Source: Streptomyces scopuliridis RB72
Lineage (GTDB): Bacteria > Actinomycetota > Actinomycetes > Streptomycetales > Streptomycetaceae
Assembly (NCBI RefSeq): GCF_000718095.1
Contig: NZ_JOEI01000006.1
Span: forward strand, 1 to 64,000
Length of the DNA: 64,000 nucleotides
Direction: 5' to 3'
Each line of letters opens with the position of its first letter. The first letter of the stretch is position 1. Below the pieces are notes generated by a model, which saw only the letters and a program-made list of their open reading frames with translations, did not search any database and had not been told where the DNA came from. Positions 1 to 64,000 of this stretch are shown here, one piece after another. A program made the translations under genes and the position numbers.

Positions 1-200
1 CCCGCCGGATCGCACCGCACCGTAGTCACCGCGCCCAGCGCGTCGACGACCGAGGCGAGATGGCCGCGGATGTCGTAGGCGTAGTGCGTGATGTGGCCGG
101 CCGGGCCGCTTGCAAGCGCTGCGCGCGTTGGCGTGCGTCCTTGCGGACCTGCTGCGGTAACTGAGCTTCGGGGGCACAAGGGAGCTCGGCGGCGGGACAC
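1..200 (-). CDS. RHS/YD-repeat protein fragment, runs off left edge
   Basis: A minus-strand frame stays open from the left edge to at least a GTG at 200. Its last about 33 residues before the edge read HITHYAYDIRGHLASVVDAL then GAVTTVRCDPAG, which fits the YD/RHS repeat pattern (Y-x-Y-D-x-x-G-x-L-x-x-V-x-D-x-x-G, then D-x-x-G). RHS repeats build the shell of polymorphic toxins and wall-associated proteins. Residues encoded at about 110-200 do not look like YD repeats and no ribosome binding site is seen at the GTG, so this may be a broken copy or the end of a rearranged gene. The rest lies outside the window. Confidence 0.45.
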   Translation of the reverse strand, partial: MSRRRAPLCPRSSVTAAGPQGRTPTRAALASGPAGHITHYAYDIRGHLASVVDALGAVTTVRCDPA

Positions 201-337
201 GAATGTGGGCCGTGCTGCCGAGGGACGCGGAATCACCAACTATCTCCCACGAAAGGACTGTTGGAGAGCCGAATGTAGCGAATGCATACTTGGGGCCACG
301 AGGCTGAGGCCGCCGATCTACAGCGCAGGGAAACCCG

Positions 338-628
338 ATGAGTGCTGCCCGCCGTGGCAAACGCCGTGCCACGCTGCCGTCCCGCGCGTGGAGCGTGCTC
401 GCGGCGTCCGTCGGGTTGATCGCACTCTCCGGCGCGGCCGTGTCCGCCACGGTCCTGAACGCGGGGGGCTCCGACGGCGTGGTCACGCACCGCGAGACAG
501 CGAGCCCCGAGGAGGTCCTTGAGTTCTGGACTCCGGAGCGGATAAAACAGGCGAAGCCCGCTGAGATGCCGGTGCAACCGGTGGAGTGCGTGGGCCGGCA
601 ATGGTTCGTCCGCCCGCACTGCTGGTGA
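338..628 (+). CDS. Short secreted peptide with WTPER motif, probably truncated protease relative
   Basis: 96 aa. ATG preceded by AGGGA at 7-nt spacing. A basic N-terminus is followed by a hydrophobic stretch (about residues 18-38), so a signal peptide or anchor is likely. The mature part carries ASPEEVLEFWTPERIKQA, a motif (xxYWTPERMxxA) found just after the signal peptide of many Streptomyces secreted trypsin- or V8-like serine proteases. Here the protein stops some 25 residues later, after a tail with two cysteines (C..GRQW..RPHCW) and no catalytic domain. It is either a small secreted peptide in its own right or a remnant of a protease gene. Exact role unknown. Confidence 0.6.
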   Translation: MSAARRGKRRATLPSRAWSVLAASVGLIALSGAAVSATVLNAGGSDGVVTHRETASPEEVLEFWTPERIKQAKPAEMPVQPVECVGRQWFVRPHCW

Positions 629-709
629 TCTCGACCGACGGGTGTACCCCGGCGCCGGGACGGACCGGCAGCCGTGGAGGTCGGTGCAGAACCCAACGCC
701 CGCCCACGC

Positions 710-745
710 AAAACGCTCGGCCGGGAGACCCCGGCCGAGCGTTTT
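710..745. terminator. Perfect 16-bp hairpin, bidirectional terminator
   Basis: Arms 710-725 and 730-745 are perfectly complementary around a 4-nt loop. The outer base pairs are A/T runs (AAAA...TTTT), so the structure would work as a rho-independent terminator in both directions. It lies between the small plus-strand gene ending at 628 and the minus-strand gene ending at 856. Confidence 0.8.
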
Positions 746-789
746 GGCTGAGCTGCTGACTAAAGCCATTTGACCAGCAGGTTGCTACG

Positions 790-820
790 CCCCCTTGAAT
801 TCGCCACCGAGAGGGGGTTT
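790..820 (+). terminator. Possible second hairpin with T-run
   Basis: CCCCCT at 790-795 pairs with AGGGGG at 812-817, followed by TTT. The stem is short (6 bp) with a 16-nt loop, so support is modest. It could back up the perfect hairpin upstream. Confidence 0.3.
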
Positions 821-855
821 CGTGCCGCCGGCGTGGCCTCTAGGCTGCCATCAGG

Positions 856-1455
856 TCAGATCGTCGGTGTGTCATCGACGATTTCCTTGTGCGGTTCGAC
901 AATGAACTTCCAGCCATCGCTGGGCTCCAGGAACCGCACTCGGGTCGGATAGATGTCCAAGGCGCGGCGGTCGCGGTTCTGGCTGCTCGTGTTCTTCCGC
1001 CCCCGGGTCGGCTCCTCGTACAGGTCGACCTTGACGTCCGGCACCGCGACGGCTTCCTCGCTCCAGCGCTGAACGATCCCCACGCCGAACGCGTCCCGCG
1101 CGGCGGAGTAGAGCGAATCCAGAGATTCCTTGTTCCCGTTGGGCACGAAGAGGGCGAGGTTCAGGAGGACGCCGGCACTCTGGAGAACCTCGATTTCCTC
1201 CCCCGCCTTGTCGGCAACCCAGATCCCGCCCTCTTCGGCATTGTCCGGGAGAACATGAATTTCCTCATCGAAGACCGTCCTCGCGATGAAGGACCCTCCC
1301 TCAAAATTCTTACCCGGCCCTGTAAGGAAAGCCGGTGCGTAGCAGTCGAGAGGAAGGCCATCCGTCGCCGCCGAGACGAAGATGTCGTCCTGGGGGCCCA
1401 ACTCTGAAACCTCCCCGGCCGTAAGACGTCGAGCCGTAACCTTCTCGGTATTCAC
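856..1455 (-). CDS. Hypothetical protein
   Basis: 199 aa, acidic, no membrane segment or signal peptide visible, no recognised domain. GTG start at 1455 with a GGGG run about 7 nt upstream; an ATG five bases earlier is in another frame and hits a stop. The base composition is clearly lower in GC than the neighbours, as in the following 700 bp, which suggests acquired DNA. The sequence has a globular look (alternating hydrophobics, ending FLEPSDGWKFIVEPH). Function unknown. Confidence 0.55.
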   Translation of the reverse strand: MNTEKVTARRLTAGEVSELGPQDDIFVSAATDGLPLDCYAPAFLTGPGKNFEGGSFIARTVFDEEIHVLPDNAEEGGIWVADKAGEEIEVLQSAGVLLNLALFVPNGNKESLDSLYSAARDAFGVGIVQRWSEEAVAVPDVKVDLYEEPTRGRKNTSSQNRDRRALDIYPTRVRFLEPSDGWKFIVEPHKEIVDDTPTI

Positions 1456-2158
1456 GCCATTCCCCTTTTTTCGTGGCGTCCTGTGAATTCATTAAGACTC
1501 TACCACGAAAACGACCGGCCAGTTCCCGTTACGCATGTCTTCGCGCCCACGATAGTACTGGTCATACCTCCGAGTAATTTCTTCCGGTAGAACAGCGGAC
1601 TAATGACGAATCTTCTCGCATCGCCAGGCGAAACGCGGCACCCGTAGAGAAATGCGGTGAGGCCCAAGAGGTGACCTATCCGCTTCGATGGTGTTTTCGG
1701 CAACGAAGTCAGTCGTCAAATGGAATGCGAGCGGACTTGGCCGAATAGCGACAAGCAAACAAGAGGCGCCTTGATGCTCGGCATTGGGCTGTGCTTGCGC
1801 TCCCATCCGTTCCCATACGTTCCCATCCGTTCCCATCCGCTCGAAACTCCGACCCGGCCTGGGCGCAGCCAGACGCGTCACCTCGCACGACTGAATGAAA
1901 CGGTCATCTCGAATCGCGACACGGCCGCGGACAGCCGATCACACCGATTTCCCCAGCCATGTCAGACAGCTCGGTCTCAGCGTTCAACGGTGACACTATT
2001 TCCGGCGTCAGCGGTCGTAACGCATACACATGACTGAACGTGGCGGGGCAGCCGGCACAGACGAGAGCCAATGACCCTGCTGCCAACAGGGCGGATGAAT
2101 CACGATCGATCAGGGGCGTCGACAGCCCGGGTGGCAGTACCGCGCCACTGCGGCCTTC
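1456..2158. other. Low-GC stretch without a confident gene
   Basis: About 700 bp between two minus-strand genes with lower GC than the surroundings. No reading frame has both a ribosome binding site and clear coding bias. A minus-strand frame around 1904-2110 contains a lipobox-like string (LALVCAGC) followed by 40 residues but has no convincing start. It may be a lipoprotein gene remnant. A four-unit 10-bp tandem repeat lies at 1801-1840. Confidence 0.4.
1801..1840. repeat. 10-bp tandem repeat, four units
   Basis: Four adjacent copies of TCCCATCCGT (second copy TCCCATACGT, fourth ends in C). Could be a cluster of regulatory sites or slippage product; no gene overlaps it with confidence. Confidence 0.8.
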
Positions 2159-3499
2159 TCAGCCGATAGTGACGACACGCGCCCAGGGCGGCGGGGTGTC
2201 CGGGACGTAGTCGGGGTTCTCTTCCGGCACAGCGCGGGCAGGACGGGGGAAGAGACCGACGACGGTACGGCAGGGCGGCTGCGCGGAGGGCCAAGGCGTC
2301 TGACCGTCCGTCAGGGCGACGATCACGTCCGGGCGGGGCCGGGAGCGGAGCGCCCGGGCGAAACCGGAGCGCAGATCCGTTCCCCCGCCGCCGACCAGTT
2401 CGATGTTCTCGGCGCGGCAGAGCGGGACGGCGACCCCGGCCGCCGCGTCGCAGGAGATCACCGAGACCAGGTCACGCCGCCCGCCCACCGCCCGCGAGAT
2501 CGCCGCCACCTCCAGCAGCGCGCTGCCCAGCTCGGCGTCGCTCACCGACCCGGAGGTGTCGATCACGACGCAGACCCGGGGCGGCGTACGGCGCAGGCTC
2601 GGCAGCAGCACGCCGGGGACACTGGCCGAGCGCCGGGACGGACGCCGGTAGCTGTGGTTTTCTCCCACCCCCGGCGCACCCGCCGCGGAGCGGACCGCCG
2701 CCCCCAGCAACTGTCGCCACGGCTGCGCCGGATGGAACGCCTCGTCCGCCCACCGGCGCCATCCCTCCGGAGCGTCGCCCGGCCGGCCCTTGATCCCCTC
2801 GGCGACCCGGAAGCGGACCGCGTCCCGCTGCTGCTTGCTGAGCCCGTGTGCCCCGTCGGGCCCCAGCTCCCATGGCCGGTCCTGTCCGTCGGCACCACCA
2901 CCGCAGTCCAGCCAGGCCAGATCACCGGTGAGCCCTGACATCGACGCCGTCCGCAGGTACTCCTCCATCAGCAGCCCGTCAGCCAGCCGCAGCAGCGACG
3001 GGAGCACCGCCCCGGCAGGCAGGGGCAGACCGTCACCGTAGATGTCGTCATTGATCTCGAAGTCGGCGGCGATGTTCCGCCGCAGCCGTTCGCCCCGCCC
3101 GTGTTCCTCGTGCTCCCGCGCATACCGTTCGCCTCGCCCGTGGTGGTCCCGGAGCAGATGGGAGACCTCGTGCACCCAGACACCCGCCAGCTCCTCCACC
3201 GGGGTACACGCCACGAAGCCGGGGGAGACGTAGCAGCGCCAGTGTGCGTCCACCGCCATCGTCGGCACCGACCGGTCCTCCACCACGTGCAGCGCGAAGA
3301 GCGCGCTTGCCAGGTAGGGACGGACCTTCACCGCGTGCAATCGGGCGGCCAGCAGCTTCTCCATGTCCAGCGGGAGTCCGGGCGGGCCGTACGGTGCGCC
3401 GGAGCCGGCCGGCGGCGACGGAACGGTGGCCCGTACCGGGCGAGGCGGCGCGGGCCGGGCCATCGGGCGCGGCAGCGGGTGCTTCGCGGCCCCTGTCAT
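2159..3499 (-). CDS. VWA-like domain putative metallopeptidase (DUF2201 type)
   Basis: 446 aa. N-terminal Pro/Arg-rich linker (about 1-45), then a metallopeptidase-like domain with the zinc-binding motif HEVSHLL, and a C-terminal VWA-like domain beginning VCVVIDTSGSVSDAE (MIDAS-type D-x-S-G-S). This two-domain layout is that of the DUF2201 family, whose genes usually sit beside a MoxR-type AAA ATPase, as here. The ATG at 3499 overlaps the ATPase stop by 4 nt (ATGA), so the two are translationally coupled. The longer upstream open frame is a shadow of the ATPase gene. Biological substrate not known; the pair resembles MoxR/VWA chaperone systems. Confidence 0.85.
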   Translation of the reverse strand: MTGAAKHPLPRPMARPAPPRPVRATVPSPPAGSGAPYGPPGLPLDMEKLLAARLHAVKVRPYLASALFALHVVEDRSVPTMAVDAHWRCYVSPGFVACTPVEELAGVWVHEVSHLLRDHHGRGERYAREHEEHGRGERLRRNIAADFEINDDIYGDGLPLPAGAVLPSLLRLADGLLMEEYLRTASMSGLTGDLAWLDCGGGADGQDRPWELGPDGAHGLSKQQRDAVRFRVAEGIKGRPGDAPEGWRRWADEAFHPAQPWRQLLGAAVRSAAGAPGVGENHSYRRPSRRSASVPGVLLPSLRRTPPRVCVVIDTSGSVSDAELGSALLEVAAISRAVGGRRDLVSVISCDAAAGVAVPLCRAENIELVGGGGTDLRSGFARALRSRPRPDVIVALTDGQTPWPSAQPPCRTVVGLFPRPARAVPEENPDYVPDTPPPWARVVTIG

Positions 3500-4818
3500 C
3501 GGCACGCCCCCGTCGCACGCCCGGCGTCGGCCGCCGCCGCGGCCCGCCCCACCGACCGGTCCGCACGCCTGGCGAGACCGATCACCCCGACCAGCCGCTC
3601 CACCGCATCCGGTACCTCCCAGTCGTCGCGCCGCAACGCGGCGAGCGCCGTCGCCGGGGCGACCAGCAGGTCCGGGGCGCCGGTCTCCAGCGCCCGGACC
3701 AGCACCGCCCAGCCTGCCTCCCACCGCGCCCGCTCCGGCCGCGCCCGCTCCGGCCGCGCCCCGACGGCGGCCACCACCGCCTCCAGCGCGGCCTGACGCA
3801 GATCGCCCCGTACCGGCAGCTCGGCGGAGCCCGGATCGGCCAGCAGCGACTCCGGGTCGGGCAGGTCCATCCGGTCCAGATGGGCGAGGAGTTCGAGCCC
3901 CGGCCCGTCCCCCACCGTGCCCCGCACCAGCAGTGCCAGCACCTCCCGGGATACGGAGGCCGCCGTACCGAAGGCCAGCAGGGCCAACGCGGCCTCCCAG
4001 CTCCGGGGCGAGGGCCAGGCACCGCCACGACGCGTCTCCGTGCTCGGCAGCCGGTGGATCAGCGTCGGCCGGGCTTCCAGGAATCCGCAGACCGCGCGCC
4101 GGGCGAAAGCCACCGCCTCCGGCAACCGCTCCGGAACCAGCCGGGGCACCTCCGCCCGAGGCCAGACCCCGCCCAGCCCGCGCACCACTACCTCCCGGTT
4201 GTGCACCCAGTACAGATGTACGAACCGGTTGGCCAGCGGCGGGCTCAGCTCCCACCCGTCCGCCGCCGACGCGCTCGGATTGGCCGCGGCCACGATCCGC
4301 ACCTCCGGCGGCAGTTGCAGCGCACCGACCCTCCGCTCCAGGACGACCCGGAGCAGCGCGGCCTGGACGGCGGGGGTGGCGGTGGAGAGTTCGTCCAGGA
4401 AGAGCAGCCCCCGCCCGGCCCGCACGAGTTCCACGGCCCACTGCGGCGGCGCCATCGGCACCCCCTGCACCGCCGGGTCGTCGCCGACGATGGGCAGCCC
4501 GGAGAAGTCGGTCGGCTCGTGGACGCTGGCGATCACGGTCGTCAGCGGCAGGTCGAGGGATGTGGCGAGCTGCGTCAGGGCCGCGGTCTTGCCGATGCCC
4601 GGCTCGCCCCAGAGCAGCACGGGCAAGTCGGCCGCGACGGCCAGGGTGAGCGCTTCGAGTTGCTCGTCGGGGCGCGGCTCGGTGGTGGTCGTCCGCAGGA
4701 GGGCCAGGAGGTTGTCGGCGACGGCGAGTTGGGGGTCGGATCCGGATGCGCCGGCGGGGGTGGGTGCGGGCAGGCCGACGGCCGGGACCGGGGTGGGCAG
4801 GAGAGTGCTGGAGGTCAT
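3496..4818 (-). CDS. MoxR-type AAA family ATPase
   Basis: 440 aa. Walker A GEPGIGKTA and Walker B LLFLDEL lie in the N-terminal half, followed by a sensor region (AAANPSAS) and the helical lid; the C-terminal third is Ala/Arg-rich. MoxR-family ATPases act with VWA-domain partners in protein remodelling or activation. ATG at 4818 chosen because AAGG lies 8 nt upstream; an upstream GTG/ATG pair at 4822-4827 is too close to that site. It is the second gene of a three-gene cassette and overlaps the downstream VWA-metallopeptidase gene by 4 nt. Confidence 0.9.
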   Translation of the reverse strand: MTSSTLLPTPVPAVGLPAPTPAGASGSDPQLAVADNLLALLRTTTTEPRPDEQLEALTLAVAADLPVLLWGEPGIGKTAALTQLATSLDLPLTTVIASVHEPTDFSGLPIVGDDPAVQGVPMAPPQWAVELVRAGRGLLFLDELSTATPAVQAALLRVVLERRVGALQLPPEVRIVAAANPSASAADGWELSPPLANRFVHLYWVHNREVVVRGLGGVWPRAEVPRLVPERLPEAVAFARRAVCGFLEARPTLIHRLPSTETRRGGAWPSPRSWEAALALLAFGTAASVSREVLALLVRGTVGDGPGLELLAHLDRMDLPDPESLLADPGSAELPVRGDLRQAALEAVVAAVGARPERARPERARWEAGWAVLVRALETGAPDLLVAPATALAALRRDDWEVPDAVERLVGVIGLARRADRSVGRAAAAADAGRATGACR

Positions 4819-4946
4819 GGGCATCACCTTGGGTGGGATAAGGGGACGGAACGGGCCGTCCCGGATGTCGAGGGGGCGTGCGGCGCGGAATGCGCAGTGC
4901 CGGCACGGGACTTAGGTGAGGGCAGCCGGTCAGGCGGTCGCCCGGT

Positions 4947-5034
4947 CAGCAGGTCAGCAGGTCAGCAGGTCGGCAGGTCGCCAGGTTGGCAGGTCGCCAG
5001 GTCAGCAGGTTGGCAGGTCGGCAAGTCGGCAGGT
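4947..5034. repeat. 8-bp tandem repeat, eleven units
   Basis: Eleven head-to-tail 8-mers related to CAGCAGGT / CGGCAGGT / TGGCAGGT, starting just after an intergenic spacer and ending inside the stop codon of the upstream minus-strand gene (5034-5036). Unit length is not a multiple of three and the array is outside genes. Confidence 0.9.
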
Positions 5035-6620
5035 CAGGCCAGGCCGGTGCGGGGCCGGGCCCGGCTGCTCCGCTTGCTGCGCATCGCGGGAGGCGTACGG
5101 CGGTCGAGCCGGGGACGGTGGCCCGCCTCCGCGTGCCTCACGCCCGAGGCGTTTCCGCCCCCTACCGCGCCGGCGCCGGGGTGCACGGCGACCAGCCCCG
5201 AGCGGAAGAGCCCGTGGTCGACGCGGCGCGCCGCGGCCGACTCCAGTTCCTCCCGGAGCGGCCCGTCGCGCAGGACCGCACCGGGACCGAGCAGCCCCTC
5301 GACCACGGCCAGCGCCCCGGCGACGTCACCGTGGCCCAGTCGCTCCCGGACCGCGGGCAGTGCCTCCGGGTTACGGTGCACCTCGTCGATGGCCCGCAGG
5401 CAGGGCAGCGCAGGGCCGCCGAGCGCAACCAGCAGTTCCTCCCGGCGCAGTTGAGCCGGGTCGTGATCGATCGCCTTCAGCGCCCCGTCCCGCAGCGCGA
5501 TCAGGTGGACCTCGCCCCGGCACTCAACCCGGTGCGGATCGCCGGGCCGGGGGGCGGGGCCGGCCGCCGGTTCCGACCCGGACGCCGCCGCCGACCCGGA
5601 CGCCGCCACCGACCCGGACGCCGCCAATACTGTGGCGACGAGCGGATGCAGCCGATCGGTCGCGACCAGCCCGGCCCGCAGCAACTCCAGGTCCGGAAGG
5701 ACCCGGGCCGCCGCCTCCGGCAGCACCGGAAGCGCCGCGGCCTCCTGCGGCGGCAGCGCCTCACGCAGCGGCCGGAACGTCGGGGCATGGCTGTCGTCGG
5801 GTGCGACGAGTTCGAGCACGGCGCGGCTCCGCGCACCGAGCCGCACGGTAAAGGCCCCGCGAGGGCGACCCTCGGCCCGCAACAGCAACTCCGCCTCGGC
5901 GGCCCAACTCGCCGACGCCCACGAGTAATCGTGGACGGCGGGCCGAGCCGGCAGGTCCGGAACGTCTGGCCGAGCGGGCGTGTGGAGCCGGTCGGGCGTG
6001 TGGAGCCGGTCGGGCGTGTGGAGCCGGTCGGGCGTGTGGGGCCGGTCGGGCGGCGCCATGGACAGTGCCACGCCCGCACCGCACCGCCGCGCCAGTTCGC
6101 CGCTCCGCTCGGAATCCCAGAGATGCCGGTGCAGGTCGAGCCGGAAACGCCGGTCGGGATGCGGGTGCGGATGCGGCTGGTGCATGGGGGCGCCGTCCCC
6201 GGACTCCTCCCACAGGGCCAGGGATATCCGCTGTCCGGCGTCCGCCCAGGCCGGCGGTGTCCGCACCACCAGCCGCAGCGGCGTGGCGCCGGAACTCCGG
6301 TAACGCGCCAGGGAGATGGTGAGGCCCGGCCGGAGCCGCCCGTCGGGGGCGATCCGGGGCATGTGCCAGCGGAGCAGATCCGGCGCCAGCCGACGCAGAT
6401 CTGCACGGAGGTGGGTGAGGAGATCGGTGCCGTGGCGGTGACGCACGGCGCGCAGATCTAGGTCGACGTCGACCCGGGCGGCGGCACAGGCCCCCGCCCA
6501 GTCACCGACCGCACGCCGTGCGGTCGCGGTCTCGATCATGGACGGTGGCACGGCGTACTCACGCACGCGCTGCCACATCAACAGGTGTGCCGGAATCGGG
6601 TTCGCGAAGTGATGTGCCAT
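5034..6620 (-). CDS. Hypothetical protein of the MoxR/VWA cassette
   Basis: 528 aa, soluble, Arg/Ala/Leu-rich; no domain recognised. Start ATG at 6620 has AAGGTGAG about 6 nt upstream; a GTG at 6626 overlaps that site. The protein contains two low-complexity stretches: a hexapeptide array TPDRLH repeated about four times (18-bp DNA units at about 5979-6050) and an AASGS pentapeptide array (about 5575-5630). It begins the minus-strand cassette leading to the AAA ATPase (216 bp downstream, with the 8-bp repeat array in between), so it is probably an adaptor or substrate of the ATPase/VWA pair. That role is inference from position only. Confidence 0.7.
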   Translation of the reverse strand: MAHHFANPIPAHLLMWQRVREYAVPPSMIETATARRAVGDWAGACAAARVDVDLDLRAVRHRHGTDLLTHLRADLRRLAPDLLRWHMPRIAPDGRLRPGLTISLARYRSSGATPLRLVVRTPPAWADAGQRISLALWEESGDGAPMHQPHPHPHPDRRFRLDLHRHLWDSERSGELARRCGAGVALSMAPPDRPHTPDRLHTPDRLHTPDRLHTPARPDVPDLPARPAVHDYSWASASWAAEAELLLRAEGRPRGAFTVRLGARSRAVLELVAPDDSHAPTFRPLREALPPQEAAALPVLPEAAARVLPDLELLRAGLVATDRLHPLVATVLAASGSVAASGSAAASGSEPAAGPAPRPGDPHRVECRGEVHLIALRDGALKAIDHDPAQLRREELLVALGGPALPCLRAIDEVHRNPEALPAVRERLGHGDVAGALAVVEGLLGPGAVLRDGPLREELESAAARRVDHGLFRSGLVAVHPGAGAVGGGNASGVRHAEAGHRPRLDRRTPPAMRSKRSSRARPRTGLA

Positions 6621-6684
6621 CAGCACTCACCTTGCGCGAACGATTCCCCCGATCCGTACGAGGAGTAGTTCATCATCCCCGGCA

Positions 6685-7066
6685 TCATAAGCACCACGAT
6701 GAGGATCTGTCAGGCCCCCTCGACCGCCCATCGGCCCTTCCTCGACGCACGCCGCAACGCCCGGAGTCGCGCGGCGAGTACCGCCGTCGCCGCCCGTTAC
6801 GGACCGCGCGGACCCGGCATGGAGGGAACGACCAGCCGCCGCGCCCGAGCACCCAGTGCCACTGCCGGATGTGGATACGTCGCCCTCGCACAGCCCCGCG
6901 GAGCGCACCGATGTGCTCCAGCCACCACTCCAGGCCGCCCGTCGCGTTGGTGAGCGCACCCGCTCACGGGACGATCCGGCCCGGGAGTCGACGCGAAGAC
7001 CGCGTCCACCGCCTTGAGCGCGTCACGCCGTATCACGTACGGACCGGCGGCATCGGTCCCGGACAT
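6685..7066 (-). pseudogene. Frameshifted gene remnant, function unknown
   Basis: A good start exists: GGAGG (7074-7078) is 7 nt from an ATG at 7066, giving MSGTDAAGPYVIRRDALKAV and on through DAVFASTPG. After that the protein-like signal moves to the next frame, where a TGA (about 6975) precedes ALTNATGGLEWWLEHIGALR and VRGRRIHIRQWHWVLGRGG. The two halves together look like one protein broken by a frameshift and a stop. No family was recognised. Confidence 0.45.
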
Positions 7067-7254
7067 CACATGGCCTCCGACGTTCCATACGAGTTACCCG
7101 GGCACGAAGCGCCCTTGACAGCACGCAGAACCAACACCCTCAGTCCCGCTCCGCAGCTCAGAGGGCGAGTCGGCAGCCGGGTCGTCGCGTGAGCCGTGCG
7201 GAACTCCACCGCCGCCTGCCCACCGCGGAAACGAGCCGGGCGTGCCGGCGCCGG

Positions 7255-8592
7255 TCAGCCCGGGGCACGCCCCGCCGCGGCCCGTCCCACCGTCAGGGCC
7301 TGCCTGCGCACCCTGCGCCAATTCATCGGCGGTGCCGCGCGCGGCACGCCCGGGCGGCGACTGGGCAGCCGTACGCGCAGCGCGCCCGGTTCGATCCGGC
7401 AGCGTACGGGGACAGGCACGGTGAGGGCCTCGCCGTCGACACCGGCAGGGATGGAGGGTGCGTCGGCGTCGATGACGACCTCCCGGGCGGTGGCCGAGGT
7501 CAGCCCGGGTCCACGCCGGCCGCGAAGCATCGAGGCCGCCTGGACCGCGTTGTCGACCTTGACACCGAGCACCCCCAGGACGCCGGAATCCAGCCGATCC
7601 CGGTATCCCAGGCCCGCGGGATCTCCCATCCGGTAAGGGTTGTTGCTCACCAGGACGGCTTGGGGTCCGTCGATGACGACGGAATCAGCGTGCACTTCCA
7701 GGCGCGGGCCGCTGTGGTGGGTGAGCAAGTCCGGCAGCATCTGGAGGGTCGTACGGGCCTTGTCGCCGCGATAGGCCGGGCTCTGCACCACGGTCGCGTA
7801 CGCGCCGAAGGAGGCGTTGTTGACGAAGACGCGCTCCCGGCCTTCCGCCGGGGACGCCCCCACGGCCATGAAGCCGAGGTCGACGCGGCGCTCGACGCCG
7901 TCGGTGAGCGCCTGGAGGCACGTCGAGGGGTCCTCGCGGTCGAGGCCGAGGTCCATGGCGAAATGGTTGCGGGTCCCGGCGCAGATGACGACGAACGGAA
8001 CGCCGAACTCCACCGCGACGCCCGCGACCAGGGCCTGCGTACCGTCGCCGCCCGCGACGCCGAGCAGGTCGGCGCCGTCGTCCACGGCCCGCCTCGCCAG
8101 CTCGGCCACGTCCTGCGGATGCGCGGGGTCCAGTACGACGACCTCGGCGCCGAGAGCCCTCGCCCTGTCCACCAAGTGGAACCTTGCGACCTTCCCGTCG
8201 CCCGAGCGCGGGTTCATGATGATGAACGGGCGTCCCGGAGGAGGGACCCGGCGTTCCGGCGTGCGCACCGGGCCTGGGTCCGCCAGTGCTGTTCTGCCGG
8301 CGGAGACAGCCAGCGTCCACAGGGCGAGCGAGACGAGCACCACCCACAGCACTCCGGCGACCGCGTAGAACACCACGACGGCGACCGGCGCGCCGATCGC
8401 CAGTATGAGAGCGAGCGCCCTGGCCACACCCGCGCGCGCGAGCACCCACCACACGCCGGCCGCCGTGACGGCCAGCCCTGCCAGCCCCACGCCCACCAGC
8501 GCGACGCTCCGAAGCCCGGCGAACACCAGGAGGACCAGCAGCGCCGCCGTTCCCGCCGCCAGCGCGAGGCGTGCGGCCCAACGCCTGTCCAC
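7255..8592 (-). CDS. Diacylglycerol kinase-family lipid kinase with N-terminal membrane segments
   Basis: 445 aa. N-terminal region (about 1-110) contains four hydrophobic helices. From about residue 120 the DAGK catalytic domain follows: FIIMNPRSGDGK, then the nucleotide-binding VAGGDGTQ, and the C-terminal half with FVNNASFGAYA and VSNNPYRMG. Members phosphorylate diacylglycerol or related lipids. GTG start at 8592 chosen for GGGAGG at 9-nt spacing; longer frames lack a ribosome binding site. Divergent from the LuxR regulator that follows. Confidence 0.85.
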   Translation of the reverse strand: MDRRWAARLALAAGTAALLVLLVFAGLRSVALVGVGLAGLAVTAAGVWWVLARAGVARALALILAIGAPVAVVVFYAVAGVLWVVLVSLALWTLAVSAGRTALADPGPVRTPERRVPPPGRPFIIMNPRSGDGKVARFHLVDRARALGAEVVVLDPAHPQDVAELARRAVDDGADLLGVAGGDGTQALVAGVAVEFGVPFVVICAGTRNHFAMDLGLDREDPSTCLQALTDGVERRVDLGFMAVGASPAEGRERVFVNNASFGAYATVVQSPAYRGDKARTTLQMLPDLLTHHSGPRLEVHADSVVIDGPQAVLVSNNPYRMGDPAGLGYRDRLDSGVLGVLGVKVDNAVQAASMLRGRRGPGLTSATAREVVIDADAPSIPAGVDGEALTVPVPVRCRIEPGALRVRLPSRRPGVPRAAPPMNWRRVRRQALTVGRAAAGRAPG

Positions 8593-8801
8593 GCGATCAA
8601 GCCTCCCGCCGATCAGACAGCTCCCGTCCGTCATTGCACAGGCGCGGTCCGCGAAGCGCATCACCCGGCACGGGTGACCCGTCCCCGGGCCGTCGCGTGG
8701 CGATCAACGGCCGAGCGCATGACCATGGGAATGCCGGTTCCCCGGCACCGCCCGGCATGGCCCGGCATGGCTCGGTTCACGTGGTGACAGGACCGGAGTC
8801 G

Positions 8802-11582
8802 ATGTGCCGGCCACGAGCCATCCATCGCCACCTGGGGGTGGTACGCATTCTTCCAGCCCGTGCCACGGCCGCAGAGGGCGGCGAGAACGAGGGCGGCGAG
8901 AACACCGTCGTCCCGTCGTTCGGCGCAGCCGGGGCACCGCTGGATCCGTCCGGGGACCCGCTGCTCGCGGCGAAGTTCTCGGTCCCGGCCGTCGCCCGCG
9001 GCTTCGTCCGCCGAAAACGGCTTCTGGACCGGCTCACCGACGGTACGAGCGGGCCGCTCACCCTCGTCACGGGCCCGGCAGGGGCCGGGAAGACGACCCT
9101 CGTCTCCTCCTGGACGCGGTGGGGTAAGGCCCCGGGACCGGTGGTGTGGGTGACCCTGGACTCCGGCGACACCCCCGGTGTCTTCTGGACCTACGTCGTG
9201 GACGCGTTCCGCCGCGGGCTTGCCGGGTTCCAGCGCGGACCCATCGGGCTCACCGGCGACATCGGCACGCCCGTCTCCGCCGGCAGCGTCGATCACTCGC
9301 TGCTGGTCCGCCTCTGCTCCGCCCTGGAACGGCTGCCCGAGCCGGTGGTCCTCGTGCTCGACGGCCTGGACAAGGTGCCCGACCGGGAGGTGGCATCGGG
9401 CCTGGAATTCGTCCTGGACCACGCCGGGCCGCGGTTGCGCCTGGTCCTGACCAGCCGGGTGGATCCCCCGCTGCCGCTCCATCGCTACCGTACCGAGGAC
9501 CGGGTGTACGAGATCAGGGGCGGCGACCTGGCGTTCACCCCGCACGAGGCGGCCGTACTGCTGCGCGGGCACGGCCTGGTGCCGGGCGCGGAGACCGTGG
9601 GCGCCCTCACCGGCCGCACCGAGGGCTGGGCCGCCGGACTGCGGCTGTGCGCCCTGGCCATGCGGGAGTCGGGCGACGCGGACGGCTTCGTCCGGTCGTT
9701 CAGCGCCTCCGAGCACGCGGTGGCCGACTACCTGCTCGCCGAGATCCTCGACGCCCAGCCCGCCGCGACCCGGGAACTGCTGCTCCGTGTCAGCATCCTG
9801 GACCGGGTGCACCCCGATCTCGCCAACGCGCTGACCGGGCGCGAGGACGCCGAGCTGATCCTGACGCGGCTGACACGTGCCAACGCCTTCGTCGAACCCA
9901 TCGCCGACACACGGTGGTGTCGCTTCCACACGCTGTTCGCCGAGGTACTCCACGCACACCTGCGCAGCCGGCGGCCCGGCCTGGAACCGAAGCTGCACCG
10001 CCGGGCCGCACGCTGGTTCACCGATGCCGGCCAGATCACCGACGCCCTGGCCCACGCGGCCGCGGGCGGGGACTGGCGGTACGGCGCCACCGTGGCCGTC
10101 CAGCACCTGATGGTCGGACGTCTGCTGGCCGACCCCGGGGCCGAGGGGCTCGATCGGCTCTTCTCCCGCATGCCGCCGGACGTCCCGGGGGCCGAACCCG
10201 CCCTGATCGCGGGGGCCCGCGACCTGTCCCGGCACGACTCCGCGGGCTGCCGCGCGCACCTCGCGCGGGCCGAGCACCACCTGTACCGCAGGGGAGCACG
10301 GCCCACGCCCGAGGCGCGGCTCACCCACGCCCTGCTGCGGCTGCTGTCCGGGTCGTACGAGCAGCGGCACACGGGGGCGGACGGCGCGGCGGCGGCCGAG
10401 GAGGCGGCACAGCACGTCGGGGAACTGATGGGGCGGCTGCCACCGTTCCGGATCAAGGAACACCCCGAAATCGAGGCGCTGCGACACCACGGGCTGGCCT
10501 GCGCCCTGCTGAAGTCCGGGCGCCTCGACGACGCCCGTACCGCGTTCGCGGAAGCCGTGCGGGCCCGCGCGGCCGAGGTGACGCCCCTCGTGCGGCACCA
10601 GTGCTTGGGGCAGCTCGCCCTGGCCGAGGCCATCGACGGTGCGCTGACCGTCGCGGCGGACCACGCCCGGTGCTCCCTCGGCGTCGCCGACCAGCACCGC
10701 ATACCCGAGCCCCGCCGTTCGGGGGCCGGTCACCTGGCGCTGGCCATCGTGGCGTTCGAACGCGGCGATGTCCGCGCCGCGATTCACCACCTCGATCCCG
10801 CCGAGGCGCTCCCCGACACCCGCGACGACCCGATGCTGATGACCGAGACAGCGGTCCTGTGGTCCCGGGTGGAGCTGGCGCGGGGCCGGCGGTCGGCGGC
10901 CCTCGGGCCCCTGGACGCACTCGGCCCGACCCCCCTGCCATGGCCCGCCGAACGCCGGGCCGTCGCGCGCTCCGCCGTCGCCCTGGCCCGCGGAGACCAC
11001 GCGACGGCGATCTCCGTCCTGGACGGGGCCGCATCCGGAGGCCCGTCCCGGACCGTCGCCCTCGCGCTCGCCCACCTCTCCGCCGGGCACACCGAGGCCG
11101 CTCTGCGCCTCGTCGCACCGATCGACGGCTCATCGGGGCCGCCCCTGCCCGATCGCGTACGGATCCTGCTGCTGCGGACCCATGCCACGATGCCGGACGG
11201 CGACCCCGCGGTCACGCGCGCCCTGCTCGCCCAGGCTCTGGACGCGGCACGCCCCGAACAGCTGCGACAGCCTTTCACCGAAGCCGGACCCTGGCTACGG
11301 CATCTGCTCCACCGTCCGGACGGCCCCCTCGGCGTACATGCCTGGCTCACCGCGCGGCCACCGGACCGCCAGGACAACCCGATCCTGATCGAACCGCTGA
11401 GCGGACGTGAACGGGAGGTGCTCGCGCACCTGGAGCAGATGATGTCCACCGACGAGATCGCCGCCGCCCTGCACCTGTCCGTCAACACCGTCAAGACGCA
11501 TCTGCGGGGCCTCTACCGCAAGCTGTGCGTCTCCCGCCGCCGGGAAGCGGTCGAGCGCGGCCGTGAGCTCCGCCTTCTGTGA
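8802..11582 (+). CDS. LAL/MalT-type LuxR family transcriptional regulator
   Basis: About 926 aa. Walker A GPAGAGKTT near residues 88-96 in an NB-ARC/MalT-like ATPase domain (LVLDGLD as Walker B), a long helical repeat region, and a C-terminal LuxR helix-turn-helix (LSGREREVLAHLEQMMSTDE, then IAAALHLSVNTVKTHLRGLY). Such regulators sense effectors through the ATPase/TPR part and activate transcription. The start is uncertain: ATG at 8802 follows CGGAG closely; a GTG at 8838 is an alternative. It is divergent from the lipid kinase gene and may control it or the next small gene. Confidence 0.88.
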   Translation: MCRPRAIHRHLGVVRILPARATAAEGGENEGGENTVVPSFGAAGAPLDPSGDPLLAAKFSVPAVARGFVRRKRLLDRLTDGTSGPLTLVTGPAGAGKTTLVSSWTRWGKAPGPVVWVTLDSGDTPGVFWTYVVDAFRRGLAGFQRGPIGLTGDIGTPVSAGSVDHSLLVRLCSALERLPEPVVLVLDGLDKVPDREVASGLEFVLDHAGPRLRLVLTSRVDPPLPLHRYRTEDRVYEIRGGDLAFTPHEAAVLLRGHGLVPGAETVGALTGRTEGWAAGLRLCALAMRESGDADGFVRSFSASEHAVADYLLAEILDAQPAATRELLLRVSILDRVHPDLANALTGREDAELILTRLTRANAFVEPIADTRWCRFHTLFAEVLHAHLRSRRPGLEPKLHRRAARWFTDAGQITDALAHAAAGGDWRYGATVAVQHLMVGRLLADPGAEGLDRLFSRMPPDVPGAEPALIAGARDLSRHDSAGCRAHLARAEHHLYRRGARPTPEARLTHALLRLLSGSYEQRHTGADGAAAAEEAAQHVGELMGRLPPFRIKEHPEIEALRHHGLACALLKSGRLDDARTAFAEAVRARAAEVTPLVRHQCLGQLALAEAIDGALTVAADHARCSLGVADQHRIPEPRRSGAGHLALAIVAFERGDVRAAIHHLDPAEALPDTRDDPMLMTETAVLWSRVELARGRRSAALGPLDALGPTPLPWPAERRAVARSAVALARGDHATAISVLDGAASGGPSRTVALALAHLSAGHTEAALRLVAPIDGSSGPPLPDRVRILLLRTHATMPDGDPAVTRALLAQALDAARPEQLRQPFTEAGPWLRHLLHRPDGPLGVHAWLTARPPDRQDNPILIEPLSGREREVLAHLEQMMSTDEIAAALHLSVNTVKTHLRGLYRKLCVSRRREAVERGRELRLL

Positions 11583-11690
11583 GGTGCCGGCCCTGCCGTG
11601 CGGTCACCTCCCGTGGGTGATGTGGTCCCGCCGCCCGACGGGGAGCATGCGGAGGACGGTTTTCCCGACGCGGGAGAAGCGGTGGGGCGC

Positions 11691-11888
11691 ATGCGGTACG
11701 AGTTCCGTGTCACCGGCCATGTCTCGGCGGTCCTTGCCGAGGGGTTCCCGGAGCTGGACAGGGTGCTGGCTCCCCGGCAGACGCTGTTCATCGGTGAGGT
11801 GACGGACGAGGCGCATCTGTACGGGCTGCTGAACCGCTTCCGGGATCTGGGCCTGCGCGTCGAGGAGATGCGCCGCCTCGCGGACTGA
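11691..11888 (+). CDS. Small conserved hypothetical protein
   Basis: 65 aa beginning MRYEFRVTGHVSAVLAEGFP and ending VEEMRRLAD. It resembles short proteins that often lie directly after LAL-type regulators in streptomycetes; their role is unknown. A GTG at 11682 with GGAG upstream is an alternative start adding three residues. No membrane segment. Confidence 0.65.
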   Translation: MRYEFRVTGHVSAVLAEGFPELDRVLAPRQTLFIGEVTDEAHLYGLLNRFRDLGLRVEEMRRLAD

Positions 11889-12078
11889 CACCGCCTGTCC
11901 AGCAGACCGGCAAGCTCCACAAGGCCGGAATCTCACCCGTACCGGGTGAAGCGTCCAGCCCCCGGATCACGCACGCTCGAACCGCGAGTAGATCGCGCGA
12001 GTAGCGCGAGTAGATCGGGGGGGATGGATCGGGGGGATGGCTTGGCGCGGGGGCCTGGATTGGGATTGGGAGAAGGCA

Positions 12079-12495
12079 ATGGACGGTTCCATGTACCTGG
12101 CGTACGACTATCCGGTTCTGGGCGCGTTCTGGACCATGTTGTGGATCTTCCTCTGGGTCCTGTGGTTCGTCGTGCTCTTCCGCGTCATCGTCGACATCTT
12201 CCGCGACGACACCATGAGCGGCTGGGCCAAGGCCGGGTGGCTCGTCCTCGTGATCGTCCTTCCCCTCGTCGGCGTCCTCGTGTACGTCCTCGCTCGCGGT
12301 AAGGGCATGGGCAGGCGCGAGACGGAGCATGTCCGGGCCCAGCAGAAGGCGTTCGACACCTACGTGCGTGAGACCGCCAGGGGTACGGGAGGAACCAGCG
12401 AGGTCGAGGAACTCGCGAAACTCTCGGAGATCCGCGCCAAGGGCGACATCACCGACGAGGAGTTCCGCCGGGCCAAGGAGAAGATCCTGCACTGA
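12079..12495 (+). CDS. PLDc_N / SHOCT-domain membrane protein
   Basis: 138 aa. Two transmembrane helices (about residues 12-37 and 50-70) with the FWTMLWIFLWVLWFV / WAKAGWLVLVIVLPLVGVLV layout typical of the phospholipase D-nuclease N-terminal (PLDc_N) family, then a charged linker and a C-terminal SHOCT motif (LAKLSEIRAKGDITDEEFRR, AKEKIL). ATG at 12079 has GGGAG six bases upstream; the frame is open further but without a site. Function unknown; SHOCT tails are thought to be oligomerisation modules. Confidence 0.85.
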   Translation: MDGSMYLAYDYPVLGAFWTMLWIFLWVLWFVVLFRVIVDIFRDDTMSGWAKAGWLVLVIVLPLVGVLVYVLARGKGMGRRETEHVRAQQKAFDTYVRETARGTGGTSEVEELAKLSEIRAKGDITDEEFRRAKEKILH

Positions 12496-12802
12496 CGGCC
12501 TGACGGCCTGACTGCGGCGACAGCCACGTCGGCACAGCCGGTCGGTCCTCTCCTCACAGTCCTCACAGGCGGGTCGTACGGCGATGCCGGCCCGCGGCAT
12601 TGATCCCCGTCCGTCCGGCGGATCCGCGGCCCGCGACCGCGTACGGACGGGGCCGCCGGCCAACAATCTTCGCGAGAGCAACACACAGAATACGCATAGC
12701 CTCCCGCAGAGGCCGTTACGTTGTTTCCCGCTCGATCATGAGTGCGAACTTGAACCGGTCGCCGGAATTCCTGGTGGCGCAGTCAGCACAGAAAGATCGC
12801 GG
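12496..12802. other. 307-bp intergenic region
   Basis: No gene, strong hairpin or repeat seen. It must contain the promoter for the zinc-ribbon protein gene; no confident -10/-35 pair could be picked. Confidence 0.4.
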
Positions 12803-13708
12803 ATGGACTACTGCTCCTCGTGCCGTCGGACCCTCAACGGGGCCCTGGTGTGCCCCGGGTGTGGCGCGTACGCCCCGGACATCGCCCCTCCTGGTCATCA
12901 CCAGGGTGACGCGGCACCCACAACCGTGACGGCGGCGGAGGCGTGGCAGGCGCGGGAGTTCTCGGCCTCGGCGGAGTACTACGACGCTCCTCACGCCGGT
13001 CCCGAGCCGACCGCTTCCGACGCTCACCACGCCCCCGAGGGCGCGATGGCGGACGTGTCGGACGCCGGGCCGTTCAGCGATTCCGAGTACACCGCCGCCC
13101 CTGTGCCGGAGGGCCGCGCCGCCCGGCGCCGTCAGATGGCGCGCTGGAAGAAGCAGCGACGCCGGGCCGTGGTCGCGTCGACCGTCGCGCTCGTCGGGGG
13201 CGGTCTGACCCTCGCCGTACTGCCGTCCCGGCCTTCGACCGGCCACGACACGCAGGCATCCGCGACACCGGAGCCGAAGGCCACGGCCACAACCGGGACG
13301 GACGCCACCGAAACCGACTCGTCCTCCGTACGGCCGCGCACGGAAGATTCGCAGGGATCCGGCAGCAGCGCTCGCTCGTCCGCGATCACGAGCCCGCCGC
13401 GGAAGGCCACCACCCTGGTGGCCAGGACCTCTACGAAGAACCCGCGGCAGACCACCATCGCCGCCCGTCCCACGGCGACGACGAGCGCGCAGCCTCGCAC
13501 CACCACTGCCACCGTGACGGCCGACGAGGCGCCCACCGCCAATCCGCCGGCCCCGGAGACGACGCCGCCGCCTCCCCCGCCGCCACCGCCCCCGCCCGCC
13601 GACGACTCCACAGCAGACACGCCGCCCCCGAGCCCCCCGCCGACTACGACAAAGCCGGACCGGCTCTGCGTGCTTGTCCTGTGCATTGGAGGATCGGCCG
13701 GCAACTGA
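12803..13708 (+). CDS. Zinc-ribbon, single-pass membrane protein with Pro/Thr-rich tail (SCO2400-like)
   Basis: 301 aa. N-terminal zinc ribbon C4-x2-C7...C17-x2-C20 (MDYCSSCRRTLNGALVCPGC), an acidic linker, a basic stretch RRRQMARWKKQRRRAVV, one transmembrane helix (about residues 125-142), then a long Ala/Thr/Pro-rich extracellular region with a run of nine or more prolines, ending in a Cys-containing tail (LCVLVLC). The ribbon opening matches what I recall of the streptomycete SCO2400 family, of unknown role. ATG at 12803 chosen because the conserved cysteines start there. Confidence 0.75.
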   Translation: MDYCSSCRRTLNGALVCPGCGAYAPDIAPPGHHQGDAAPTTVTAAEAWQAREFSASAEYYDAPHAGPEPTASDAHHAPEGAMADVSDAGPFSDSEYTAAPVPEGRAARRRQMARWKKQRRRAVVASTVALVGGGLTLAVLPSRPSTGHDTQASATPEPKATATTGTDATETDSSSVRPRTEDSQGSGSSARSSAITSPPRKATTLVARTSTKNPRQTTIAARPTATTSAQPRTTTATVTADEAPTANPPAPETTPPPPPPPPPPPADDSTADTPPPSPPPTTTKPDRLCVLVLCIGGSAGN

Positions 13709-13737
13709 GACTGGGGGCGCGCCCGCCCTCAGCCCCC

Positions 13738-16572
13738 TTACTCCCGCGACCGCATCGCCTCCAGAGGCCGTGCGCGCAGCACCCTCGTCGCCGGGATGCG
13801 GATCGAGAGCACGCCCGTCAGGACCGTCGCGGCGACGATGGCCGCGAAGACCCAGGGTGGGCCCGACGGCAGGGGTGTGTCGATGAGGCGCAGGGAGAGG
13901 ATCGTCAGGGGGACGGCGGCTACGGCCGTGCCGATCAGGACCGCTATGCCCGCCACCAGTGACGTTTCGAGGGCCAGCATGCGGGTTACCTGGCGGCGGG
14001 TGCCGCCCACCAGGCGGAGGAGGGCCAGTTCGCGGGCGCGGCCCGTGGTGATGGTGACGAGGGTGGTGGCGACCGAGAGGGCGACGTAGGCCAGTACGAC
14101 GGCGAGCAGGAGGCGGTTCAGCCAGGCGTTGGCCTCCATCTCGGTGTCCTGGGCCACGAGCAGGGACTCGCGGTCGCCGACGGCGAGGCCCGGGTGTTCC
14201 TTCGCCAGTGCGCTCAGGCCTGTGGCCACGGCGTCGCGGTCCGCGTCGGGGGCGGTCGCGACGAGTACGACGTCGGCGAGCCGGTCCGTCGTGTGGGGCA
14301 GTACGGCGTCGGACGGGAGGAGTACGTCGCCGAAGCCGAGGTTGGGCCGGTACAGGGCGATCACCCGGGGCTTCGTGGGGGTTCCGTCGCCCAGTACGAG
14401 GTCGACGCGGTCGCCGACCTTCTTGCCGAGCCAGAGCGCTTCGGTCTCACTCAACGCGACGGTGTCGCCGCGCAGTTCGCGCAGGCTGCCCGATGCGACG
14501 GGCAGGTCGAGCGTGCCCGTCAAGCCCGTGGCGTCGATGCCGTAGGCGGTGGACCGTGACAGTGGTTCCTCGGTGGCCTCGCGGTCGACCGCGACCACTT
14601 CGGTGGCGACCAGCGGGGTCGTCGCGGAAACGCCCGGCACGTGGCGTGCGGCCGCCGCGATGTCCGGGGCGACGCCGCCCCCGGCGCCGGCCAGCACGAA
14701 GTCCGCGACCGTCGCCGCGCGGGCCTGGTACTGCGTCGCCGTGGACAGCGTGGTCTGGCTGTAGAACTGGCTGGTCGCGAAGCCGATGGTCAGCACGAGC
14801 GGGGTGACGGCCGCCGCCAGCCGCCGGGAACCGGCCACGCTGTTGGCCGCCGCGAGGTAGCCCGCCACCCGGGAACGCCGCAGCAGGCTCGCGCCGGCGA
14901 GGCGGGAAAGCGCGGCCATCAGCCGTGGGCCGAGCAGCGCGATACCGATCAGGGCCAGCATCGAGGAGAACTGGGCGGGCACCGCGGCCAGACTCTGCGG
15001 TACGACCACGACGGCCGCGACGGCGACGAGCGCCAGGCCCAGCAGCACGTACCCGCCGATGACGCGCCCGCGCCCGATGTCGGGACGTTCCACCGCGGAC
15101 TCGCGCAGCGCCTCCACCGGCCGCACCCGCACCTGGCGCCGGGCCGCCACCCATACGGCGATCCGCGCCGCGCCGAGGCACAGCACCAGCGTGGCGATCG
15201 CGGGCGCCGGGCCGATCGACAGAGCGAAGCCGTCCTCGATCACACCGATACGGGCGAAGCCGTCGCGCAGCGCCTGCGCGGCGAGATAGCCGGGCCCTAT
15301 ACCGGCCGGCGTCGCGACCCCCGACACCAGCAGTACTTCGGTGGCGAGCATCCGGTGCACCTGGCGCGGGGTGGCGGCCACCGCGCGCAGCAATGCGATC
15401 TCCCGGCGCCGCTGGTGCACCATCAGCGACAGCGTGCCGGCCACGACGAGGACGACGATCATCAGAACGAAGCCGGTGAACGACCCCGACACCAGCGTCA
15501 GGACCGAGCGCGACTGCGCCGCGCTGAGAAACTCGACCTCGCCGCGCTCGACACCGGCCCGCACCACGACGCGTTGGCCGTCCGCACGGTCACCGTTCCC
15601 GCTGCCGCCGTACCCCTGCCCGCCGTTCCCGCTGTCGCCGTACCCCTGCCCGCCGTTCCCGTTGTCGCCGTATCCCTTCGCGGCGAGGGCCCGCTCCACG
15701 CGTTCGACGAGCGTGTCCCGGTCCTGCGACAGCGAGCGCACCATCCCGAGCAGACCGCTGTCGCCGCCCGTCGGTACGCCGGGGTCGGCGAAGACGGCGA
15801 TGGCCGCGACCGACGCGGGGTGGCCGGACAGCTCGCGCGCCCGCGCGTCGGTGAAGAACAGGGCCGACTGCCGAGGCAGTCCGTCACCCTCCGGCGGTGT
15901 CGCCAGGCCGACGACCCGGTACGGCGTGGCGCCGTCCGCCGTCGCGATCCGTACCTGCTCGCCGACACCGGTCCCCGCCCGCGCGGCGGTCGCCGCGTCC
16001 AGCACGATCTCGTCGGGACGCCGCGGTTCCGCGCCCTCGCGCAGCGCGAACGGCGTCAGCTTCGCCGTACCCCAGCCGTGGCCCAGCATCTCGCCGCCGT
16101 CCGGGCCGCCCAGCGTCCTGCCTTCGCCCGTCACCAGCGTCGCCGGGAAGCTGACTTCGCCAACCGCCGTACGTACGCCGGGAACCGCGGCCACCGTCGC
16201 GACCAGCTCCGCGGGCAGCATCGCCCGCTCGGGCAGCGACTCGACGGGGTCCGGCCCCTCGGGCAGCGGTACGGTGACCGACTGCCCGGCGCCGACGACG
16301 ACCGGGGCCGCCGCGTACCGCTGCGGCGCGATCCCGGCGAACAGCCCGGATTCCAGCAGCACCCCGCAGGCCGTGACGAGTACGGCGCCGCCGAGCACCG
16401 CGAGGAACGACGCGATGAACTGGGCGCGGCGGGCCAGGATCGACTTCCGGGCGACGTACCGGACTCCGCCGATGGATCGGCCGGGACCGGCGGGCCGGGC
16501 GCCACCGCCGGGCCGGGCGCCACCGTCAGACTTGCCGGCCCCCATGCGCCGGTCGCTCACCGCGCCCCTCAT
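13738..16572 (-). CDS. FtsX-like ABC transporter permease
   Basis: 944 aa. One N-terminal transmembrane helix (about 45-65), a large extracytoplasmic domain, a first FtsX domain of three helices, and a second set near the C-terminus: the classical 1+3+1+3 or longer layout of MacB/LolC-type exporters in actinobacteria. The extracellular part contains a Gly/Asn-rich decapeptide repeat (GYGDSGNGGQ, 30-bp DNA units at about 15595-15684). ATG at 16572 overlaps the ATPase stop (ATGA), so the two subunits are coupled. The open frame beyond 16572 is a shadow of the ATPase gene. Confidence 0.93.
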   Translation of the reverse strand: MRGAVSDRRMGAGKSDGGARPGGGARPAGPGRSIGGVRYVARKSILARRAQFIASFLAVLGGAVLVTACGVLLESGLFAGIAPQRYAAAPVVVGAGQSVTVPLPEGPDPVESLPERAMLPAELVATVAAVPGVRTAVGEVSFPATLVTGEGRTLGGPDGGEMLGHGWGTAKLTPFALREGAEPRRPDEIVLDAATAARAGTGVGEQVRIATADGATPYRVVGLATPPEGDGLPRQSALFFTDARARELSGHPASVAAIAVFADPGVPTGGDSGLLGMVRSLSQDRDTLVERVERALAAKGYGDNGNGGQGYGDSGNGGQGYGGSGNGDRADGQRVVVRAGVERGEVEFLSAAQSRSVLTLVSGSFTGFVLMIVVLVVAGTLSLMVHQRRREIALLRAVAATPRQVHRMLATEVLLVSGVATPAGIGPGYLAAQALRDGFARIGVIEDGFALSIGPAPAIATLVLCLGAARIAVWVAARRQVRVRPVEALRESAVERPDIGRGRVIGGYVLLGLALVAVAAVVVVPQSLAAVPAQFSSMLALIGIALLGPRLMAALSRLAGASLLRRSRVAGYLAAANSVAGSRRLAAAVTPLVLTIGFATSQFYSQTTLSTATQYQARAATVADFVLAGAGGGVAPDIAAAARHVPGVSATTPLVATEVVAVDREATEEPLSRSTAYGIDATGLTGTLDLPVASGSLRELRGDTVALSETEALWLGKKVGDRVDLVLGDGTPTKPRVIALYRPNLGFGDVLLPSDAVLPHTTDRLADVVLVATAPDADRDAVATGLSALAKEHPGLAVGDRESLLVAQDTEMEANAWLNRLLLAVVLAYVALSVATTLVTITTGRARELALLRLVGGTRRQVTRMLALETSLVAGIAVLIGTAVAAVPLTILSLRLIDTPLPSGPPWVFAAIVAATVLTGVLSIRIPATRVLRARPLEAMRSRE

Positions 16573-17426
16573 CGCTCCCCCAGATGCGTCATCCGCGCCG
16601 CCACCGACTCCGCCGTCGGCGCGTCGAGTTCGCCGACGATCCTGCCGTCGGCGAGGAACATCACGGTGTGCGCGTAGGACGCCGCGACCGGATCGTGGGT
16701 GACCATCACGACCGTCTGCCCGAGCGAGTCGACCAGCCCCCGCAGCAGCCGCAGCACCTGCGCGCCCGTGCCGGTGTCGAGCGCGCCCGTCGGTTCGTCG
16801 GCGAAGACGACATCGGGCCGCGTCACCAGCGCGCGGGCGATCGCCACCCGCTGCTGCTGGCCGCCGGAGAGCTCGCTCGGCCGTCGCCCGAGCAGTTCGC
16901 CGAGCCCGACCGCGCCCGCGATCTCCGTCAGCCATGCCGGATCGACCGACCGGCCCGCGAAGCGCAGCGGCAGGGTGATGTTGTCGCTGACGTCGAGCGC
17001 CGGGATCAGGTTGTACGCCTGGAAGACGAAGCCGATCCGCTCGCGGCGGAGTTCGGTGAGGGCCGTCTCCTTCAGCCCGCTCAGGTCGGTGTCCCCGAGC
17101 AGCACCCGGCCCGACGCGGGCCGTTCGAGGCCCGCCGCCAGGTGCAGGAACGTGCTCTTGCCCGAGCCCGACGGACCCATCACGGCGGTGAACGCGCCAC
17201 GCGTGATCCCGGCCGTCACCCCGTGCAGGGCGGTGACGGCGGCGGCGCCCTCCCCGTAGACCGCCGTGGCGGCCTCCAGTCGCACGGCGAAGCCGGACGC
17301 CGTACCGCCGGGCATCCCACCCCCGGACGCCGTACCGCCGGGCATCCCACCCCCGGACGCTGTACCGCCGGACGTCTCGCCGCCCGGCGCCACCCGCCCC
17401 GATATCCGTACCGGCCCTGCCGTCAT
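16569..17426 (-). CDS. MacB-type ABC transporter ATP-binding protein
   Basis: 285 aa. Walker A GPSGSGKST, signature LSGGQQQR, Walker B VVFADEP and switch histidine VTHD are all present. A 30-residue N-terminal extension carries a repeated GGTASGGGMP decapeptide (30-bp units at about 17293-17371) before the domain starts at FAVRLEAATAVY. ATG at 17426 has GGAGGGG six bases upstream. Partner of the FtsX permease downstream; divergent from the kinase/regulator pair, which probably controls it. MacB-type exporters handle peptides, lipids or antibiotics. Confidence 0.95.
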   Translation of the reverse strand: MTAGPVRISGRVAPGGETSGGTASGGGMPGGTASGGGMPGGTASGFAVRLEAATAVYGEGAAAVTALHGVTAGITRGAFTAVMGPSGSGKSTFLHLAAGLERPASGRVLLGDTDLSGLKETALTELRRERIGFVFQAYNLIPALDVSDNITLPLRFAGRSVDPAWLTEIAGAVGLGELLGRRPSELSGGQQQRVAIARALVTRPDVVFADEPTGALDTGTGAQVLRLLRGLVDSLGQTVVMVTHDPVAASYAHTVMFLADGRIVGELDAPTAESVAARMTHLGER

Positions 17427-17551
17427 GATCCGCCCCTCCACCAGGAAATCGTTATCGTGACGGTAGGCCGGAGCCGTTGGCGTGAACGATCCCGTACATG
17501 CCAGGATCGAGGGTGGAGCCAACTCCACCACGCACCAGGGGGCAGCCCGAC

Positions 17552-18766
17552 GTGACCCACCCCACCGCGGGGCAACCCCGGCCACGGCTGCGCGAGTTGA
17601 AGTTCCTCGCGGTCGGTGCCGGCACCGGCCTCGTGTCGTGGTTCGTGCTGGCCGGGCTGATCCTGAGCGTGGCGCCGGTCGTCACGCTTCCGCTGCTGCC
17701 CCGCACCGCACGGGCCGCGCGCCGCCTGGCGGCCTTCGAACGCCGCCGTACCGGCGAGTTCCTCGGCACGCCGATCGCCCCGCCCCAGCCGCTCGACGGC
17801 GACGACATCGGCGCCGTACTGACGAGCCCCGACATGCGCCGTGACGTGAGCTGGCTGACCCTCCAGGCCACGCTGGGCACGCTGGCGGGACTGGTGGCGG
17901 TCAGCGCGCCGGCGGGCGTCGTCCAGAACGTGGTGATCGCCGCGCTCTGGCCGTATCTGCCCGAGGTCACGACGACGCTGAACCACCCGGTGGAGTCCTG
18001 GGGCGACGCGACCCTCGCGCTGGCCACCGCCGCCGCGTACGGCACGGTGGGGGCGCTCCTCATACCGACCCTCGCCCGGTGGTACGCGCGCATCAGCGCC
18101 GTACGGCTCGCGCCGCGCAGGATCTCGCTCGCCGAGCGCCTCGCCGAGGTCACGGCCACCCGGGCCGCCGCGCTCGAAGCGCACGGCACCGAGCTGCGCC
18201 GGATCGAACGCAACCTCCACGACGGCACGCAGAACCGTCTCGTCGCGGTCGTGATGCACCTCGGGATGGTGGAGCGCGCGCTGCACCGCGACCCGGAGTC
18301 GGCCCTGCCGATGGTGCTCACCGCCCAGAACGCGGCCACCGACGCGCTCAGCGAACTGCGTGAGGTGGTGCGCAGTATCTATCCGCCGGTGCTGATCGAC
18401 CGCGGTCTGCCGGGCGCGGTGAGCGCGCTGGTGTCGCACTGCGCGATCCCCGCCACGTACGAGGCGCGGGACCTGCCCCGCGCGCCCGCCGCCGTGGAGG
18501 CCGCGGCCTACTTCGTGGTGGCCGAGGCGCTCACCAACGCCGTCAAGCACAGCGGGGCGCGGCAGATCACCGTGGTCCTGCACGCCGACGACGGCCTGCT
18601 CACCGTCGAGGTCACCGACGACGGCCAGGGCGGGGCCGACGAGACGCTCGGCACCGGACTGCTCGGTATCGAACGCCGGGTCGCCGCCTTCGACGGTACG
18701 ACCCTGCTCCACAGCCCGCTCGGCGGACCCACGGTCCTGCGGGCCGCCATCCCCCTAGGAGTCTGA
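17552..18766 (+). CDS. Two-component sensor histidine kinase (NarL/DesK-type)
   Basis: 404 aa. Several N-terminal transmembrane helices, then a HisKA_3 phosphoacceptor helix (RRIERNLHDGTQNRLVAVVM, with the H in LHDG) and a C-terminal HATPase domain (EALTNAVKHSG, DDGQGG, GTGLLGIERR). GTG at 17552 has AGGGGG at 9-nt spacing; the frame is open upstream without a site. The response regulator follows after 5 bp. The divergent FtsX-type exporter is the likely target. Confidence 0.92.
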   Translation: MTHPTAGQPRPRLRELKFLAVGAGTGLVSWFVLAGLILSVAPVVTLPLLPRTARAARRLAAFERRRTGEFLGTPIAPPQPLDGDDIGAVLTSPDMRRDVSWLTLQATLGTLAGLVAVSAPAGVVQNVVIAALWPYLPEVTTTLNHPVESWGDATLALATAAAYGTVGALLIPTLARWYARISAVRLAPRRISLAERLAEVTATRAAALEAHGTELRRIERNLHDGTQNRLVAVVMHLGMVERALHRDPESALPMVLTAQNAATDALSELREVVRSIYPPVLIDRGLPGAVSALVSHCAIPATYEARDLPRAPAAVEAAAYFVVAEALTNAVKHSGARQITVVLHADDGLLTVEVTDDGQGGADETLGTGLLGIERRVAAFDGTTLLHSPLGGPTVLRAAIPLGV

Positions 18767-18771
18767 CGCCT

Positions 18772-19416
18772 GTGCGCATCGTGATCGCCGAGGACGACGC
18801 CCTGCTGCGGGCGGGGCTCACGCACCTGCTGCGTGCCGAGGGCATGGAGGTCACCTCCGCCGTCGACAACCCCACCGATCTGCTGGCCGCCATCGCCGCC
18901 GACCGCCCTGACGTCGCGGTCGTGGACGTACGGATGCCGCCGACCTTCCGTGACGAGGGGCTGCGCGCCGCCGTCGAGGCGCGCCGCCGGCAGCCGGGCC
19001 TCGCGGTGCTCGTCCTGTCCGCGCATGTCGAGGACAGCTACGCCACCGAACTGCTGGCCGACGGCGCCGGCGGCGTGGGCTATCTGCTCAAGGAGCGGGT
19101 GGGGAAGGTCGCCGACTTCCTCGAAGCGCTGGAACGGGTGGCCGGGGGCGGTACGGCGATGGACCCGGAGGTCGTCGCGCAGCTGCTGGTACGCCGCCGC
19201 TCCGACGACCCGCTGCTCAGCCTGACCCCGCGCGAGCGCGAGGTGCTGGCGCTGATGGCCGAGGGGCACTCGAACGCGACGATCGCCGGGCTGCTGGTCG
19301 TCTCCGACGGCGCGGTGCACAAGCACATCGGCAATATCTTCAGCAAGTTGGGGCTGCCGACGACGGATGGGAGGCACCGGCGGGTGCTGGCGGTGCTGGC
19401 GTATCTGAAGGCGTGA
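18772..19416 (+). CDS. LuxR/NarL-family response regulator
   Basis: 214 aa. Receiver domain with acidic pocket EDD (residues 7-9), phospho-acceptor D in VVDVRMP (about residue 51) and K in LLKERVG; C-terminal LuxR helix-turn-helix (LTPREREVLALMAEGHSNAT). GTG start with AGGAG, which overlaps the kinase stop. Forms a pair with the preceding kinase. Confidence 0.94.
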   Translation: MRIVIAEDDALLRAGLTHLLRAEGMEVTSAVDNPTDLLAAIAADRPDVAVVDVRMPPTFRDEGLRAAVEARRRQPGLAVLVLSAHVEDSYATELLADGAGGVGYLLKERVGKVADFLEALERVAGGGTAMDPEVVAQLLVRRRSDDPLLSLTPREREVLALMAEGHSNATIAGLLVVSDGAVHKHIGNIFSKLGLPTTDGRHRRVLAVLAYLKA

Positions 19417-19487
19417 CAGCGACGGTGTGATGGCGAAGACGCGATGGCCGCGCCGGGAGAGGCCGCGGCCTGGGGATCGCACCCCTT

Positions 19488-19513
19488 GGGGGGTGGACCT
19501 TGCTCCACCCCCC
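19488..19513 (+). terminator. 10-bp hairpin after response regulator gene
   Basis: GGGGGGTGGA (19488-19497) pairs perfectly with TCCACCCCCC (19504-19513) around a 6-nt loop, about 70 bp after the response regulator stop. No long T-run, as usual in this GC-rich genome. Confidence 0.6.
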
Positions 19514-19638
19514 TTACGGGCGCAGGCCGCATTCCCGCGGCATGCCGGACACGGACAAGCTGAGGACATGCCGGAGCACACACCTCCGGTCCGTACAGCT
19601 CGTACGGCCCCTCCCGTCCGTCCTCAAGGAGTTCCCGC

Positions 19639-20919
19639 ATGTCCCACAACACCCCTGCCCCGGCTTCCACTTCTGGTGCTTCCGCTTCTGATGCTTCCGC
19701 TTCTGGTGCTTCCGCTTCTGGTGCTTCCACCCGCCGGAGTCGTCCTCGGCGGCGGGCTGCCACCCTGATCGCCCTCACGCTGGTGGCCGGGCTGGGTCTG
19801 CCGACGGCGTACAGCGCGGCCTACGCCGACGAGAGCACACGGACCAGCGCGGCGGGCACGCAGAAGGACACGCAGGCGGCCGCGCGGAAGGGCATGCAGA
19901 AGATAGCCGACGGGCTCGTGAGCGACGGCAAGCGTCCCGCCGCGCTCATCAGTACGCGGGAGCGGGACGGCCGTACGGGTACGTACGCCGCCGGGGTCGG
20001 CGACCTGGCGACCGGCGCCCGGGTCCCGGCCGACGGGCAGGTGCGTATCGGCAGCAACACCAAGACCTTCACCGCCGTCGTGGTGCTGCAACTCGTCGGC
20101 GAGGGAAAGATCGACCTCGACGCGCCGATCGAGACCTACCTCCCGAACCTCATCCGCGGCGAGGGCGTCGACGGCCGCCGGATCACCGTACGGCAGCTGC
20201 TCCAGCACACGAGCGGACTGCCCGAGTACACCCAGGCCGTGGCCGGGAACTTCGCGGAGTTCCAGCACCGCTACGCCGAACCGCGCGAGCTGCTCGACCT
20301 CGCCCTCGAAGGCAAGGCGTCCTTCCCGCCGGGCACCAAGTGGGAGTACAGCAACACCAATTACGTCGTCGCCGGCCTCCTCGTCCAGAAGATCACCGGC
20401 CGCCCCCTCGCCGAGGAGATCACCAAGCGGGTCATCGACCGGATCGGGCTCCGGCACACGTACTTCCCGCAGGCGGGCGACATGACGATCCACGAGAAGC
20501 ACCCCAAGGGCTACTTCACCGAGAAGCCCGGCACCCCGCTGCGCGACGTCACGGTGCAGGACCCCTCCTGGGGCTGGGCGGCCGGGGCCATGGTCTCCAC
20601 CAACAGCGATGTCAACCGCTTCTTCACCGCGCTGCTCGACGGCCGCCTGCTCAAGCCGGCCCAGCTCAAGGAAATGCGCACCACCGTCCCGGCCGAGGAC
20701 CCCGTCCCCGGCTCCCGCTACGGACTCGGCCTGATGAGCAAGCCGCTGTCCTGCGGCGGCGTCGCCTGGGGCCACGGCGGCGACATCCCCGGCTACGAAA
20801 CGCGCGGCGGCGTCACGGAGTCCGGCCGCGCCGTCAATGTCGCGGTCACCGTCCTGCCCAGCGATCTGGCCGGGGTGATGGAGGTGGAGAAGGCGGTGGA
20901 CACGGCGCTGTGCCGCTGA
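19639..20919 (+). CDS. Secreted serine hydrolase, D-Ala-D-Ala carboxypeptidase / class C beta-lactamase family
   Basis: 426 aa. Signal peptide after an Ala/Ser repeat N-terminus (SGASA units, 15-bp DNA repeats near 19674-19730) and an Arg-rich n-region; hydrophobic core ATLIALTLVAGLGL, probable cleavage near AYA. Catalytic motifs: S139-N-T-K142 (SxxK), Y-S-N (about 236) and H-G-G (about 377). Enzymes of this fold act on cell-wall peptides, beta-lactams or esters. ATG at 19639 has AAGGAG eight bases upstream. No obvious operon partner. Confidence 0.9.
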   Translation: MSHNTPAPASTSGASASDASASGASASGASTRRSRPRRRAATLIALTLVAGLGLPTAYSAAYADESTRTSAAGTQKDTQAAARKGMQKIADGLVSDGKRPAALISTRERDGRTGTYAAGVGDLATGARVPADGQVRIGSNTKTFTAVVVLQLVGEGKIDLDAPIETYLPNLIRGEGVDGRRITVRQLLQHTSGLPEYTQAVAGNFAEFQHRYAEPRELLDLALEGKASFPPGTKWEYSNTNYVVAGLLVQKITGRPLAEEITKRVIDRIGLRHTYFPQAGDMTIHEKHPKGYFTEKPGTPLRDVTVQDPSWGWAAGAMVSTNSDVNRFFTALLDGRLLKPAQLKEMRTTVPAEDPVPGSRYGLGLMSKPLSCGGVAWGHGGDIPGYETRGGVTESGRAVNVAVTVLPSDLAGVMEVEKAVDTALCR

Positions 20920-20941
20920 GTCCCACACTCCGCAGCGTCCG

Positions 20942-21259
20942 TCAGCCCCCGAGGACCCAGCGCACCGCCGCGGCCACGCCGAGGACCAAGGGCGGCACGA
21001 GCCACCACGGTCCCATCGTGCGCCGCACCGAGGGTACGACCGTGATCAGCAGGGCCAGGGCGCTCGTCGCGAGGGTGAGGGCGCACGACAGCGCGATTCC
21101 GGCGCGTGCGTCGTCGTCCCAGGGGCCCGACGGGCGGATGGTCAGCGCCGTGTAGCAGCACCAGGCGGCGAGCAGCTGCAGGATCACGAGCGGGACGGCT
21201 AGGACCTGCCGCAGACAGCCCTGGTCGTCGGTTGTCGATGGTGGCGGTGGTGGCGTCAT
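20942..21259 (-). CDS. Small three-helix membrane protein, last gene of overlapping operon
   Basis: 105 aa. Pro-rich N-terminus, then three hydrophobic helices (about residues 20-42, 52-76 and 83-102). ATG at 21259 overlaps the stop of the MpaB-like gene by 4 nt. No family recognised with confidence. Coupling suggests it works with the preceding oxygenase-like and membrane proteins. Confidence 0.75.
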   Translation of the reverse strand: MTPPPPPSTTDDQGCLRQVLAVPLVILQLLAAWCCYTALTIRPSGPWDDDARAGIALSCALTLATSALALLITVVPSVRRTMGPWWLVPPLVLGVAAAVRWVLGG

Positions 21260-22005
21260 GTGGCGCGGCGTCGGGCGCGGGCTCGGAGCGCGTACGTGAC
21301 CAGGGCGCGGATCGGGGCGGGTGGGCGGCGTACGGTCAGGGCCGCGCGGAGCGGCTGGTCCAGGAGCGAGGCCGCGACGGCCGGGGCGAGGGGGGCCAGG
21401 GGGGCCGGGAGCCGGGCCGCCAGCAGGCCCTTGCTGGTGGCGGCCCAGAGCGCGCGGCCCGCCTCCGTGGGGGCGAAGTGGCGCGTCTCGTAGTCGCGCA
21501 TCCAGCCCTCCACAGCCGCCAGGTCATGGGCCGAGCCGCCTGCCAAGTCGCCGCTCGTGACCGGGGGTTCGGGCAGGCCGAGGGCGTCCGAGAGGGCCAT
21601 GTGGAAGGCGTACGCCGCGTCCCGTTCCGCTTCGGTGACGTGCCGGTGGCCGTGGGCGTCGATGAACCGCAGGGGGCAGACGGTGAAGCAGGCCAGTACG
21701 TAGTGCATCAGCTCGGGCGTGATGCCGGGCCGGTCGTGGATCCGGCGCAGGCTGTCGACGACCCGCCTGCCCTCCGCGCTGTCCAGGCCCTCTCCGATCA
21801 GGGTGAACATGGCGACCCCGGTCGCCTTGGCCCGGCCGCGCGGCTCGTTGGTCATCCGGCCGCCGGCGGCCAGTACGTGGGCGATGTCCGGGATGCCGAA
21901 GGTACGGACGAAGCCGAGGGTGAGTCCGACCCGGGACTCCTCCGGCATCGTCTCCAGGACGAGCCGCGCGTAGGCGCGGTACGCGCCGCGCGTTCCGGCG
22001 GTCAT
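21256..22005 (-). CDS. MpaB-like oxygenase family protein (DUF2236-related)
   Basis: 249 aa. The sequence follows the pattern of the MpaB/latex-clearing-protein superfamily: FVRTFGIPDIAHVLAAGGRM, then RIHDRPGITPELMHYVLACF and CPLRFIDAHGHRHVTEAERD, with conserved His and Arg residues thought to bind heme in characterised relatives. ATG at 22005 overlaps the preceding stop (ATGA). The frame upstream of this ATG is a shadow of the neighbouring gene. Fourth of five overlapping genes; whether this member is active is unknown. Confidence 0.75.
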   Translation of the reverse strand: MTAGTRGAYRAYARLVLETMPEESRVGLTLGFVRTFGIPDIAHVLAAGGRMTNEPRGRAKATGVAMFTLIGEGLDSAEGRRVVDSLRRIHDRPGITPELMHYVLACFTVCPLRFIDAHGHRHVTEAERDAAYAFHMALSDALGLPEPPVTSGDLAGGSAHDLAAVEGWMRDYETRHFAPTEAGRALWAATSKGLLAARLPAPLAPLAPAVAASLLDQPLRAALTVRRPPAPIRALVTYALRARARRRAT

Positions 22006-23264
22006 CCGGCCGCGGTGGCGACGGCCAGCGCCTCGCCGGTCAGGGGCGCGTACAGATAGCGGGCGACCCGTACCAAGTGCGCGCGCTCCTCCCCCGGTTC
22101 CGCGTCCAGGCCGGGCAGTGGGGCCTGGTCCTCGCGCGGGCGCGGCGGCGTCCCGGCGTTCAGCGCCTCGCCGGCGAAGCGCAGCGCGGCGGCGACGATC
22201 AGCGCCGCCCGGTCGCCGTCGTCGAGGCGGGCCCGCTCGGCGACGGCGGTGGCCGCGGTGACCACCGCCGGATCGACCCACGGCCGCAGCGTCAACTGCC
22301 CGTCACGTATCTCCAGTCCGCGCCTGGCGGTACGCCACTCCAGGTCCCGGAACGCCAGCCGTTCGGTCCAGGCCGACGGCGGCGCTTCCAGGGCCAGCCG
22401 GCGGTCCGCGCGGTAGACCAGGTCCCACAGCGGGCGCAGGGCCTGGTAGTCGCGGCGCCTGCGCGTCCAGGCGGCGACGGCCGGTCCGGCGAAACCCGCG
22501 GTGATGAGTACGGCTCCGAGCGCGGCGAACGCGGGGCCCACGGCGGTGCTCAGCCACTCCACCCCGTCGACCTCCGCGAAGGCCGCACCGATCGCGATGA
22601 GCTTGCACGCGACATAGCCGCAGGCCACGAGCCCGCCGACGGCGATCAGCCGGATGCCTCGGCGCAGCCATCCGTACGGCAGCCCGGAGGCGTGCCCGGA
22701 GCACACCCTGCTGATGTCGAGCAGCGCGAAGCCGAACAGCGCCTGGTAGATGACGAGGAAGACGGCGATCTGCGGAATCGTCGCGAAGGTGGTGTCGAAC
22801 GTGAGGGGTGTCTCCGGGCTGTCCGCTCCCCCCGTGAAGAACAGCGCGATCATCACCGGGACCAGCACCGCGAACACCGCGAGCCGCCGTCGCGCCTGGC
22901 GCCAGGTGGCGCCGGTCGCCGCGTCCCACACCCGTGAATTGGTGCGTTCCTTCGGCGGGGTCCACATCCGCGCCAGCACGACGGCCGCGGCGGAGAACCC
23001 CGTAATGCCCAGATAGACGAGCAGAGTCGCCAGGTTGCCGCGGCCCGTGAGGCGGTCGATCAGCCGGTACAGCACCGGGGACGCCACCACGAACGCGGTC
23101 GCCGGGGCCGCGATCGTCACGGCGACGACGAGCAGACCGTGGGACGGATCCCGCCGCCACGCCCGGAGCTTCAGTACGGCGACGACCCAGGCGAGCGTGC
23201 CGATGCCGAGGTAGACCGCGTTGAACGGCGCCTCGGATATGCCGGACGCGCCGCCCTCAGACAT
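22002..23264 (-). CDS. MAB_1171c-type multi-pass membrane protein
   Basis: 420 aa. Seven or more hydrophobic helices in the first about 250 residues, then a cytoplasmic C-terminal part (WDLVYRADRRLALEAPPSAW and onward). The layout and the position after an XRE regulator and an ImmA/IrrE-like gene match the MAB_1171c family of putative transporters in actinobacteria. ATG at 23264 overlaps the upstream stop by 8 nt. Transport activity is not demonstrated for the family as far as I know. Confidence 0.8.
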   Translation of the reverse strand: MSEGGASGISEAPFNAVYLGIGTLAWVVAVLKLRAWRRDPSHGLLVVAVTIAAPATAFVVASPVLYRLIDRLTGRGNLATLLVYLGITGFSAAAVVLARMWTPPKERTNSRVWDAATGATWRQARRRLAVFAVLVPVMIALFFTGGADSPETPLTFDTTFATIPQIAVFLVIYQALFGFALLDISRVCSGHASGLPYGWLRRGIRLIAVGGLVACGYVACKLIAIGAAFAEVDGVEWLSTAVGPAFAALGAVLITAGFAGPAVAAWTRRRRDYQALRPLWDLVYRADRRLALEAPPSAWTERLAFRDLEWRTARRGLEIRDGQLTLRPWVDPAVVTAATAVAERARLDDGDRAALIVAAALRFAGEALNAGTPPRPREDQAPLPGLDAEPGEERAHLVRVARYLYAPLTGEALAVATAAG

Positions 23265-23826
23265 GCTGTCCCTTGCGATGCTCCAGCGCGGGCGCCAGCT
23301 GGGACGTCGTCCCGGCTCCGGGCGCCAGCACAAGAATGCGCGTCAACTCGGCCCCCAGGATCTCCGCTTCCTCTTCCGCGGCACCATCGTAGTGCGAGCG
23401 TCCGAGGACCAGCCGGATCATGTCGGCGTCGATCGTGGGCAGTTCCACATGGGCCGTGTCCTCGTCGGCCGCCGGGGCCTCGGCCAGATGCCCGCAGAGG
23501 AGATGCGCGAGTTCATGGCAGATGATGTGGGCCTGGTGCAGGTCCGAGGTCTCCTGCTCGAAGTAGATCACGTCGGATTCCGCGCGGCGTTCCACGAACC
23601 CCGACGGCTCTTCCACCCGCATCCGGCGCGGAACGAGCCGTACGGGACGCCCCGACCGGTCGGCGACCGCGGCGCACAGCTCTTCGACCGTGCTCAGCTG
23701 CGGCAGATCCAGCTCTCTGACCATGGCCCGCATCCGGCGGCGGGTACGTCCAAGATCTCGCACGATCTCCCCATCAGCATCAGCCAGTCGCCAGTGTCCC
23801 AACGGCGTCCGCCGGTAGTCGGTCAC
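23257..23826 (-). CDS. ImmA/IrrE-like metallopeptidase domain protein
   Basis: 189 aa. Zinc-protease motif ICHELAHLLCGH (H-E-x-x-H) in the middle, preceded by a beta-rich segment (RPVRLVPRRM, VIYFEQETSDLHQAH). ImmA/IrrE proteins cleave or inactivate cognate XRE repressors in several phage and stress systems. Here it lies directly after an XRE gene with a 4-nt overlap, so regulation of that repressor is a plausible role. ATG at 23826. Confidence 0.85.
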   Translation of the reverse strand: MTDYRRTPLGHWRLADADGEIVRDLGRTRRRMRAMVRELDLPQLSTVEELCAAVADRSGRPVRLVPRRMRVEEPSGFVERRAESDVIYFEQETSDLHQAHIICHELAHLLCGHLAEAPAADEDTAHVELPTIDADMIRLVLGRSHYDGAAEEEAEILGAELTRILVLAPGAGTTSQLAPALEHRKGQHV

Positions 23827-24383
23827 GCGTCGGGGCGGCCGTCGGAGCGGCCGTCGGGCAGTCCGACCGCCCTCCTCAGTTGTTCCACAACAGTGAGGGC
23901 GGCGTCCTGCATTTCCGGGGGAAGGCCGGCCGCCCGCATGGCGATACGTTCCACCCGGGCGTCCCGCAGCGCCTCGATCTTCCGCAGATCGCGCTCGACG
24001 GCCTGGGCGGTGGCGGAGTCGCTGAAGTAGTCCAGCGGGATGCCGAAGAACTTGGCGATCTTCACCGCGTTCTCCAGGCTGGGCTTCTGTGTGCCCTTGC
24101 GGAGGTTGCCGATATAGGTGCCGCTGAGGCCGGTCCCCTCGGCGATCTCCGAGTCGCGCCAGGGGCGGCCCAGATCCTTCGGATAGATCACCGAGATCAC
24201 ACGCCGGAAGCGCGCCGCGAAGTCCAGCGGTTCCGACGGCTCCTGACTGTCCCGACCGTCCCCGCTGTCGCGACTGCCCCTACTGTCGCGACTGTCCCCA
24301 CTGTCGCCAGTGTCGTCAGTGTCGCCAGATCGAAGAGCCGACGCTTCTGAGCGTGGAGAATCGGTGGCCATGTGCCGGATCAT
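23823..24383 (-). CDS. XRE-family helix-turn-helix regulator
   Basis: 186 aa. Low-complexity Asp/Ser/Gly/Arg N-terminus (about 15-50, 9-bp DNA repeats at about 24240-24320), then a HTH domain with WRDSEIAEGTGLSGTYIGNL and KPSLENAVKIAKFFGIPLDY, a C-terminal helical part and an acidic tail. ATG at 24383 with AAGAG upstream; ATG at 24371 is an alternative. First gene of the five-gene overlapping operon, hence its likely autoregulator. Confidence 0.85.
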   Translation of the reverse strand: MIRHMATDSPRSEASALRSGDTDDTGDSGDSRDSRGSRDSGDGRDSQEPSEPLDFAARFRRVISVIYPKDLGRPWRDSEIAEGTGLSGTYIGNLRKGTQKPSLENAVKIAKFFGIPLDYFSDSATAQAVERDLRKIEALRDARVERIAMRAAGLPPEMQDAALTVVEQLRRAVGLPDGRSDGRPDA

Positions 24384-24754
24384 AGAACTCTTCGGCCGTC
24401 GGCGGGGATCACGCCGTCGTACCGATTTACACGATCGTTGCGATTAAGCGGGCCAAAAGGCGTGCCGCGCAGGGAATCGCCGTCGACCACCAGCTGGTCA
24501 ATCAACAATAGTTGACTTCTGCTCGGCGCAGGTAGCAGGATCGACGACGCTGGCGCGTGCACGTCATGAGAGTTCCCGCAGCGGGACCTGGGTCTGCGGG
24601 CGCTGGGCGCCGCTGCCCCACGGGGGTGGGCAACAGTGCCCGGCGCCAAGGCCTGTCCGGCGGACAGGCCCCAACGCCCTCATGGCGCGCTCGCAACGGC
24701 TGTGCCGGACGGGCGGGGGCCATGAGGGCCTTTGGTGGAGTTGGACCGTGCGCG
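24384..24754. other. 371-bp intergenic region
   Basis: Holds the promoter of the XRE operon and, near 24650-24670, a palindromic hairpin. No gene recognised. Confidence 0.5.
24650..24670. repeat. Palindrome GGCCTGTCC-GGC-GGACAGGCC
   Basis: Nine-base-pair perfect arms with a 3-nt loop, just before the stop of the minus-strand surface protein gene region. A near-identical palindrome occurs at 37730-37747. Could be a terminator or a dispersed repeat. Confidence 0.7.
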
Positions 24755-26527
24755 TCAGGCCGCTGTACGGGTCCCGCGCCTGCGGGTGATGACCACCAGC
24801 GCGCCGCCCGCCGCGAGTACGGCCGCGCTCGCCCAGGCGATCGCCGACGTACCGCTGCTACCGGTCTGGGCCAGGGCGCCGGTGCCGCCGCCCGTGGTGC
24901 CCGCGGTGGCGTTCGGGTATGTGGTGGTGGTCTGGGTCTGGGGCTGGTTGCCGCCCGAGCCGCCCGCCGAACCGCCCGTCGAGCCGCCGGTGCCGGCGGC
25001 GTCCGTCACATTCACCGTGAAGAACGCCTGGTTGTTCGCCTTGTTGGTGTCGAACGTCAACTCAGCGCCCCACTCGGACATATGACGTACGACGCCGCGG
25101 GTCGTCGCCGGCGCGTCCTCGTCGACCTTCAGCACGAACGGCAGCGTCGCGACCTTGCCCACGGGGAACGGCGAGCCGATCCAGCAGAGGTAGGCGGGAG
25201 CATCGGGATCGGGTTCGCCCGTGCCGTCGCCGTTCCAGAGGCGGCAGCGCTCCGGCACCTTCACCGCCCTCGTGCCCTTGGGGATGTTGACCAGCAGCGA
25301 GATCTGGCCGTCGGTGGTGATGAGGTCGACGGAAGCGGGGCCGTCGTTGCGGATCTTCGCCGCCAGGGTGACGGTGTCGCCCGGATCGGCGGTGACGGTG
25401 TCCCCGGTGACGTCGAGATCGGCGGTGTTGACCGCGTTGACGATCCATCGCCACCACTCAGTCAAGGACTCGCTGGGCGGAGCGGCGCCGTCCGGAACGA
25501 GCGCGAGCTCAGGCCCGGAGCCGTTGCCGCTCTTCGCGCTCGTCGGCACGGTGGCGGCGAGGGGCGTCACCCGGTAGTCCACGAACTCGAAGAGCGCCGT
25601 CTTCTTGACGTCGAAACCCACGGACGTGGACAGCCGGTACCGCTTGCCCGGTTCGACGGGCGTGCTGATACGGCACACCGCCTCGGGCAGCGTCCGCCCG
25701 TTGCCGGACGGAAGGTCGGTGGTGCCGTACACACAGTTCGAGAACCGCTGCGCGAAGCCGAGTTCATGGGAGGTGCCGATCCGCAGTTCCACGCCCTGAG
25801 CCGTCAGCGACCCGGTGTTGGCGACGGTGATCGGGGCGTCGAGCGTGCTGCCGGGCTCGGCGGTGTCCGTCTGGGGGAGCCGGCTCACGACCAGATTCAC
25901 CGCGCCGACGGTGACCTTGACGGTGGTGTCGATCACCTTCGCGTTGGAGGAGGTGGCGTAGACCCGGGCGGTACCCGTCGTGCCGAGCGCGGCGCCCGGC
26001 TTGGCTCTCATTTCGATGAGCCCGCCCTCGTAACCGTCCGGAGCGATGTCCCCGACAGGCCACGCGCACACGTCGCCCGGGCAGCCGGAGCCGAGGATAT
26101 CGGTGAAGGCGGAGATGCCGGACACGTCGATCTTGACGACCACGTCCTTGGCGGTGCCGCCGTCGGGGTCGCCAGGGACGCCCCAACTGATCTGCGGCGG
26201 GTCGCTCTCGGCGGGCTGCGGCAGGCCGACCTCGTTCCGGACGACGTGGAACTTCAGGACGGGACCGTCCTGTGCGGCTTGCGGGCGGTCCGCCTGGGCG
26301 GCGGGCTGCGGGCGGTTCGCCTCGGCGGCGGGCTGCGGACCGTTCGCCTCGGCGGCGGGCTGCGAACCATTCGCCTGGGCGGCGGGCTGCGAACCATTCG
26401 CCTGCGCGGCGGGCTGCGGACGCGACGGGTCCGCCTGAGCGGGGGTACCGACGAGCGCGGCGCCGAGGAGAACGACCGCGACGGCGGCCGGGGTGGCGGA
26501 CCATCGGCGTCGACTGGGTAGTGACAT
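24755..26527 (-). CDS. Secreted surface protein with LAxTG sorting signal
   Basis: 590 aa. Signal peptide (SATPAAVAVVLLGAALVGTPAQA), then a repeat of QPAAQANGS-like nonapeptides (27-bp DNA units at about 26285-26425), beta-sandwich domains of the DUF11/CARDB kind (TVANTGSLTAQGVELRI; AKIRNDGPASVDLITT), a Gly/Ser/Thr linker, and a C-terminal LAQTG, hydrophobic helix and RRRGTRTAA tail. LAxTG is the motif of class E sortases in Streptomyces, so the protein is probably wall-anchored. No sortase gene is in the window. ATG at 26527 with AAAGG about 10 nt upstream. Confidence 0.88.
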   Translation of the reverse strand: MSLPSRRRWSATPAAVAVVLLGAALVGTPAQADPSRPQPAAQANGSQPAAQANGSQPAAEANGPQPAAEANRPQPAAQADRPQAAQDGPVLKFHVVRNEVGLPQPAESDPPQISWGVPGDPDGGTAKDVVVKIDVSGISAFTDILGSGCPGDVCAWPVGDIAPDGYEGGLIEMRAKPGAALGTTGTARVYATSSNAKVIDTTVKVTVGAVNLVVSRLPQTDTAEPGSTLDAPITVANTGSLTAQGVELRIGTSHELGFAQRFSNCVYGTTDLPSGNGRTLPEAVCRISTPVEPGKRYRLSTSVGFDVKKTALFEFVDYRVTPLAATVPTSAKSGNGSGPELALVPDGAAPPSESLTEWWRWIVNAVNTADLDVTGDTVTADPGDTVTLAAKIRNDGPASVDLITTDGQISLLVNIPKGTRAVKVPERCRLWNGDGTGEPDPDAPAYLCWIGSPFPVGKVATLPFVLKVDEDAPATTRGVVRHMSEWGAELTFDTNKANNQAFFTVNVTDAAGTGGSTGGSAGGSGGNQPQTQTTTTYPNATAGTTGGGTGALAQTGSSGTSAIAWASAAVLAAGGALVVITRRRGTRTAA

Positions 26528-26726
26528 CTCGCGGATACCTTTCCGTTTACCGGACGTTGGCTTCCAGATGTCCTGTGCGACAGGTGGGCGTGGCGAATGG
26601 TTGTGCGGAGGTGAACGTTCCGCTCATGCGTGGCGCTCGTGCGTGGCGACGCCGCGGCCGGGCGGGGGTGCCCTTGGACACGTTATTGACCGGAAACGTA
26701 CGCGCGCGTCCTGCTACCGTCCCCCG

Positions 26727-27692
26727 GTGTTCTCCCTCCGCGAGCCCGCCTTGTTCACCCGGCTGCGCGACGCACAGCGCGTGCTCATCGCCGGGGCCGG
26801 CGGTGGCTTCGACATCTACGCGGGACTCCCGCTCGCCCTGGCCCTGCGCGCGGCGGGAAAGGACGTCCATCTGGCCAATCTCTCGTTCGCCCATCTGTAC
26901 GGTCTGAACACGGACGTCTGGTTGGCGCCCGATGTCGCGGCCGTCCGCCCCGACACCGTGGCCCGTGGCGGCTACTTCCCCGAGCGCACCCTCGCCCAGT
27001 GGCTGGAGCAGCGCGGGCTGCCGTCGACCGTGTACGCCTTCCCCGCCACGGGAGTTCGGCCGCTGCGCGCCGCCTACCGAGCGCTGATCAGCCACTTGGG
27101 CGGCGTCGACGCGATCGTCCTCGTGGACGGCGGAACCGACATCCTCATGCGCGGCGACGAGTCCGGACTCGGCACCCCCGAGGAGGACATGGCCAGCCTC
27201 GGCGCGGTGAACGGACTGGACGAGGTGCCCGTCCGGCTCGTGGTCTGCGTCGGCTTCGGGGTGGACTCGTACCACGGCGTCAGCCACGCCCTCGTCCTGG
27301 AGAATCTGGCGGCCCTGGAACGCGAGGGCGCCTACCTCGGGGCGTTCTCCCTGCCCGGCGCCAGCGAGGAAGGCGCGCTCTACCTCGACGCCGTCGCCCA
27401 CGCGCATGCCGCCACACCGGACCATCCGAGCATCGTCCACGGCTCCATAGCCGCCGCCGTACGCGGGGACTTCGGCGACATCCAGTTCACCGAGCGGACC
27501 AAGCACAGCGAGCTGTTCATCAATCCGCTGATGGCCCTGTACTTCTGCGTGGACGCGCCGGGCCTGGCCCGCCGGAATCTCTATCTCGACCGGCTGGAGA
27601 GGACCCACCTCACGCGCCAGATCAGCACCGTCATCGAGGAGTTCCGCGACGAACTCCCGCGCCAGCGCCCGCCGCGCGCGATCCCGCACTGA
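26727..27692 (+). CDS. DUF1152 domain protein
   Basis: 321 aa. Begins VFSLREPALFTRLRDAQRVL, with a glycine-rich GAGGGFDIYAGLPLA loop, GGVDAIVLVDGGTDILMRGD and a C-terminal FINPLMALYF; this is the DUF1152 family, function unknown. GTG at 26727 lies six bases after a -10-like TACCGT (26715-26720) and has no Shine-Dalgarno sequence, so the message is probably leaderless. Divergent from the surface-protein gene. Confidence 0.85.
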   Translation: MFSLREPALFTRLRDAQRVLIAGAGGGFDIYAGLPLALALRAAGKDVHLANLSFAHLYGLNTDVWLAPDVAAVRPDTVARGGYFPERTLAQWLEQRGLPSTVYAFPATGVRPLRAAYRALISHLGGVDAIVLVDGGTDILMRGDESGLGTPEEDMASLGAVNGLDEVPVRLVVCVGFGVDSYHGVSHALVLENLAALEREGAYLGAFSLPGASEEGALYLDAVAHAHAATPDHPSIVHGSIAAAVRGDFGDIQFTERTKHSELFINPLMALYFCVDAPGLARRNLYLDRLERTHLTRQISTVIEEFRDELPRQRPPRAIPH

Positions 27693-27807
27693 TCCGAATC
27701 CGTATGTCCTCCGCGCCACGTTGTGCGACTTTTGGTCGGTGTTCCGGCCGGGCGCGCACCTCGGACGGGCAACACCGCTACTTCTTCATCTCCGAAGGGC
27801 CGAGGGC

Positions 27808-28214
27808 ATGACGGCGACGCTCAATCTCTGGCGGCAGGGACCGCTCTGGTGGAACTGCGCGCCCAGCACAACCGGCTGACCGCACTGCCCCACACCATCG
27901 GCCGGCTCACCCGGCTCCGGGAGCTGTGGCTGCGTGGCAATGCGCTGGAGCGGCTTCCGGAATCCGTGGCGGATCTGGCCGAACTGCGCCATCTCGACGT
28001 CCGGGAGAACGCCCTGGCTGACATACCCGAGTCGTTGGCCGGTCTGCCCCTGCTCCGTCAGCTCGATCTACGGGCCAACCGCATCCGCGGGCTTCCGGAC
28101 TGGCTCGCCCGACTGCCCTCATTGGAGAAGCTGGATCTGCGCTGGAACGACATCGAGCCCCGGCCCCGCCTGCTCGACGCGCTGACGCGGCGCGGGTGCG
28201 TCGTCTTGCGGTGA
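27808..28214 (+). pseudogene. Leucine-rich-repeat gene with apparent N-terminal frameshift
   Basis: ATG at 27808 with GAGGGC just upstream gives MTATLNLWRQG, the usual opening of small streptomycete LRR proteins, but this frame soon leaves the repeat. The next frame carries five or so LRR units of about 23 residues (LRELWLRGNALERLPESVAD, LRHLDVRENALADIPESLAG, LRQLDLRANRIRGLPDWLAR) to the stop at 28214. A deletion near 27840 that removed about one repeat and shifted frame explains both. Alternatively translation starts at GTG 27849 in the LRR frame (AGGGA about 10 nt upstream), giving a shorter LRR protein of 121 aa. Confidence 0.65.
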
Positions 28215-28245
28215 GCGCCGTGGACACCACAGGACTCCGTCACCG

Positions 28246-29142
28246 TCACTGGCGATGTCCGGTGGCGTCGTGCTCCGCCGCGATGGACGCGAACTCCTGG
28301 ATCAGCGGGCTGCGCCGGCCGCTCGCCCAGGCCAGGCAGACCTGGTTGGGGGCGATGTCAAAGATCTCGACGTGGGTGACGTCGGGGCGGGTGTAGTACG
28401 TCGCGGTCGACAGGGGCAGGACGACCACACCACGCCCGGCCGCCACGTTCTCCAGCTTTTCCTCGACCGTCCGGATGGGCCGCGGTGCCGCCTGCCCGCC
28501 GGCGGAGCCTTCGGTGGAGAGCTCCGTGGCGATGTCGCGCCACTCGGGTACGGCGTCCGGGTCCTGCAACAGGTGCTCGTCCGCGAGGTCGTTGACGCTC
28601 AGGACGCCCTTGTGCGCGTAGGGGTGGTCCGCGGGGAGCACCGCCACGCGCGGCTCCGTCAGCAGGTTCCGCAGGCGCAGGCCGTGCCGGTCCAGGGGCA
28701 TGCGTACGTAGCCGACGTCGACCCGCCCGTCGTGGATCACCTCGGCCTGGTCGTCCCAGCTGGTTCTGACGACCTCGACCGAGAGGTCCGGATGACGGCG
28801 GGAGAGTTCCCGTACGGCGCCCGTGACGATCAGTCCAGGCATGAAGCCGATCGCGAACGTCTCCGTCCCCCGGGCCGCGCGGGCCAGTCGGCGGCGTGTG
28901 GCCTCCGCCGCCGCCAGCAGCGGCACGGCGTCGGCGAGGAGTTGCCGGCCCGCGGAGGTCAGCTCGGTGGCGCGCTTGTCGCGTACCAGGAGCTGGACCT
29001 TCAGTTCGCTCTCCAGCGCCTTGATCTGCCGGGAGAGCACCGGCTGCGCGATGTGCAGCTTCTCGGCGGCCCGCCCGAAGTGCAGTTCCTCGGCCACCGC
29101 GACGAAGTACCGCAGCTTACGGAGATCGAGGTCGAGGGCCAC
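28246..29142 (-). CDS. LysR-family transcriptional regulator
   Basis: 298 aa. Winged HTH at the N-terminus (LRYFVAVAEELHFGRAAEKL, HIAQPVLSRQIKALE), then the periplasmic-binding-like effector domain. GTG at 29142 has AAGGAG six bases upstream; a further upstream in-frame start lacks one. It follows the epimerase gene on the same strand with a repeat-bearing spacer, so target genes are not clear from position. Confidence 0.93.
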   Translation of the reverse strand: MALDLDLRKLRYFVAVAEELHFGRAAEKLHIAQPVLSRQIKALESELKVQLLVRDKRATELTSAGRQLLADAVPLLAAAEATRRRLARAARGTETFAIGFMPGLIVTGAVRELSRRHPDLSVEVVRTSWDDQAEVIHDGRVDVGYVRMPLDRHGLRLRNLLTEPRVAVLPADHPYAHKGVLSVNDLADEHLLQDPDAVPEWRDIATELSTEGSAGGQAAPRPIRTVEEKLENVAAGRGVVVLPLSTATYYTRPDVTHVEIFDIAPNQVCLAWASGRRSPLIQEFASIAAEHDATGHRQ

Positions 29143-29166
29143 GGGGTGCTCCTTCCACACGTTGGT

Positions 29167-29230
29167 GCTCGGGGCCGCCCATGCTCGGGGCCGCCCGTGC
29201 TCGGGGCCGCCCGTGCTCGGGGCCGCCCGT
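29167..29230. repeat. 16-bp tandem repeat, four units
   Basis: Four units of GCTCGGGGCCGCCCGT (first unit ends AT) in the spacer between the epimerase stop and the LysR start, followed by a partial fifth. GC-rich, able to fold; possible transcription attenuator. Confidence 0.9.
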
Positions 29231-29272
29231 GCTCGGGGCGGCGGGCGGGTGCTCGGCTGCCGACCGGCTCGG

Positions 29273-30139
29273 TCAGTGTGCGGCCAGTTCCGTCAGCGGA
29301 TCCAGCCGTACGGGGTTCCAGCCCAGCCGCCGGCGCGCGCGGGCGCCCGTGAGCCGCTGGTCCAGCGCGAAGGCCTCGGCGACCGGTCCCATCTCCTCCG
29401 TCGCCTCGTCCATCGTCAGATGCCGGATCGCGCCCGGCCGCCCCATGGCCCGGCTGAGCGCCTCGGAGACCTGGAGCGCGGTGGGGTTCCGGTCGCCGAC
29501 GCCCGCGTAGACGGATCCGGCGGGGGCCGCCAGCGCCAGCACGTACAGCTCGGCGAGGTCCTCGACATGGACCAGCGACCAGTGGTTGGACCCGTCCCCC
29601 ACGCACGGGACAGCGCCCGCCGCCCGCCCGGGAGCCGCGTAGAACGTCTCGATCAGCCCGGCCGAGCGGCCGTACACCAGGCCGGGCATCACCACCACGG
29701 GCCGCTCGCCCGTGGCCGCCCGCGCGAGGACGCGCTTCTCGTTCTCCACGCGCCATGCCGTCAGCCTCGGCGGTTTCAACGGCGCGTCCTCGTCGACGAT
29801 CCCGGCGGTGTCGCCGTAGACCCACACCCCACCGGTGTGCACGTACGGGCGGGCTCCCGCGCCGTCCTGCATCGCCTCGGCGGCGGCGCGGTCGACCTCG
29901 GCGGCGTCCGTACCGGCGTACTGGCCCAGGTGCAGAACACCGTCCGCGGCGCGCGCCGCCTCGCGGAGCACGGACACGTCGGTGAGCTCGCCACGGACCG
30001 GGCTCGCGCCCAGACCGGTCACGACCCGCTCGGAGGCATCGCTCCGTACCAGCGCCGCGACCTCGATTCCCCGCCGGACCAGCGCCTCGGTGGTGGCCTG
30101 CCCGATGTAGCCGGACCCTCCCGTCACGAAGACCTTCAT
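29273..30139 (-). CDS. NAD-dependent epimerase/dehydratase family protein
   Basis: 288 aa extended SDR. Rossmann motif VFVTGGSGYIGQ at the N-terminus. The catalytic YxxxK is not obvious; VWVYGDTAG occupies the region where many atypical SDRs keep only part of it. ATG at 30139 has GGAAGGGAG upstream. Probably a sugar- or small-molecule oxidoreductase; substrate unknown. Confidence 0.85.
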   Translation of the reverse strand: MKVFVTGGSGYIGQATTEALVRRGIEVAALVRSDASERVVTGLGASPVRGELTDVSVLREAARAADGVLHLGQYAGTDAAEVDRAAAEAMQDGAGARPYVHTGGVWVYGDTAGIVDEDAPLKPPRLTAWRVENEKRVLARAATGERPVVVMPGLVYGRSAGLIETFYAAPGRAAGAVPCVGDGSNHWSLVHVEDLAELYVLALAAPAGSVYAGVGDRNPTALQVSEALSRAMGRPGAIRHLTMDEATEEMGPVAEAFALDQRLTGARARRRLGWNPVRLDPLTELAAH

Positions 30140-30433
30140 GATCGCTCCCTTCCGGAGTGACGAACCCCGAGTGACGAACTTCCTCGGTGGTGAACTCGGC
30201 ACTACCGACTCTGCTCGCGGAGGGGGCCGACGGTCCAAGACCTGGTCCGGCGTCTGTCATGCCCGGCGGGTATCAGTCCAGGTCAGAGGGTTGGCGGCGG
30301 GATCGGCCGACCGGGTGATCGCTCGGGGGCCGGACGCCTGGCGCCGGTCAGCCGCTCGCCGACCGGGCCTCGACGATCCGGTCCAAGGCCGCACCGGGGG
30401 CCGCTTCAGGCGATCACCAGCGGTCACCAGCGG
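30140..30433. other. 294-bp intergenic region
   Basis: No gene found. Near the left end the decamer CGGTCACCAG occurs in three adjacent near-copies (about 30412-30441), running into the stop of the P450 gene. Confidence 0.4.
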
Positions 30434-31645
30434 TCACCAGCGCACCGGGAGCGTACGCAGTCCGCGCAGCAGGCTCGGGCGCCACTCGGGGGCGGCGGTC
30501 GCGTCGTCGAGGGCGAGGTCCGGGAAGCGGTCCAGCAGCGCGGGCAGCGCGACGGAGGCTTCGAGGCGGGCGAGCGGGGCGCCGAGGCAGTGGTGGATGC
30601 CGTGGCTGAAGGCGAGCTGAGCGCGGTTCACCGCGGGGTCACGGCGGATGTCGAAGCGCTCGGGGTCCGCGAAGCGCGCCGGATCGCGGTTGGCGGCGGC
30701 GAGGGAGAGCACGACGCGCTCGCCCCGCGGGATCGGCGTACCGGCCAGCGTCACGGGCTCGGCGGTGTAGCGGTACGCGGCGATCTGCGCCGACGGCTCG
30801 TACCGCAGCGTCTCCTCGATCGCGCCCTCCAGCAGCCCGGGATCGGCGCGCAGGGCGGCGAGTTGGTCCGGGTGGCGCAGCAGCAGATGGACGGCGCTGG
30901 AGAGGAGATTGACGGTCGTCTCGTGCCCGGCGACGAGCAGCAGGAACGCCATGCCGAGGAGTTCGTCGGGCGCGAGACGGTCGCCGTCGTCGCCGTCGGA
31001 GTCGTGCGTACGGACGAGGGCGTGCAGCAGGTCGGCGTCCTCTCCGGGGGCGAGGTGGCGCTTCTCCTCGATGAGCCCGGTGAGATATTCGGTCATCGCG
31101 GTCGCGCCGGCCATCGCGGCCTCCGCGTCGGTGACGGCGACGATCGCGCTCGACCAGCGGTGGAACGCTTCGCGGTCGGCGGCCGGGACGCCGAGGAGTT
31201 CACAGATGACGGTGATCGGCAGCGGAAAGGCGTACGCGTCGACGAGATCGGCGCCACCGGCCGGGGCCATGGCGTCGAGGAGTTCGGCGGAGATGCGCCG
31301 AATGCGCGGCTCCAGCTCCGCGATACGGCGAGCGGTGAACTGCCGTGAGACGAGCGCGCGGAGCCGGGTGTGATCGGGCGGGTCGACCTGGAGCATGTTG
31401 CGCCCGATCGCGTAACCGCCGTCGCTGTCGAACTCGGCGGAGTGCCGTATGTCGTTACGCAGCCGCGTGTCCCCGAGCGCGGCGCGGACGGCGTCGTACC
31501 CGAGGACCAGCCAGACCGCCTCGCCCGCGGGCATCCGTATACGGCGGACGGGGCCTTCGGCGCGGAGCGACTGATAGGCGGGATAGGGGTCGGCGAAGAA
31601 GTCGGGGGCGGCGGAGGTGAGTTCGGTGAGGTGGTCTGCGCGCAT
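30434..31645 (-). CDS. Cytochrome P450
   Basis: 403 aa, normal length for a bacterial class I P450. I-helix motif AGHETT, K-helix E-x-x-R in EETLRYEP, and heme-binding FSHGIHHCLGAP with the cysteine ligand. ATG at 31645 has AGGGAG upstream. No ferredoxin or reductase gene is adjacent, and no pathway gene clearly belongs with it. It could hydroxylate a secondary metabolite. Confidence 0.96.
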   Translation of the reverse strand: MRADHLTELTSAAPDFFADPYPAYQSLRAEGPVRRIRMPAGEAVWLVLGYDAVRAALGDTRLRNDIRHSAEFDSDGGYAIGRNMLQVDPPDHTRLRALVSRQFTARRIAELEPRIRRISAELLDAMAPAGGADLVDAYAFPLPITVICELLGVPAADREAFHRWSSAIVAVTDAEAAMAGATAMTEYLTGLIEEKRHLAPGEDADLLHALVRTHDSDGDDGDRLAPDELLGMAFLLLVAGHETTVNLLSSAVHLLLRHPDQLAALRADPGLLEGAIEETLRYEPSAQIAAYRYTAEPVTLAGTPIPRGERVVLSLAAANRDPARFADPERFDIRRDPAVNRAQLAFSHGIHHCLGAPLARLEASVALPALLDRFPDLALDDATAAPEWRPSLLRGLRTLPVRW

Positions 31646-31750
31646 GGTGGCTCCCTGGATAATCGGGGACAGCTCCCCGTTTCCTCTCGCGCCGAGCCTA
31701 CCAACAACCGGGGACAGAACCGGGGACACCTCCACGCTTCAGCCCGGGAG

Positions 31751-33340
31751 CTACTCCCACTCCACGGTGAGCGTCGCCCCCGCGCCCGACCTGAGGAAGA
31801 CGTACGCCGTGGCGGCGGGCGCCGAGGCGAGGCGGAGGCGGGTCTGTGTGATGCCGGTCGGGTTGACCGTCGTGAAGGCGGTGGACGACTTCGTTCCCGA
31901 GGTGAAGGCGCCGATCTCCGCCGCCCCCGTCGCCGAGGCCGGGGCCGACCAGTCGTCGGCGGCCGTCGCGCAGGTCGCGCCGAAGCAGCCGGTTCTGATG
32001 TCCAGGAGCAGCCGGTTGCCCGCCGCCCAGGGGTCACCGGCGCCGCTCGCGCGCGTCACCGTCACGAACGCCCGCGTCACGCGCGCGTCGTCCGGGACGG
32101 ACGAGGTGTCGAACGAGAACAGGGCCCGGTTGTGCAGCCCGTCCGTGCCCCGGCCGACGGCGACCCCGAGGCTTCCTTCGAGCGTGCCCACGGCCGGGCC
32201 GTCTCCGGTCGCGGACGCCTTCACGTAGCCGTCGTCCGCGGCCAGGCTCGGCAGTACGGCGCTCCCGGCGCCGGGCTCGGGCCCCGGACCGGGGGATCCG
32301 GCGCCGTCCAGGTGCCAGAACAGGCCGATCCGGTACGAGGCGCACAGCCCGACGTCGAGGATGTACGCGCCCGCCGTGCCGCACTGCTCAGGGCCGGTGC
32401 CCGGGTCGACCGGCTGGCCGTGTCCCATGCCGGTCAGCGAGTACGTCTCTACCACGTCCCGTCCGGCGCCGTCGCGGTACACAGCGTGTGGATAACCGGC
32501 CACGGTGTCGGTGGCGTCGGGCGTCGCGTCCGTACCGTGGACGGCGGTCCACTGCTCCACCGTCTCCGTCAGATTGGCCGGGACGACCGTCGTGTCCGTC
32601 GTCCCCTGCCAGACCGAGACCGTGGGCCAGGGTCCGCCGTAACCGGGGTACGCGGCACGGACCTTGTCGGCCCAGGCCGACGGCGACAGGTTCGTCCCCG
32701 GGTTCATGCAGGTGTACGCGGCGAGCACGCTGGTCGCGCACGCGTACGGCAGCCCGGCCACCGGTGCTCCGGCGGCGAAGACGTCCGGGTAGGCGGCGAG
32801 CACGACGTTGGTCATCGCGGCCCCCGCGGACAGCCCCGTCGCGTAGACCCGGGCGGGGTCGCTGCCCAGGTCGCTCTTCATCCGGTCGGTCATCTGCTTG
32901 ACCGACAGCGCCTCGCCCGCGCCGCGCGCGATGTCACCGGATTCGAACCAGTTGAAGCAGGAGTTGAGGTTGTTGCCGGACTGCTGCTGGGGCAGCAGCA
33001 GGGCGAAGCCCCACTGGTCCGCCCACTTCGTCCAGCCGGTCTCCGAGTCGTACGCCGCCGCCGACTGCGTGCAGCCGTGCATCGCCACCACGAGGGGCCG
33101 GCCTGCGGGCAGGCCGTCCGGGACGTAGCGGAACATCCGCAGATTGCCGGGGTTCGTACCGAAGCCGCTCACTTCGGTGAGCGTCGCGGCCCGCGCCTCG
33201 GGGACGAACCCGGGGCCGCCCGCGCCGAGCAGGGCGACCAGCAGCGCCAACAGCATCCCCGCCGTGGTGAGTCGTCGTGCCGTGCTTCGTTTCGCCGTAC
33301 CTCGTAGGGCGGTTCGCTTCGTCCAGGTGCTCTCCCGCAT
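31751..33340 (-). CDS. Secreted PHB depolymerase-family esterase with C-terminal beta-sandwich module
   Basis: 529 aa. Signal peptide (MLLALLVALLGAGG...ARA, cleavage about residue 51). Esterase domain: oxyanion MHGCTQSA (about 87), nucleophile GLSAG (S171), with Asp and His in GTTDTTVVP and GMGHGQP. From about residue 375 a C-terminal domain (DGYVKASATG to TLTVEWE) looks like a DNRLRE/carbohydrate-binding type sandwich. The family includes PHB depolymerases, feruloyl and acetylxylan esterases; the added module favours plant polysaccharide or polyester attachment. ATG at 33340 with AAGGAG. Confidence 0.9.
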   Translation of the reverse strand: MRESTWTKRTALRGTAKRSTARRLTTAGMLLALLVALLGAGGPGFVPEARAATLTEVSGFGTNPGNLRMFRYVPDGLPAGRPLVVAMHGCTQSAAAYDSETGWTKWADQWGFALLLPQQQSGNNLNSCFNWFESGDIARGAGEALSVKQMTDRMKSDLGSDPARVYATGLSAGAAMTNVVLAAYPDVFAAGAPVAGLPYACATSVLAAYTCMNPGTNLSPSAWADKVRAAYPGYGGPWPTVSVWQGTTDTTVVPANLTETVEQWTAVHGTDATPDATDTVAGYPHAVYRDGAGRDVVETYSLTGMGHGQPVDPGTGPEQCGTAGAYILDVGLCASYRIGLFWHLDGAGSPGPGPEPGAGSAVLPSLAADDGYVKASATGDGPAVGTLEGSLGVAVGRGTDGLHNRALFSFDTSSVPDDARVTRAFVTVTRASGAGDPWAAGNRLLLDIRTGCFGATCATAADDWSAPASATGAAEIGAFTSGTKSSTAFTTVNPTGITQTRLRLASAPAATAYVFLRSGAGATLTVEWE

Positions 33341-33437
33341 GGCGGCTCCTTCGCGGCGGTCCCTCGTGTCCGTCACCCTTGACGGGCTACGGACACTAGG
33401 GGCGCGCTCGGGCCGCGCAGCACGGCCCGGACCGCCA

Positions 33438-34958
33438 TCAATCCCGCGGAGACGTGGGCTCCGGCCACATGGACAACGCCTGAGCGGAATCCTCCGGGCC
33501 CGCCGCCCGCCCCGCCCCCAGCTCCGGCCGCTCCCGGATCCCGAATTCCCGGCGCAGCGCCGAAAGAGCCGCGAGATAGCCGGACATGCCATGGACACTG
33601 GGCCCCGGCGGTGTCGACGCCGAGCAGAGATAGACCCCTGGCAGCGGCGTCCGGTAGGGGTCGAGCCGCGGGGTGGGGCGCAGCAGCGACTGCTTGAGGG
33701 TCATCGCCCCGCCGCCGATGTCCCCGCCCACGTAATTCGGGTTGTACGCCTCGTACGCGGCGGCCGGGATCCCGCGCTGGGCGACGATGGTGTCGGTGAA
33801 CCCCGGCGCGTACTGCTCGATGCGCGCGCGCACCATCTCCAGCGGATCGGTGTCGTCGCCGTTCGGTACGTGCGCGTACGCCCACACCGGCCGCTTGCCG
33901 GGCCTGGCGCGCCCCGGGTCGGTGGCCGCGGGGTCGACCAGCAGGACGAAGGGCTCGGACGTGGCGACGCCCCTGGCCGTCAGGGTCTCCTGGCGGAACA
34001 TCTCCGCCTGGGTGCCCGCGAGGTGGACCGTACCGGCCTTGCCGACCTCCGGGTTGGCCCATGGGATCGGTTCCGACACCAGGAAGTCGGCCTTCGCCGC
34101 CCCCGGCCCGTACCGGAACGCGTCGAGCCGCCGCCGGTAGCGCGCGGGCAGCCGGTCACCGGCGATCGCGGTGAAGCCCTTGGGGCTGGTGTCCAGGAAC
34201 ACCGCCTTCACATCGCCGAGTTCGCGCAGATCGCCGATGGGGCGGCCGGTGTGGAACGTACCGCCGTGCGCGGTGATGTCGGCGGCCAGCGCGTCCGCGA
34301 TACGGGCGCTCCCGCCGCGCGGCAGCGGCCAGCCGGTGCCGTGGGCGAGATGGCCGAGCAGCAGGGCGACCCCGGCCGAGGCGAGGGTGGGCATTCTGCC
34401 GATGGAGTGCGCGGCGACGCCGGCGAGCAGGGACTTCGCCCGCTCACCGGCGAACCGCCCGGCGGCGAGCGGGGTCCCGTGCGCCAGCGCCCTGGTGGGC
34501 AGGAGCAGCGGGGCCGGCAGATCGCGCGGCAGCCCGCGCCCGCCGGAGAGGATCAGATCGACGATGCCCTCGCTGTGGTTCAGCAGCGGCGCCATGAGCC
34601 GGCGCCAGCGCCGTCCGTCGGGGCCGAGGTGCTCGCAGGTGGCGTCGAGGTCGCGGTAGGCGAGCCCGGCGTCGCCGCCGTCGAGGGGGTGCGCGTAGCT
34701 GATCTCGGGGTGGAGCAGTTCGACCCCGCGCGCACCGAGGTCGAACTCGCGGAAGAAGCGCGAGGCCGCGGCCATCGGATGCACGGCGGAGCAGATGTCG
34801 TGGACGACGTCGTCATCGAAGAGGGGTTCGGTGCGCAGCCCTCCGCCGATGGTGTCCCTGGCCTCGTAGAGCTCGACGGTGAGGCCGGCCCTGGCGAGCG
34901 TGACGGCGGCGGCCAGGCCGTTGGGCCCGGTCCCGACGACGACGGCGTCCGCTGTCAT
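33438..34958 (-). CDS. Phytoene desaturase-like FAD-dependent oxidoreductase
   Basis: 506 aa. FAD-binding motif VVVGTGPNGLAAAVTLARAG (residues 5-24), GGGLRTEPLFDDDVVHDICS, and the C-terminal PGVYLCSASTPPGPSVHGMSG typical of the CrtI-like NAD(P)/FAD oxidoreductases. ATG at 34958 has GGGAGGG six bases upstream. It lies 64 bp after the linaridin-cluster ABC transporter on the same strand, so it could be a tailoring enzyme of that cluster or an independent gene. Confidence 0.9.
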   Translation of the reverse strand: MTADAVVVGTGPNGLAAAVTLARAGLTVELYEARDTIGGGLRTEPLFDDDVVHDICSAVHPMAAASRFFREFDLGARGVELLHPEISYAHPLDGGDAGLAYRDLDATCEHLGPDGRRWRRLMAPLLNHSEGIVDLILSGGRGLPRDLPAPLLLPTRALAHGTPLAAGRFAGERAKSLLAGVAAHSIGRMPTLASAGVALLLGHLAHGTGWPLPRGGSARIADALAADITAHGGTFHTGRPIGDLRELGDVKAVFLDTSPKGFTAIAGDRLPARYRRRLDAFRYGPGAAKADFLVSEPIPWANPEVGKAGTVHLAGTQAEMFRQETLTARGVATSEPFVLLVDPAATDPGRARPGKRPVWAYAHVPNGDDTDPLEMVRARIEQYAPGFTDTIVAQRGIPAAAYEAYNPNYVGGDIGGGAMTLKQSLLRPTPRLDPYRTPLPGVYLCSASTPPGPSVHGMSGYLAALSALRREFGIRERPELGAGRAAGPEDSAQALSMWPEPTSPRD

Positions 34959-35022
34959 GCCACACCCTCCCGAAGTACCCGCGCACCCGACGCACCCCAT
35001 GCGCCCAGCACACCCGACATTG

Positions 35023-36726
35023 TCACGCCGCGACCTCCTGATGCCTGGAGAGCCGCTGATACAGGTCGTCCGTCGTGGTCAGTTCCGTATGCGTGCCGGT
35101 CGCCCGGACACCGCCCCGGTCCAGCACGATGATCTGGTCCGCCTGCGTGATGGTCGAGATCCGGTGGGCGATCGCGATCACCGCGCAGGTCCCGGAGATG
35201 GCGGTGATGGTGTCCCGCAGCGCGTCCTCCGCCTCGCTGTCCAGATTGGCGGTCGCCTCGTCCAGCAGCACGATGTGCGGCCGTTGCAGCAGCGTGCGCG
35301 CGATGGCCAGGCGCTGCTTCTGCCCGCCGGACAATCCCGCGCCGCGCTCGCCGAGTTCGGTCTCCAGTCCCTCGGGCAGGGCCCTGATCACCTCGCCCAG
35401 ATGGGCCATGCGCAGCGCGTCCGCGATGTCCTTCTCGCTCGCGTCGGGCGCGGCGTAGGTGAGGTTCTCGCGGATGGTGCCCCGCATCAGGCTGTGGTCC
35501 TGCTCGACATAGCCGATCTGGCCGCGTATCTGCTCCAGCGGCATGGTCGCCGTATCCGTCCCGCCCAGCAGGACGGTGCCGGAGTCGGGCCCGTAGAAGC
35601 GTTCGATGAGCTGGAAGACGGTGGTCTTGCCCGCTCCCGAGGGGCCGACGATCGCGGTGAGGCCCTTGTCGGGGACGGTGAAGGACACCGTGTCGAGGAC
35701 GGGCTCCTCGCTGCCGGGGTACGAGAACGAGACGCGGTCGAAGGCGATCGCGTGGCCCCGGGTGGCGACGGGAGCGGCGTCCGGGTCGAGTTCCTCCTGC
35801 TCGATGCCGGCCAGCTCGCCGATCCGGTCGAGGGCCGCGCGGCCCTGCTGGAACTGGGCGATCGACATGAACAGCATCACCAGCGGCGACACCAGATAGA
35901 AGAGGTACATCATGAACGAGGTCAGGTCCGCGGGCGGCATCGCGCCGGTCGCCACCCGGGCCATCCCCCACGCGATGACGACCGTCAGGGCGACCTGCGT
36001 ACCGACGTTCATCGCGGGCGTGAGCATCGCGGACAGCGCCGAGACCCGGACCCCGGAGCGGCGCGCCTTCCGCGCGAAGCCGGTGATGCGCTCTGTCTCG
36101 CGGTCCTCGGCACGCGACGCCTTGACGGTGCTCATCGCGCCGAGCACCCGCATCAGCGCGGAGCCGAAGTCGCTGGTGTGCTCGCGGTTGATGACCGCCA
36201 CCTTCCGCACCCGGCGGGCCAGCAGCAGCGACACGACGCTGGCGAGCCCCAGGCACAGCAGGGTCACGGCGAGGAGCAGCGGATCGATCCACGCCATCAG
36301 CGCGATTCCGCCGATGACCATGAATCCGCTGGTGACGATCTGCGCGAGGGCCTGCGCCATGCAGATACGCGCGAGCGAGGTGTCGGTGACCATACGGGTG
36401 AAGACGTCGCCCTGTTCCCAGCGCGCGAACGCGGCGGTACGGGAGCGCAGCAGCCGCGCGGTCAGCACATGGCGGATGTCGAAGACGATGTTCTCACCGG
36501 CCCGGCCGATCGCGTAGGCGTGGGCGGCGGCGAGCGCCGCGTCCGTCACGAACAGCGCCGCCGCGAGCAGGATCGGTACGAACAGTGAGCGGTCACCGGC
36601 GACGGCCTTGATCATCTCGCCGATGGCCAGCGGCTGCGCCAGCGTGGCCGCGGATCCCAGGATTCCCAGGATTGTGCCGGCCAGCAGGAGCACGCGGTGC
36701 CCGCGGGCTATCGACCAGACGTTCAC
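35023..36726 (-). CDS. ABC transporter, fused membrane and ATPase domains (linaridin export, LinT-like)
   Basis: 567 aa. Six-helix ABC_membrane domain in the first about 320 residues, then the ATPase domain: Walker A GPSGAGKTT (about 362), signature LSGGQKQR (about 467), Walker B IVLLDEA. No N-terminal C39 peptidase domain, so it does not cut the leader. GTG at 36726 overlaps the methyltransferase stop (GTGA). Position in the chain of overlapping genes after the methyltransferase suggests it exports the mature peptide. Confidence 0.92.
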   Translation of the reverse strand: MNVWSIARGHRVLLLAGTILGILGSAATLAQPLAIGEMIKAVAGDRSLFVPILLAAALFVTDAALAAAHAYAIGRAGENIVFDIRHVLTARLLRSRTAAFARWEQGDVFTRMVTDTSLARICMAQALAQIVTSGFMVIGGIALMAWIDPLLLAVTLLCLGLASVVSLLLARRVRKVAVINREHTSDFGSALMRVLGAMSTVKASRAEDRETERITGFARKARRSGVRVSALSAMLTPAMNVGTQVALTVVIAWGMARVATGAMPPADLTSFMMYLFYLVSPLVMLFMSIAQFQQGRAALDRIGELAGIEQEELDPDAAPVATRGHAIAFDRVSFSYPGSEEPVLDTVSFTVPDKGLTAIVGPSGAGKTTVFQLIERFYGPDSGTVLLGGTDTATMPLEQIRGQIGYVEQDHSLMRGTIRENLTYAAPDASEKDIADALRMAHLGEVIRALPEGLETELGERGAGLSGGQKQRLAIARTLLQRPHIVLLDEATANLDSEAEDALRDTITAISGTCAVIAIAHRISTITQADQIIVLDRGGVRATGTHTELTTTDDLYQRLSRHQEVAA

Positions 36727-37484
36727 GCCGCGGCCTTGGTGTAGACCGAGACGAACATCGGCGACTGCTCGCTGTAGGGCGACTCGTCCCAGCCCGCGAA
36801 CCGCTGCTCGGGCTCCAGTCCGGCGTCGCGCGCGTACGCGTCGACCTCGTCCGGGGTGGTGAGGCGGGACGCCTCGGAGCCGACGCGGGTGGTCCCGTCC
36901 GACTCGTACCAGATGTGGGAGCAGAGCCAGATGGAGCCCTCGGGCAGCAGGGTGGAGTGGGTCTGGAGTCCGGTGCCCGGTTCCGGATATGGCGTGAAAT
37001 AGGTGTCGCGGCTGCGGCCTTCGTGGAGCGCGAGGATGGCGGGCTTGTTGTGTGTCTCGATGACGAGCCGGCCGCCGGGCCGCAGCAGGTCCGCCGCACG
37101 CCGCATGGCCAGCTGCTGGTCCTCGGGGGTGAGCAGCATGGAGAGCGTTCCGCAGACGCAGTACACGAGACCGTACCGCTCCTCGGAGGTGTACGTACGG
37201 ATGTCGCCGTGGACCGGCTCGACCTCGGCGGCGCCGGGCTCGGCGCGCAGCGTGGCCAGCATCTCCTCGGAGGAGTCCACCCCGGTCACCCGGCCGACAT
37301 GCCCGGACAGCGGTACGGCGATACGGCCGGTGCCGACGCCGAACTCCAGGGTGCCGGCGGAGTGATCGGGGTGGAGGTCGGCGATCTTCTTGGCGACCCC
37401 GGCCGCCGCTCCGTCCTTCGGGAACAGCCGGTCGTACCAACCGTCGAACTGGCGGCCGTAACCTATGTCGGCTATCGCGTTCAC
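36723..37484 (-). CDS. SAM-dependent methyltransferase (CypM/LinM-like)
   Basis: 253 aa. Class I fold with motif I TLEFGVGTGRIAVPL (about 44-58), then GVDSSEEML and a post-motif LLRPGGRLVIE. In cypemycin, the CypM enzyme of similar size dimethylates the N-terminal alanine; both precursor cores here would start with Ala, which fits. GTG at 37484 overlaps the stop of the preceding 55-aa peptide gene (GTGA), and its own stop overlaps the transporter start. The CypM-like role is inferred from context. Confidence 0.88.
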   Translation of the reverse strand: MNAIADIGYGRQFDGWYDRLFPKDGAAAGVAKKIADLHPDHSAGTLEFGVGTGRIAVPLSGHVGRVTGVDSSEEMLATLRAEPGAAEVEPVHGDIRTYTSEERYGLVYCVCGTLSMLLTPEDQQLAMRRAADLLRPGGRLVIETHNKPAILALHEGRSRDTYFTPYPEPGTGLQTHSTLLPEGSIWLCSHIWYESDGTTRVGSEASRLTTPDEVDAYARDAGLEPEQRFAGWDESPYSEQSPMFVSVYTKAAA

Positions 37485-37648
37485 TGGTGACTCCTCTTCC
37501 TGTTCCTGTGCAGTTCCAGGCCGGCGGCGAGGACGAGAGCCGTGCCGATCCCGGCGGCGAACGGATAGTTGATGACATCGCCGATCGCCAGGAACACCAG
37601 CACGGCGATGGCGGCGAGGGCGCAGAGAATGACCGGGGTCTTGTTCAT
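37481..37648 (-). CDS. 55-aa two-helix membrane peptide of the linaridin cluster
   Basis: Begins MNKTPVILCALAAIAVLVFL, has two hydrophobic helices (about 5-22 and 28-45) and a basic tail HRNRKRSHQ. AGGAG about 6 nt before the ATG at 37648; the ribosome-binding region itself is duplicated (GAGGAGTCCCT twice). The stop overlaps the methyltransferase start by 4 nt. Tiny membrane proteins accompany linaridin enzymes in other clusters; this one may be a membrane-complex or immunity subunit. Confidence 0.75.
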   Translation of the reverse strand: MNKTPVILCALAAIAVLVFLAIGDVINYPFAAGIGTALVLAAGLELHRNRKRSHQ

Positions 37649-37729
37649 CAGGGACTCCTCAGGGACTCCTCGGGTACCGCTGGTGCCGCCCCTCGTGGGG
37701 GAAGGGGCGGCAGTCGATGGCGACCAGGC

Positions 37730-37747
37730 CCTGTCCGGCCGGACAGG
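37730..37747. repeat. 18-nt perfect palindrome CCTGTCCGG/CCGGACAGG
   Basis: Perfect palindrome between the two tiny genes of the linaridin cluster, extendable by three more pairs on each side after one mismatch (AGG...CCT). Nearly the same sequence is at 24650-24670. On the minus strand it comes just after the 26-aa gene stop and could attenuate transcription into the next genes. Confidence 0.8.
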
Positions 37748-37749
37748 AC

Positions 37750-37830
37750 CTACCTCTTCAGAACGCCGATCGCGATGGCCGCGGCGATCGCGGCACCGAT
37801 CGCGAGAATGACGTACGCACCAACACTCAT
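37750..37830 (-). CDS. 26-aa hydrophobic peptide of the linaridin cluster
   Basis: Sequence runs MSVGAYVILAIGAAIAAAIA then IGVLKR: a single hydrophobic helix with a basic end. ATG at 37830 overlaps the stop of the upstream membrane-associated gene (ATGA), so translation would be coupled. Very short; the overlap is the main support. May be a membrane stabiliser or a non-coding coincidence. Confidence 0.45.
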   Translation of the reverse strand: MSVGAYVILAIGAAIAAAIAIGVLKR

Positions 37831-38435
37831 GCCTTGACCGCTTTCTTGACGTCTGATTTCACTGGCGTGTCCGTGTGGGGGTCCAACGGGGTGTACGGCG
37901 ACACGAACACGACCTCGGGGTCGTGACCGTCGTCGTACCCGGTGGCACGGGCCAGCGCGAACTGGAATCCCGTGATCCGCCGGGCGTCCTCCTGCTCCTG
38001 GATCGTGGCCCGCAGATACTCGGTGAGCGTCCGGTAGGCGGAGGTCCGCACGATGACGGGGAACCCCTTGTCGATCACATGGAGGATCTCACTGCAGATG
38101 TCGAAGATCGCCTTTTCCGGCCGCCGCGTGGGGAACCAGACGATCTGCCGCATCTTGCGTCCGGCGATGACGTCGACGCCCTTCCAGGCGGAGGTCTCCC
38201 CGTCCGTGCCGCGGGTGCGGTAGAGGAAGTGGTAGTCGTGCATGGCGGGAGTCGGCGCGAAGAACCGCCAGTTGGGCAGCAGCGAGAAGGTGTCCTTCAG
38301 CTGGAGCCGGTTGAACAGCTGGTTCGGGTGCTGGGTCGCGATCGTGCTGACCAGCATCACGGCCCCGGCGATGCGCCAGCCGGAGCCGGGGCCGGTGAAC
38401 AGGTTCTTGCCGATCTCCCGCGGTGATGTGCTCAC
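37827..38435 (-). CDS. Membrane-associated protein of the linaridin cluster (LinL-like candidate)
   Basis: 202 aa. One hydrophobic segment (about residues 18-36, WRIAGAVMLVSTIA), then QLFNRLQLKDTFSLLPNWRF FAPTP, a pattern seen in small partners of HTTM (vitamin K carboxylase-like) membrane proteins. GTG at 38435 overlaps the stop of the LinH-like gene. In cypemycin-type clusters two proteins without known chemistry, CypH and CypL, are both present and implicated in dehydration; this gene stands in the right place to be the second. The assignment is by position and size, not by recognised homology. Confidence 0.7.
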   Translation of the reverse strand: MSTSPREIGKNLFTGPGSGWRIAGAVMLVSTIATQHPNQLFNRLQLKDTFSLLPNWRFFAPTPAMHDYHFLYRTRGTDGETSAWKGVDVIAGRKMRQIVWFPTRRPEKAIFDICSEILHVIDKGFPVIVRTSAYRTLTEYLRATIQEQEDARRITGFQFALARATGYDDGHDPEVVFVSPYTPLDPHTDTPVKSDVKKAVKA

Positions 38436-40309
38436 TTGGCCGCCCCCTCGTGCTCGTCCGTGGTCGCGTCGGTCCGCAGTCCGGCGTCGCAGAACGCGAC
38501 GATGCGCTCGGTCACCTGGTGCGCGAAGCGGCTCTGCGTCAGGACCGTGTCGTGGTCGGCGCCCTCGATCACCACGACCTCCGTCCGCCGGCCGTCGCCG
38601 CGGTGCGCCTCGGCCAGCTCGTTGTGCATCAGCAGCTGGTCGGGGTCCCGGTCGACGGTCTGCTGCGCGGAGACCACGAGCGCGTGGGTGTCCAGCGGCT
38701 CCAGCTCGCCCGCGAAGGCGCGGAAGTCCGCCTCCACCGCCGCCCATTCGCGGCGCCCGGCGTTCCACATCCGTACGTCCGTGTACTGCGCGAACGCCTT
38801 CTTGCGGTACGCCTCGGGCAGCGCGTCCACCCAGATGGGACGGGACATCAGGATGCCGGTGCCGGCGCGCAGGAACCACACCATCTGGGTGAGGGACTCG
38901 CTCAGCCGCTTGGCGGTGTCGCTCTGCTGCTTGGAGCGGTTCAGCTCGTCGGGGTGGGAGGAGTCGAGATAGACGACGCCGTGCACCCGGTCCCCGAGCT
39001 GGAGCGCGGCGCGGCGGGCGAGTTCACCGCCGAGCGAGTGTCCGACGAGTATGACCCGGCGCTTCGGCGAGACGGTCCCCACGAGGTCGACCAGGTCGTC
39101 GACGGACTCGGCGAGGGTGTAGGCCGCGCCGGACTCGCGGCGGCTGCCGGCGTATCCGGCGCGGGCGTACGTGACGACGCCGTAGCCGGTCTCCTTGGCC
39201 AGTTTCTCCGTCACCCAGGAGAAGTGCTCGGAGGTGGCGACCATCCCGGCGGCGAACACCATCACCGGCTTGTCGGCGTCTCCCTGCGACATGACCTCGT
39301 ACTGGAGCTCGTTGCCGTTGCGGGTGGTCAGGATCCGGGTGGTGTGCCAGCCCTCCAGCGTACGGAGACGACGCTGTACGGCGACCACACCGGCCACCGC
39401 GGCGGCGCCGGCCAGCAGGCTCGCGGCCGTCAGCGGTGCGCGGTTGTCCCGGCCCGCGACGGCGGGGTGGCCCCGGTGGGTCGCGGTGTACGCCACCATC
39501 GGGTGCATGGCCACGAAGGAGGACACGAACCGTCCCAGGCCCATGAGGAACCCGTTGGTGACATGGAAGGCGGCGGCGCTGGTGATCACCGGGCGGGCCA
39601 GCCGGCCGCCGGCGAGATAGACGAGGGGGAAGAGGCACTCCAGCGCGAGCACGCTGTGGGTGAGATAGCGCGAGAGCCGCGGATTGTCCTGGGTCCACCG
39701 GAACATCGGCTCGTGGCCGTAGGTCCTGGTCCGCATGATCCCGCCGAGCGCGGAGGCGTCCCGCCAGGGCTCGCCGAGCAGCTTCACCCAGCCGGACACC
39801 GCGTACGACAGGCTGGACTGGAGCGCGACGTACCAGATCAGGGCGTCCTTGGCCTCCGGCGACCTCACCAGCCGGGCGGCGCCGGTGGCGGTCTGCACGA
39901 GGATGGCCACCTGGTCGGACCCGTCGGTGCCGTAGCGGTGGCGCGGGTAGAGCAGCGCGGAGGTCGTGCCGAGGAAGAGACTTCCGGCGCCGCGCCAGCG
40001 CGAGGAGCCGGGAAGCAGCATGCCCGCGCTGACGGCGGCGCGGGCGACATGGAGGGCGGTCGTCGTCCGGCGTCCGCTGACGGCGTGCAGCGCCTTCCGT
40101 ACGAGGGGCGTCGAGGCGGCCTGGACATCCTTGACGATGTCCCAGTCGTTGAGGCCACCCTTGCGCAATTCCTTGCGCTGGGAGAGATATTCGATCGACG
40201 AGGTCAGCGTGGTGACCGCGGCCAGCCGTTCCGACACGCCCACCGCCCCGTCCCGGGACACCGGCACAGGACCGAAGACTGCCGAAGCGATCCTTCGTGC
40301 GAATCTCAC
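38432..40309 (-). CDS. Membrane/alpha-beta hydrolase fusion (LinH/CypH-like)
   Basis: 625 aa. The N-terminal half (about 1-330) is a multi-helix HTTM-like membrane domain (LLGEPWRDASALGGIMRTRT, LALECLFPLVYLAGGR); the C-terminal half is an alpha/beta hydrolase with nucleophile elbow GHSLGG (about residue 422) and late His in GADHDT. A membrane part joined to an alpha/beta hydrolase is the hallmark reported for CypH of the cypemycin cluster; in other linaridin clusters the parts are split. GTG at 40309 has AAAGGA five bases upstream. Overlaps the next gene by 4 nt. Likely part of the peptide dehydration/epimerisation complex at the membrane. Confidence 0.82.
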   Translation of the reverse strand: MRFARRIASAVFGPVPVSRDGAVGVSERLAAVTTLTSSIEYLSQRKELRKGGLNDWDIVKDVQAASTPLVRKALHAVSGRRTTTALHVARAAVSAGMLLPGSSRWRGAGSLFLGTTSALLYPRHRYGTDGSDQVAILVQTATGAARLVRSPEAKDALIWYVALQSSLSYAVSGWVKLLGEPWRDASALGGIMRTRTYGHEPMFRWTQDNPRLSRYLTHSVLALECLFPLVYLAGGRLARPVITSAAAFHVTNGFLMGLGRFVSSFVAMHPMVAYTATHRGHPAVAGRDNRAPLTAASLLAGAAAVAGVVAVQRRLRTLEGWHTTRILTTRNGNELQYEVMSQGDADKPVMVFAAGMVATSEHFSWVTEKLAKETGYGVVTYARAGYAGSRRESGAAYTLAESVDDLVDLVGTVSPKRRVILVGHSLGGELARRAALQLGDRVHGVVYLDSSHPDELNRSKQQSDTAKRLSESLTQMVWFLRAGTGILMSRPIWVDALPEAYRKKAFAQYTDVRMWNAGRREWAAVEADFRAFAGELEPLDTHALVVSAQQTVDRDPDQLLMHNELAEAHRGDGRRTEVVVIEGADHDTVLTQSRFAHQVTERIVAFCDAGLRTDATTDEHEGAAK

Positions 40310-40361
40310 AGGGTTCCTTTCAAAACCGCCCTGGGGGACGGCTCCCGTAGAGTGGATAGGG

Positions 40362-40398
40362 TTCTGCCGGGCCAGAACGCATCTCTGGCCCGGCAGAA
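40362..40398 (-). terminator. 15-bp hairpin between precursor and modification genes (attenuator)
   Basis: TTCTGCCGGGCCAGA (40362-40376) and TCTGGCCCGGCAGAA (40384-40398) pair perfectly around a 7-nt loop, 24 nt after the second precursor stop and before the LinH-like start. There is no U-run on the minus-strand transcript, so partial read-through is expected. This would give much more precursor than enzyme mRNA. Confidence 0.8.
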
Positions 40399-40421
40399 TT
40401 GCATTCAGATGCTGCCTGCGA

Positions 40422-40607
40422 CTAGAGCTGCGTGGCCGGGGCCGAACCGCCGCCGCGACCGAGCTCGAAGGCGCCGATGACGGCGGAAGAGACCGCCACG
40501 CCGCCCAGGAACGCACCCGGGGTGGCCAGCACCGGGGTGGCGTCGGGGAATACCTTTCCCTCCGCCGGAATGTCCATCTCGTTCACTGCCTCGATGATGT
40601 TGTTCAT
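40422..40607 (-). CDS. Linaridin-type precursor peptide 2
   Basis: 61 aa. ATG at 40607 with GGAGG at about 7 nt. Leader MNNIIEAVNEMDIPAEGKVF; junction motif DATPVLATP; predicted core from A28 (34 residues: ATPGAFLGGVAVSSAVIGAF, then ELGRGGGSAPATQL). P-V-L-A-T-P matches the PxxxTP junction described for linaridin precursors, and cypemycin's core also begins ATP. The core has two Thr, three Ser, no Cys, so no AviCys ring can form. The leader contains an extra ATP copy four residues upstream. Confidence 0.8.
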   Translation of the reverse strand: MNNIIEAVNEMDIPAEGKVFPDATPVLATPGAFLGGVAVSSAVIGAFELGRGGGSAPATQL

Positions 40608-40708
40608 GCTTTTCCTCCTACCAACAGTTCGATTTGGTGAATGACAATGAGCGTTTCCGCGCAGGTGGTGTGAAACCACCGACGGGGATGTCCAGCCGAC
40701 AGCGATGT

Positions 40709-40912
40709 TTAGCCGACGGCCTTGCCGAGGGCGTACGCGCCACCGACGAGGGTCGCGCCACCGACGAACGCGCCGACGACCTTGGCGCCACCGATGGCGG
40801 CGAGGGCGGCGGCCGGGGTCGCCAGAACCGGGCTCTGCTCCGAGTTGGACTCGCCCTGGTCGATGGCGCCGAGGTCCAGCTTCTCGTTGAAGTACGAGAC
40901 GATCTCCACCAT
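40709..40912 (-). CDS. Linaridin-type precursor peptide 1
   Basis: 67 aa. ATG at 40912 with GGAG six bases upstream. Leader MVEIVSYFNEKLDLGAIDQG ESNSEQ, then SPVLATP, and a predicted core from A31 (37 residues: ATPAAALAAIGGAKVVGAFV, then GGATLVGGAYALGKAVG). The core is made almost only of Ala, Gly, Val, Leu with two Thr and no Cys or Ser. It shares with precursor 2 the PVLATP junction but little else, so the pair may give two different products. First gene of the minus-strand cluster. Confidence 0.82.
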   Translation of the reverse strand: MVEIVSYFNEKLDLGAIDQGESNSEQSPVLATPAAALAAIGGAKVVGAFVGGATLVGGAYALGKAVG

Positions 40913-41126
40913 GAGATGCTCCGCTTTCTGCTATGTGTTGGATGCACGCGTTACACGCGCTGGATGCACGTGCGAGATGCACGCACCGAAATCCAGCCAT
41001 GAATAAGACCGATAACGGTCATTTGGTGGCCCTCAGTGCGTTATACGCGGGTAAACCTCCGCGACTGAAGCGGCGATCCCCCTGCCGTGCGGTTGGATGA
41101 AAGCACCCGCGCCAACAAGGCCAGTA

Positions 41127-41226
41127 TGACGTAGGTCACAGTGATATTCGGAATGGGATCGTCCGTCTACTGACATGTGTCACAAGGCGATATGACGTCC
41201 GTCATCAGAGGCCATGACAGTTCTCA
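41127..41226. promoter_or_regulatory. Phased operator array TGAC-N4-GTCA in divergent promoter region
   Basis: Perfect inverted repeats TGAC-N4-GTCA occur at 41127-41138, 41171-41182 and 41193-41204, and a near-copy TGAC-N4-CTCA at 41215-41226. Centres are 44, 22 and 22 bp apart, two or four helical turns, so the sites face the same side of DNA. They lie 62-161 bp before the exporter ATPase start and 215-315 bp before the first precursor. Likely sites for the cluster's NarL-type response regulator. Confidence 0.75.
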
Positions 41227-41287
41227 TCGAGATGGACGTCATTCATCGGCGACGATTTCGCCCATGGATGCCAATGGAGCAGAAAAT

Positions 41288-42220
41288 GTGATCGAGGTCA
41301 CAGACCTTTGGCGGCGATACGGGCCCGATGACAAGCGGGGCTTCGCCGCCGTTCGGGGCGTCACCTTCTCTGTCCCGCAGGGCGAAATATTCGCTCTGCT
41401 CGGGACAAATGGCGCAGGAAAGACCTCTACGGTCGAACTCCTCGAAGGGCTCGCCCGCCCCACCGGTGGCAGCATTCGCCTTTTCGGCGCGCACGACCCC
41501 TTTACCGACCGGAAGCACACCCGGCCGCGGACAGGCGTCATGCTCCAGCACGGCGGTTTCGCCACCGACCTCACGGTCGACGAGACGGTCCGCATGTGGG
41601 CATCCGTGACCACCGACCCGCGCCCCGTCGCGGAGGCCACCGAGATGGTGGGGCTCGGACACCGCGGCGACGTCACCGTCAAGAGCCTGTCGGGCGGCGA
41701 GAAGAGGCGTCTCGACCTCGCCATGGCCACGCTCGGCCGGCCCGATCTCCTCTTCCTGGACGAGCCGACGACCGGAATGGACCCCGAGGGCCGCCACGAC
41801 ACCTGGCGGATCATCGAGCGGCTCAACGACGACGGCGCCACCATCGTCCTGACCACGCATTACCTGGAAGAGGCCGAGGGGCTCGCCGACCATCTGGCCA
41901 TCATGCACCAGGGCGAGATCGCGGCATCCGGAACGGTGCCCGAGATCGTCGCCGCCCACCCCTCCACGCTCGGCTTCCGCCTCCCGCCGGGCCTCGGCAC
42001 CGACGATCTGCCCTCGGCGGGCGACCTGCGGGCCACCGTCACCGCCGGCAAGGACGGCCTGATGGAGCTGTCCACCGACGACCTCCAGCACACCACGACC
42101 GAAGTCCTGTTCTGGGCCCGCCACAAGGGCATCGACCTGAAGGAACTCGACGCCAGCTCCGCCTCCTTGGAGGAGGCGTTCCTGCGCGTCGCCCGGACCG
42201 CCACGAGGGGCACCGAATGA
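41288..42220 (+). CDS. ABC-2 type transporter ATP-binding protein
   Basis: 310 aa. Walker A LGTNGAGKTS, signature LSGGEKRR, Walker B LLFLDEPTTGMDPEG, and a C-terminal domain as in DrrA/CcmA-like drug-export ATPases. GTG at 41288 has GGAG eight bases upstream; ATG at 41264 is an alternative with a weak site. Couples by ATGA overlap to the permease. Probably gives self-protection from, or second export of, the peptide made by the divergent cluster. Confidence 0.93.
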   Translation: MIEVTDLWRRYGPDDKRGFAAVRGVTFSVPQGEIFALLGTNGAGKTSTVELLEGLARPTGGSIRLFGAHDPFTDRKHTRPRTGVMLQHGGFATDLTVDETVRMWASVTTDPRPVAEATEMVGLGHRGDVTVKSLSGGEKRRLDLAMATLGRPDLLFLDEPTTGMDPEGRHDTWRIIERLNDDGATIVLTTHYLEEAEGLADHLAIMHQGEIAASGTVPEIVAAHPSTLGFRLPPGLGTDDLPSAGDLRATVTAGKDGLMELSTDDLQHTTTEVLFWARHKGIDLKELDASSASLEEAFLRVARTATRGTE

Positions 42221-42984
42221 GTACCGCCGTCGCACACCTCACCGCGCTCAGCCGGGTCGAGCTGAGCCTCTTCGCCCGGAGCAAGACCAACCTGTTCAAC
42301 GTGCTGGTCATCCCCGTACTGATCACCATGGGCACGACCACCTTCATGGACCAGTACGACCTGGCGGGCGCGGGCCTCGCCATGGGCCAGGTGATGATCT
42401 CCACCTCCGCCGGCATCGTCCTGGTGATGGCCCTGTACGCGCCCCTGACCGGCGTCTACGTACTGCGCCGCGAGGATCATCTCCTCAAGCGGCTGCGCAC
42501 CGGCGAGGTCAACGACACCGTCATCCTGGCCAGTCCGGCCGTTCCCATGGTCGTCGTGGCCGTCCTCCAGTTCGCCCTGATCGCCGCGGCCGTCACGGTC
42601 ATCGCCGGTCTCGGCGCGCCCGCCGCCCCGCATCTGGCGCTCCTCGGCATCCTGCTCGGCGCCCTCCTGACCACCGCCGTGGCCGCGCTCACCACCGCCG
42701 TGGCGCGCACCGCGGAGAGCGCGCAGGGAGTCAGCACGATGGGCTTCCTCTTCCTCCTGCTGACCTCAGGCACCCTTATCCCCATGGGTGTTCTGCCGGA
42801 CATCTTCGGAGACGTCCTCGGATACTTCCCGCTCACCCCCGCAATCAGCCTGGTCCAGTCAGGCTGGACCGGAGAGGATGCGGGCCTGGGCTCCACACTG
42901 ATCAGGGTCGCGACGATCGTCGCCTGGACCGCCCTGGCGACCTGGGGCGTACGGCGCTGGTTCCGGTGGGAGCCCAGAGACTGA
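42217..42984 (+). CDS. ABC-2 type transporter permease
   Basis: 255 aa with six hydrophobic helices in the ABC-2 pattern (LFNVLVIPVLITMGTT; LVMALYAPLTGVYVLRRE; LFLLLTSGTLIPMGVLP). ATG overlaps the ATPase stop. Partner of the preceding ATPase; followed after 30 bp by the kinase gene, so transporter and regulator pair form one operon. Confidence 0.92.
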   Translation: MSTAVAHLTALSRVELSLFARSKTNLFNVLVIPVLITMGTTTFMDQYDLAGAGLAMGQVMISTSAGIVLVMALYAPLTGVYVLRREDHLLKRLRTGEVNDTVILASPAVPMVVVAVLQFALIAAAVTVIAGLGAPAAPHLALLGILLGALLTTAVAALTTAVARTAESAQGVSTMGFLFLLLTSGTLIPMGVLPDIFGDVLGYFPLTPAISLVQSGWTGEDAGLGSTLIRVATIVAWTALATWGVRRWFRWEPRD

Positions 42985-43014
42985 CCGCATGACCAACGGG
43001 GAAGAGGAAGCGAA

Positions 43015-44199
43015 ATGGGGACCTCGCTGCACCAGACCAACGTGCACAAGGCCACGGTCTACACACGTTGGATGCTCTGTTCCATGCCCTGGCTCCTGCT
43101 CGCTTCCCTCCTCTGGCCATTACTGGCCCAACTACAGCGTGGCGGCGCGCCGACCTCGGCCGTGAGCCTGGCGGCCGCGCTCACCACCGTCCAGGGGATC
43201 GGCGCGACCACGGCCGTGGCCTACGGCATCGGACGGCAGGTCCTCCCGGTACCGCTGCTGCTCGGGATCGGGGCGCTCACCGCGCTCCAACTCGCGCTGA
43301 TGCCCTACCTGTACGACGCGGAGTGGCTGACCGGTACGCAGTCGATCGCCACGTTGTCGGTCGTCCTGGCGCTGCCGCTCGCCTTCGCCCTGTCGCCCAC
43401 GGCCAATCTGCGCCTCTACGCGAGCGCCGCGCTCGCCGAGACCGCCGCCGCCGCGACCGTGAGCCTCTATCTCGACCCGCGGATGACCCTGCCCGTCCTG
43501 ACCGTCACCGCGACGGGATGGGCGGTCATCGGCCTTCTCATGCACTCCTCCGTCTGGTTCCTGGCCGTCATGTGGCAGCTGGACGCGGCCCGGGAATCGC
43601 AGGCCCGGCTGGTCGTGGCCGAGGAACGGCTCCGGTTCGCCCGCGATCTCCACGATGTGATCGGGCGGAACCTGTCCGTCATCGCGCTCAAGGGCGAACT
43701 GGCCGCCCGGCTCACCCAGCACCCCAAGGCGCAGGCGGAGATGGTCGAAGTGCAGCGCCTCGCGCGCGAACTGCACAAGGAGATCAGGGACGTCGTACGG
43801 AACTACCGCACCACCGACCTGGAGGCCGAACTCGACGGCGCCCGCGCGGTTCTGGAAGCGGCCGGCACGACCTGCGTCATCCATCACGCCCCGCCGGCGG
43901 GCGGCTTCGGCGAGAAGACCCAGATCGCGCTGGGATGGGCCGTGCGGGAAGCCGTCACCAACGTACTGCGGCACGCCCACTCCACCCACTGCACCATCAC
44001 CGTGGACCGCCGCAACGGAGGGGAAACCCAGCTCCAGGTGACCAACGACGGTGCCACGCCCGGCAGCGGTCCCGGCCAGGGGACCGGTCTGGACGGGCTG
44101 ACGCAGCGGCTCGCGCCCCTCGGCGGCGAGCTCTGCCACGGCTACGGGCCGAAGAACACCTATCGCCTCACTGTGCGCATACCGAACGGGGAATCGTAA
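43015..44199 (+). CDS. Two-component sensor histidine kinase (DesK/NarL type)
   Basis: 394 aa. Five or six N-terminal transmembrane helices without a large external domain, suggesting that the signal is in or near the membrane. HisKA_3 helix RFARDLHDVIGRNLSVIALK, HATPase with REAVTNVLRHAHS and GQGTGLDGLTQRL. ATG with GAGGAAG upstream. Stop overlaps the regulator start (TAATG). A membrane-sensing kinase next to an exporter is the usual design for peptide-antibiotic immunity. Confidence 0.93.
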   Translation: MGTSLHQTNVHKATVYTRWMLCSMPWLLLASLLWPLLAQLQRGGAPTSAVSLAAALTTVQGIGATTAVAYGIGRQVLPVPLLLGIGALTALQLALMPYLYDAEWLTGTQSIATLSVVLALPLAFALSPTANLRLYASAALAETAAAATVSLYLDPRMTLPVLTVTATGWAVIGLLMHSSVWFLAVMWQLDAARESQARLVVAEERLRFARDLHDVIGRNLSVIALKGELAARLTQHPKAQAEMVEVQRLARELHKEIRDVVRNYRTTDLEAELDGARAVLEAAGTTCVIHHAPPAGGFGEKTQIALGWAVREAVTNVLRHAHSTHCTITVDRRNGGETQLQVTNDGATPGSGPGQGTGLDGLTQRLAPLGGELCHGYGPKNTYRLTVRIPNGES

Positions 44200-44804
44200 T
44201 GATCCGGGTCCTCCTCGCCGATGACGAACACCTCATACGCGGCGCGCTGGCCGCGCTGCTGACCTTCGAGCGCGACCTGGAGGTCGTCGCCGAAGCCTCG
44301 ACCGGCCCCGAGGCCGTGGCCATGGCCCGCCACCACAAACCCGATGTCGCCGTCCTCGACCTCCAGATGCCCGGCAAGGACGGCATCACCGTCGCGGAGG
44401 ATCTCAACCGCAGCCTGCCCGGCTGTCAGACGCTGATCGTCACCAGCCACGGTCTGCCCGGCCATCTCAAGCGCGCGCTGGCCTCCGGGGTCCAGGGCTT
44501 CGTCTCCAAGACCGTGTCCGCGCAGGAACTCGCCTCGATCATCCGCAGCGTCCACGGCGGCAGCCGCTATATCGACTCCACCCTGGCCGCGGACGCCATC
44601 AGCGCCGGTGACTCGCCCCTGACCTCGCGGGAGGCCGATCTGCTCACGCTGGCCGCCGACGGGGCGCCGATCGAGGACATAGCGGAACGGGCGGCGCTGG
44701 CGCAGGGGACCGTACGCAACTACCTGTCGGCGGTGACCACCAAGCTGGGGGTGGAGAACCGGCACGCGGCGGCGTATCTGGCGCAGCGGCGGGGCTGGAT
44801 CTGA
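44199..44804 (+). CDS. NarL-family response regulator
   Basis: 201 aa. Receiver with acidic DDE, phospho-acceptor in AVLDLQMPGKDG and conserved Lys in FVSKTVS; C-terminal LuxR-type HTH (LTSREADLLTLAADGAPIED, IAERAALAQGTVRNYLSAVT). ATG overlaps the kinase stop. DesR-like. Probable binder of the TGAC-N4-GTCA array. Confidence 0.94.
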   Translation: MIRVLLADDEHLIRGALAALLTFERDLEVVAEASTGPEAVAMARHHKPDVAVLDLQMPGKDGITVAEDLNRSLPGCQTLIVTSHGLPGHLKRALASGVQGFVSKTVSAQELASIIRSVHGGSRYIDSTLAADAISAGDSPLTSREADLLTLAADGAPIEDIAERAALAQGTVRNYLSAVTTKLGVENRHAAAYLAQRRGWI

Positions 44805-44925
44805 GGGAACTCGATACGGGCCGTACTGGTACGGGCCCGTAATCACAGGCTCACCCGCCTCCGTACGTCGGTTCCGGCGGGCGTACGGGGGCGGTCGTAG
44901 GTACGGGGGCGGTCGTACGTACGGG

Positions 44926-45000
44926 GCTCGTACGTACGGGGCTCGCGCGTGCGGGGCTCGCGCGTGCGGGGCTCGCGCGTGCGGGGCTCGCGCGTGCGGG
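44926..45000. repeat. 15-bp tandem repeat, five units
   Basis: Four identical GCTCGCGCGTGCGGG units (44941-45000) preceded by a variant GCTCGTACGTACGGG. It fills the 284-bp spacer between the response regulator and the convergent GPP34 gene together with GTACGGGGGCGGTCG repeats (about 44883-44920). The spacer also has an 8-bp GTACGGGCC/GGCCCGTA-type hairpin near 44814-44842, a likely terminator. Confidence 0.9.
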
Positions 45001-45088
45001 GGCGGTCGCGCGCCGTTCGGGCACACGACCGCTGGGGAGTACCGGACGGGGGACCGCCTCGCGCCGGGGCGCCTCGCGCCGAGGCGCC

Positions 45089-45751
45089 TCAGTTGGCGCC
45101 CATGACCGTCCCGATCACCGTCGTGGCGACCGTCGCCGTCAGCGCTGTCTCCGCCGCGTCGATGATGCCGCGTACGGCGGGCGACGCCCACTGGCCCTGG
45201 GCGATCGCCGCCATCCGCGACTCCACCGCGCGCGCGTCACCGTCCGGGAACACCAGCTTGTGCAGCTTCGCGCCGTGGAGCAGGGCCACCAGCCCGGCCG
45301 TACGGTCGCCGGGGGTCTCGCCCCGGAGCACAGCCTCGTCGAGCCGCTCCCGTACCGACGCCTCGGCCGAGCCGTCCGCCTCCGGATAGCGGCGCACGGG
45401 GAAGAGTCCGAGCACCTTCTTGGTCTCCTTGCGGACCAGTCCCTTCTCCACCAGACCGTCCGTCGCGCCGGACATCGCCGGCTTCTTCAGGTGGTGCATC
45501 CAGTCCTTGACCTTGCCCGGCTTGTCGTAACCGACGATGTCGGCGAGCGCGGCGTCGAGGCTCGGCACACCGAGCGGCGCGGGATCGCGGACGGAGACCC
45601 CCTCGTCGGTCACCTCGATCCGCCCGGCCAGCGCGAGATCCACGAGGGACGCCGCCGCGATCGCCCAGGCGACCGTCGCCGGCTCCTTCTCGTAGCCCCA
45701 TTTGTCGTCCAACGAAAGCAGTAAGAGCTGTTCGCCCAGCGTGGTTTCCAT
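45089..45751 (-). CDS. GPP34 (GOLPH3-like) family protein
   Basis: 220 aa. Opens with EQLLLLSLDDKWGY, continues ALAGAASLVDLAL-type helix (AIAAASLVDLALAGRIEV), KKPAMSGATDGLVEKGLVRK and a C-terminal hydrophobic helix. This is the GPP34 family, related to eukaryotic GOLPH3/VPS74, common in streptomycetes and of unknown bacterial function (lipid or phosphoinositide binding in eukaryotes). ATG at 45751 with GAGAGG about 8 nt upstream. Confidence 0.92.
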   Translation of the reverse strand: METTLGEQLLLLSLDDKWGYEKEPATVAWAIAAASLVDLALAGRIEVTDEGVSVRDPAPLGVPSLDAALADIVGYDKPGKVKDWMHHLKKPAMSGATDGLVEKGLVRKETKKVLGLFPVRRYPEADGSAEASVRERLDEAVLRGETPGDRTAGLVALLHGAKLHKLVFPDGDARAVESRMAAIAQGQWASPAVRGIIDAAETALTATVATTVIGTVMGAN

Positions 45752-46334
45752 CTCTTTTGCCTCTCCGGGTGCCGTGGGGGGTAAACGCGTTCAGCGTACG
45801 GGCGCCCCGTCCTTCGCTCCGGCCCGGCCGGCTCCGCCAGGGATACGCCGGCCGTGGGGGTGTTGGCCGCCTTCACGAGATAATGCGGGCGCCGCTTGAC
45901 CTCGTAACGGGCCGCTTGACCTCGTAACGGAAAGACACGCGCGAGCGCGTCACCGGCGCACAGTGCCGAGGCGGTGATCAGGGCGGCGATCAGGGCGGCG
46001 ACGCACGCGGCGCGGCTGATGGGTTTCACACTGGGATCTGTCCCCGGAACCCGCCGCGTTGCGGTGATGTAGGGCACATACCGACGTCAACACGGCGCCC
46101 GCGCGGCCACGCGTCCGGGAGTCCGTGACCGATCCGCTGTCGGAAATCCCTGACGAGGGGTCATAATGGGACGCGTAGCCCTTCGCGCATCCCCCGTCGC
46201 GAAGGGCTACGCCTATTCACCAGGGCCGGATTCGCCGCCCGTGAGTCGCACGAGCAGTGCTACGCAGAGTAGTTGCGCAAGCTCGTTCCGGCCCCCTCGG
46301 TCGGGCAGACCAGTTCGTCGACGGAGAGAACAGC
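45752..46334. other. 583-bp region with gene remnant, direct repeat and hairpin
   Basis: A minus-strand frame read from about 46035 starts VKPISRAACVAALIAALITA and looks like a signal peptide, followed by a basic stretch, but then runs into the GPP34 promoter and start; it may be a small secreted protein or a remnant. Inside it a 20-bp segment (CGCTTGACCTCGTAACGG) is directly duplicated at about 45893-45932. A perfect hairpin lies at 46173-46212. Confidence 0.4.
46173..46212. terminator. Perfect 15-bp hairpin
   Basis: GCGTAGCCCTTCGCG (46173-46187) and CGCGAAGGGCTACGC (46198-46212) with a 10-nt loop. No T-run. Lies 120 bp before the PAP2-like gene start; either a terminator for the minus direction or a leader structure for the plus-strand gene. 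Confidence 0.6.
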
Positions 46335-46901
46335 ATGACCACCAAAGCCCGCGCCGTCACCGACATACTCCAGCCGCGCAACGTCCTGCTGGTCGGCATG
46401 CTCGCCATCGGCCTCGCCGCCGCGGGAGACTGGACCGGCCTGCCGTGGGGCCTGCTCGCCGCCGTGTGCGCGGGGCTCATACCCGCCGGCTACATCGAAT
46501 GGGAACGCAAGCGCGGCACTTGGGGCGACCGCCATGTCGTCGACCGTACGAAACGCGCGCCGATCTTCTTCGTCATCCTCGGTTCCATCGGCACCGGCTC
46601 CGTCATCATGCTGCTCGGCAACGCCCCGACGGGCATCCTCGTCACGATGCTCGCCCTCTGGGCGATGACGGTCCTGCTCCTGGCCGTCAACACCGTATGG
46701 AAGATCTCGGTCGACTCGGCGGTCGCCTCGGCGGTCGTGGCACTGCTCGCCGTGGTCCACTCCCCCTGGTGGCTGCTCGGATACGCCATGACCACCGCGG
46801 TGTGCTGGTCCCGCGTGGCCCTGAACCACCACACCCTCGCCCAGACAATCGCCGGAGTGACCTTGGGCGCGGCGACGGCGACGGCGTTCTTGTTCGCGTG
46901 A
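46335..46901 (+). CDS. PAP2-like membrane protein
   Basis: 188 aa with five or six transmembrane helices. The C-terminal WSRVALNHHTLAQTIAGVTLGA resembles the last PAP2 phosphatase motif (S-R-x5-H-x3-D), with Gln where the Asp is expected, and the earlier motifs are not complete. So it is either a divergent lipid-phosphatase relative or inactive. ATG at 46335 with GGAG nine bases upstream. Confidence 0.75.
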   Translation: MTTKARAVTDILQPRNVLLVGMLAIGLAAAGDWTGLPWGLLAAVCAGLIPAGYIEWERKRGTWGDRHVVDRTKRAPIFFVILGSIGTGSVIMLLGNAPTGILVTMLALWAMTVLLLAVNTVWKISVDSAVASAVVALLAVVHSPWWLLGYAMTTAVCWSRVALNHHTLAQTIAGVTLGAATATAFLFA

Positions 46902-46972
46902 GGGTCGCGGTGCGGGTTCGCGCGCGAGTGGGGCGGCCCGGATTCCCGTGGAACGGCAGGCCGCCCCTGAAC

Positions 46973-47024
46973 GCGTCGGTGTGGTGAGACGCGTCGGTGT
47001 GGTGAGACGCGTCGGTGTGGTGAG
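46973..47024. repeat. 18-bp tandem repeat, 2.9 units
   Basis: GCGTCGGTGTGGTGAGAC repeated at 46973-46990, 46991-47008 and (partial) 47009-47024, in the spacer after the PAP2-like gene. Confidence 0.85.
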
Positions 47025-47209
47025 TGCGGGTCAATTCGAAGACATGCAAAGGATGTTGGGCGAGACGCCTGTCCGGGCTGGGTCTCCATCTGCACACCGG
47101 CAACGCCGGTGGCAACAGCTCCGGTGGTTCCAGTTCAGGTGGCTCCAGTTCAGGTGGCTCCAGCTCGGGCGGATCCAGCTCCGGCGGTCGGCCTACTGAG
47201 GTTCGGTAG
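47024..47209 (+). CDS. Possible small protein with Gly/Ser pentapeptide tail
   Basis: 61 aa from GTG 47024, directly after an in-frame stop. The C-terminal part is SSGGS repeated five times, from 15-bp DNA units at 47117-47188. The units differ at several bases (AGC/AGT, GGT/GGC, TCC/TCA/TCG) but every change is silent in this frame, which argues for past or present coding. The first 35 residues look random and there is no ribosome binding site, so this may be the tail of a lost gene. Confidence 0.35.
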   Translation: MRVNSKTCKGCWARRLSGLGLHLHTGNAGGNSSGGSSSGGSSSGGSSSGGSSSGGRPTEVR

Positions 47210-47241
47210 GATCCGCGAGTCTTCGTACCGGGGGAGAGATC

Positions 47242-47808
47242 ATGACCGAGGGCCGCAGCGCCGAAGGCACCGACAACGGCGCGGAAACCTCTGCCGATGC
47301 CGTGGACGAGCGGAGCGCGGTCCAGTTGGTGTACCGGCCCCGGTCTGCCGACACACTGGTCGGCCTGCGGGTCCGCGAGCGGATCAAGCGGACTGGGCTA
47401 CTGCTGCGAGGCGTGTTCCTCGCACTGTGGGTGGGGCAGTGGCTGGTCTCCGCCGTGGGCCGCGGGAGTATCGACGCGGTCTCGACCGTTCTGTTCGTGT
47501 TCGTCGTCCTGCTGGTGTGGGGGTACCCGCGGCTACAGGCCGCCCACGTGCAACGGATCATCGGATGGCAGGGCGAGTACCGCGCCACCGTGTCTCCGTC
47601 CGGGATCACCTGCCGCAGCGACCACAGCACGTTGATCCAGAAGTGGTCCGTCTTCCAGGGCTACCGGGAGACCGCAGGTCACTTCGTCCTGCTCAGCCGG
47701 GACCCCAACATCATGTGCCTCGATGTCCTGCCCAAGCGGGGCGTACATGAGGCCGAGGACCTCGACCGGCTGCGGGCCATCCTGGACCAGCACACCACTC
47801 GCGTGTGA
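47242..47808 (+). CDS. YcxB-like membrane protein
   Basis: 188 aa. Acidic N-terminus, two transmembrane helices (about residues 50-90), and a C-terminal domain with YRATVSPSGITCRSDHSTLI and WSVFQGYRETAGHFVLLSRD, the pattern of the YcxB-like family found widely in actinobacteria, function unknown. ATG at 47242 with GGGGGAGAG upstream. Confidence 0.85.
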   Translation: MTEGRSAEGTDNGAETSADAVDERSAVQLVYRPRSADTLVGLRVRERIKRTGLLLRGVFLALWVGQWLVSAVGRGSIDAVSTVLFVFVVLLVWGYPRLQAAHVQRIIGWQGEYRATVSPSGITCRSDHSTLIQKWSVFQGYRETAGHFVLLSRDPNIMCLDVLPKRGVHEAEDLDRLRAILDQHTTRV

Positions 47809-49164
47809 CGGACACGAAAGGTGCCCGTCGCGGCGATGGCGACGGCGTTCGTGTTCGCGTGAGGGCTTGAGTGAGGACCGAGGGGTAGTTGGGGTCGCGG
47901 GGGCGGTCCGTTGCCGACCGCGGGTCGGTGGGTGGGGGCGCGGTAGTGGAGTGGGGCGGCCCGGCACCGGCTCAGCGTCTGACCGCTGTGGGGGGCTGGG
48001 ATTCATGCCCCGCTGTTGGCGGTGCGTTGTCGGGTGCGGGTCAGGACCGAGAGGTATCCGGGGTCACCCGGAAGGTTCGAAGGCGGGTGGGGGCCGCCCC
48101 TCAGGCTTCAGTTTCGCGGTTGCGGGTCGGGTGTCAAGGGCGCTCCTTCGTCGCGTCGGCTGCGCCGATTCCGCTTCGCTCCACCCTTGACACCCGACCC
48201 TCCACCGCAAGTGCAGCTTCGTGGAGGGGCGGCCCGGGGGGAGGGGTCCCCGGAGGGGATCCGTGCATGGTGCGGTCCTTTGCCGACCGCAGGTCGTGGG
48301 TGGGGGCGCGGTTGTGGAGTGGGGCGGCCCGGCACCGGCTCAGCGGGCAGGTGTGGGTGGGTAGTTGGGGCGCATGCCCCGCTGGTGGCGGTCCGTTGCC
48401 GACCACCCCTGCAATCTGACCCGTATGTCCCGGTTTGGTTGGCCCTTTGGAGGGTCCTTCGGCCGGTGATGCGTCCTGTGGCCAGGTAACCAGGCAGCGG
48501 GGCACATCACGGCCTTTCAGTGGCCCAGTTTCCGCCTCACTCGTCACACCCGCCCCACCACCCACGCACCCTCACCAGCGGGGCATGAATCCCAGCTCAA
48601 GGAGTGTCCGCAGACGCTGAGGCGGGGCCGGGCCGCCCCATTGCACTGGTGCGCCCCCACCCACCGGCCCATAGGCCGGGAACAGACCCCGGGAACAAGG
48701 GAGCTTCCCCGGGGACCCCTCCCCCGGGGCCGCCCCTCCACAAAGCTGCACTTGCGGTGGAGGGACGGGAGTCAAGGGTGGAGCGAAGCGGAATCGGCGC
48801 AGCCGACGCGACGCAGGAGCGCCCTTGACGCCCGGCCCGGAGCCGCGAAACTGAAGCCTGAGGGGCGGCCCCCACCCGCCATCGAACCTTCCGGGTCACC
48901 CCGAATACCCCTCGGTCCTGACCCGCACCCGACAACGAACCGCCACCAGCCGGGCATGAATCCCAACCCCCCACCCCCACACGCCCGCTAAGCCGGGGCC
49001 GCGCCACCCCACTCCACTACCGCGCCCCACCCACCGGCCACCAGGCCGGCAACGGACCCGCCCCGCCACCCCACCCCAGCAAACCGGGGAGGGCCCCCCG
49101 TTTACCCGCTCCACGGTAGCATCTGAATCGGGGAGCGTTCCACGTTTTCCTTGGAAGGGTGGTC
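47809..49164. repeat. 1.35-kb gene-free region built of a large imperfect inverted repeat
   Basis: The stretch about 47925-48415 recurs inverted at about 48570-49045. A 42-nt block matches exactly (48150-48191 against the complement of 48771-48812), and another 50-nt block has one mismatch (48070-48119 against 48843-48892). Within each arm a shorter GTGGAGTGGGGCGGCCCGGC element occurs on both sides of a central element whose ends pair (TGTCAAGGG/CCCTTGACA). Several frames are open in both arms but carry no start signals. No transposase. Similar non-coding repeats are common after genes in Streptomyces. Confidence 0.8.
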
Positions 49165-49848
49165 ATGGGAGTCGGCGAGCGGAAACCGGCGGCGAAATCG
49201 GCGCCGCTGCGGCGTGACGCCCGGCGCAATCGGGAGTTGCTGATCGCCTCCGCGCGGGATGTGTTCGCCGAGCAGGGGCTCGACGCGTCGCTGGATGAGA
49301 TCGCTCGTCGTGCCGGTGTCGGTAACGCCACTCTGTACCGGCACTTCCCCGACCGGGCCGCGCTCATCGAGGCCGTCTTCCATGAGTCCCTCGGTGAGAC
49401 GCAGCGCGCCGGTGAGGAGGCGCGGCTGAGTGACGACGCCTGGGCCGGGCTCACGACGTATCTCTCGTCGATCTTCGCGGGGCTGGCCGCCGACCGCGGG
49501 GCCAACGACCTGATGACCACCGGCGTACGGGGCGTGCCCTCGCTCGAAGCGCTCCATGCCGAGAACCGGGAGACCGTCGGCCTCCTCCTCGCCCGCGCCC
49601 AGCGGCAGGGCACGATGCGCCGCGACGTCACCACCGAGGATCTGCTCTTCAGCCTGGCCGCGCTCGGCCGCGCCGTACCCGCCCTGACCACCACGGCCCC
49701 GGACGCCTGGCGGCGCTATCTCGCCCTCCTCCTCGACGGCCTGCGCGCGGAACCCGCCGTACCCGCCGTACCGCTTCCCGCACCGCCCCTCACTCTCGAC
49801 GAACTCGGCAGCGTCCTGCACGACTTGGGCCCGCACCGCGCCCGCTAA
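49165..49848 (+). CDS. TetR-family transcriptional regulator
   Basis: 227 aa. N-terminal HTH: RRNRELLIASARDVFAEQGL, DASLDEIARRAGVGNATLYR, HFPDRAALIEAVF. C-terminal ligand domain of the SCO1712/SBP-type TetR proteins. ATG at 49165 with GGAAGG six bases upstream. Its stop overlaps the stop of the convergent ABC transporter gene by 3 nt. Confidence 0.94.
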   Translation: MGVGERKPAAKSAPLRRDARRNRELLIASARDVFAEQGLDASLDEIARRAGVGNATLYRHFPDRAALIEAVFHESLGETQRAGEEARLSDDAWAGLTTYLSSIFAGLAADRGANDLMTTGVRGVPSLEALHAENRETVGLLLARAQRQGTMRRDVTTEDLLFSLAALGRAVPALTTTAPDAWRRYLALLLDGLRAEPAVPAVPLPAPPLTLDELGSVLHDLGPHRAR

Positions 49849-51860
49849 GGCGTGCCGGACGGGACGGACGGGGCCGGGCTGTCGGCCGCGTACTGTGCCG
49901 CCTGGATCCGGTACAGGCCACGGAAAACCTTCGGGCCCTCGACCTCGTCCGACAGCAGCTCCGCGAAGGTGCCGCTCTCCACGACCCGTCCCCGGTCCAG
50001 GACATGGATCAGATCCGCCGCCCGTACCGACCCGAGCCGGTGCGTGATCAGGATGACCGTCTGGCCGGAGTCCGCGAGGCTGCGGATCTGCTCGAAGAGC
50101 TGCTGCTCGGCCTTGGCGTCGAGCGCCGACGTCGGCTCGTCGACGATGAGGATCTGACCGGCGCGGTAGTGCGCGCGACCGAGACCGATCCGCTGCCACT
50201 GCCCGCCGGACAGCTGGTGACCGCCCTTGTATCCCCGGGCCAGCAGCGTCTTCCAGCCGCGCGGCAGCTCGGCTATCAGCTCCTCGGCGCCCGCGTACCG
50301 TACGGCCGCGTCCAGCCGGTCCCGGCTCACCGGCACCTCGGGCCGTCCGATGCTGACGTTCACCGTGGCGGTGAAGGGCCACCGGTAGAAGTCCTGGCCC
50401 ACCACCGCGACCCGCGAGACCAGTTCCTGCCGGTCCGCCTCCGCCGCGTCGACGCCGTCCCACAGGATGCGGCCGGAGTCCGGCCGGTAGAGCCCGCACA
50501 ACAGCTTGACCAGGGTGGACTTGCCGCTGCCGTTCTCCCCCACCAGCGCGACGATCCGGCCGGCGGGGATGGTGAGACTGGCGCCGTCGAGCGCGCGTTT
50601 GTTGTCCTTGCCCCGGTAGGTGAAGACGACGTCCTCGAAGGTGATCGTCTCCGGCCTCTCGGGCAGCGGAAGCCCGCCGACCGGTATCGCGCGCTCGACT
50701 GCCTCCTCGCACAGCCGGTGCAGATCCCCGACGAACAGGCTCTCCTCGTGCAGGTAGTTCACCTGGAGCACCAGATTCTCCAGGCTGGAGGAGCCGGTAC
50801 GGATGGCGAGTACGGCCGTGCCGCCGACGGAGAGCGCCATCGCGCCGGTCCACAGCAGCCCGCCGAGCGTGGCGTACGCGGCGCCCGCCGCCAGGCCCGT
50901 CCATCCGGCGGCGATCAGCCCCGTACGGGCCGCGAGCCGGGCGAGCCTGCGCTGTTCCGCCTCCTGCGAGCGCGACATCTCGCGGAAGTGATGCAGCAGG
51001 AACGGTCCGACGTTGTGGACCCGTATCTCCGGCGCCGCGTCGGTGGAGATCAGCAGCCGGCTGATCAGGCTCCCGGCCCGTGAATGCTGCACCCACACCT
51101 GGAACGAGATGTACCGGCGCCGCGCCATCGACAGGGCCGCCCACGCGCTGGGCAGCGTCATCGCGATGAGCAGCGGGAGCAGTACGGGGTGCAGTACGGC
51201 GAGGACGCCGGCGGCGGCGATCAGCGACATCAGGGCGTTGAGGACGTTCTGGCAGTACTGCACCATCCGCCGGGCCGAACCGGCGCCGTACTGCGCGCTG
51301 TCGAGGAGCTTGTGGAATTCGTCGTCCTCGACCGCTTCCAGCTCGACGTTGGCGGTATGTGACAAGTACCGCTCGGTGGCGACCCGTTCGACCTTCGGCT
51401 CCAACTGCCCCGTACCGGCCGTGGACAGGGCCCGCAGCACCGCGCCGGCCACCGCGGTCCCACCGGCGACGGCCAGCGCCGGGCCGGCGTGGGTGAGCCG
51501 CTCGGCGGTGGTGCCGTCGCCGAGGAGATGCCCGAGGACGCGGTTCACGGCGATCAGCCCGACCGCCTGGCTGACCCCCCGGCCGATCTCCGCGCAGGTC
51601 ACCAGGCGCAGGGCCGCCCTGTCCGCCTCCCACGCCAAGCGGGCCGTCGTACCGACCAGCCGCGGCAGACGCGTGACCATGGAACGTAAGTTGAGCTGGA
51701 GGAAGGCGTCGTCGTGCTTGTTCCAGCCCATGTCGTACCGCAGCGGCCCGCCGAACAGCATCTCCTCGGACTCGGACGACTCCACGCGCTCCGTCTCGCC
51801 GGTGACCTCACTGGTGGGACGAGGTTTCCGTCCAGTACGGGGTTTCCGTCGCAATGCCAT
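49845..51860 (-). CDS. ABC transporter, fused membrane and ATPase domains
   Basis: 671 aa. Cytoplasmic N-terminal extension (about 1-90), ABC membrane domain with helices to about residue 400, then ATPase domain: Walker A GENGSGKST, signature LSGGQWQR, Walker B ILIVDEPTSALD. Type of exporter common next to natural-product genes, but no such genes are adjacent. The start is uncertain: ATG at 51860 lacks a clear ribosome binding site; ATG at 51761 (MLFGGPLRYDMGW) is an alternative. Convergent with the TetR gene. Confidence 0.9.
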   Translation of the reverse strand: MALRRKPRTGRKPRPTSEVTGETERVESSESEEMLFGGPLRYDMGWNKHDDAFLQLNLRSMVTRLPRLVGTTARLAWEADRAALRLVTCAEIGRGVSQAVGLIAVNRVLGHLLGDGTTAERLTHAGPALAVAGGTAVAGAVLRALSTAGTGQLEPKVERVATERYLSHTANVELEAVEDDEFHKLLDSAQYGAGSARRMVQYCQNVLNALMSLIAAAGVLAVLHPVLLPLLIAMTLPSAWAALSMARRRYISFQVWVQHSRAGSLISRLLISTDAAPEIRVHNVGPFLLHHFREMSRSQEAEQRRLARLAARTGLIAAGWTGLAAGAAYATLGGLLWTGAMALSVGGTAVLAIRTGSSSLENLVLQVNYLHEESLFVGDLHRLCEEAVERAIPVGGLPLPERPETITFEDVVFTYRGKDNKRALDGASLTIPAGRIVALVGENGSGKSTLVKLLCGLYRPDSGRILWDGVDAAEADRQELVSRVAVVGQDFYRWPFTATVNVSIGRPEVPVSRDRLDAAVRYAGAEELIAELPRGWKTLLARGYKGGHQLSGGQWQRIGLGRAHYRAGQILIVDEPTSALDAKAEQQLFEQIRSLADSGQTVILITHRLGSVRAADLIHVLDRGRVVESGTFAELLSDEVEGPKVFRGLYRIQAAQYAADSPAPSVPSGTP

Positions 51861-51995
51861 GGCTGTTCGATGCCCAGGCCCGAGGGCGGTCACGGCAGCG
51901 AGCCCGGCGTGAACGGAGCACTCCCGGAGCACACCAGGCGCACACCCCTCACCCCGCGCGCCGGACACATCGGGAGGGGGGTGACGGCGGTGTCG

Positions 51996-52439
51996 TCAGC
52001 CGGCCTGGGCCGGGCCGGCGGCGACACAGAATTCGTTGCCCTCGGGGTCCGCCATCATCACGTGATGTCCTTCGAACTCCTCAAGGACGCTTCCCCCCGC
52101 CCTCACCAGCCGTTCGGACTCCGCCCTGATCCGCTCCCATCGCTCCTCGGGGCTGCCGTGGCCCGGCACCCGCACATCCATATGAAGCCGGTTCTTCGCT
52201 GTCTTGGGCTCCGGGACCTTGAGGATGGCGAGCCGGGGGCCGGCGCCGTCGGGGGCACAGAGCCACGCCCCGTCGTCCACGGAGTCGTCCTCCGGCAGAT
52301 CGAATTGCGCGAGCCACTCCTCGCGGGTCTTGAAGGGGGCGGGCGGTGGCTCGTCGATATAACCGAGCGCCGTCTTCCAGAACCCGGCGAGGAGTCGTGT
52401 GTCCGCACAGTCGAGGGTGAGATCGATTCGGGCTGCCAT
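51996..52439 (-). CDS. VOC-family (glyoxalase-like) protein
   Basis: 147 aa, two beta-alpha-beta-beta-beta modules: IDLTLDCADTRLLAGFWKTA, WLCAPDGAGPRLAILKVPEP, NRLHMDVRV, HHVMMADPEGNEFCV. The sequence fits the Glyoxalase_6-type VOC domain. Substrate unknown. ATG at 52439 has no Shine-Dalgarno sequence; a TACGGT lies nine bases upstream, so the message may be leaderless. Confidence 0.88.
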   Translation of the reverse strand: MAARIDLTLDCADTRLLAGFWKTALGYIDEPPPAPFKTREEWLAQFDLPEDDSVDDGAWLCAPDGAGPRLAILKVPEPKTAKNRLHMDVRVPGHGSPEERWERIRAESERLVRAGGSVLEEFEGHHVMMADPEGNEFCVAAGPAQAG

Positions 52440-52567
52440 GACAGGACCGTACTGCGCGCCTCTGACAATGGGGCGATCCGTTTCGGGCCTGGCGCTCGGG
52501 CCTGACGCTCGGGGCCTGACGCTCGGAGCCGCCCCGCTCGGAGCCGCCCCGCTCGGGCCGGTGTCAG

Positions 52568-53008
52568 TCAGTCCTCGGCGATCTCGCCCCGCACCACGAC
52601 CACCGGGCACTTCGCGTGCTGCGTGACATGCAGGCTGACCGAGCCGAGCAGGGCCGCCTTGAAGCCGCTGTACCCACGGTCGCCGACGACCAGGAGGGAG
52701 GCACCTTCCGAGGCGTCCAGCAGGACCTGCGCGGCGGGGCCGCTGACGACGCGGCGTTCGACCACGGCCGCGACGTCCGCCTCCAGCGTCTTGTCCAGCG
52801 CCTCGTCCAGGATCTGCCAGGCCAGCTGCTCCGGTTCGAACTCCGGCGGCATTCCCGGCAGCATGCCCGCCCAGCCGGTGGCCGGGTACTCCCAGCCGAT
52901 CACCGCGCCCACGTCGTCACCGGTCAGCTTCGCCTGCCGTACGGCCCAGCGCAGCGCCTTCAGTGAGGGCTCCGAGCCGTCGACGCCGACCACGATGGTG
53001 CCGCTCAT
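52568..53008 (-). CDS. Universal stress protein (UspA family)
   Basis: 146 aa single Usp domain. N-terminal IVVGVDGSEPSLKALRWAV and C-terminal ATP-binding LLVVGDRGYSGFKAALLGSV with VTQHAKCPVVVVRG. ATG at 53008 with GGAGG seven bases upstream. Confidence 0.95.
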   Translation of the reverse strand: MSGTIVVGVDGSEPSLKALRWAVRQAKLTGDDVGAVIGWEYPATGWAGMLPGMPPEFEPEQLAWQILDEALDKTLEADVAAVVERRVVSGPAAQVLLDASEGASLLVVGDRGYSGFKAALLGSVSLHVTQHAKCPVVVVRGEIAED

Positions 53009-53078
53009 GACGTTCCTCCTGCTGATTGACTGCTGATTGATTTTTCGCTGTTGTCCCGATTCCCCCTATGGGGCAAAC

Positions 53079-53816
53079 CTACTTAAGGTTCGCGAGGAGG
53101 TGCTCGAAGGGCACCACCTCGTCACTCTCGCCCACGTCTCCGTTCGTCGCGCGCGTCAGCCCCCGCAGCAGCCCGGCGAACTCGCCACCCGCGCGGTCGA
53201 TCCGGGCCGGCAGCCCGCCCGCGTACGCGTCGGCGCCCGCGCCCCAGTCGTCGGTCGCCGCGAAGACGGCCGTCGGCAGGGTGAGTGCGTGCAGATACGA
53301 GAAGAGCGGGCGCATCGCGTGCTCCACCACGAGCGAGTGGCGCGCGGTGCCGCCGGTCGCGGCGAGCAGTACGGGCGTTCCGGTGAGCGCGTCCGGCTCG
53401 ATCAGGTCGAAGAACGACTTGAACAGTCCGCTGTACGAGCCGGCGAAGACCGGACTCACCACGATGAGCCCGTCCGCCCCGGTCACCGCCTCCAGCGCCG
53501 CGCTCAGCACGGGCGCCGGGAAGCCGGTGACCAGGTGGTTCGCGATCTCGACGGCGAGATCCCGCAGTTCGACGATCTCGACCTCGGCCTTCCGGTCCTC
53601 GACGGCCAGTTCACGGCTGGTCGCCTCCGCCAGCCGGTCGGCCAGCAGCCTGGTCGAGGACGGCTTGCTCAGCCCGGCCGAGACGGCGACGAGCCGCAAC
53701 GGCCCGGCGCCGCTGGTGCGCGTCGCGGTGCTCGTACGCGTCGCGGTGCTCGTACGCGTGGCGCTGCCCGTACGCTCCGTGCCGCTCATACGCTCCGTAC
53801 CGCTCGTACGCTCCAT
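53079..53816 (-). CDS. NADPH-dependent FMN reductase (CE1759-type)
   Basis: 245 aa. After a repetitive 38-residue N-terminus (SGTERM, SATRTSTATRT; imperfect DNA repeats at about 53700-53812) the flavodoxin-like domain starts LRLVAVSAGLSKPSSTRLLA and contains GLIVVSPVFAGSYSGLFKSF. It supplies reduced flavin; the preceding gene is a flavin-dependent monooxygenase and the two are 2 bp apart. ATG at 53816 with GGAGG in the upstream gene's last codons. Confidence 0.92.
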   Translation of the reverse strand: MERTSGTERMSGTERTGSATRTSTATRTSTATRTSGAGPLRLVAVSAGLSKPSSTRLLADRLAEATSRELAVEDRKAEVEIVELRDLAVEIANHLVTGFPAPVLSAALEAVTGADGLIVVSPVFAGSYSGLFKSFFDLIEPDALTGTPVLLAATGGTARHSLVVEHAMRPLFSYLHALTLPTAVFAATDDWGAGADAYAGGLPARIDRAGGEFAGLLRGLTRATNGDVGESDEVVPFEHLLANLK

Positions 53817-53818
53817 CG

Positions 53819-54901
53819 TCAGACCTCCTCCTTCACCGACGTCACGGCGGCCGGGTGGACAGGACCGTCCGGGACCCCGGCCGGCCGCAGGGCCGCGAAC
53901 TCCTTGCGCAGTACGGGTACGACCTCCTCGCCCAGCAGGTCCAGCTGCTCAAGCACGGTCTTCAGCGGCAGCCCCGCGTGGTCCATCAGGAACAGCTGGC
54001 GCTGGTAGTCGCCGAAGGAGTCACGGAACGCCAGCGTCTTCTCGATGACCTCCTGCGGGCTGCCCACGACCAGCGGCGTCTGCTCCGTGAAGTCCTCCAG
54101 GGAGGGCCCGTGTCCGTAGACCGGCGCGTTGTCGAAGTACGGGCGGAACTCCCGTACCGCGTCCTGCGAGTTCTTCCGGATGAACGCCTGGCCGCCCAGA
54201 CCGACGATGGCCTGCTCAGGGGTGCCGTGTCCGTAGTGCGCGTACCGCTTCCGGTAGAGGCTGATCAGCTTCTGGAAGTGCTCCTTGGGCCAGAAGATGT
54301 TGTTCGCGAAGAAGCCGTCTCCGTAGTAGGCGGCCTGCTCGGCGATCTCGGGCGAGCGGATCGAGCCGTGCCAGACGAACGGCGGGGTGCCGTCCAGCGG
54401 CCGGGGCGTCGAGGTGAAGCCCTGGAGCGGCGTACGGAACTTGCCTTCCCAGTCGACGACGTCCTCGCGCCACAACTTGTGGAGCAGGGCGTACTTCTCG
54501 ATGGCGAGCGGGATGCCCTGGCGGATGTCCTCACCGAACCACGGATAGACCGGCCCGGTGTTGCCGCGCCCCATCATCAGATCGACGCGCCCGTCGGCCA
54601 GATGCTGGAGCATCGCGAAGTCCTCCGCGATCTTCACCGGGTCGTTGGTGGTGATCAGCGTGGTGGACGTCGACAGGATGAGCCGCTCGGTGGTGGCCGC
54701 GATGTAGCCGAGCATCGTGGTGGGCGACGAGGGGACGAAGGGCGGGTTGTGGTGCTCGCCGGTGGCGAAGACGTCCAGCCCGACCTCCTCGGCCTTCCGC
54801 GCGATGGCGACCATCGCCTTGATCCGCTCGTGCTCGGTCGGCGTACGTCCGGTGGTCGGGTCGGGCGTGACATCGCCGACGCTGAAGATCCCGAACTGCA
54901 T
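53819..54901 (-). CDS. LLM-class flavin-dependent oxidoreductase (CE1758-type)
   Basis: 360 aa luciferase-like TIM-barrel monooxygenase: MQFGIFSVGDVTPDPTTGRT at the start, EEVGLDVFATGEHHNPPF, STSTTLITTNDPVKIAEDFA. ATG at 54901 chosen since GAGAGG lies eight bases upstream and this matches the family start; a GTG at 54910 overlaps that site. Forms a two-gene operon with the FMN reductase, behind a palindromic operator at 54938-54953. Confidence 0.93.
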   Translation of the reverse strand: MQFGIFSVGDVTPDPTTGRTPTEHERIKAMVAIARKAEEVGLDVFATGEHHNPPFVPSSPTTMLGYIAATTERLILSTSTTLITTNDPVKIAEDFAMLQHLADGRVDLMMGRGNTGPVYPWFGEDIRQGIPLAIEKYALLHKLWREDVVDWEGKFRTPLQGFTSTPRPLDGTPPFVWHGSIRSPEIAEQAAYYGDGFFANNIFWPKEHFQKLISLYRKRYAHYGHGTPEQAIVGLGGQAFIRKNSQDAVREFRPYFDNAPVYGHGPSLEDFTEQTPLVVGSPQEVIEKTLAFRDSFGDYQRQLFLMDHAGLPLKTVLEQLDLLGEEVVPVLRKEFAALRPAGVPDGPVHPAAVTSVKEEV

Positions 54902-54937
54902 CGCGCTCACCTCTCGCTACATCTCATAGAACATATT

Positions 54938-54953
54938 GGTTGAAACTTCAACC
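54938..54953. promoter_or_regulatory. Palindromic operator GGTTGAA-AC-TTCAACC
   Basis: Perfect 7-bp arms with a 2-nt spacer, 36 bp before the LLM oxidoreductase ATG. TTGAA..TTCAA palindromes are typical MarR-family sites in actinobacteria. No MarR gene is in the window. Confidence 0.7.
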
Positions 54954-55181
54954 GAAGCCTATAACGGCACACCCCCGGTCTCTATTCCGACCCCCACACA
55001 CGTGTGCCGCGCGGCTGACGACTTCGCCGGTGCGCGGCACACTCTGGACAGGTTCAGCTACCTGGAGTCACACCTCGGAGGGAGGGGAAGAGGGAGGGCG
55101 GCTCTGGCTGCGTGTCACGGGTACGGCTCCGAGCACGACTCCAGCGCCTCCGCGTACGGCGCAGCACGCGATACTGGAGGC

Positions 55182-55490
55182 GTGGACATCCAACTCCTCG
55201 TCGTGCCGGACTGCCCGAACGCCGCGCCCACCGCCGAGCGGCTGCGAGGTGTCCTCGACGGCTTGGGCATGCACAACATTCCCGTGACCCAGCGGACAGT
55301 TGCCGACCAGATGGAGGCGGAGCGGATCGGCTTCACCGGCTCCCCGACCGTCCTCATCGATGGCCGTGATCCGTTCGCCGAGCCCGGACGCCCTGCCGGG
55401 CCGGCCTGCCGGGTGTTTCGTACTGAGGACGGCGTGGTCGGTGTCCCCGGGACCGAGCAGCTGCGCCGGGCCATCGTCGCCGCCCTCTAG
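55182..55490 (+). CDS. Thioredoxin-like small protein (alkylmercury lyase-like annotation)
   Basis: 102 aa: VDIQLLVVPDCPNAAPTAER, then FTGSPTVLIDGRDPFAEPGR, a thioredoxin-type fold with cis-Pro (GSPTVLIDG) but a single active-site Cys in PDCPNA. Such proteins are often named alkylmercury lyase-like without evidence for that reaction. GTG at 55182 is six bases after GATACT and has GGAGG too close to serve as ribosome site, so it is probably leaderless. The frame is open upstream but shows no protein-like sequence. Confidence 0.82.
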   Translation: MDIQLLVVPDCPNAAPTAERLRGVLDGLGMHNIPVTQRTVADQMEAERIGFTGSPTVLIDGRDPFAEPGRPAGPACRVFRTEDGVVGVPGTEQLRRAIVAAL

Positions 55491-55533
55491 ACGGGGCTCC
55501 GGCACTCATCGGAGAACGGAGAGGCGGAGCGGC

Positions 55534-55608
55534 ATGGCAGGCGGCGACAAGGATCTCGGCAGCAGGGCGTCGCCGTACTCTGCACTGGAGAGGGGAGGCC
55601 GACGGTGA
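55534..55608 (+). CDS. Possible 24-aa leader peptide
   Basis: MAGGDKDLGSRASPYSALER GGRR from ATG 55534 with GGAG nine bases upstream; its TGA overlaps the GTG of the next gene (GTGA-type coupling). May be a short translated leader or the end of a lost XRE regulator gene. Support is limited to the signals. Confidence 0.35.
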   Translation: MAGGDKDLGSRASPYSALERGGRR

Positions 55609-55751
55609 GCGAAGAAGACAGCGGCCGTGATCTGGAGCGGTGGAAGGAGCGCGGGGTGGCCCTGCGCGTCTTCATCTACGTCTTCGCGACGCACGCGCTG
55701 GCCGGGTTCATCTGGCTGCTTTTCTACGTCGGCGATCACGCCCCGAAATGA
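55605..55751 (+). CDS. DUF6126-like small membrane protein
   Basis: 48 aa: SEEDSGRDLERWKERGVALR followed by one transmembrane helix (VFIYVFATHALAGFIWLLFY) and YVGDHAPK. Matches the short single-helix DUF6126 proteins of streptomycetes. GTG at 55605 with GGGGAGG six bases upstream. Its end overlaps the 3' end of the convergent gene by 44 bp. Confidence 0.8.
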   Translation: MSEEDSGRDLERWKERGVALRVFIYVFATHALAGFIWLLFYVGDHAPK

Positions 55752-56031
55752 GCCCGCTCAGCCGGTGAAGGCCGTGGCTCCTGTCCGTACCCGTGTCGGG
55801 GGGTCCGGCACCCGTGTCAGTGGGTCCGGCGGATTCGGCGGATTCGGCGGGTCCGGAGGGTTCTGCCGGTCCGGAGGATTCGGTCCGGGTCGCGTTCGGG
55901 GGCTCCCACAGGGAGCGGCCGAAGCTGTAGCCGGCGATGCGATTCCTGTGCTGCCCGTTCACCAGGTGGATCACCATGACGCCCACGACGATCAGGCCCA
56001 GGATCACCACGACGCTGATCCAGTTGCTCAT
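55708..56031 (-). CDS. Small single-pass membrane protein with low-complexity tail
   Basis: 107 aa: MSNWISVVVILGLIVVGVMV forms a transmembrane helix, then HLVNGQHRNRIAGYSFGRSL, followed by a Ser/Gly/Pro/Glu repeat (SGPAEPSGPAESAE; 9-bp DNA units at about 55795-55870) and a basic end. ATG at 56031 with GAGGG five bases upstream. Function unknown. Confidence 0.65.
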   Translation of the reverse strand: MSNWISVVVILGLIVVGVMVIHLVNGQHRNRIAGYSFGRSLWEPPNATRTESSGPAEPSGPAESAESAGPTDTGAGPPDTGTDRSHGLHRLSGLISGRDRRRRKAAR

Positions 56032-56179
56032 CTTGCCCTCGCCTCCTCCCGGCATGAGCGGGATTCGCGGCTTTTCCCAGCGTACTCCGGAAGATGCACA
56101 GAACCTGGGGCTCGGTATTCCCGTGATGGTCCTCCCCCTGCGACGATGGACACCGATGTACCGGCCGGGGGGAGTGCAT

Positions 56180-56833
56180 GTGGCAGAGGTGTTCGTTCGG
56201 CGCCTGAGCCGGTGGCAGGCCGAACAGCAGCGGGAAGCCGTCGCCGATGTGTACGTCGAGGCGTACGCGTACCGCCGTGTCCCCGGCGAGGAGCTCCGCG
56301 ACCGCCAGGAGCGCGACCGCCGGGAGTTCCTGGAGACCTTCGCCGAGGATGTGCAGCGCCCCGGGTTCGACATGGTGGTGGCCAGCGGGGGCAGCAAGCC
56401 GGTGGCGTACGCGTACGGGTTCGCCCTGGACCGGGGCGGCGAGTGGTGGCGCGCGCTGAGCGGCGAGGTGCCGTGGGACTGGGACATCGAGGAGCTGACC
56501 GTCTCGGGTCAGGTCTTCGCCCTCGCCGGGCTGATGGTCCTGCCGGCGCACCGGCGGGGCGGGGTGGCCACGCGGCTGGTCGAGCAGTTGCTGATCAGGA
56601 CGGACGCGGCGCTGGTGGCCGCGCGGGTCGACCCGGCGAACGAGGCCGCTGTGGGGGCGCTCCGGTCCTGGGGCTGGACGAAGCTCGGCGCGGTCGCGGC
56701 GCCCGTCGCCTCGTCGGACGGGGGCGTGGACGCGGTCATGGACGGCGCGGCCTCGGCCGTACCGCTCACCGCCGTACCTGTGGGCGGTTCCGGCACGGTG
56801 ACGGATATCTGGAGCCGCGCGCTGACGTCGTGA
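56180..56833 (+). CDS. GNAT-family N-acetyltransferase
   Basis: 217 aa. Acetyl-CoA-binding motif A: FALAGLMVLPAHRRGGVATR followed by LVEQLL, and NEAAVGALRSWGWTKLG near the end. GTG at 56180 with GGGAG five bases upstream; the open frame extends further but without sites. Substrate unknown. Confidence 0.85.
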   Translation: MAEVFVRRLSRWQAEQQREAVADVYVEAYAYRRVPGEELRDRQERDRREFLETFAEDVQRPGFDMVVASGGSKPVAYAYGFALDRGGEWWRALSGEVPWDWDIEELTVSGQVFALAGLMVLPAHRRGGVATRLVEQLLIRTDAALVAARVDPANEAAVGALRSWGWTKLGAVAAPVASSDGGVDAVMDGAASAVPLTAVPVGGSGTVTDIWSRALTS

Positions 56834-56905
56834 CAGAGCCGGATTGTTATGGAGGTTTAACGCGGGACACTTTCTGGACACAGCCGGGCTTTCTAGCCTC
56901 ACGCC

Positions 56906-57904
56906 ATGTCCCGCCACCGATCCGCCCGCAAAGCCCGCGGTTCCACAGCCCGCGGTTCCGTACGGAGCCGGGCCGCGTTCCCCGTACTCGCGGCCGTGGC
57001 CGCCGTCGTGTTCCTGGCCGTCTGGGTGGCCATGGACTTCCCTCCGCTGTCCAGCGGCGACTCGGACGCCATATCGCGGTCCGGTGATCCGGGGTGGTCG
57101 GCGACACCGGTCACCCCGGCCGCTCCGTCTCCCCCGGCTTCGGCGTCTCCCTCCCCCTCGCCCTCCGTCGATCCTGATCAGGTCCTCTCCGAGCAGCTCG
57201 CCCCGATCCTGAAGGCCACGACGGCCTCTCTCTCCGTGGCCGTGCTCGACGTGGAGGACGGGGACGGCGCTGACTACGGCGTACGGGCCGGGACGACGTA
57301 CGACACGGCCAGCGTCGTGAAGGTCGACATCCTGGCGGCCCTGCTGCTGAAGGCACAGGACCAGGGCCGGGTGCTCACCGCGCAGGAGAAGACGTACGCG
57401 ACCTCGATGATCCAGGTGAGCGACAACGCTTCGGCCGACGCCCTGTGGCAGGCGATCGGCGGGGCGGACGGTCTGGACGCGGCGAACAAGCGGCTCGGTC
57501 TGACCGCGACGACCGGCGGCAGCGGGGCCCTGTGGGGGCTTACGCAGTCGACAGCGGCTGACCAACTCGCTCTCCTCTCCGCCGTGTTCGGCGACGACTC
57601 CGATTCCCCGCTGGGCTCGGGCTCACGGACGTACATCCAGGGCCTGATGGGCGGGATAGCGGCGGACCAGGACTGGGGCGTGTCGGCCGCCGGGGCGGTG
57701 ACGGGGCTGAAGAACGGGTGGCTGGCGCGGAGCGCGACGGGGCTGTGGGACATCAACAGCATCGGCCGGATCGTGGCGGACGGGCACGGCTATCTGGTGG
57801 CCGTGCTGTCGAGCGGCAGCGTCAGCAAGGAGGCCGGGATCTCGCTGGTGGAGAAGGCGGCGAAGACGGCGGTGGCGGTATCCGCCTCCGGCGACTCGGC
57901 GTAG
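56906..57904 (+). CDS. Class A beta-lactamase-like serine hydrolase
   Basis: 332 aa. Transmembrane or signal anchor (about 25-44), Pro/Ser linker (about 65-90), then the penicillin-recognising fold with S136-V-V-K139 (SxxK), S172-D-N174 (SDN) and a K-N-G in place of K-T/S-G. The E166-type glutamate of true beta-lactamases is not evident. Likely a cell-wall-linked peptidase homologue. ATG at 56906 follows TAGCCT by six bases and lacks a ribosome site, so it may be leaderless. Confidence 0.9.
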   Translation: MSRHRSARKARGSTARGSVRSRAAFPVLAAVAAVVFLAVWVAMDFPPLSSGDSDAISRSGDPGWSATPVTPAAPSPPASASPSPSPSVDPDQVLSEQLAPILKATTASLSVAVLDVEDGDGADYGVRAGTTYDTASVVKVDILAALLLKAQDQGRVLTAQEKTYATSMIQVSDNASADALWQAIGGADGLDAANKRLGLTATTGGSGALWGLTQSTAADQLALLSAVFGDDSDSPLGSGSRTYIQGLMGGIAADQDWGVSAAGAVTGLKNGWLARSATGLWDINSIGRIVADGHGYLVAVLSSGSVSKEAGISLVEKAAKTAVAVSASGDSA

Positions 57905-57950
57905 GGCGGCAGGGCGGCAGGGCGGTAGGGCGGTAGGGCGGTACGGCTCC
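57905..57950. repeat. 9-bp tandem repeat
   Basis: About five units of GGGCGGTAG/GGGCGGCAG right after the serine hydrolase stop. Confidence 0.8.
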
Positions 57951-57993
57951 GGGAAGGGGGGGGTTCGCGGCTCGCCCGGGTGTCAAGGCCCCC

Positions 57994-58033
57994 TTGCATA
58001 CGCACAGGAAACCGTTAGGTTAGGCTCACCTAA
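57994..58033 (+). promoter_or_regulatory. Promoter with iron box (DmdR1/IdeR-type operator)
   Basis: TTAGGTTAGGCTCACCTAA at 58015-58033 differs at one position from the iron-box consensus bound by DmdR1/IdeR/DtxR repressors (TTAGGTTAGGCTAACCTAA). It covers a likely -10 (TAGGTT, 58016-58021) whose -35 TTGCAT is at 57994-57999, spacer 16 bp. With iron the repressor would block the siderophore operon downstream. Confidence 0.92.
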
Positions 58034-58088
58034 GTCTTTGGCCGGATCTGTCGTAGTGCTCGACAGTTCAGCCCGATCTGGGGGGACC

Positions 58089-58298
58089 ATGCCGTCAACG
58101 AACGCCGTCACGCCGACATCCGGTGTGGCGGCCGGGACCATGCTCGCCATCTACGCCACGTACGGGTTCGAACCCGTCGGGCGGATGGAGCCGTACCCCG
58201 GCCGGCGCCCGCACGTGATGATCGTGCGCCCGCTCGGCGCCGCCGGCCGTCGCGCCGCCGGACGCGAGAGGTGTCCGGCCCCGCAGCGGGCCGCCTGA
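58089..58298 (+). CDS. GNAT-like C-terminal fragment behind the iron box
   Basis: 69 aa from ATG 58089 with a GGGGGG run four bases upstream. The middle, TMLAIYATYGFEPVGRMEPY, resembles the C-terminal motif B region of GNAT acetyltransferases (x-Y-x-x-x-GF-x-x-x-G), but the acetyl-CoA site is missing. Either a remnant of an acetyltransferase gene once part of the siderophore operon or a small regulated protein. Confidence 0.45.
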   Translation: MPSTNAVTPTSGVAAGTMLAIYATYGFEPVGRMEPYPGRRPHVMIVRPLGAAGRRAAGRERCPAPQRAA

Positions 58299-58411
58299 CG
58301 GCGTATCCGGCATTCCGTAGCCGCCGCGATCCCGTGCACCGCAAGCTCATTGGCATGCGTCCCGACCGTTCCGTCCCCGTCCCTCACCCCCACCCCGAGG
58401 TAGAGCCAGCC

Positions 58412-59698
58412 GTGTCCGTCCAGTTCCCGCCCTCCGCCGCGCCGCGATCCGCCTACCCTGTCGACGTACTCCCCGCCATGGTCCGGCGTCGGCTGCTGGA
58501 GCTGGCCGACGCCGGCCGGCCGCTGTCGGCGTACGTGTACGACGGCGATGTCGCCGCCGGACGGGCCCGCGAGCTGCGCGCGGCCCTGCCGGAGTGGGCG
58601 GCGGTGTACTACGCGGTCAAGGCGAACTCGTTCCCCGGTGTCGTCGAGGCGCTCGCCCCGTACGTCGACGGCTTCGAGGTCGCGTCCGTCGCGGAGCTCG
58701 AACTCGCCCTCCGCGCAGGCCGACTCGCGGGCCGGCACGCGGACCAACCCCCAGGCCAGGACGGAGAAAACCCCGCACCCGCCGTCCCGGTCGTCGCCGC
58801 CGGGCCCGCCAAGTCCGTCCCCGTCCTCACCGCGCTGGTGCGCGCGGGCGTCGAGGCGATCAACGCCGAGAGCCTGCTCGAACTCCACCGCATCAGCCGG
58901 ATAGCCGTCGCCGAGGGCGTCACCGCCCGGGTCGCGCTGCGTGTGAACCCGGCCGAGATCCCGATCACCGGCGCGCTGCTCATGGGCGGCGCCGCCTCCC
59001 AGTTCGGGGTCGCCGAGCCCGACGTGCCCGAAGTGCTGCGCGAGGCGCGGAAGCTGCCGGGGCTCGATCTCGTCGGCTTCCATATCCACGCCGCCTCCGG
59101 CAACCTCGACGCCGCCACCCATGCCGCGTATCTGCGCTGGTGCGTGGAGTGGAGCGTACGGACAGCGCGCGAGACCGGGATCGAGCTGCGCCATGTGGAC
59201 ATCGGCGGCGGCATCGGGGTGGCCTTCGAGGGCGAAGAGCCCTTCGACGTGGGCCGGTTCGGTGAACTGGCCGCCGGGATCGAGCCGCCCGCCGGGGTGA
59301 AGGTCATTCTCGAACCCGGCCGGTTCGTGGTCGCCGACTGCGGCTGGTACGCCGCCGAGGTGACCGACGTGAAGACGTCGTACGGCGAGTCGTTCGCCGT
59401 CCTGCGCGGTGGCATCAACCACTTCCAGCTGCCCACCTCCTGGGACATCGTCCACAACGTGGCCGTGCTGCCCGTCGAGAAGTGGGCCGAGGAGTGTCCG
59501 CGCCCCACGGCCGAGAACACCCGTGTCACCGTCGTCGGTGAACTGTGCACCCCTGAGGACACACTTCTGCGCGATGTCCTGATCGACCGGGTACGCGCGG
59601 GCGACTTGATCGTTTTCCCTTACGCGGGCTCCTACGGATGGGAGTTCGCCATGCACTCCTTCCTCGGCCACCCCGTCGCCGAGCGCCATCTGCTCTGA
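58412..59698 (+). CDS. Type III PLP decarboxylase (LysA fold; SbnH/AcsE/PvsE-like)
   Basis: 428 aa. PLP-binding Lys in VYYAVKAN (about residue 69), EVASVAELELALRAG, HIHAASGNLDAATH, glycine loop DIGGGIG, and ELCTPEDTLLRD with the second-subunit Cys (about 378). Alanine-racemase-fold decarboxylases of this kind decarboxylate citryl-amino acid intermediates in staphyloferrin B, achromobactin and vibrioferrin assembly, or amino acids such as ornithine or diaminopimelate. The iron box and neighbours favour the siderophore role. GTG at 58412 with GAG six bases upstream; ATG at 58355 is an alternative. Confidence 0.88.
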   Translation: MSVQFPPSAAPRSAYPVDVLPAMVRRRLLELADAGRPLSAYVYDGDVAAGRARELRAALPEWAAVYYAVKANSFPGVVEALAPYVDGFEVASVAELELALRAGRLAGRHADQPPGQDGENPAPAVPVVAAGPAKSVPVLTALVRAGVEAINAESLLELHRISRIAVAEGVTARVALRVNPAEIPITGALLMGGAASQFGVAEPDVPEVLREARKLPGLDLVGFHIHAASGNLDAATHAAYLRWCVEWSVRTARETGIELRHVDIGGGIGVAFEGEEPFDVGRFGELAAGIEPPAGVKVILEPGRFVVADCGWYAAEVTDVKTSYGESFAVLRGGINHFQLPTSWDIVHNVAVLPVEKWAEECPRPTAENTRVTVVGELCTPEDTLLRDVLIDRVRAGDLIVFPYAGSYGWEFAMHSFLGHPVAERHLL

Positions 59699-59744
59699 GC
59701 CCTCCGCCTCTCCGTCTTTCTTTCTCATACTCCGGAGCCGTGTC

Positions 59745-61160
59745 ATGACCGTGCCCCCCATCACCCTGCCCGCGAGCGGGCGGCCCGACCCCGCCGCCGC
59801 CCCCACCCCGGGCGCCACCGCCGACGGCATCCTGCGGCGTCAGCGCGCCAGGGAGTCCTCGGCACGCACGTACGCCCGTTCGTTCCCGATCGTCCCGGCC
59901 CGCGCCAAGGGCATGACGATCGAGGGGACGGACGGCCGCCGCTATCTCGACTGCCTCTCCGGCGCCGGGACCCTCGCGCTCGGCCACAACCACCCTGTCG
60001 TGCTGGAGGCCATCCAGCGCACGGTGGAGAGCGGGGCGCCCCTGCACGTCCTCGATCTGGCGACCCCGGAGAAGGACGACTTCACCGACGCGCTCTTCGC
60101 CACCCTGCCGAAAGCCTTCGCGGACCGCGCCAGGATCCACTTCTGCGGACCGGCCGGTACGGACGCCGTCGAGGCGGCGCTGAAGCTGATGCAGACCGCG
60201 ACCGGCCGACGCGGGGTGCTCGCGTTCACCGGCGCGTACCACGGCATGACGGCGGGCGCGCTGTCGGCGACCGGCAGCGTCGCGATCAGGGAGCGGGTCG
60301 CGGGCGGCGCGGCCGAGGTGACCCGGCTGCCGTATCCGTACCCGTACCGCTGCCCGTTCGGGGTCGGCGGCGAGCGCGGCGCCGAACTTGCCGCCACGTA
60401 TACGGAACGGCTGCTGGACGATCCGTCGGGCGGTGTCGTACCGCCCGCCGCGATGATCCTCGAAGCGGTGCAGGGCGAGGGCGGCGCGGTGCCGGCGCCG
60501 GACGGCTGGCTGCGGGAGATGCGGCGGATCACCGGCGAGCGGCGGATCCCGCTGATCGTGGACGAGGTACAGACGGGCGTCGGGCGTACGGGCGCGTTCT
60601 GGGCGGTCGAGCACAGCGGGATCGTCCCGGACGCGATGGTCATGTCGAAGGCGATCGGCGGGAGTCTGCCGCTGGCCGTGATCGTGTACGACCAGGACTA
60701 CGACGGCTGGCTGCCCGGCGCGCACACCGGCACGTTCCGGGGCAACACCCTGGCGATGGCCACGGGCGCGGCGACACTGCGGTACGTGGCCGCCGAGGGG
60801 CTGGCCGAGCGCGCGGCGGTCGTCGGCGCCCGGATGAGCGCGCGGCTGGAGGGGCTGCGCTCCGAACTGCCGGTGATCGGTGACGTCCGGGGCCGCGGCC
60901 TGATGATCGGGGTCGAGATCGTGGACCCCGAGGGGGAGTTGGACTCGTGCGGCGCCCATCCGGTCGCCCCGGAGGCGGCGGAGCGGGTGCGGTCGGCCTG
61001 CCTGGAGCGCGGGCTGATCGTGGAACTGGGCGGGCGCTTCGGCTCGACCGTCCGGCTTCTCCCGCCGCTCGTCATCACGGACGAGCAGGCGGAAGCGGTC
61101 CTGGAGCGGCTGGCGGACGCGATCGCCGAGGTGTCGGGGCAGCGGGGACGGCGCTCATGA
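59745..61160 (+). CDS. Diaminobutyrate-2-oxoglutarate aminotransferase (RhbA-like)
   Basis: 471 aa class III aminotransferase. YLDCLSGAGTLALGHNHPVV, IHFCGPAGTDAVEAALKLM, VDEVQTGVGRTG, PLP Lys in MSKAIGGSLPLAVI (about 302), and HTGTFRGNTLAMATG. Diaminobutyrate aminotransferases make L-2,4-diaminobutyrate from aspartate semialdehyde, first step to 1,3-diaminopropane. ATG at 59745 with GGAG seven bases upstream. Its stop overlaps the decarboxylase start, as in rhizobactin-type rhbAB pairs. Confidence 0.92.
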   Translation: MTVPPITLPASGRPDPAAAPTPGATADGILRRQRARESSARTYARSFPIVPARAKGMTIEGTDGRRYLDCLSGAGTLALGHNHPVVLEAIQRTVESGAPLHVLDLATPEKDDFTDALFATLPKAFADRARIHFCGPAGTDAVEAALKLMQTATGRRGVLAFTGAYHGMTAGALSATGSVAIRERVAGGAAEVTRLPYPYPYRCPFGVGGERGAELAATYTERLLDDPSGGVVPPAAMILEAVQGEGGAVPAPDGWLREMRRITGERRIPLIVDEVQTGVGRTGAFWAVEHSGIVPDAMVMSKAIGGSLPLAVIVYDQDYDGWLPGAHTGTFRGNTLAMATGAATLRYVAAEGLAERAAVVGARMSARLEGLRSELPVIGDVRGRGLMIGVEIVDPEGELDSCGAHPVAPEAAERVRSACLERGLIVELGGRFGSTVRLLPPLVITDEQAEAVLERLADAIAEVSGQRGRRS

Positions 61161-62962
61161 GGACCGGAACCGGGACGGAAACCGGGACGGAGACGGGGAC
61201 GATGGGCGCGGCGGCGGGTGTTGCGGTGGACGCGGACGTCGCGGGTGTCGCGCCGGAGACCGGGGTGGACGCGGGCCTCGCGAGTGCCGCGCCGGAGGCC
61301 GGGCCGGGCACGGACATCGCAAGTGCCGCGCCGGAGGCGCCGGTGGACGCGGACATCGCGAATGCCACGCCGGGCGCAGACGCGCGCCTCGGGGCTCAGG
61401 CGGCGCCGGAGCCGGCTTCCGTGACGGAGACGGACAGCGAACGTGTCACCGCGCTGTCCGGCGGGACCCGCGGCTCCGGCGCGCTGGCGCCGCTCGTGGA
61501 CACGGTGATGGACGCCCTCGCCCGGGGCGCCCGGCGGCGCGGCGGGCCTATCGCGCCCGGTCGGCCCGGGGACGTCGCGGCCACCGTCGGCGAGGTGTTC
61601 GGCGGTCCGGGCGCCGTCACCGGCGCCGAGGCGCTCGACCGGCTCACCGAACTCCTCGCGCACGGCAGCGCCGACCCGGCGGACGCCTCCTGCGCCGCCC
61701 ATCTGCACTGCCCGCCCCTCGCCATCGCCGTCGCCGCCGACCTGGCGGTCTCGGCCCTCAACCCGTCCCAGGACTCCTGGGACCAGGCGCCCGCCGCCAC
61801 CGCTCTGGAAACCCTGCTGCTCCAGGAACTGGCAGCCCTGGTCGGGTACGAGCCCGAGCAGGCCGCCGGGGTGCTCACCTCCGGCGGTACGGAGTCCAAC
61901 CTCATGGGCCTGATGCTGGCCAGGGACCGGGTCCTCGGCGCGGCGTCCGGCCGGCAGATCGAGCTGACGGGGGTGCCCGGCGCCGGAACGGAGGGCGCGC
62001 CCCGTCCCCGTATCCTCGCCTCCGCCGCCGCGCACTTCTCCGTACAGCGCGCCGCCGCCCTGCTCGGGCTCGGTGAGGACGCGGTGCTGCCCGTCCCGGT
62101 CGACCGTCAACTCCGCATGGATCCAGAGGCGTTGGCGGCCGTACTGGACGGCTGCGCCGAGCGCGGGGAGCTGCCGGTCGCGGTCGTCGCCACCGCCGGT
62201 ACCACCGACACCGGCGCCATCGACCCGCTGCGCGCCTGCGCGGCGCTCGCCGCCGAGCACGGTGCCTGGCTGCATGTGGACGCCGCGTACGGGGGCGGCG
62301 CCCTGCTCTCCGACCGGCTCGCGCCGCTCCTGGACGGTCTCGGTCTCGCCGACTCCGTCTCGCTCGACTGGCACAAGCTGGGCTGGCAGCCTGCCGCGGC
62401 GGGTGTCTTCCTGGTGCGGCGGTCGGAGACGTACGCCTCGCTCGCGCGCCGGGCCGTCTATCTCAACCCGGCCGACGACGAGGAAGCCGGTTACCCGAGC
62501 CTGCTCGGGCTCTCGCTGCGTACGACACGCCGCGCCGACGCCTTCAAGATCGCGGTCACCCTGCGGACGCTGGGCCGGGAGGGGCTGGGGCGGCTCGTGG
62601 ACGCCTGCCGCGATCTGGCCGTTTCGGGAGCGCGGGCGGTCGCGGAGCATCCACGGCTGGAGCTGCACTCCGAACCGGTGCTGACGGCCTTCCTGTTCCG
62701 CTATCTGCCGGAGCGTCCGGCGGATACGGCAGCCGGTCCGGCCGAATACGGGGCCCGCTGCGACGCGGTCAACGCCGCCCTGCGGCGCCGGCTTCTGCGC
62801 GAGGGCAGCGCCGTCGTCGGCCGCACCGAACTCCCCGGCGAGGGGCCGGGGCGCGTACGGCTCAAGCTCACGCTGCTGAACCCGCACACCACCGCCGCCG
62901 AGGTGGAGCGGCTGCTGCACGCCGTCGTGGCGGCGGGGCGCGCGGAGGAGGAGGCGCGGTGA
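61157..62962 (+). CDS. L-2,4-diaminobutyrate decarboxylase (RhbB-like)
   Basis: 601 aa group II PLP decarboxylase. From about residue 105 the domain is normal: LHCPPLAIAVAADLAVSALN, VLTSGGTESNLMGLMLARD, and PLP Lys in SLDWHKLGWQP (about 405). It should give 1,3-diaminopropane, a building block of hydroxamate-citrate siderophores. The N-terminus carries about 95 extra residues of low complexity (ASAAPEAGPGTDIASAAPEA), encoded by imperfect 42-bp units at about 61218-61375. ATG overlaps the upstream stop (ATGA); a true start further in cannot be excluded. Confidence 0.9.
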   Translation: MRTGTGTETGTETGTMGAAAGVAVDADVAGVAPETGVDAGLASAAPEAGPGTDIASAAPEAPVDADIANATPGADARLGAQAAPEPASVTETDSERVTALSGGTRGSGALAPLVDTVMDALARGARRRGGPIAPGRPGDVAATVGEVFGGPGAVTGAEALDRLTELLAHGSADPADASCAAHLHCPPLAIAVAADLAVSALNPSQDSWDQAPAATALETLLLQELAALVGYEPEQAAGVLTSGGTESNLMGLMLARDRVLGAASGRQIELTGVPGAGTEGAPRPRILASAAAHFSVQRAAALLGLGEDAVLPVPVDRQLRMDPEALAAVLDGCAERGELPVAVVATAGTTDTGAIDPLRACAALAAEHGAWLHVDAAYGGGALLSDRLAPLLDGLGLADSVSLDWHKLGWQPAAAGVFLVRRSETYASLARRAVYLNPADDEEAGYPSLLGLSLRTTRRADAFKIAVTLRTLGREGLGRLVDACRDLAVSGARAVAEHPRLELHSEPVLTAFLFRYLPERPADTAAGPAEYGARCDAVNAALRRRLLREGSAVVGRTELPGEGPGRVRLKLTLLNPHTTAAEVERLLHAVVAAGRAEEEAR

Positions 62963-64000
62963 CCGTACGGACAGCGGCCGGATCCCACACCCCCGACGAC
63001 CCACGCGCCCCTCATATCCCGTACGACCCGCTGGACCACCCCGACCCGCTCCGGGCCGGGGACTCGGCCGCCACCGAGACGCTCCTGCGCGCGTACGTAC
63101 GGGAGACCGGCACCGACGTGCCCGCCACCGGGCAGGTGCTCCAGCTGCCCCTCCCCGCCAGTCGGCTGACCCTGCGCGTCCCGGTGCTGTACCGGTCGGC
63201 CACCGGCTGGCACCGCTTCGGCGAGGCCCGCGTCGTCACCGCCGCCCCTGTCGCCCCCTCCGAAGCGAGCGCCCCGTCCCGAGAAGGCGTCCCGTCCCGA
63301 GAAGGCATCCCGTCCGAAGAGGGCGGCACGCTTCCGGCCGACACCGCGCTCGTGGCCGCCGCGCTGATCCGCGAGTCCACTCTCGGCCGTGCCGCACCGC
63401 CCCATCTCGGCGGGGACGCCGTGGGCCGCGTCCTCAACTCCGCCGCCCGTACCGCCGTGCATATCGCGCGGCGGCGCGCGGAGGGGAACCCGGCGGGCGA
63501 GCAGGACCACGGTCTGACGCCCTTCCTCGGCGCCGAGCAGGCGCTGCTCCTCGGCCATCCCTTCCATCCGGCGCCCAAGAGCCGCGAGGAGGCGTCCGAT
63601 CGCGAACTGGACGCCTACTCGCCCGAGTTGCGCGGGTATTTCCCGCTGCACTGGTTCGCCGCGCACCCGGAGATCGTCGTCGGGGAGAGCGCCGACGGCC
63701 GCTCCCCCGCCGAGCTGCTGCGGCCGCTCGCCTCGGGCGCCGGGCTCGAACTGCCGCCCGGGATGGTCCCCGTACCCGCGCACCCCTGGCAGGCGCGCGA
63801 GGTGCTCGGCCGCCCCGAGGTGGCGGCGCTGCTGGACGCGGGGCTGCTGCGGCCTCTCGGGCCCGGCGGGCCCGCCTGGTACCCGACGTCCTCCGTACGG
63901 ACCGTGCACCGGCCGGGCGCCGACGTCATGCTGAAACTGTCCCTCGGTATGCGGATCACCAACTCCCGCCGCAACAACCTCCGTTCGGAGATGCGTCTCG
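62959..64000 (+). CDS. IucA/IucC family siderophore synthetase, partial
   Basis: At least 347 aa, continuing beyond the right edge. GTG overlaps the decarboxylase stop (GTGA). NIS synthetase motifs: GHPFHPAPKSR (about 198), VPVPAHPWQ, SSVRTVHRPGADVMLKLSLG and MRITNSRRNN. These enzymes join citrate (or a related acid) to amines or hydroxylamines with ATP. Order aminotransferase, decarboxylase, synthetase matches rhbABC of rhizobactin 1021. A short repeat (SREGVPSREGIPSEEG) interrupts the early part. Confidence 0.93.
   Translation, partial: MTVRTAAGSHTPDDPRAPHIPYDPLDHPDPLRAGDSAATETLLRAYVRETGTDVPATGQVLQLPLPASRLTLRVPVLYRSATGWHRFGEARVVTAAPVAPSEASAPSREGVPSREGIPSEEGGTLPADTALVAAALIRESTLGRAAPPHLGGDAVGRVLNSAARTAVHIARRRAEGNPAGEQDHGLTPFLGAEQALLLGHPFHPAPKSREEASDRELDAYSPELRGYFPLHWFAAHPEIVVGESADGRSPAELLRPLASGAGLELPPGMVPVPAHPWQAREVLGRPEVAALLDAGLLRPLGPGGPAWYPTSSVRTVHRPGADVMLKLSLGMRITNSRRNNLRSEMRL

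Follow-up and report, generated by a model that had tools for sequence, protein, structure and literature searches.

What do linaridin enzymes do in a gene cluster whose precursor peptides offer them few residues to dehydrate? The question is raised by positions 33438-44804 of the window (64,000 nucleotides of contig NZ_JOEI01000006.1 of Streptomyces scopuliridis RB72). Judged from its sequence, this region is a linaridin-type RiPP cluster, and it probably yields and exports two small, hydrophobic, modified peptides by means of linaridin enzymes. The cores hold few Thr, the residues that these enzymes are known to dehydrate, and this hints that the enzymes may have a different main task here. 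We know of no explanation for how LinH and LinL achieve dehydration and epimerisation without a known cofactor.

Gene content and class of the cluster

The preliminary description of this DNA listed two precursors, a membrane/hydrolase fusion (H), a membrane-associated protein (L), two tiny hydrophobic peptides, a methyltransferase and an ABC exporter. All of these genes were found on the minus strand. The features of the region are as follows.

33438..34958 (about), minus: FAD oxidoreductase, carotenoid-desaturase-like group; start moved by eye from 35000
35023..36726, minus: ABC exporter; the domains listed are membrane and ATPase, with no peptidase
36723..37484, minus: SAM methyltransferase
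37481..37648, minus: tiny2, small membrane peptide, 55 aa; counterpart in L160
37750..37830, minus: tiny1, single-helix membrane peptide, 26 aa; counterpart in L160
37827..38435, minus: L, LinL-type membrane-associated protein, distantly related to DUF5819
38432..40309, minus: H, HTTM-type membrane domain fused to an alpha/beta hydrolase; triad Ser425-Asp449-His586, invariant Lys176
40362..40398, minus: 16-bp hairpin, one of its pairs G-U, in the gap from precursor 2 to H; z -2.9
40422..40607, minus: precursor 2, 61 aa, PVLATP; predicted mature peptide ATPGAFLGGVAVSSAVIGAFELGRGGGSAPATQL
40709..40912, minus: precursor 1, 67 aa, PVLATP; predicted mature peptide ATPAAALAAIGGAKVVGAFVGGATLVGGAYALGKAVG
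41127..41204, no strand assigned: three TGAC-N4-GTCA palindromes (41127, 41171, 41193), candidate response-regulator sites
41264..42220, plus: DrrA-type ABC ATPase; alternative GTG start possible at 41177
42217..42984, plus: DrrB-type ABC-2 permease
43015..44199, plus: HisKA_3 sensor kinase
44199..44804, plus: NarL/LuxR-type response regulator

The DrrAB pump and the two-component system are divergent from the minus-strand biosynthetic genes, and the region also takes in the FAD oxidoreductase, which the text of the preliminary description left out. That description called the genes nearly all overlapping. This holds for the enzyme genes, with 4-bp overlaps at H/L, L/tiny1, tiny2/methyltransferase and methyltransferase/exporter, but gaps of 101-112 bp separate precursor 2, H and tiny2 from the genes that precede them.

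The assignment as a linaridin-type cluster with two precursors was supported. A linaridin cluster is recognised by a LinL homologue, a LinH homologue (or LinG plus LinE) and a precursor with the hexapeptide PxxxTP, and the linaridin itself, chemically, by a linear chain in which Thr has become dehydrobutyrine. The comparison of H with CypH/LinH proteins had been chosen beforehand as one that could refute the assignment. H matched the H protein of locus L157, whose precursor we take to be CypA of cypemycin, with 29% identity (E 8e-33), and it contains a Pfam hydrolase and an HTTM domain recognised by profile comparison (96%). L matched the L protein of the same locus (E 5e-13), both precursors carry PVLATP, and PxxxTP precursors were found next to H/L in 43 of 64 loci, the window counted. 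In agreement with the preliminary description, domains of lanthionine, lasso, thiopeptide and YcaO enzymes were absent from the ten proteins scanned for domains, and lanthipeptide, lasso peptide, thiopeptide and YcaO pathways were rejected on that ground.

The designation cypemycin-like is less well supported. Type A linaridins such as cypemycin share the fused H, the L protein, the PxxxTP junction and the core start ATP with the window, but both cores of the window lack Cys, and the best match of its methyltransferase in L157 reaches no more than 23.5% identity (E 3e-8). The C-terminal Cys and LinD decarboxylase that serve AviCys formation in type A have no counterpart in the cores or among the ten proteins scanned. 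The cypemycin-type loci (L068, L085, L157, and L161) have more Thr per residue. The window's methyltransferase and FAD oxidoreductase had no match in these four loci at E 1e-8, nor had its exporter at 200 bits. Type B linaridins (legonaridin and corynaridin) likewise lack the C-terminal Cys and the decarboxylase and have an oxidoreductase, and in the split type-B-like loci L083 and L070 the methyltransferase (69% identity), exporter and FAD oxidoreductase are close relatives of the window's own (55-73%). The window differs from type B in its two precursors, its Thr-poor cores and the fusion of HTTM and hydrolase, which are separate genes (crdG and crdE) in the report on corynaridin (PMC9927463). 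The oxidoreductase is termed an SDR in that report and is of the FAD type in the window.

Precursor pairs and core composition

Leader cleavage is predicted before ATP in PVLATP, a position that we take over from cypemycin. The predicted products are a hydrophobic, Ala/Gly/Val-rich pair of about 37 and 34 residues that end in VG and QL, and with this cut each core would retain at least the junction Thr. Core 1 contains two Thr, and core 2 contains two Thr and three Ser. The calculated monoisotopic masses of core 1 are 3196.797 without modification, 3224.828 when dimethylated, and 3206.818 and 3188.807 when one or two waters are lost as well; those of core 2 are 3085.620 and, dimethylated, 3113.651, minus 18.011 for each of up to five waters. 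Among 11 close relatives of precursor 1, mean identity was 94% in the core and 72% in the leader, which suggests selection on the exact sequence of the hydrophobic core. Ten of these relatives kept the core Thr. Precursor 2 has a similar partner in L160, L047 and L173, and similar precursor pairs occur in these three loci and in the window. The locus L160, from a Streptomyces relative, is collinear with the window, with 75% identity for H, 74% for L and the methyltransferase, 71% for the ABC exporter, 73% for the FAD oxidoreductase, 76% for DrrB, 53% for the sensor kinase and 75% for the response regulator, and it holds both precursors, both tiny peptides and DrrA in place.

The hexapeptide PxxxTP was present in all 78 precursor relatives listed in the protein search, a count that is partly built in because the motif is part of the query profile. 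As far as their names, many of them truncated, could be read, one of these precursors was labelled a GNAT prediction and one Bacteriocin, while the others were called hypothetical or uncharacterized protein or had no name. The cluster family points to two- and three-peptide products that carry no RiPP name in the databases searched. A scan of genome contigs with a single sequence returned two contigs only, both from Streptomyces sp. L-9-10.

The clade of the window comprises 39 loci and 54 precursors. H and L occur together in all 39, which is built in since the loci were retrieved by H or L, and 31 contain a match to the FAD oxidoreductase. Precursors were found in 32 clade loci and not found in seven, and 17 of the 32 encode two or three. 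The cores of the clade consist of 31.4% Ala, 15.8% Gly, 16.5% Val, 5.3% Thr and 2.0% Ser. Thr makes up 14.1% of the cores in the cypemycin/type-B group, and the enzymes of the loci, used as background, contain 6.5% Thr and 5.7% Ser; Thr in the clade cores is at background and Ser is below it. The cores of L042-L044 reach 66-70 residues, yet apart from the Thr of the junction they contain one Thr or none.

The hairpin that follows precursor 2 is likely a transcript attenuator or stabiliser; when the 111-nt stretch was shuffled 200 times, one shuffled version folded equally well.

Predicted maturation and its alternatives

We favour, as fairly probable, a linaridin-type cluster making a hydrophobic pair in which H and L mainly epimerise, few Thr or Ser are dehydrated, and the ATP-start cores are N-dimethylated and exported. 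We infer the following course from the gene content. H and L would work jointly in the membrane on the precursors, dehydrating at most the few Thr and Ser and mainly inverting C-alpha centres of the hydrophobic core, through a proposed C-alpha carbanion chemistry. The leader would be cleaved within PVL|ATP, the methyltransferase is predicted to dimethylate the core N-termini at Ala1, and the ABC exporter would secrete both peptides, whose joint action on membranes is probable. The FAD oxidoreductase is perhaps the LinC of the literature. The DrrA-type ATPase, with its permease, probably serves self-protection, to which the tiny membrane peptides may contribute as possible immunity peptides, and the sensor kinase and regulator would govern the divergent promoter region. 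Type A linaridins are reported to contain multiple D-residues, and grmL is described as potentially an epimerase gene (PMC10373908). The clade may separate dehydration from epimerisation by substrate, as there is little to dehydrate and the enzymes are still kept.

Ordinary dehydration is possible because Thr is not absent from either core, and the other clade cores contain zero to five Thr besides the junction Thr. An ordinary type-B-like linaridin, whose H and L dehydrate the available Thr and Ser with unchanged chemistry while Thr-poor cores reflect drift, is the less likely explanation, but it deserves some weight. It fits the retention of core Thr among the relatives of precursor 1 and the junction Thr, invariant in 32 of 32 aligned precursors, although these were selected by PxxxTP and the invariance is partly built in. 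Corynaridin is reported to have seven Thr and to be dehydrated at every Thr and Ser (PMC9927463). The clade composition given above, well below the 14.1% Thr of the cypemycin/type-B group, and the long cores of L042-L044 argue against this explanation.

It is improbable that H and L serve maturation instead of core chemistry, with the Ser-Asp-His hydrolase removing the leader after or near TP and HTTM/LinL helping to process or export the peptides, a role proposed for SdpA/SdpB with the SDP peptide. All but one of 34 aligned H proteins keep the triad, the ten proteins scanned include no other peptidase, and the two other HTTM proteins of this genome resemble the SdpB family below its cut-off (E 1e-16 and 7e-13). 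Profiles of LinL and SdpA, however, had no significant similarity (probability 0.3%), and CypH and CypL are reportedly necessary for core modification. Small-residue-rich cores that occur as similar pairs in the window, L160, L047 and L173 would also suit class IIb-like two-peptide bacteriocins, essentially unmodified except for N-methylation, yet we hold this to be very improbable given the FAD enzyme in most clade loci and, with the built-in bias noted, the constant presence of H and L. Least credible is a daptide-like cluster, that is, hydrophobic multi-peptide hemolysins with an aminated C-terminus. Daptide clusters also encode several hydrophobic precursors (PMC10036551) and a methyltransferase of related fold, and the best NCBIfam match of the window's methyltransferase was the daptide methyltransferase, at 68.7 bits against a cut-off of 175. 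The ten proteins scanned, however, include no aminotransferase, alcohol dehydrogenase or oxidative decarboxylase, and the VG and QL ends of the cores replace the C-terminal Thr of daptides.

The HTTM domain and the mechanistic question

The membrane half of H retains the conserved HTTM motifs (DG.D, G..K.....W, FP, and H), including the conserved lysine of the superfamily, Lys176. Through another HTTM protein, Lys176 aligns with Lys218 of GGCX, the catalytic residue of vitamin K-dependent carboxylase. The strictly conserved lysine of H is thereby matched to a residue known to form a superbase, and the clade makes the question of mechanism testable. L has 11 invariant columns in an alignment of 16 L proteins, and its predicted structure has a mean pLDDT of 76.7. 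A PDB sequence search with LinH-HTTM and LinL gave chance matches only. The motif W.FF...P, present in LinL and SdpA alike, had suggested that these two are homologous, and this idea was rejected for want of support in the profile comparison.

A bolder extension of the epimerisation reading, which we regard as unlikely, would place LinH, by its HTTM domain, within the vitamin K-carboxylase superfamily, with the catalytic lysine kept. Together with LinL, this domain would use a quinone-derived superbase to take C-alpha protons from the core, and one carbanion chemistry would lead to epimerisation at Ala, Val and Leu and to beta-elimination at Thr and Ser. The Thr-poor, multi-peptide clade would then be a mostly-epimerase branch, with the HTTM+DUF5819 pair as its cellular cousin. 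The likeness of the HTTM domains implies no carboxylation. With its conserved motifs and small paired partner, H resembles vitamin K-dependent carboxylase, the SdpB family and the chromosomal HTTM+DUF5819 pair of Streptomyces, whose two genes were adjacent at all 20 of the loci inspected in that genus.

Gene content and distribution of the cluster

The genes of the cluster (33438-44804) are listed below, those of the minus strand in gene order.

Genes of the cluster
40709-40912, minus: precursor 1
40422-40607, minus: precursor 2
38432-40309, minus: H, an HTTM-type membrane domain fused to an alpha/beta hydrolase
37827-38435, minus: L, a LinL-type membrane-associated protein
37750-37830, minus: 26-aa membrane peptide
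37481-37648, minus: 55-aa membrane peptide
36723-37484, minus: methyltransferase
35023-36726, minus: ABC exporter
33438 to about 34958, minus: FAD oxidoreductase (start chosen by eye, with a good ribosome site)
Plus strand: DrrA-type and DrrB-type ABC proteins
Plus strand: HisKA_3 kinase
Plus strand: LuxR-type regulator

The gene inventory of the preliminary description was borne out with some refinements; every gene it named is present, but it did not mention the FAD oxidoreductase. Pfam searches found an alpha/beta hydrolase domain in H (E 3.6e-18), a methyltransferase domain (E 2.7e-15), the ABC domains and, below the cut-off, a weak DUF5819 match in L (E 0.0014); the precursors had no Pfam match. 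Genes for a cytochrome P450 and for a PHB-depolymerase-type esterase (30434-33598, minus) adjoin the cluster. Past the regulator gene (44910-45010), inspection by eye showed a short degenerate tandem repeat made up of GGCTCGCGCGTGCGG-like units.

With the own genome counted each time, H matched in 43 of 295 genomes of the same genus (E 1e-10) and L in 58 of 392 (E 1e-8); matches were present in 6 of 396 genomes drawn evenly over the phylum and in 5 of 61 nearest relatives (E 1e-20). The comparison set consisted of 64 stretches fetched around such matches (19 + 13 + 12 + 20). Locus L160, from a Streptomyces relative, has the same gene order as the cluster, with DrrA in place, both tiny peptides and both precursors. 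Identity is 76% for DrrB, 75% for H and for the regulator, 74% for L and for the methyltransferase, 73% for the FAD enzyme, 71% for the exporter and 53% for the kinase. This collinearity supports predicted boundaries at about 33438 and 44804.

On a midpoint-rooted tree of L proteins, with groups assigned by eye, the window's clade held 39 loci including the window. The FAD enzyme, which may correspond to LinC, was matched in 31 of these 39 loci and in five of nine from the cypemycin/type-B group, with no match in the four cypemycin-type loci. DrrA and DrrB were each matched in 11 of the 39 clade loci, the regulator in 12 and the kinase in only six. DrrA, DrrB and the tiny peptides likely serve in self-protection. 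Another Streptomyces locus, L057, has three precursors, its methyltransferase and exporter arranged in another order, and an H only about 45% identical, placing it on an intermediate branch.

Precursor cores and relation to known linaridins

Linaridin clusters number in the hundreds, with a count of 561 cited in PMC9927463. The cluster had been described as cypemycin-like, and similarity of H to CypH/LinH proteins was indeed found, as H and L match those of the cypemycin-type locus L157 (29% identity, E 8e-33, and 27% identity, E 5e-13, respectively) and 33 of 34 aligned H proteins, that of cypemycin-type L068 among them, retain the hydrolase triad Ser425, Asp449, His586. The sole exception, L069, was aligned from a frame holding the HTTM part only. 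The precursors of L068 and L157 are taken as CypA-like, that of L157 being letter for letter what we take to be CypA. In detail the likeness to cypemycin was weaker: neither precursor has Cys in its core, and the best match to the methyltransferase in L157 is only 23.5% identical (E 3e-8). The methyltransferases of type-B-like L083 and L070 are 69% identical to that of the window; in these two loci HTTM and hydrolase are split genes and the cores are Thr-rich.

Cores were delimited by an assumed cut at PVL/ATP, as in cypemycin. A leader model, built partly from the searched loci and with matches of E > 0.05 or > 6 kb from H/L dropped, was run on the 64 loci that have an L match, a set that includes the window but not L092, which lacks one; it detected 65 precursors in 43 of them. 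The clade accounted for 54 precursors in 32 of its 39 loci, with two or three in 17 of these 32 (hand count); the model found none in L041, L045, L052, L055, L086, L169 and L170. Clade cores contain zero to five Thr besides the junction Thr, and without the ATP triplet their composition is A 31.4, G 15.8, V 16.5, T 5.3 and S 2.0%, against T 14.1% in cypemycin/type-B cores (nine precursors, nine loci). Thr plus Ser per residue was 0.079 in the clade vs. 0.178 in the cypemycin/type-B group (Mann-Whitney p 7e-5, uncorrected for relatedness); the background in enzymes of these loci was T 6.5 and S 5.7%. When the precursor alignment was searched against proteins, scoring only the 7992 candidates sharing most words, 78 proteins were listed, all 78 with PxxxTP and with cores mostly of Ala, Gly and Val.

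Between precursor 1 and 11 close relatives, identity averaged 94% over the core vs. 72% over the leader. L160, L047 and L173 retain a similar precursor pair. In five close relatives of the cluster (L040, L042, L043, L044 and L156), PTLGTP is followed by cores that are rich in Ala and Asn and 61-70 residues long, such as AAEANNLAAEANAQNAAALAAV; apart from the junction Thr they contain 0-2 Thr, and to our knowledge they resemble no other linaridin core. The open-access passages surveyed describe no Thr-poor, multi-peptide linaridin branch, though earlier mining work may do so; we call the branch a variant of linaridins rather than a new class.

The membrane module and its possible chemistry

The N-terminal half of H had no Pfam match of its own, and HTTM was matched by four of eight H relatives (best E 8.7e-4). 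Two other HTTM proteins in the own genome each adjoin a DUF5819 protein. Of 52 DUF5819 matches, the best 20 were followed to their loci in other Streptomyces, and in all 20 an HTTM gene lay beside DUF5819 on the same strand. Profile comparison linked H-type HTTM to these HTTM proteins (probability 96.4%, E 1.1e-9) and L to DUF5819 (89%, E 2.4e-6), with no significant similarity of L to SdpA. The HTTM and DUF5819 pair is a distant relative of H/L. When 24 H-type and four HTTM sequences were aligned together, 16 positions were conserved in both groups, including D129, G130, D132, Y169, G173, K176, W182, F227, P228 and H249; K176 is invariant in the 24-row and 34-row H alignments.

Searched directly against PDB, the H-type HTTM profile reached no carboxylase. 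One HTTM protein of the own genome matched eight PDB sequences with insignificant E (0.66-9.1), all eight being vitamin K-dependent gamma-carboxylase. In that insignificant alignment the HTTM-protein lysine falls on carboxylase residue 218 (counted by hand from the stated start, 200). According to PMC9146348, Lys218 starts the carboxylase reaction, in which a vitamin K superbase takes a hydrogen from Glu and leaves a carbanion. For His160, the other residue singled out in that paper, the HTTM protein offers no matching histidine; by our own reading His160 falls on the DGGD motif.

The gene set, homology, conservation and composition are established; for the mechanism, we infer that H and L would bind the leader and act on the core C-alpha within the membrane. 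A C-alpha carbanion would lead to epimerisation in Ala and Val and to beta-elimination in Thr and Ser, the former outcome presumably dominating in the window's clade. Linaridin H/L-type proteins are reportedly tied both to dehydration and to D-residues, and carbanion chemistry would explain how one protein pair serves both. A review reports multiple D-residues in type-A linaridins and describes grmL as indispensable (PMC10373908). Our guess, judged from the lysine and the family, is that H or L may use a quinone.

Candidate regulatory elements

Three TGAC-N4-GTCA palindromes (41127, 41171 and 41193; span 41127-41204) lie between the divergent units and form a candidate operator for the response regulator encoded in the cluster. 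The window holds four copies vs. 0.92 expected, and one of 100 shuffles reaches four. Two copies lie upstream of DrrA in L160 (11205-11238), 22 bp apart, as are two of those in the window. Upstream of the precursor, L039 has two copies and L049 has one; L045 has one upstream of H, and the pattern also recurs within genes at many loci. A 16-bp hairpin with a 5-nt loop and no clear T run (40362-40398, minus) lies in the gap separating precursor 2 from H, where it probably governs how much precursor transcript is made relative to enzyme transcript.
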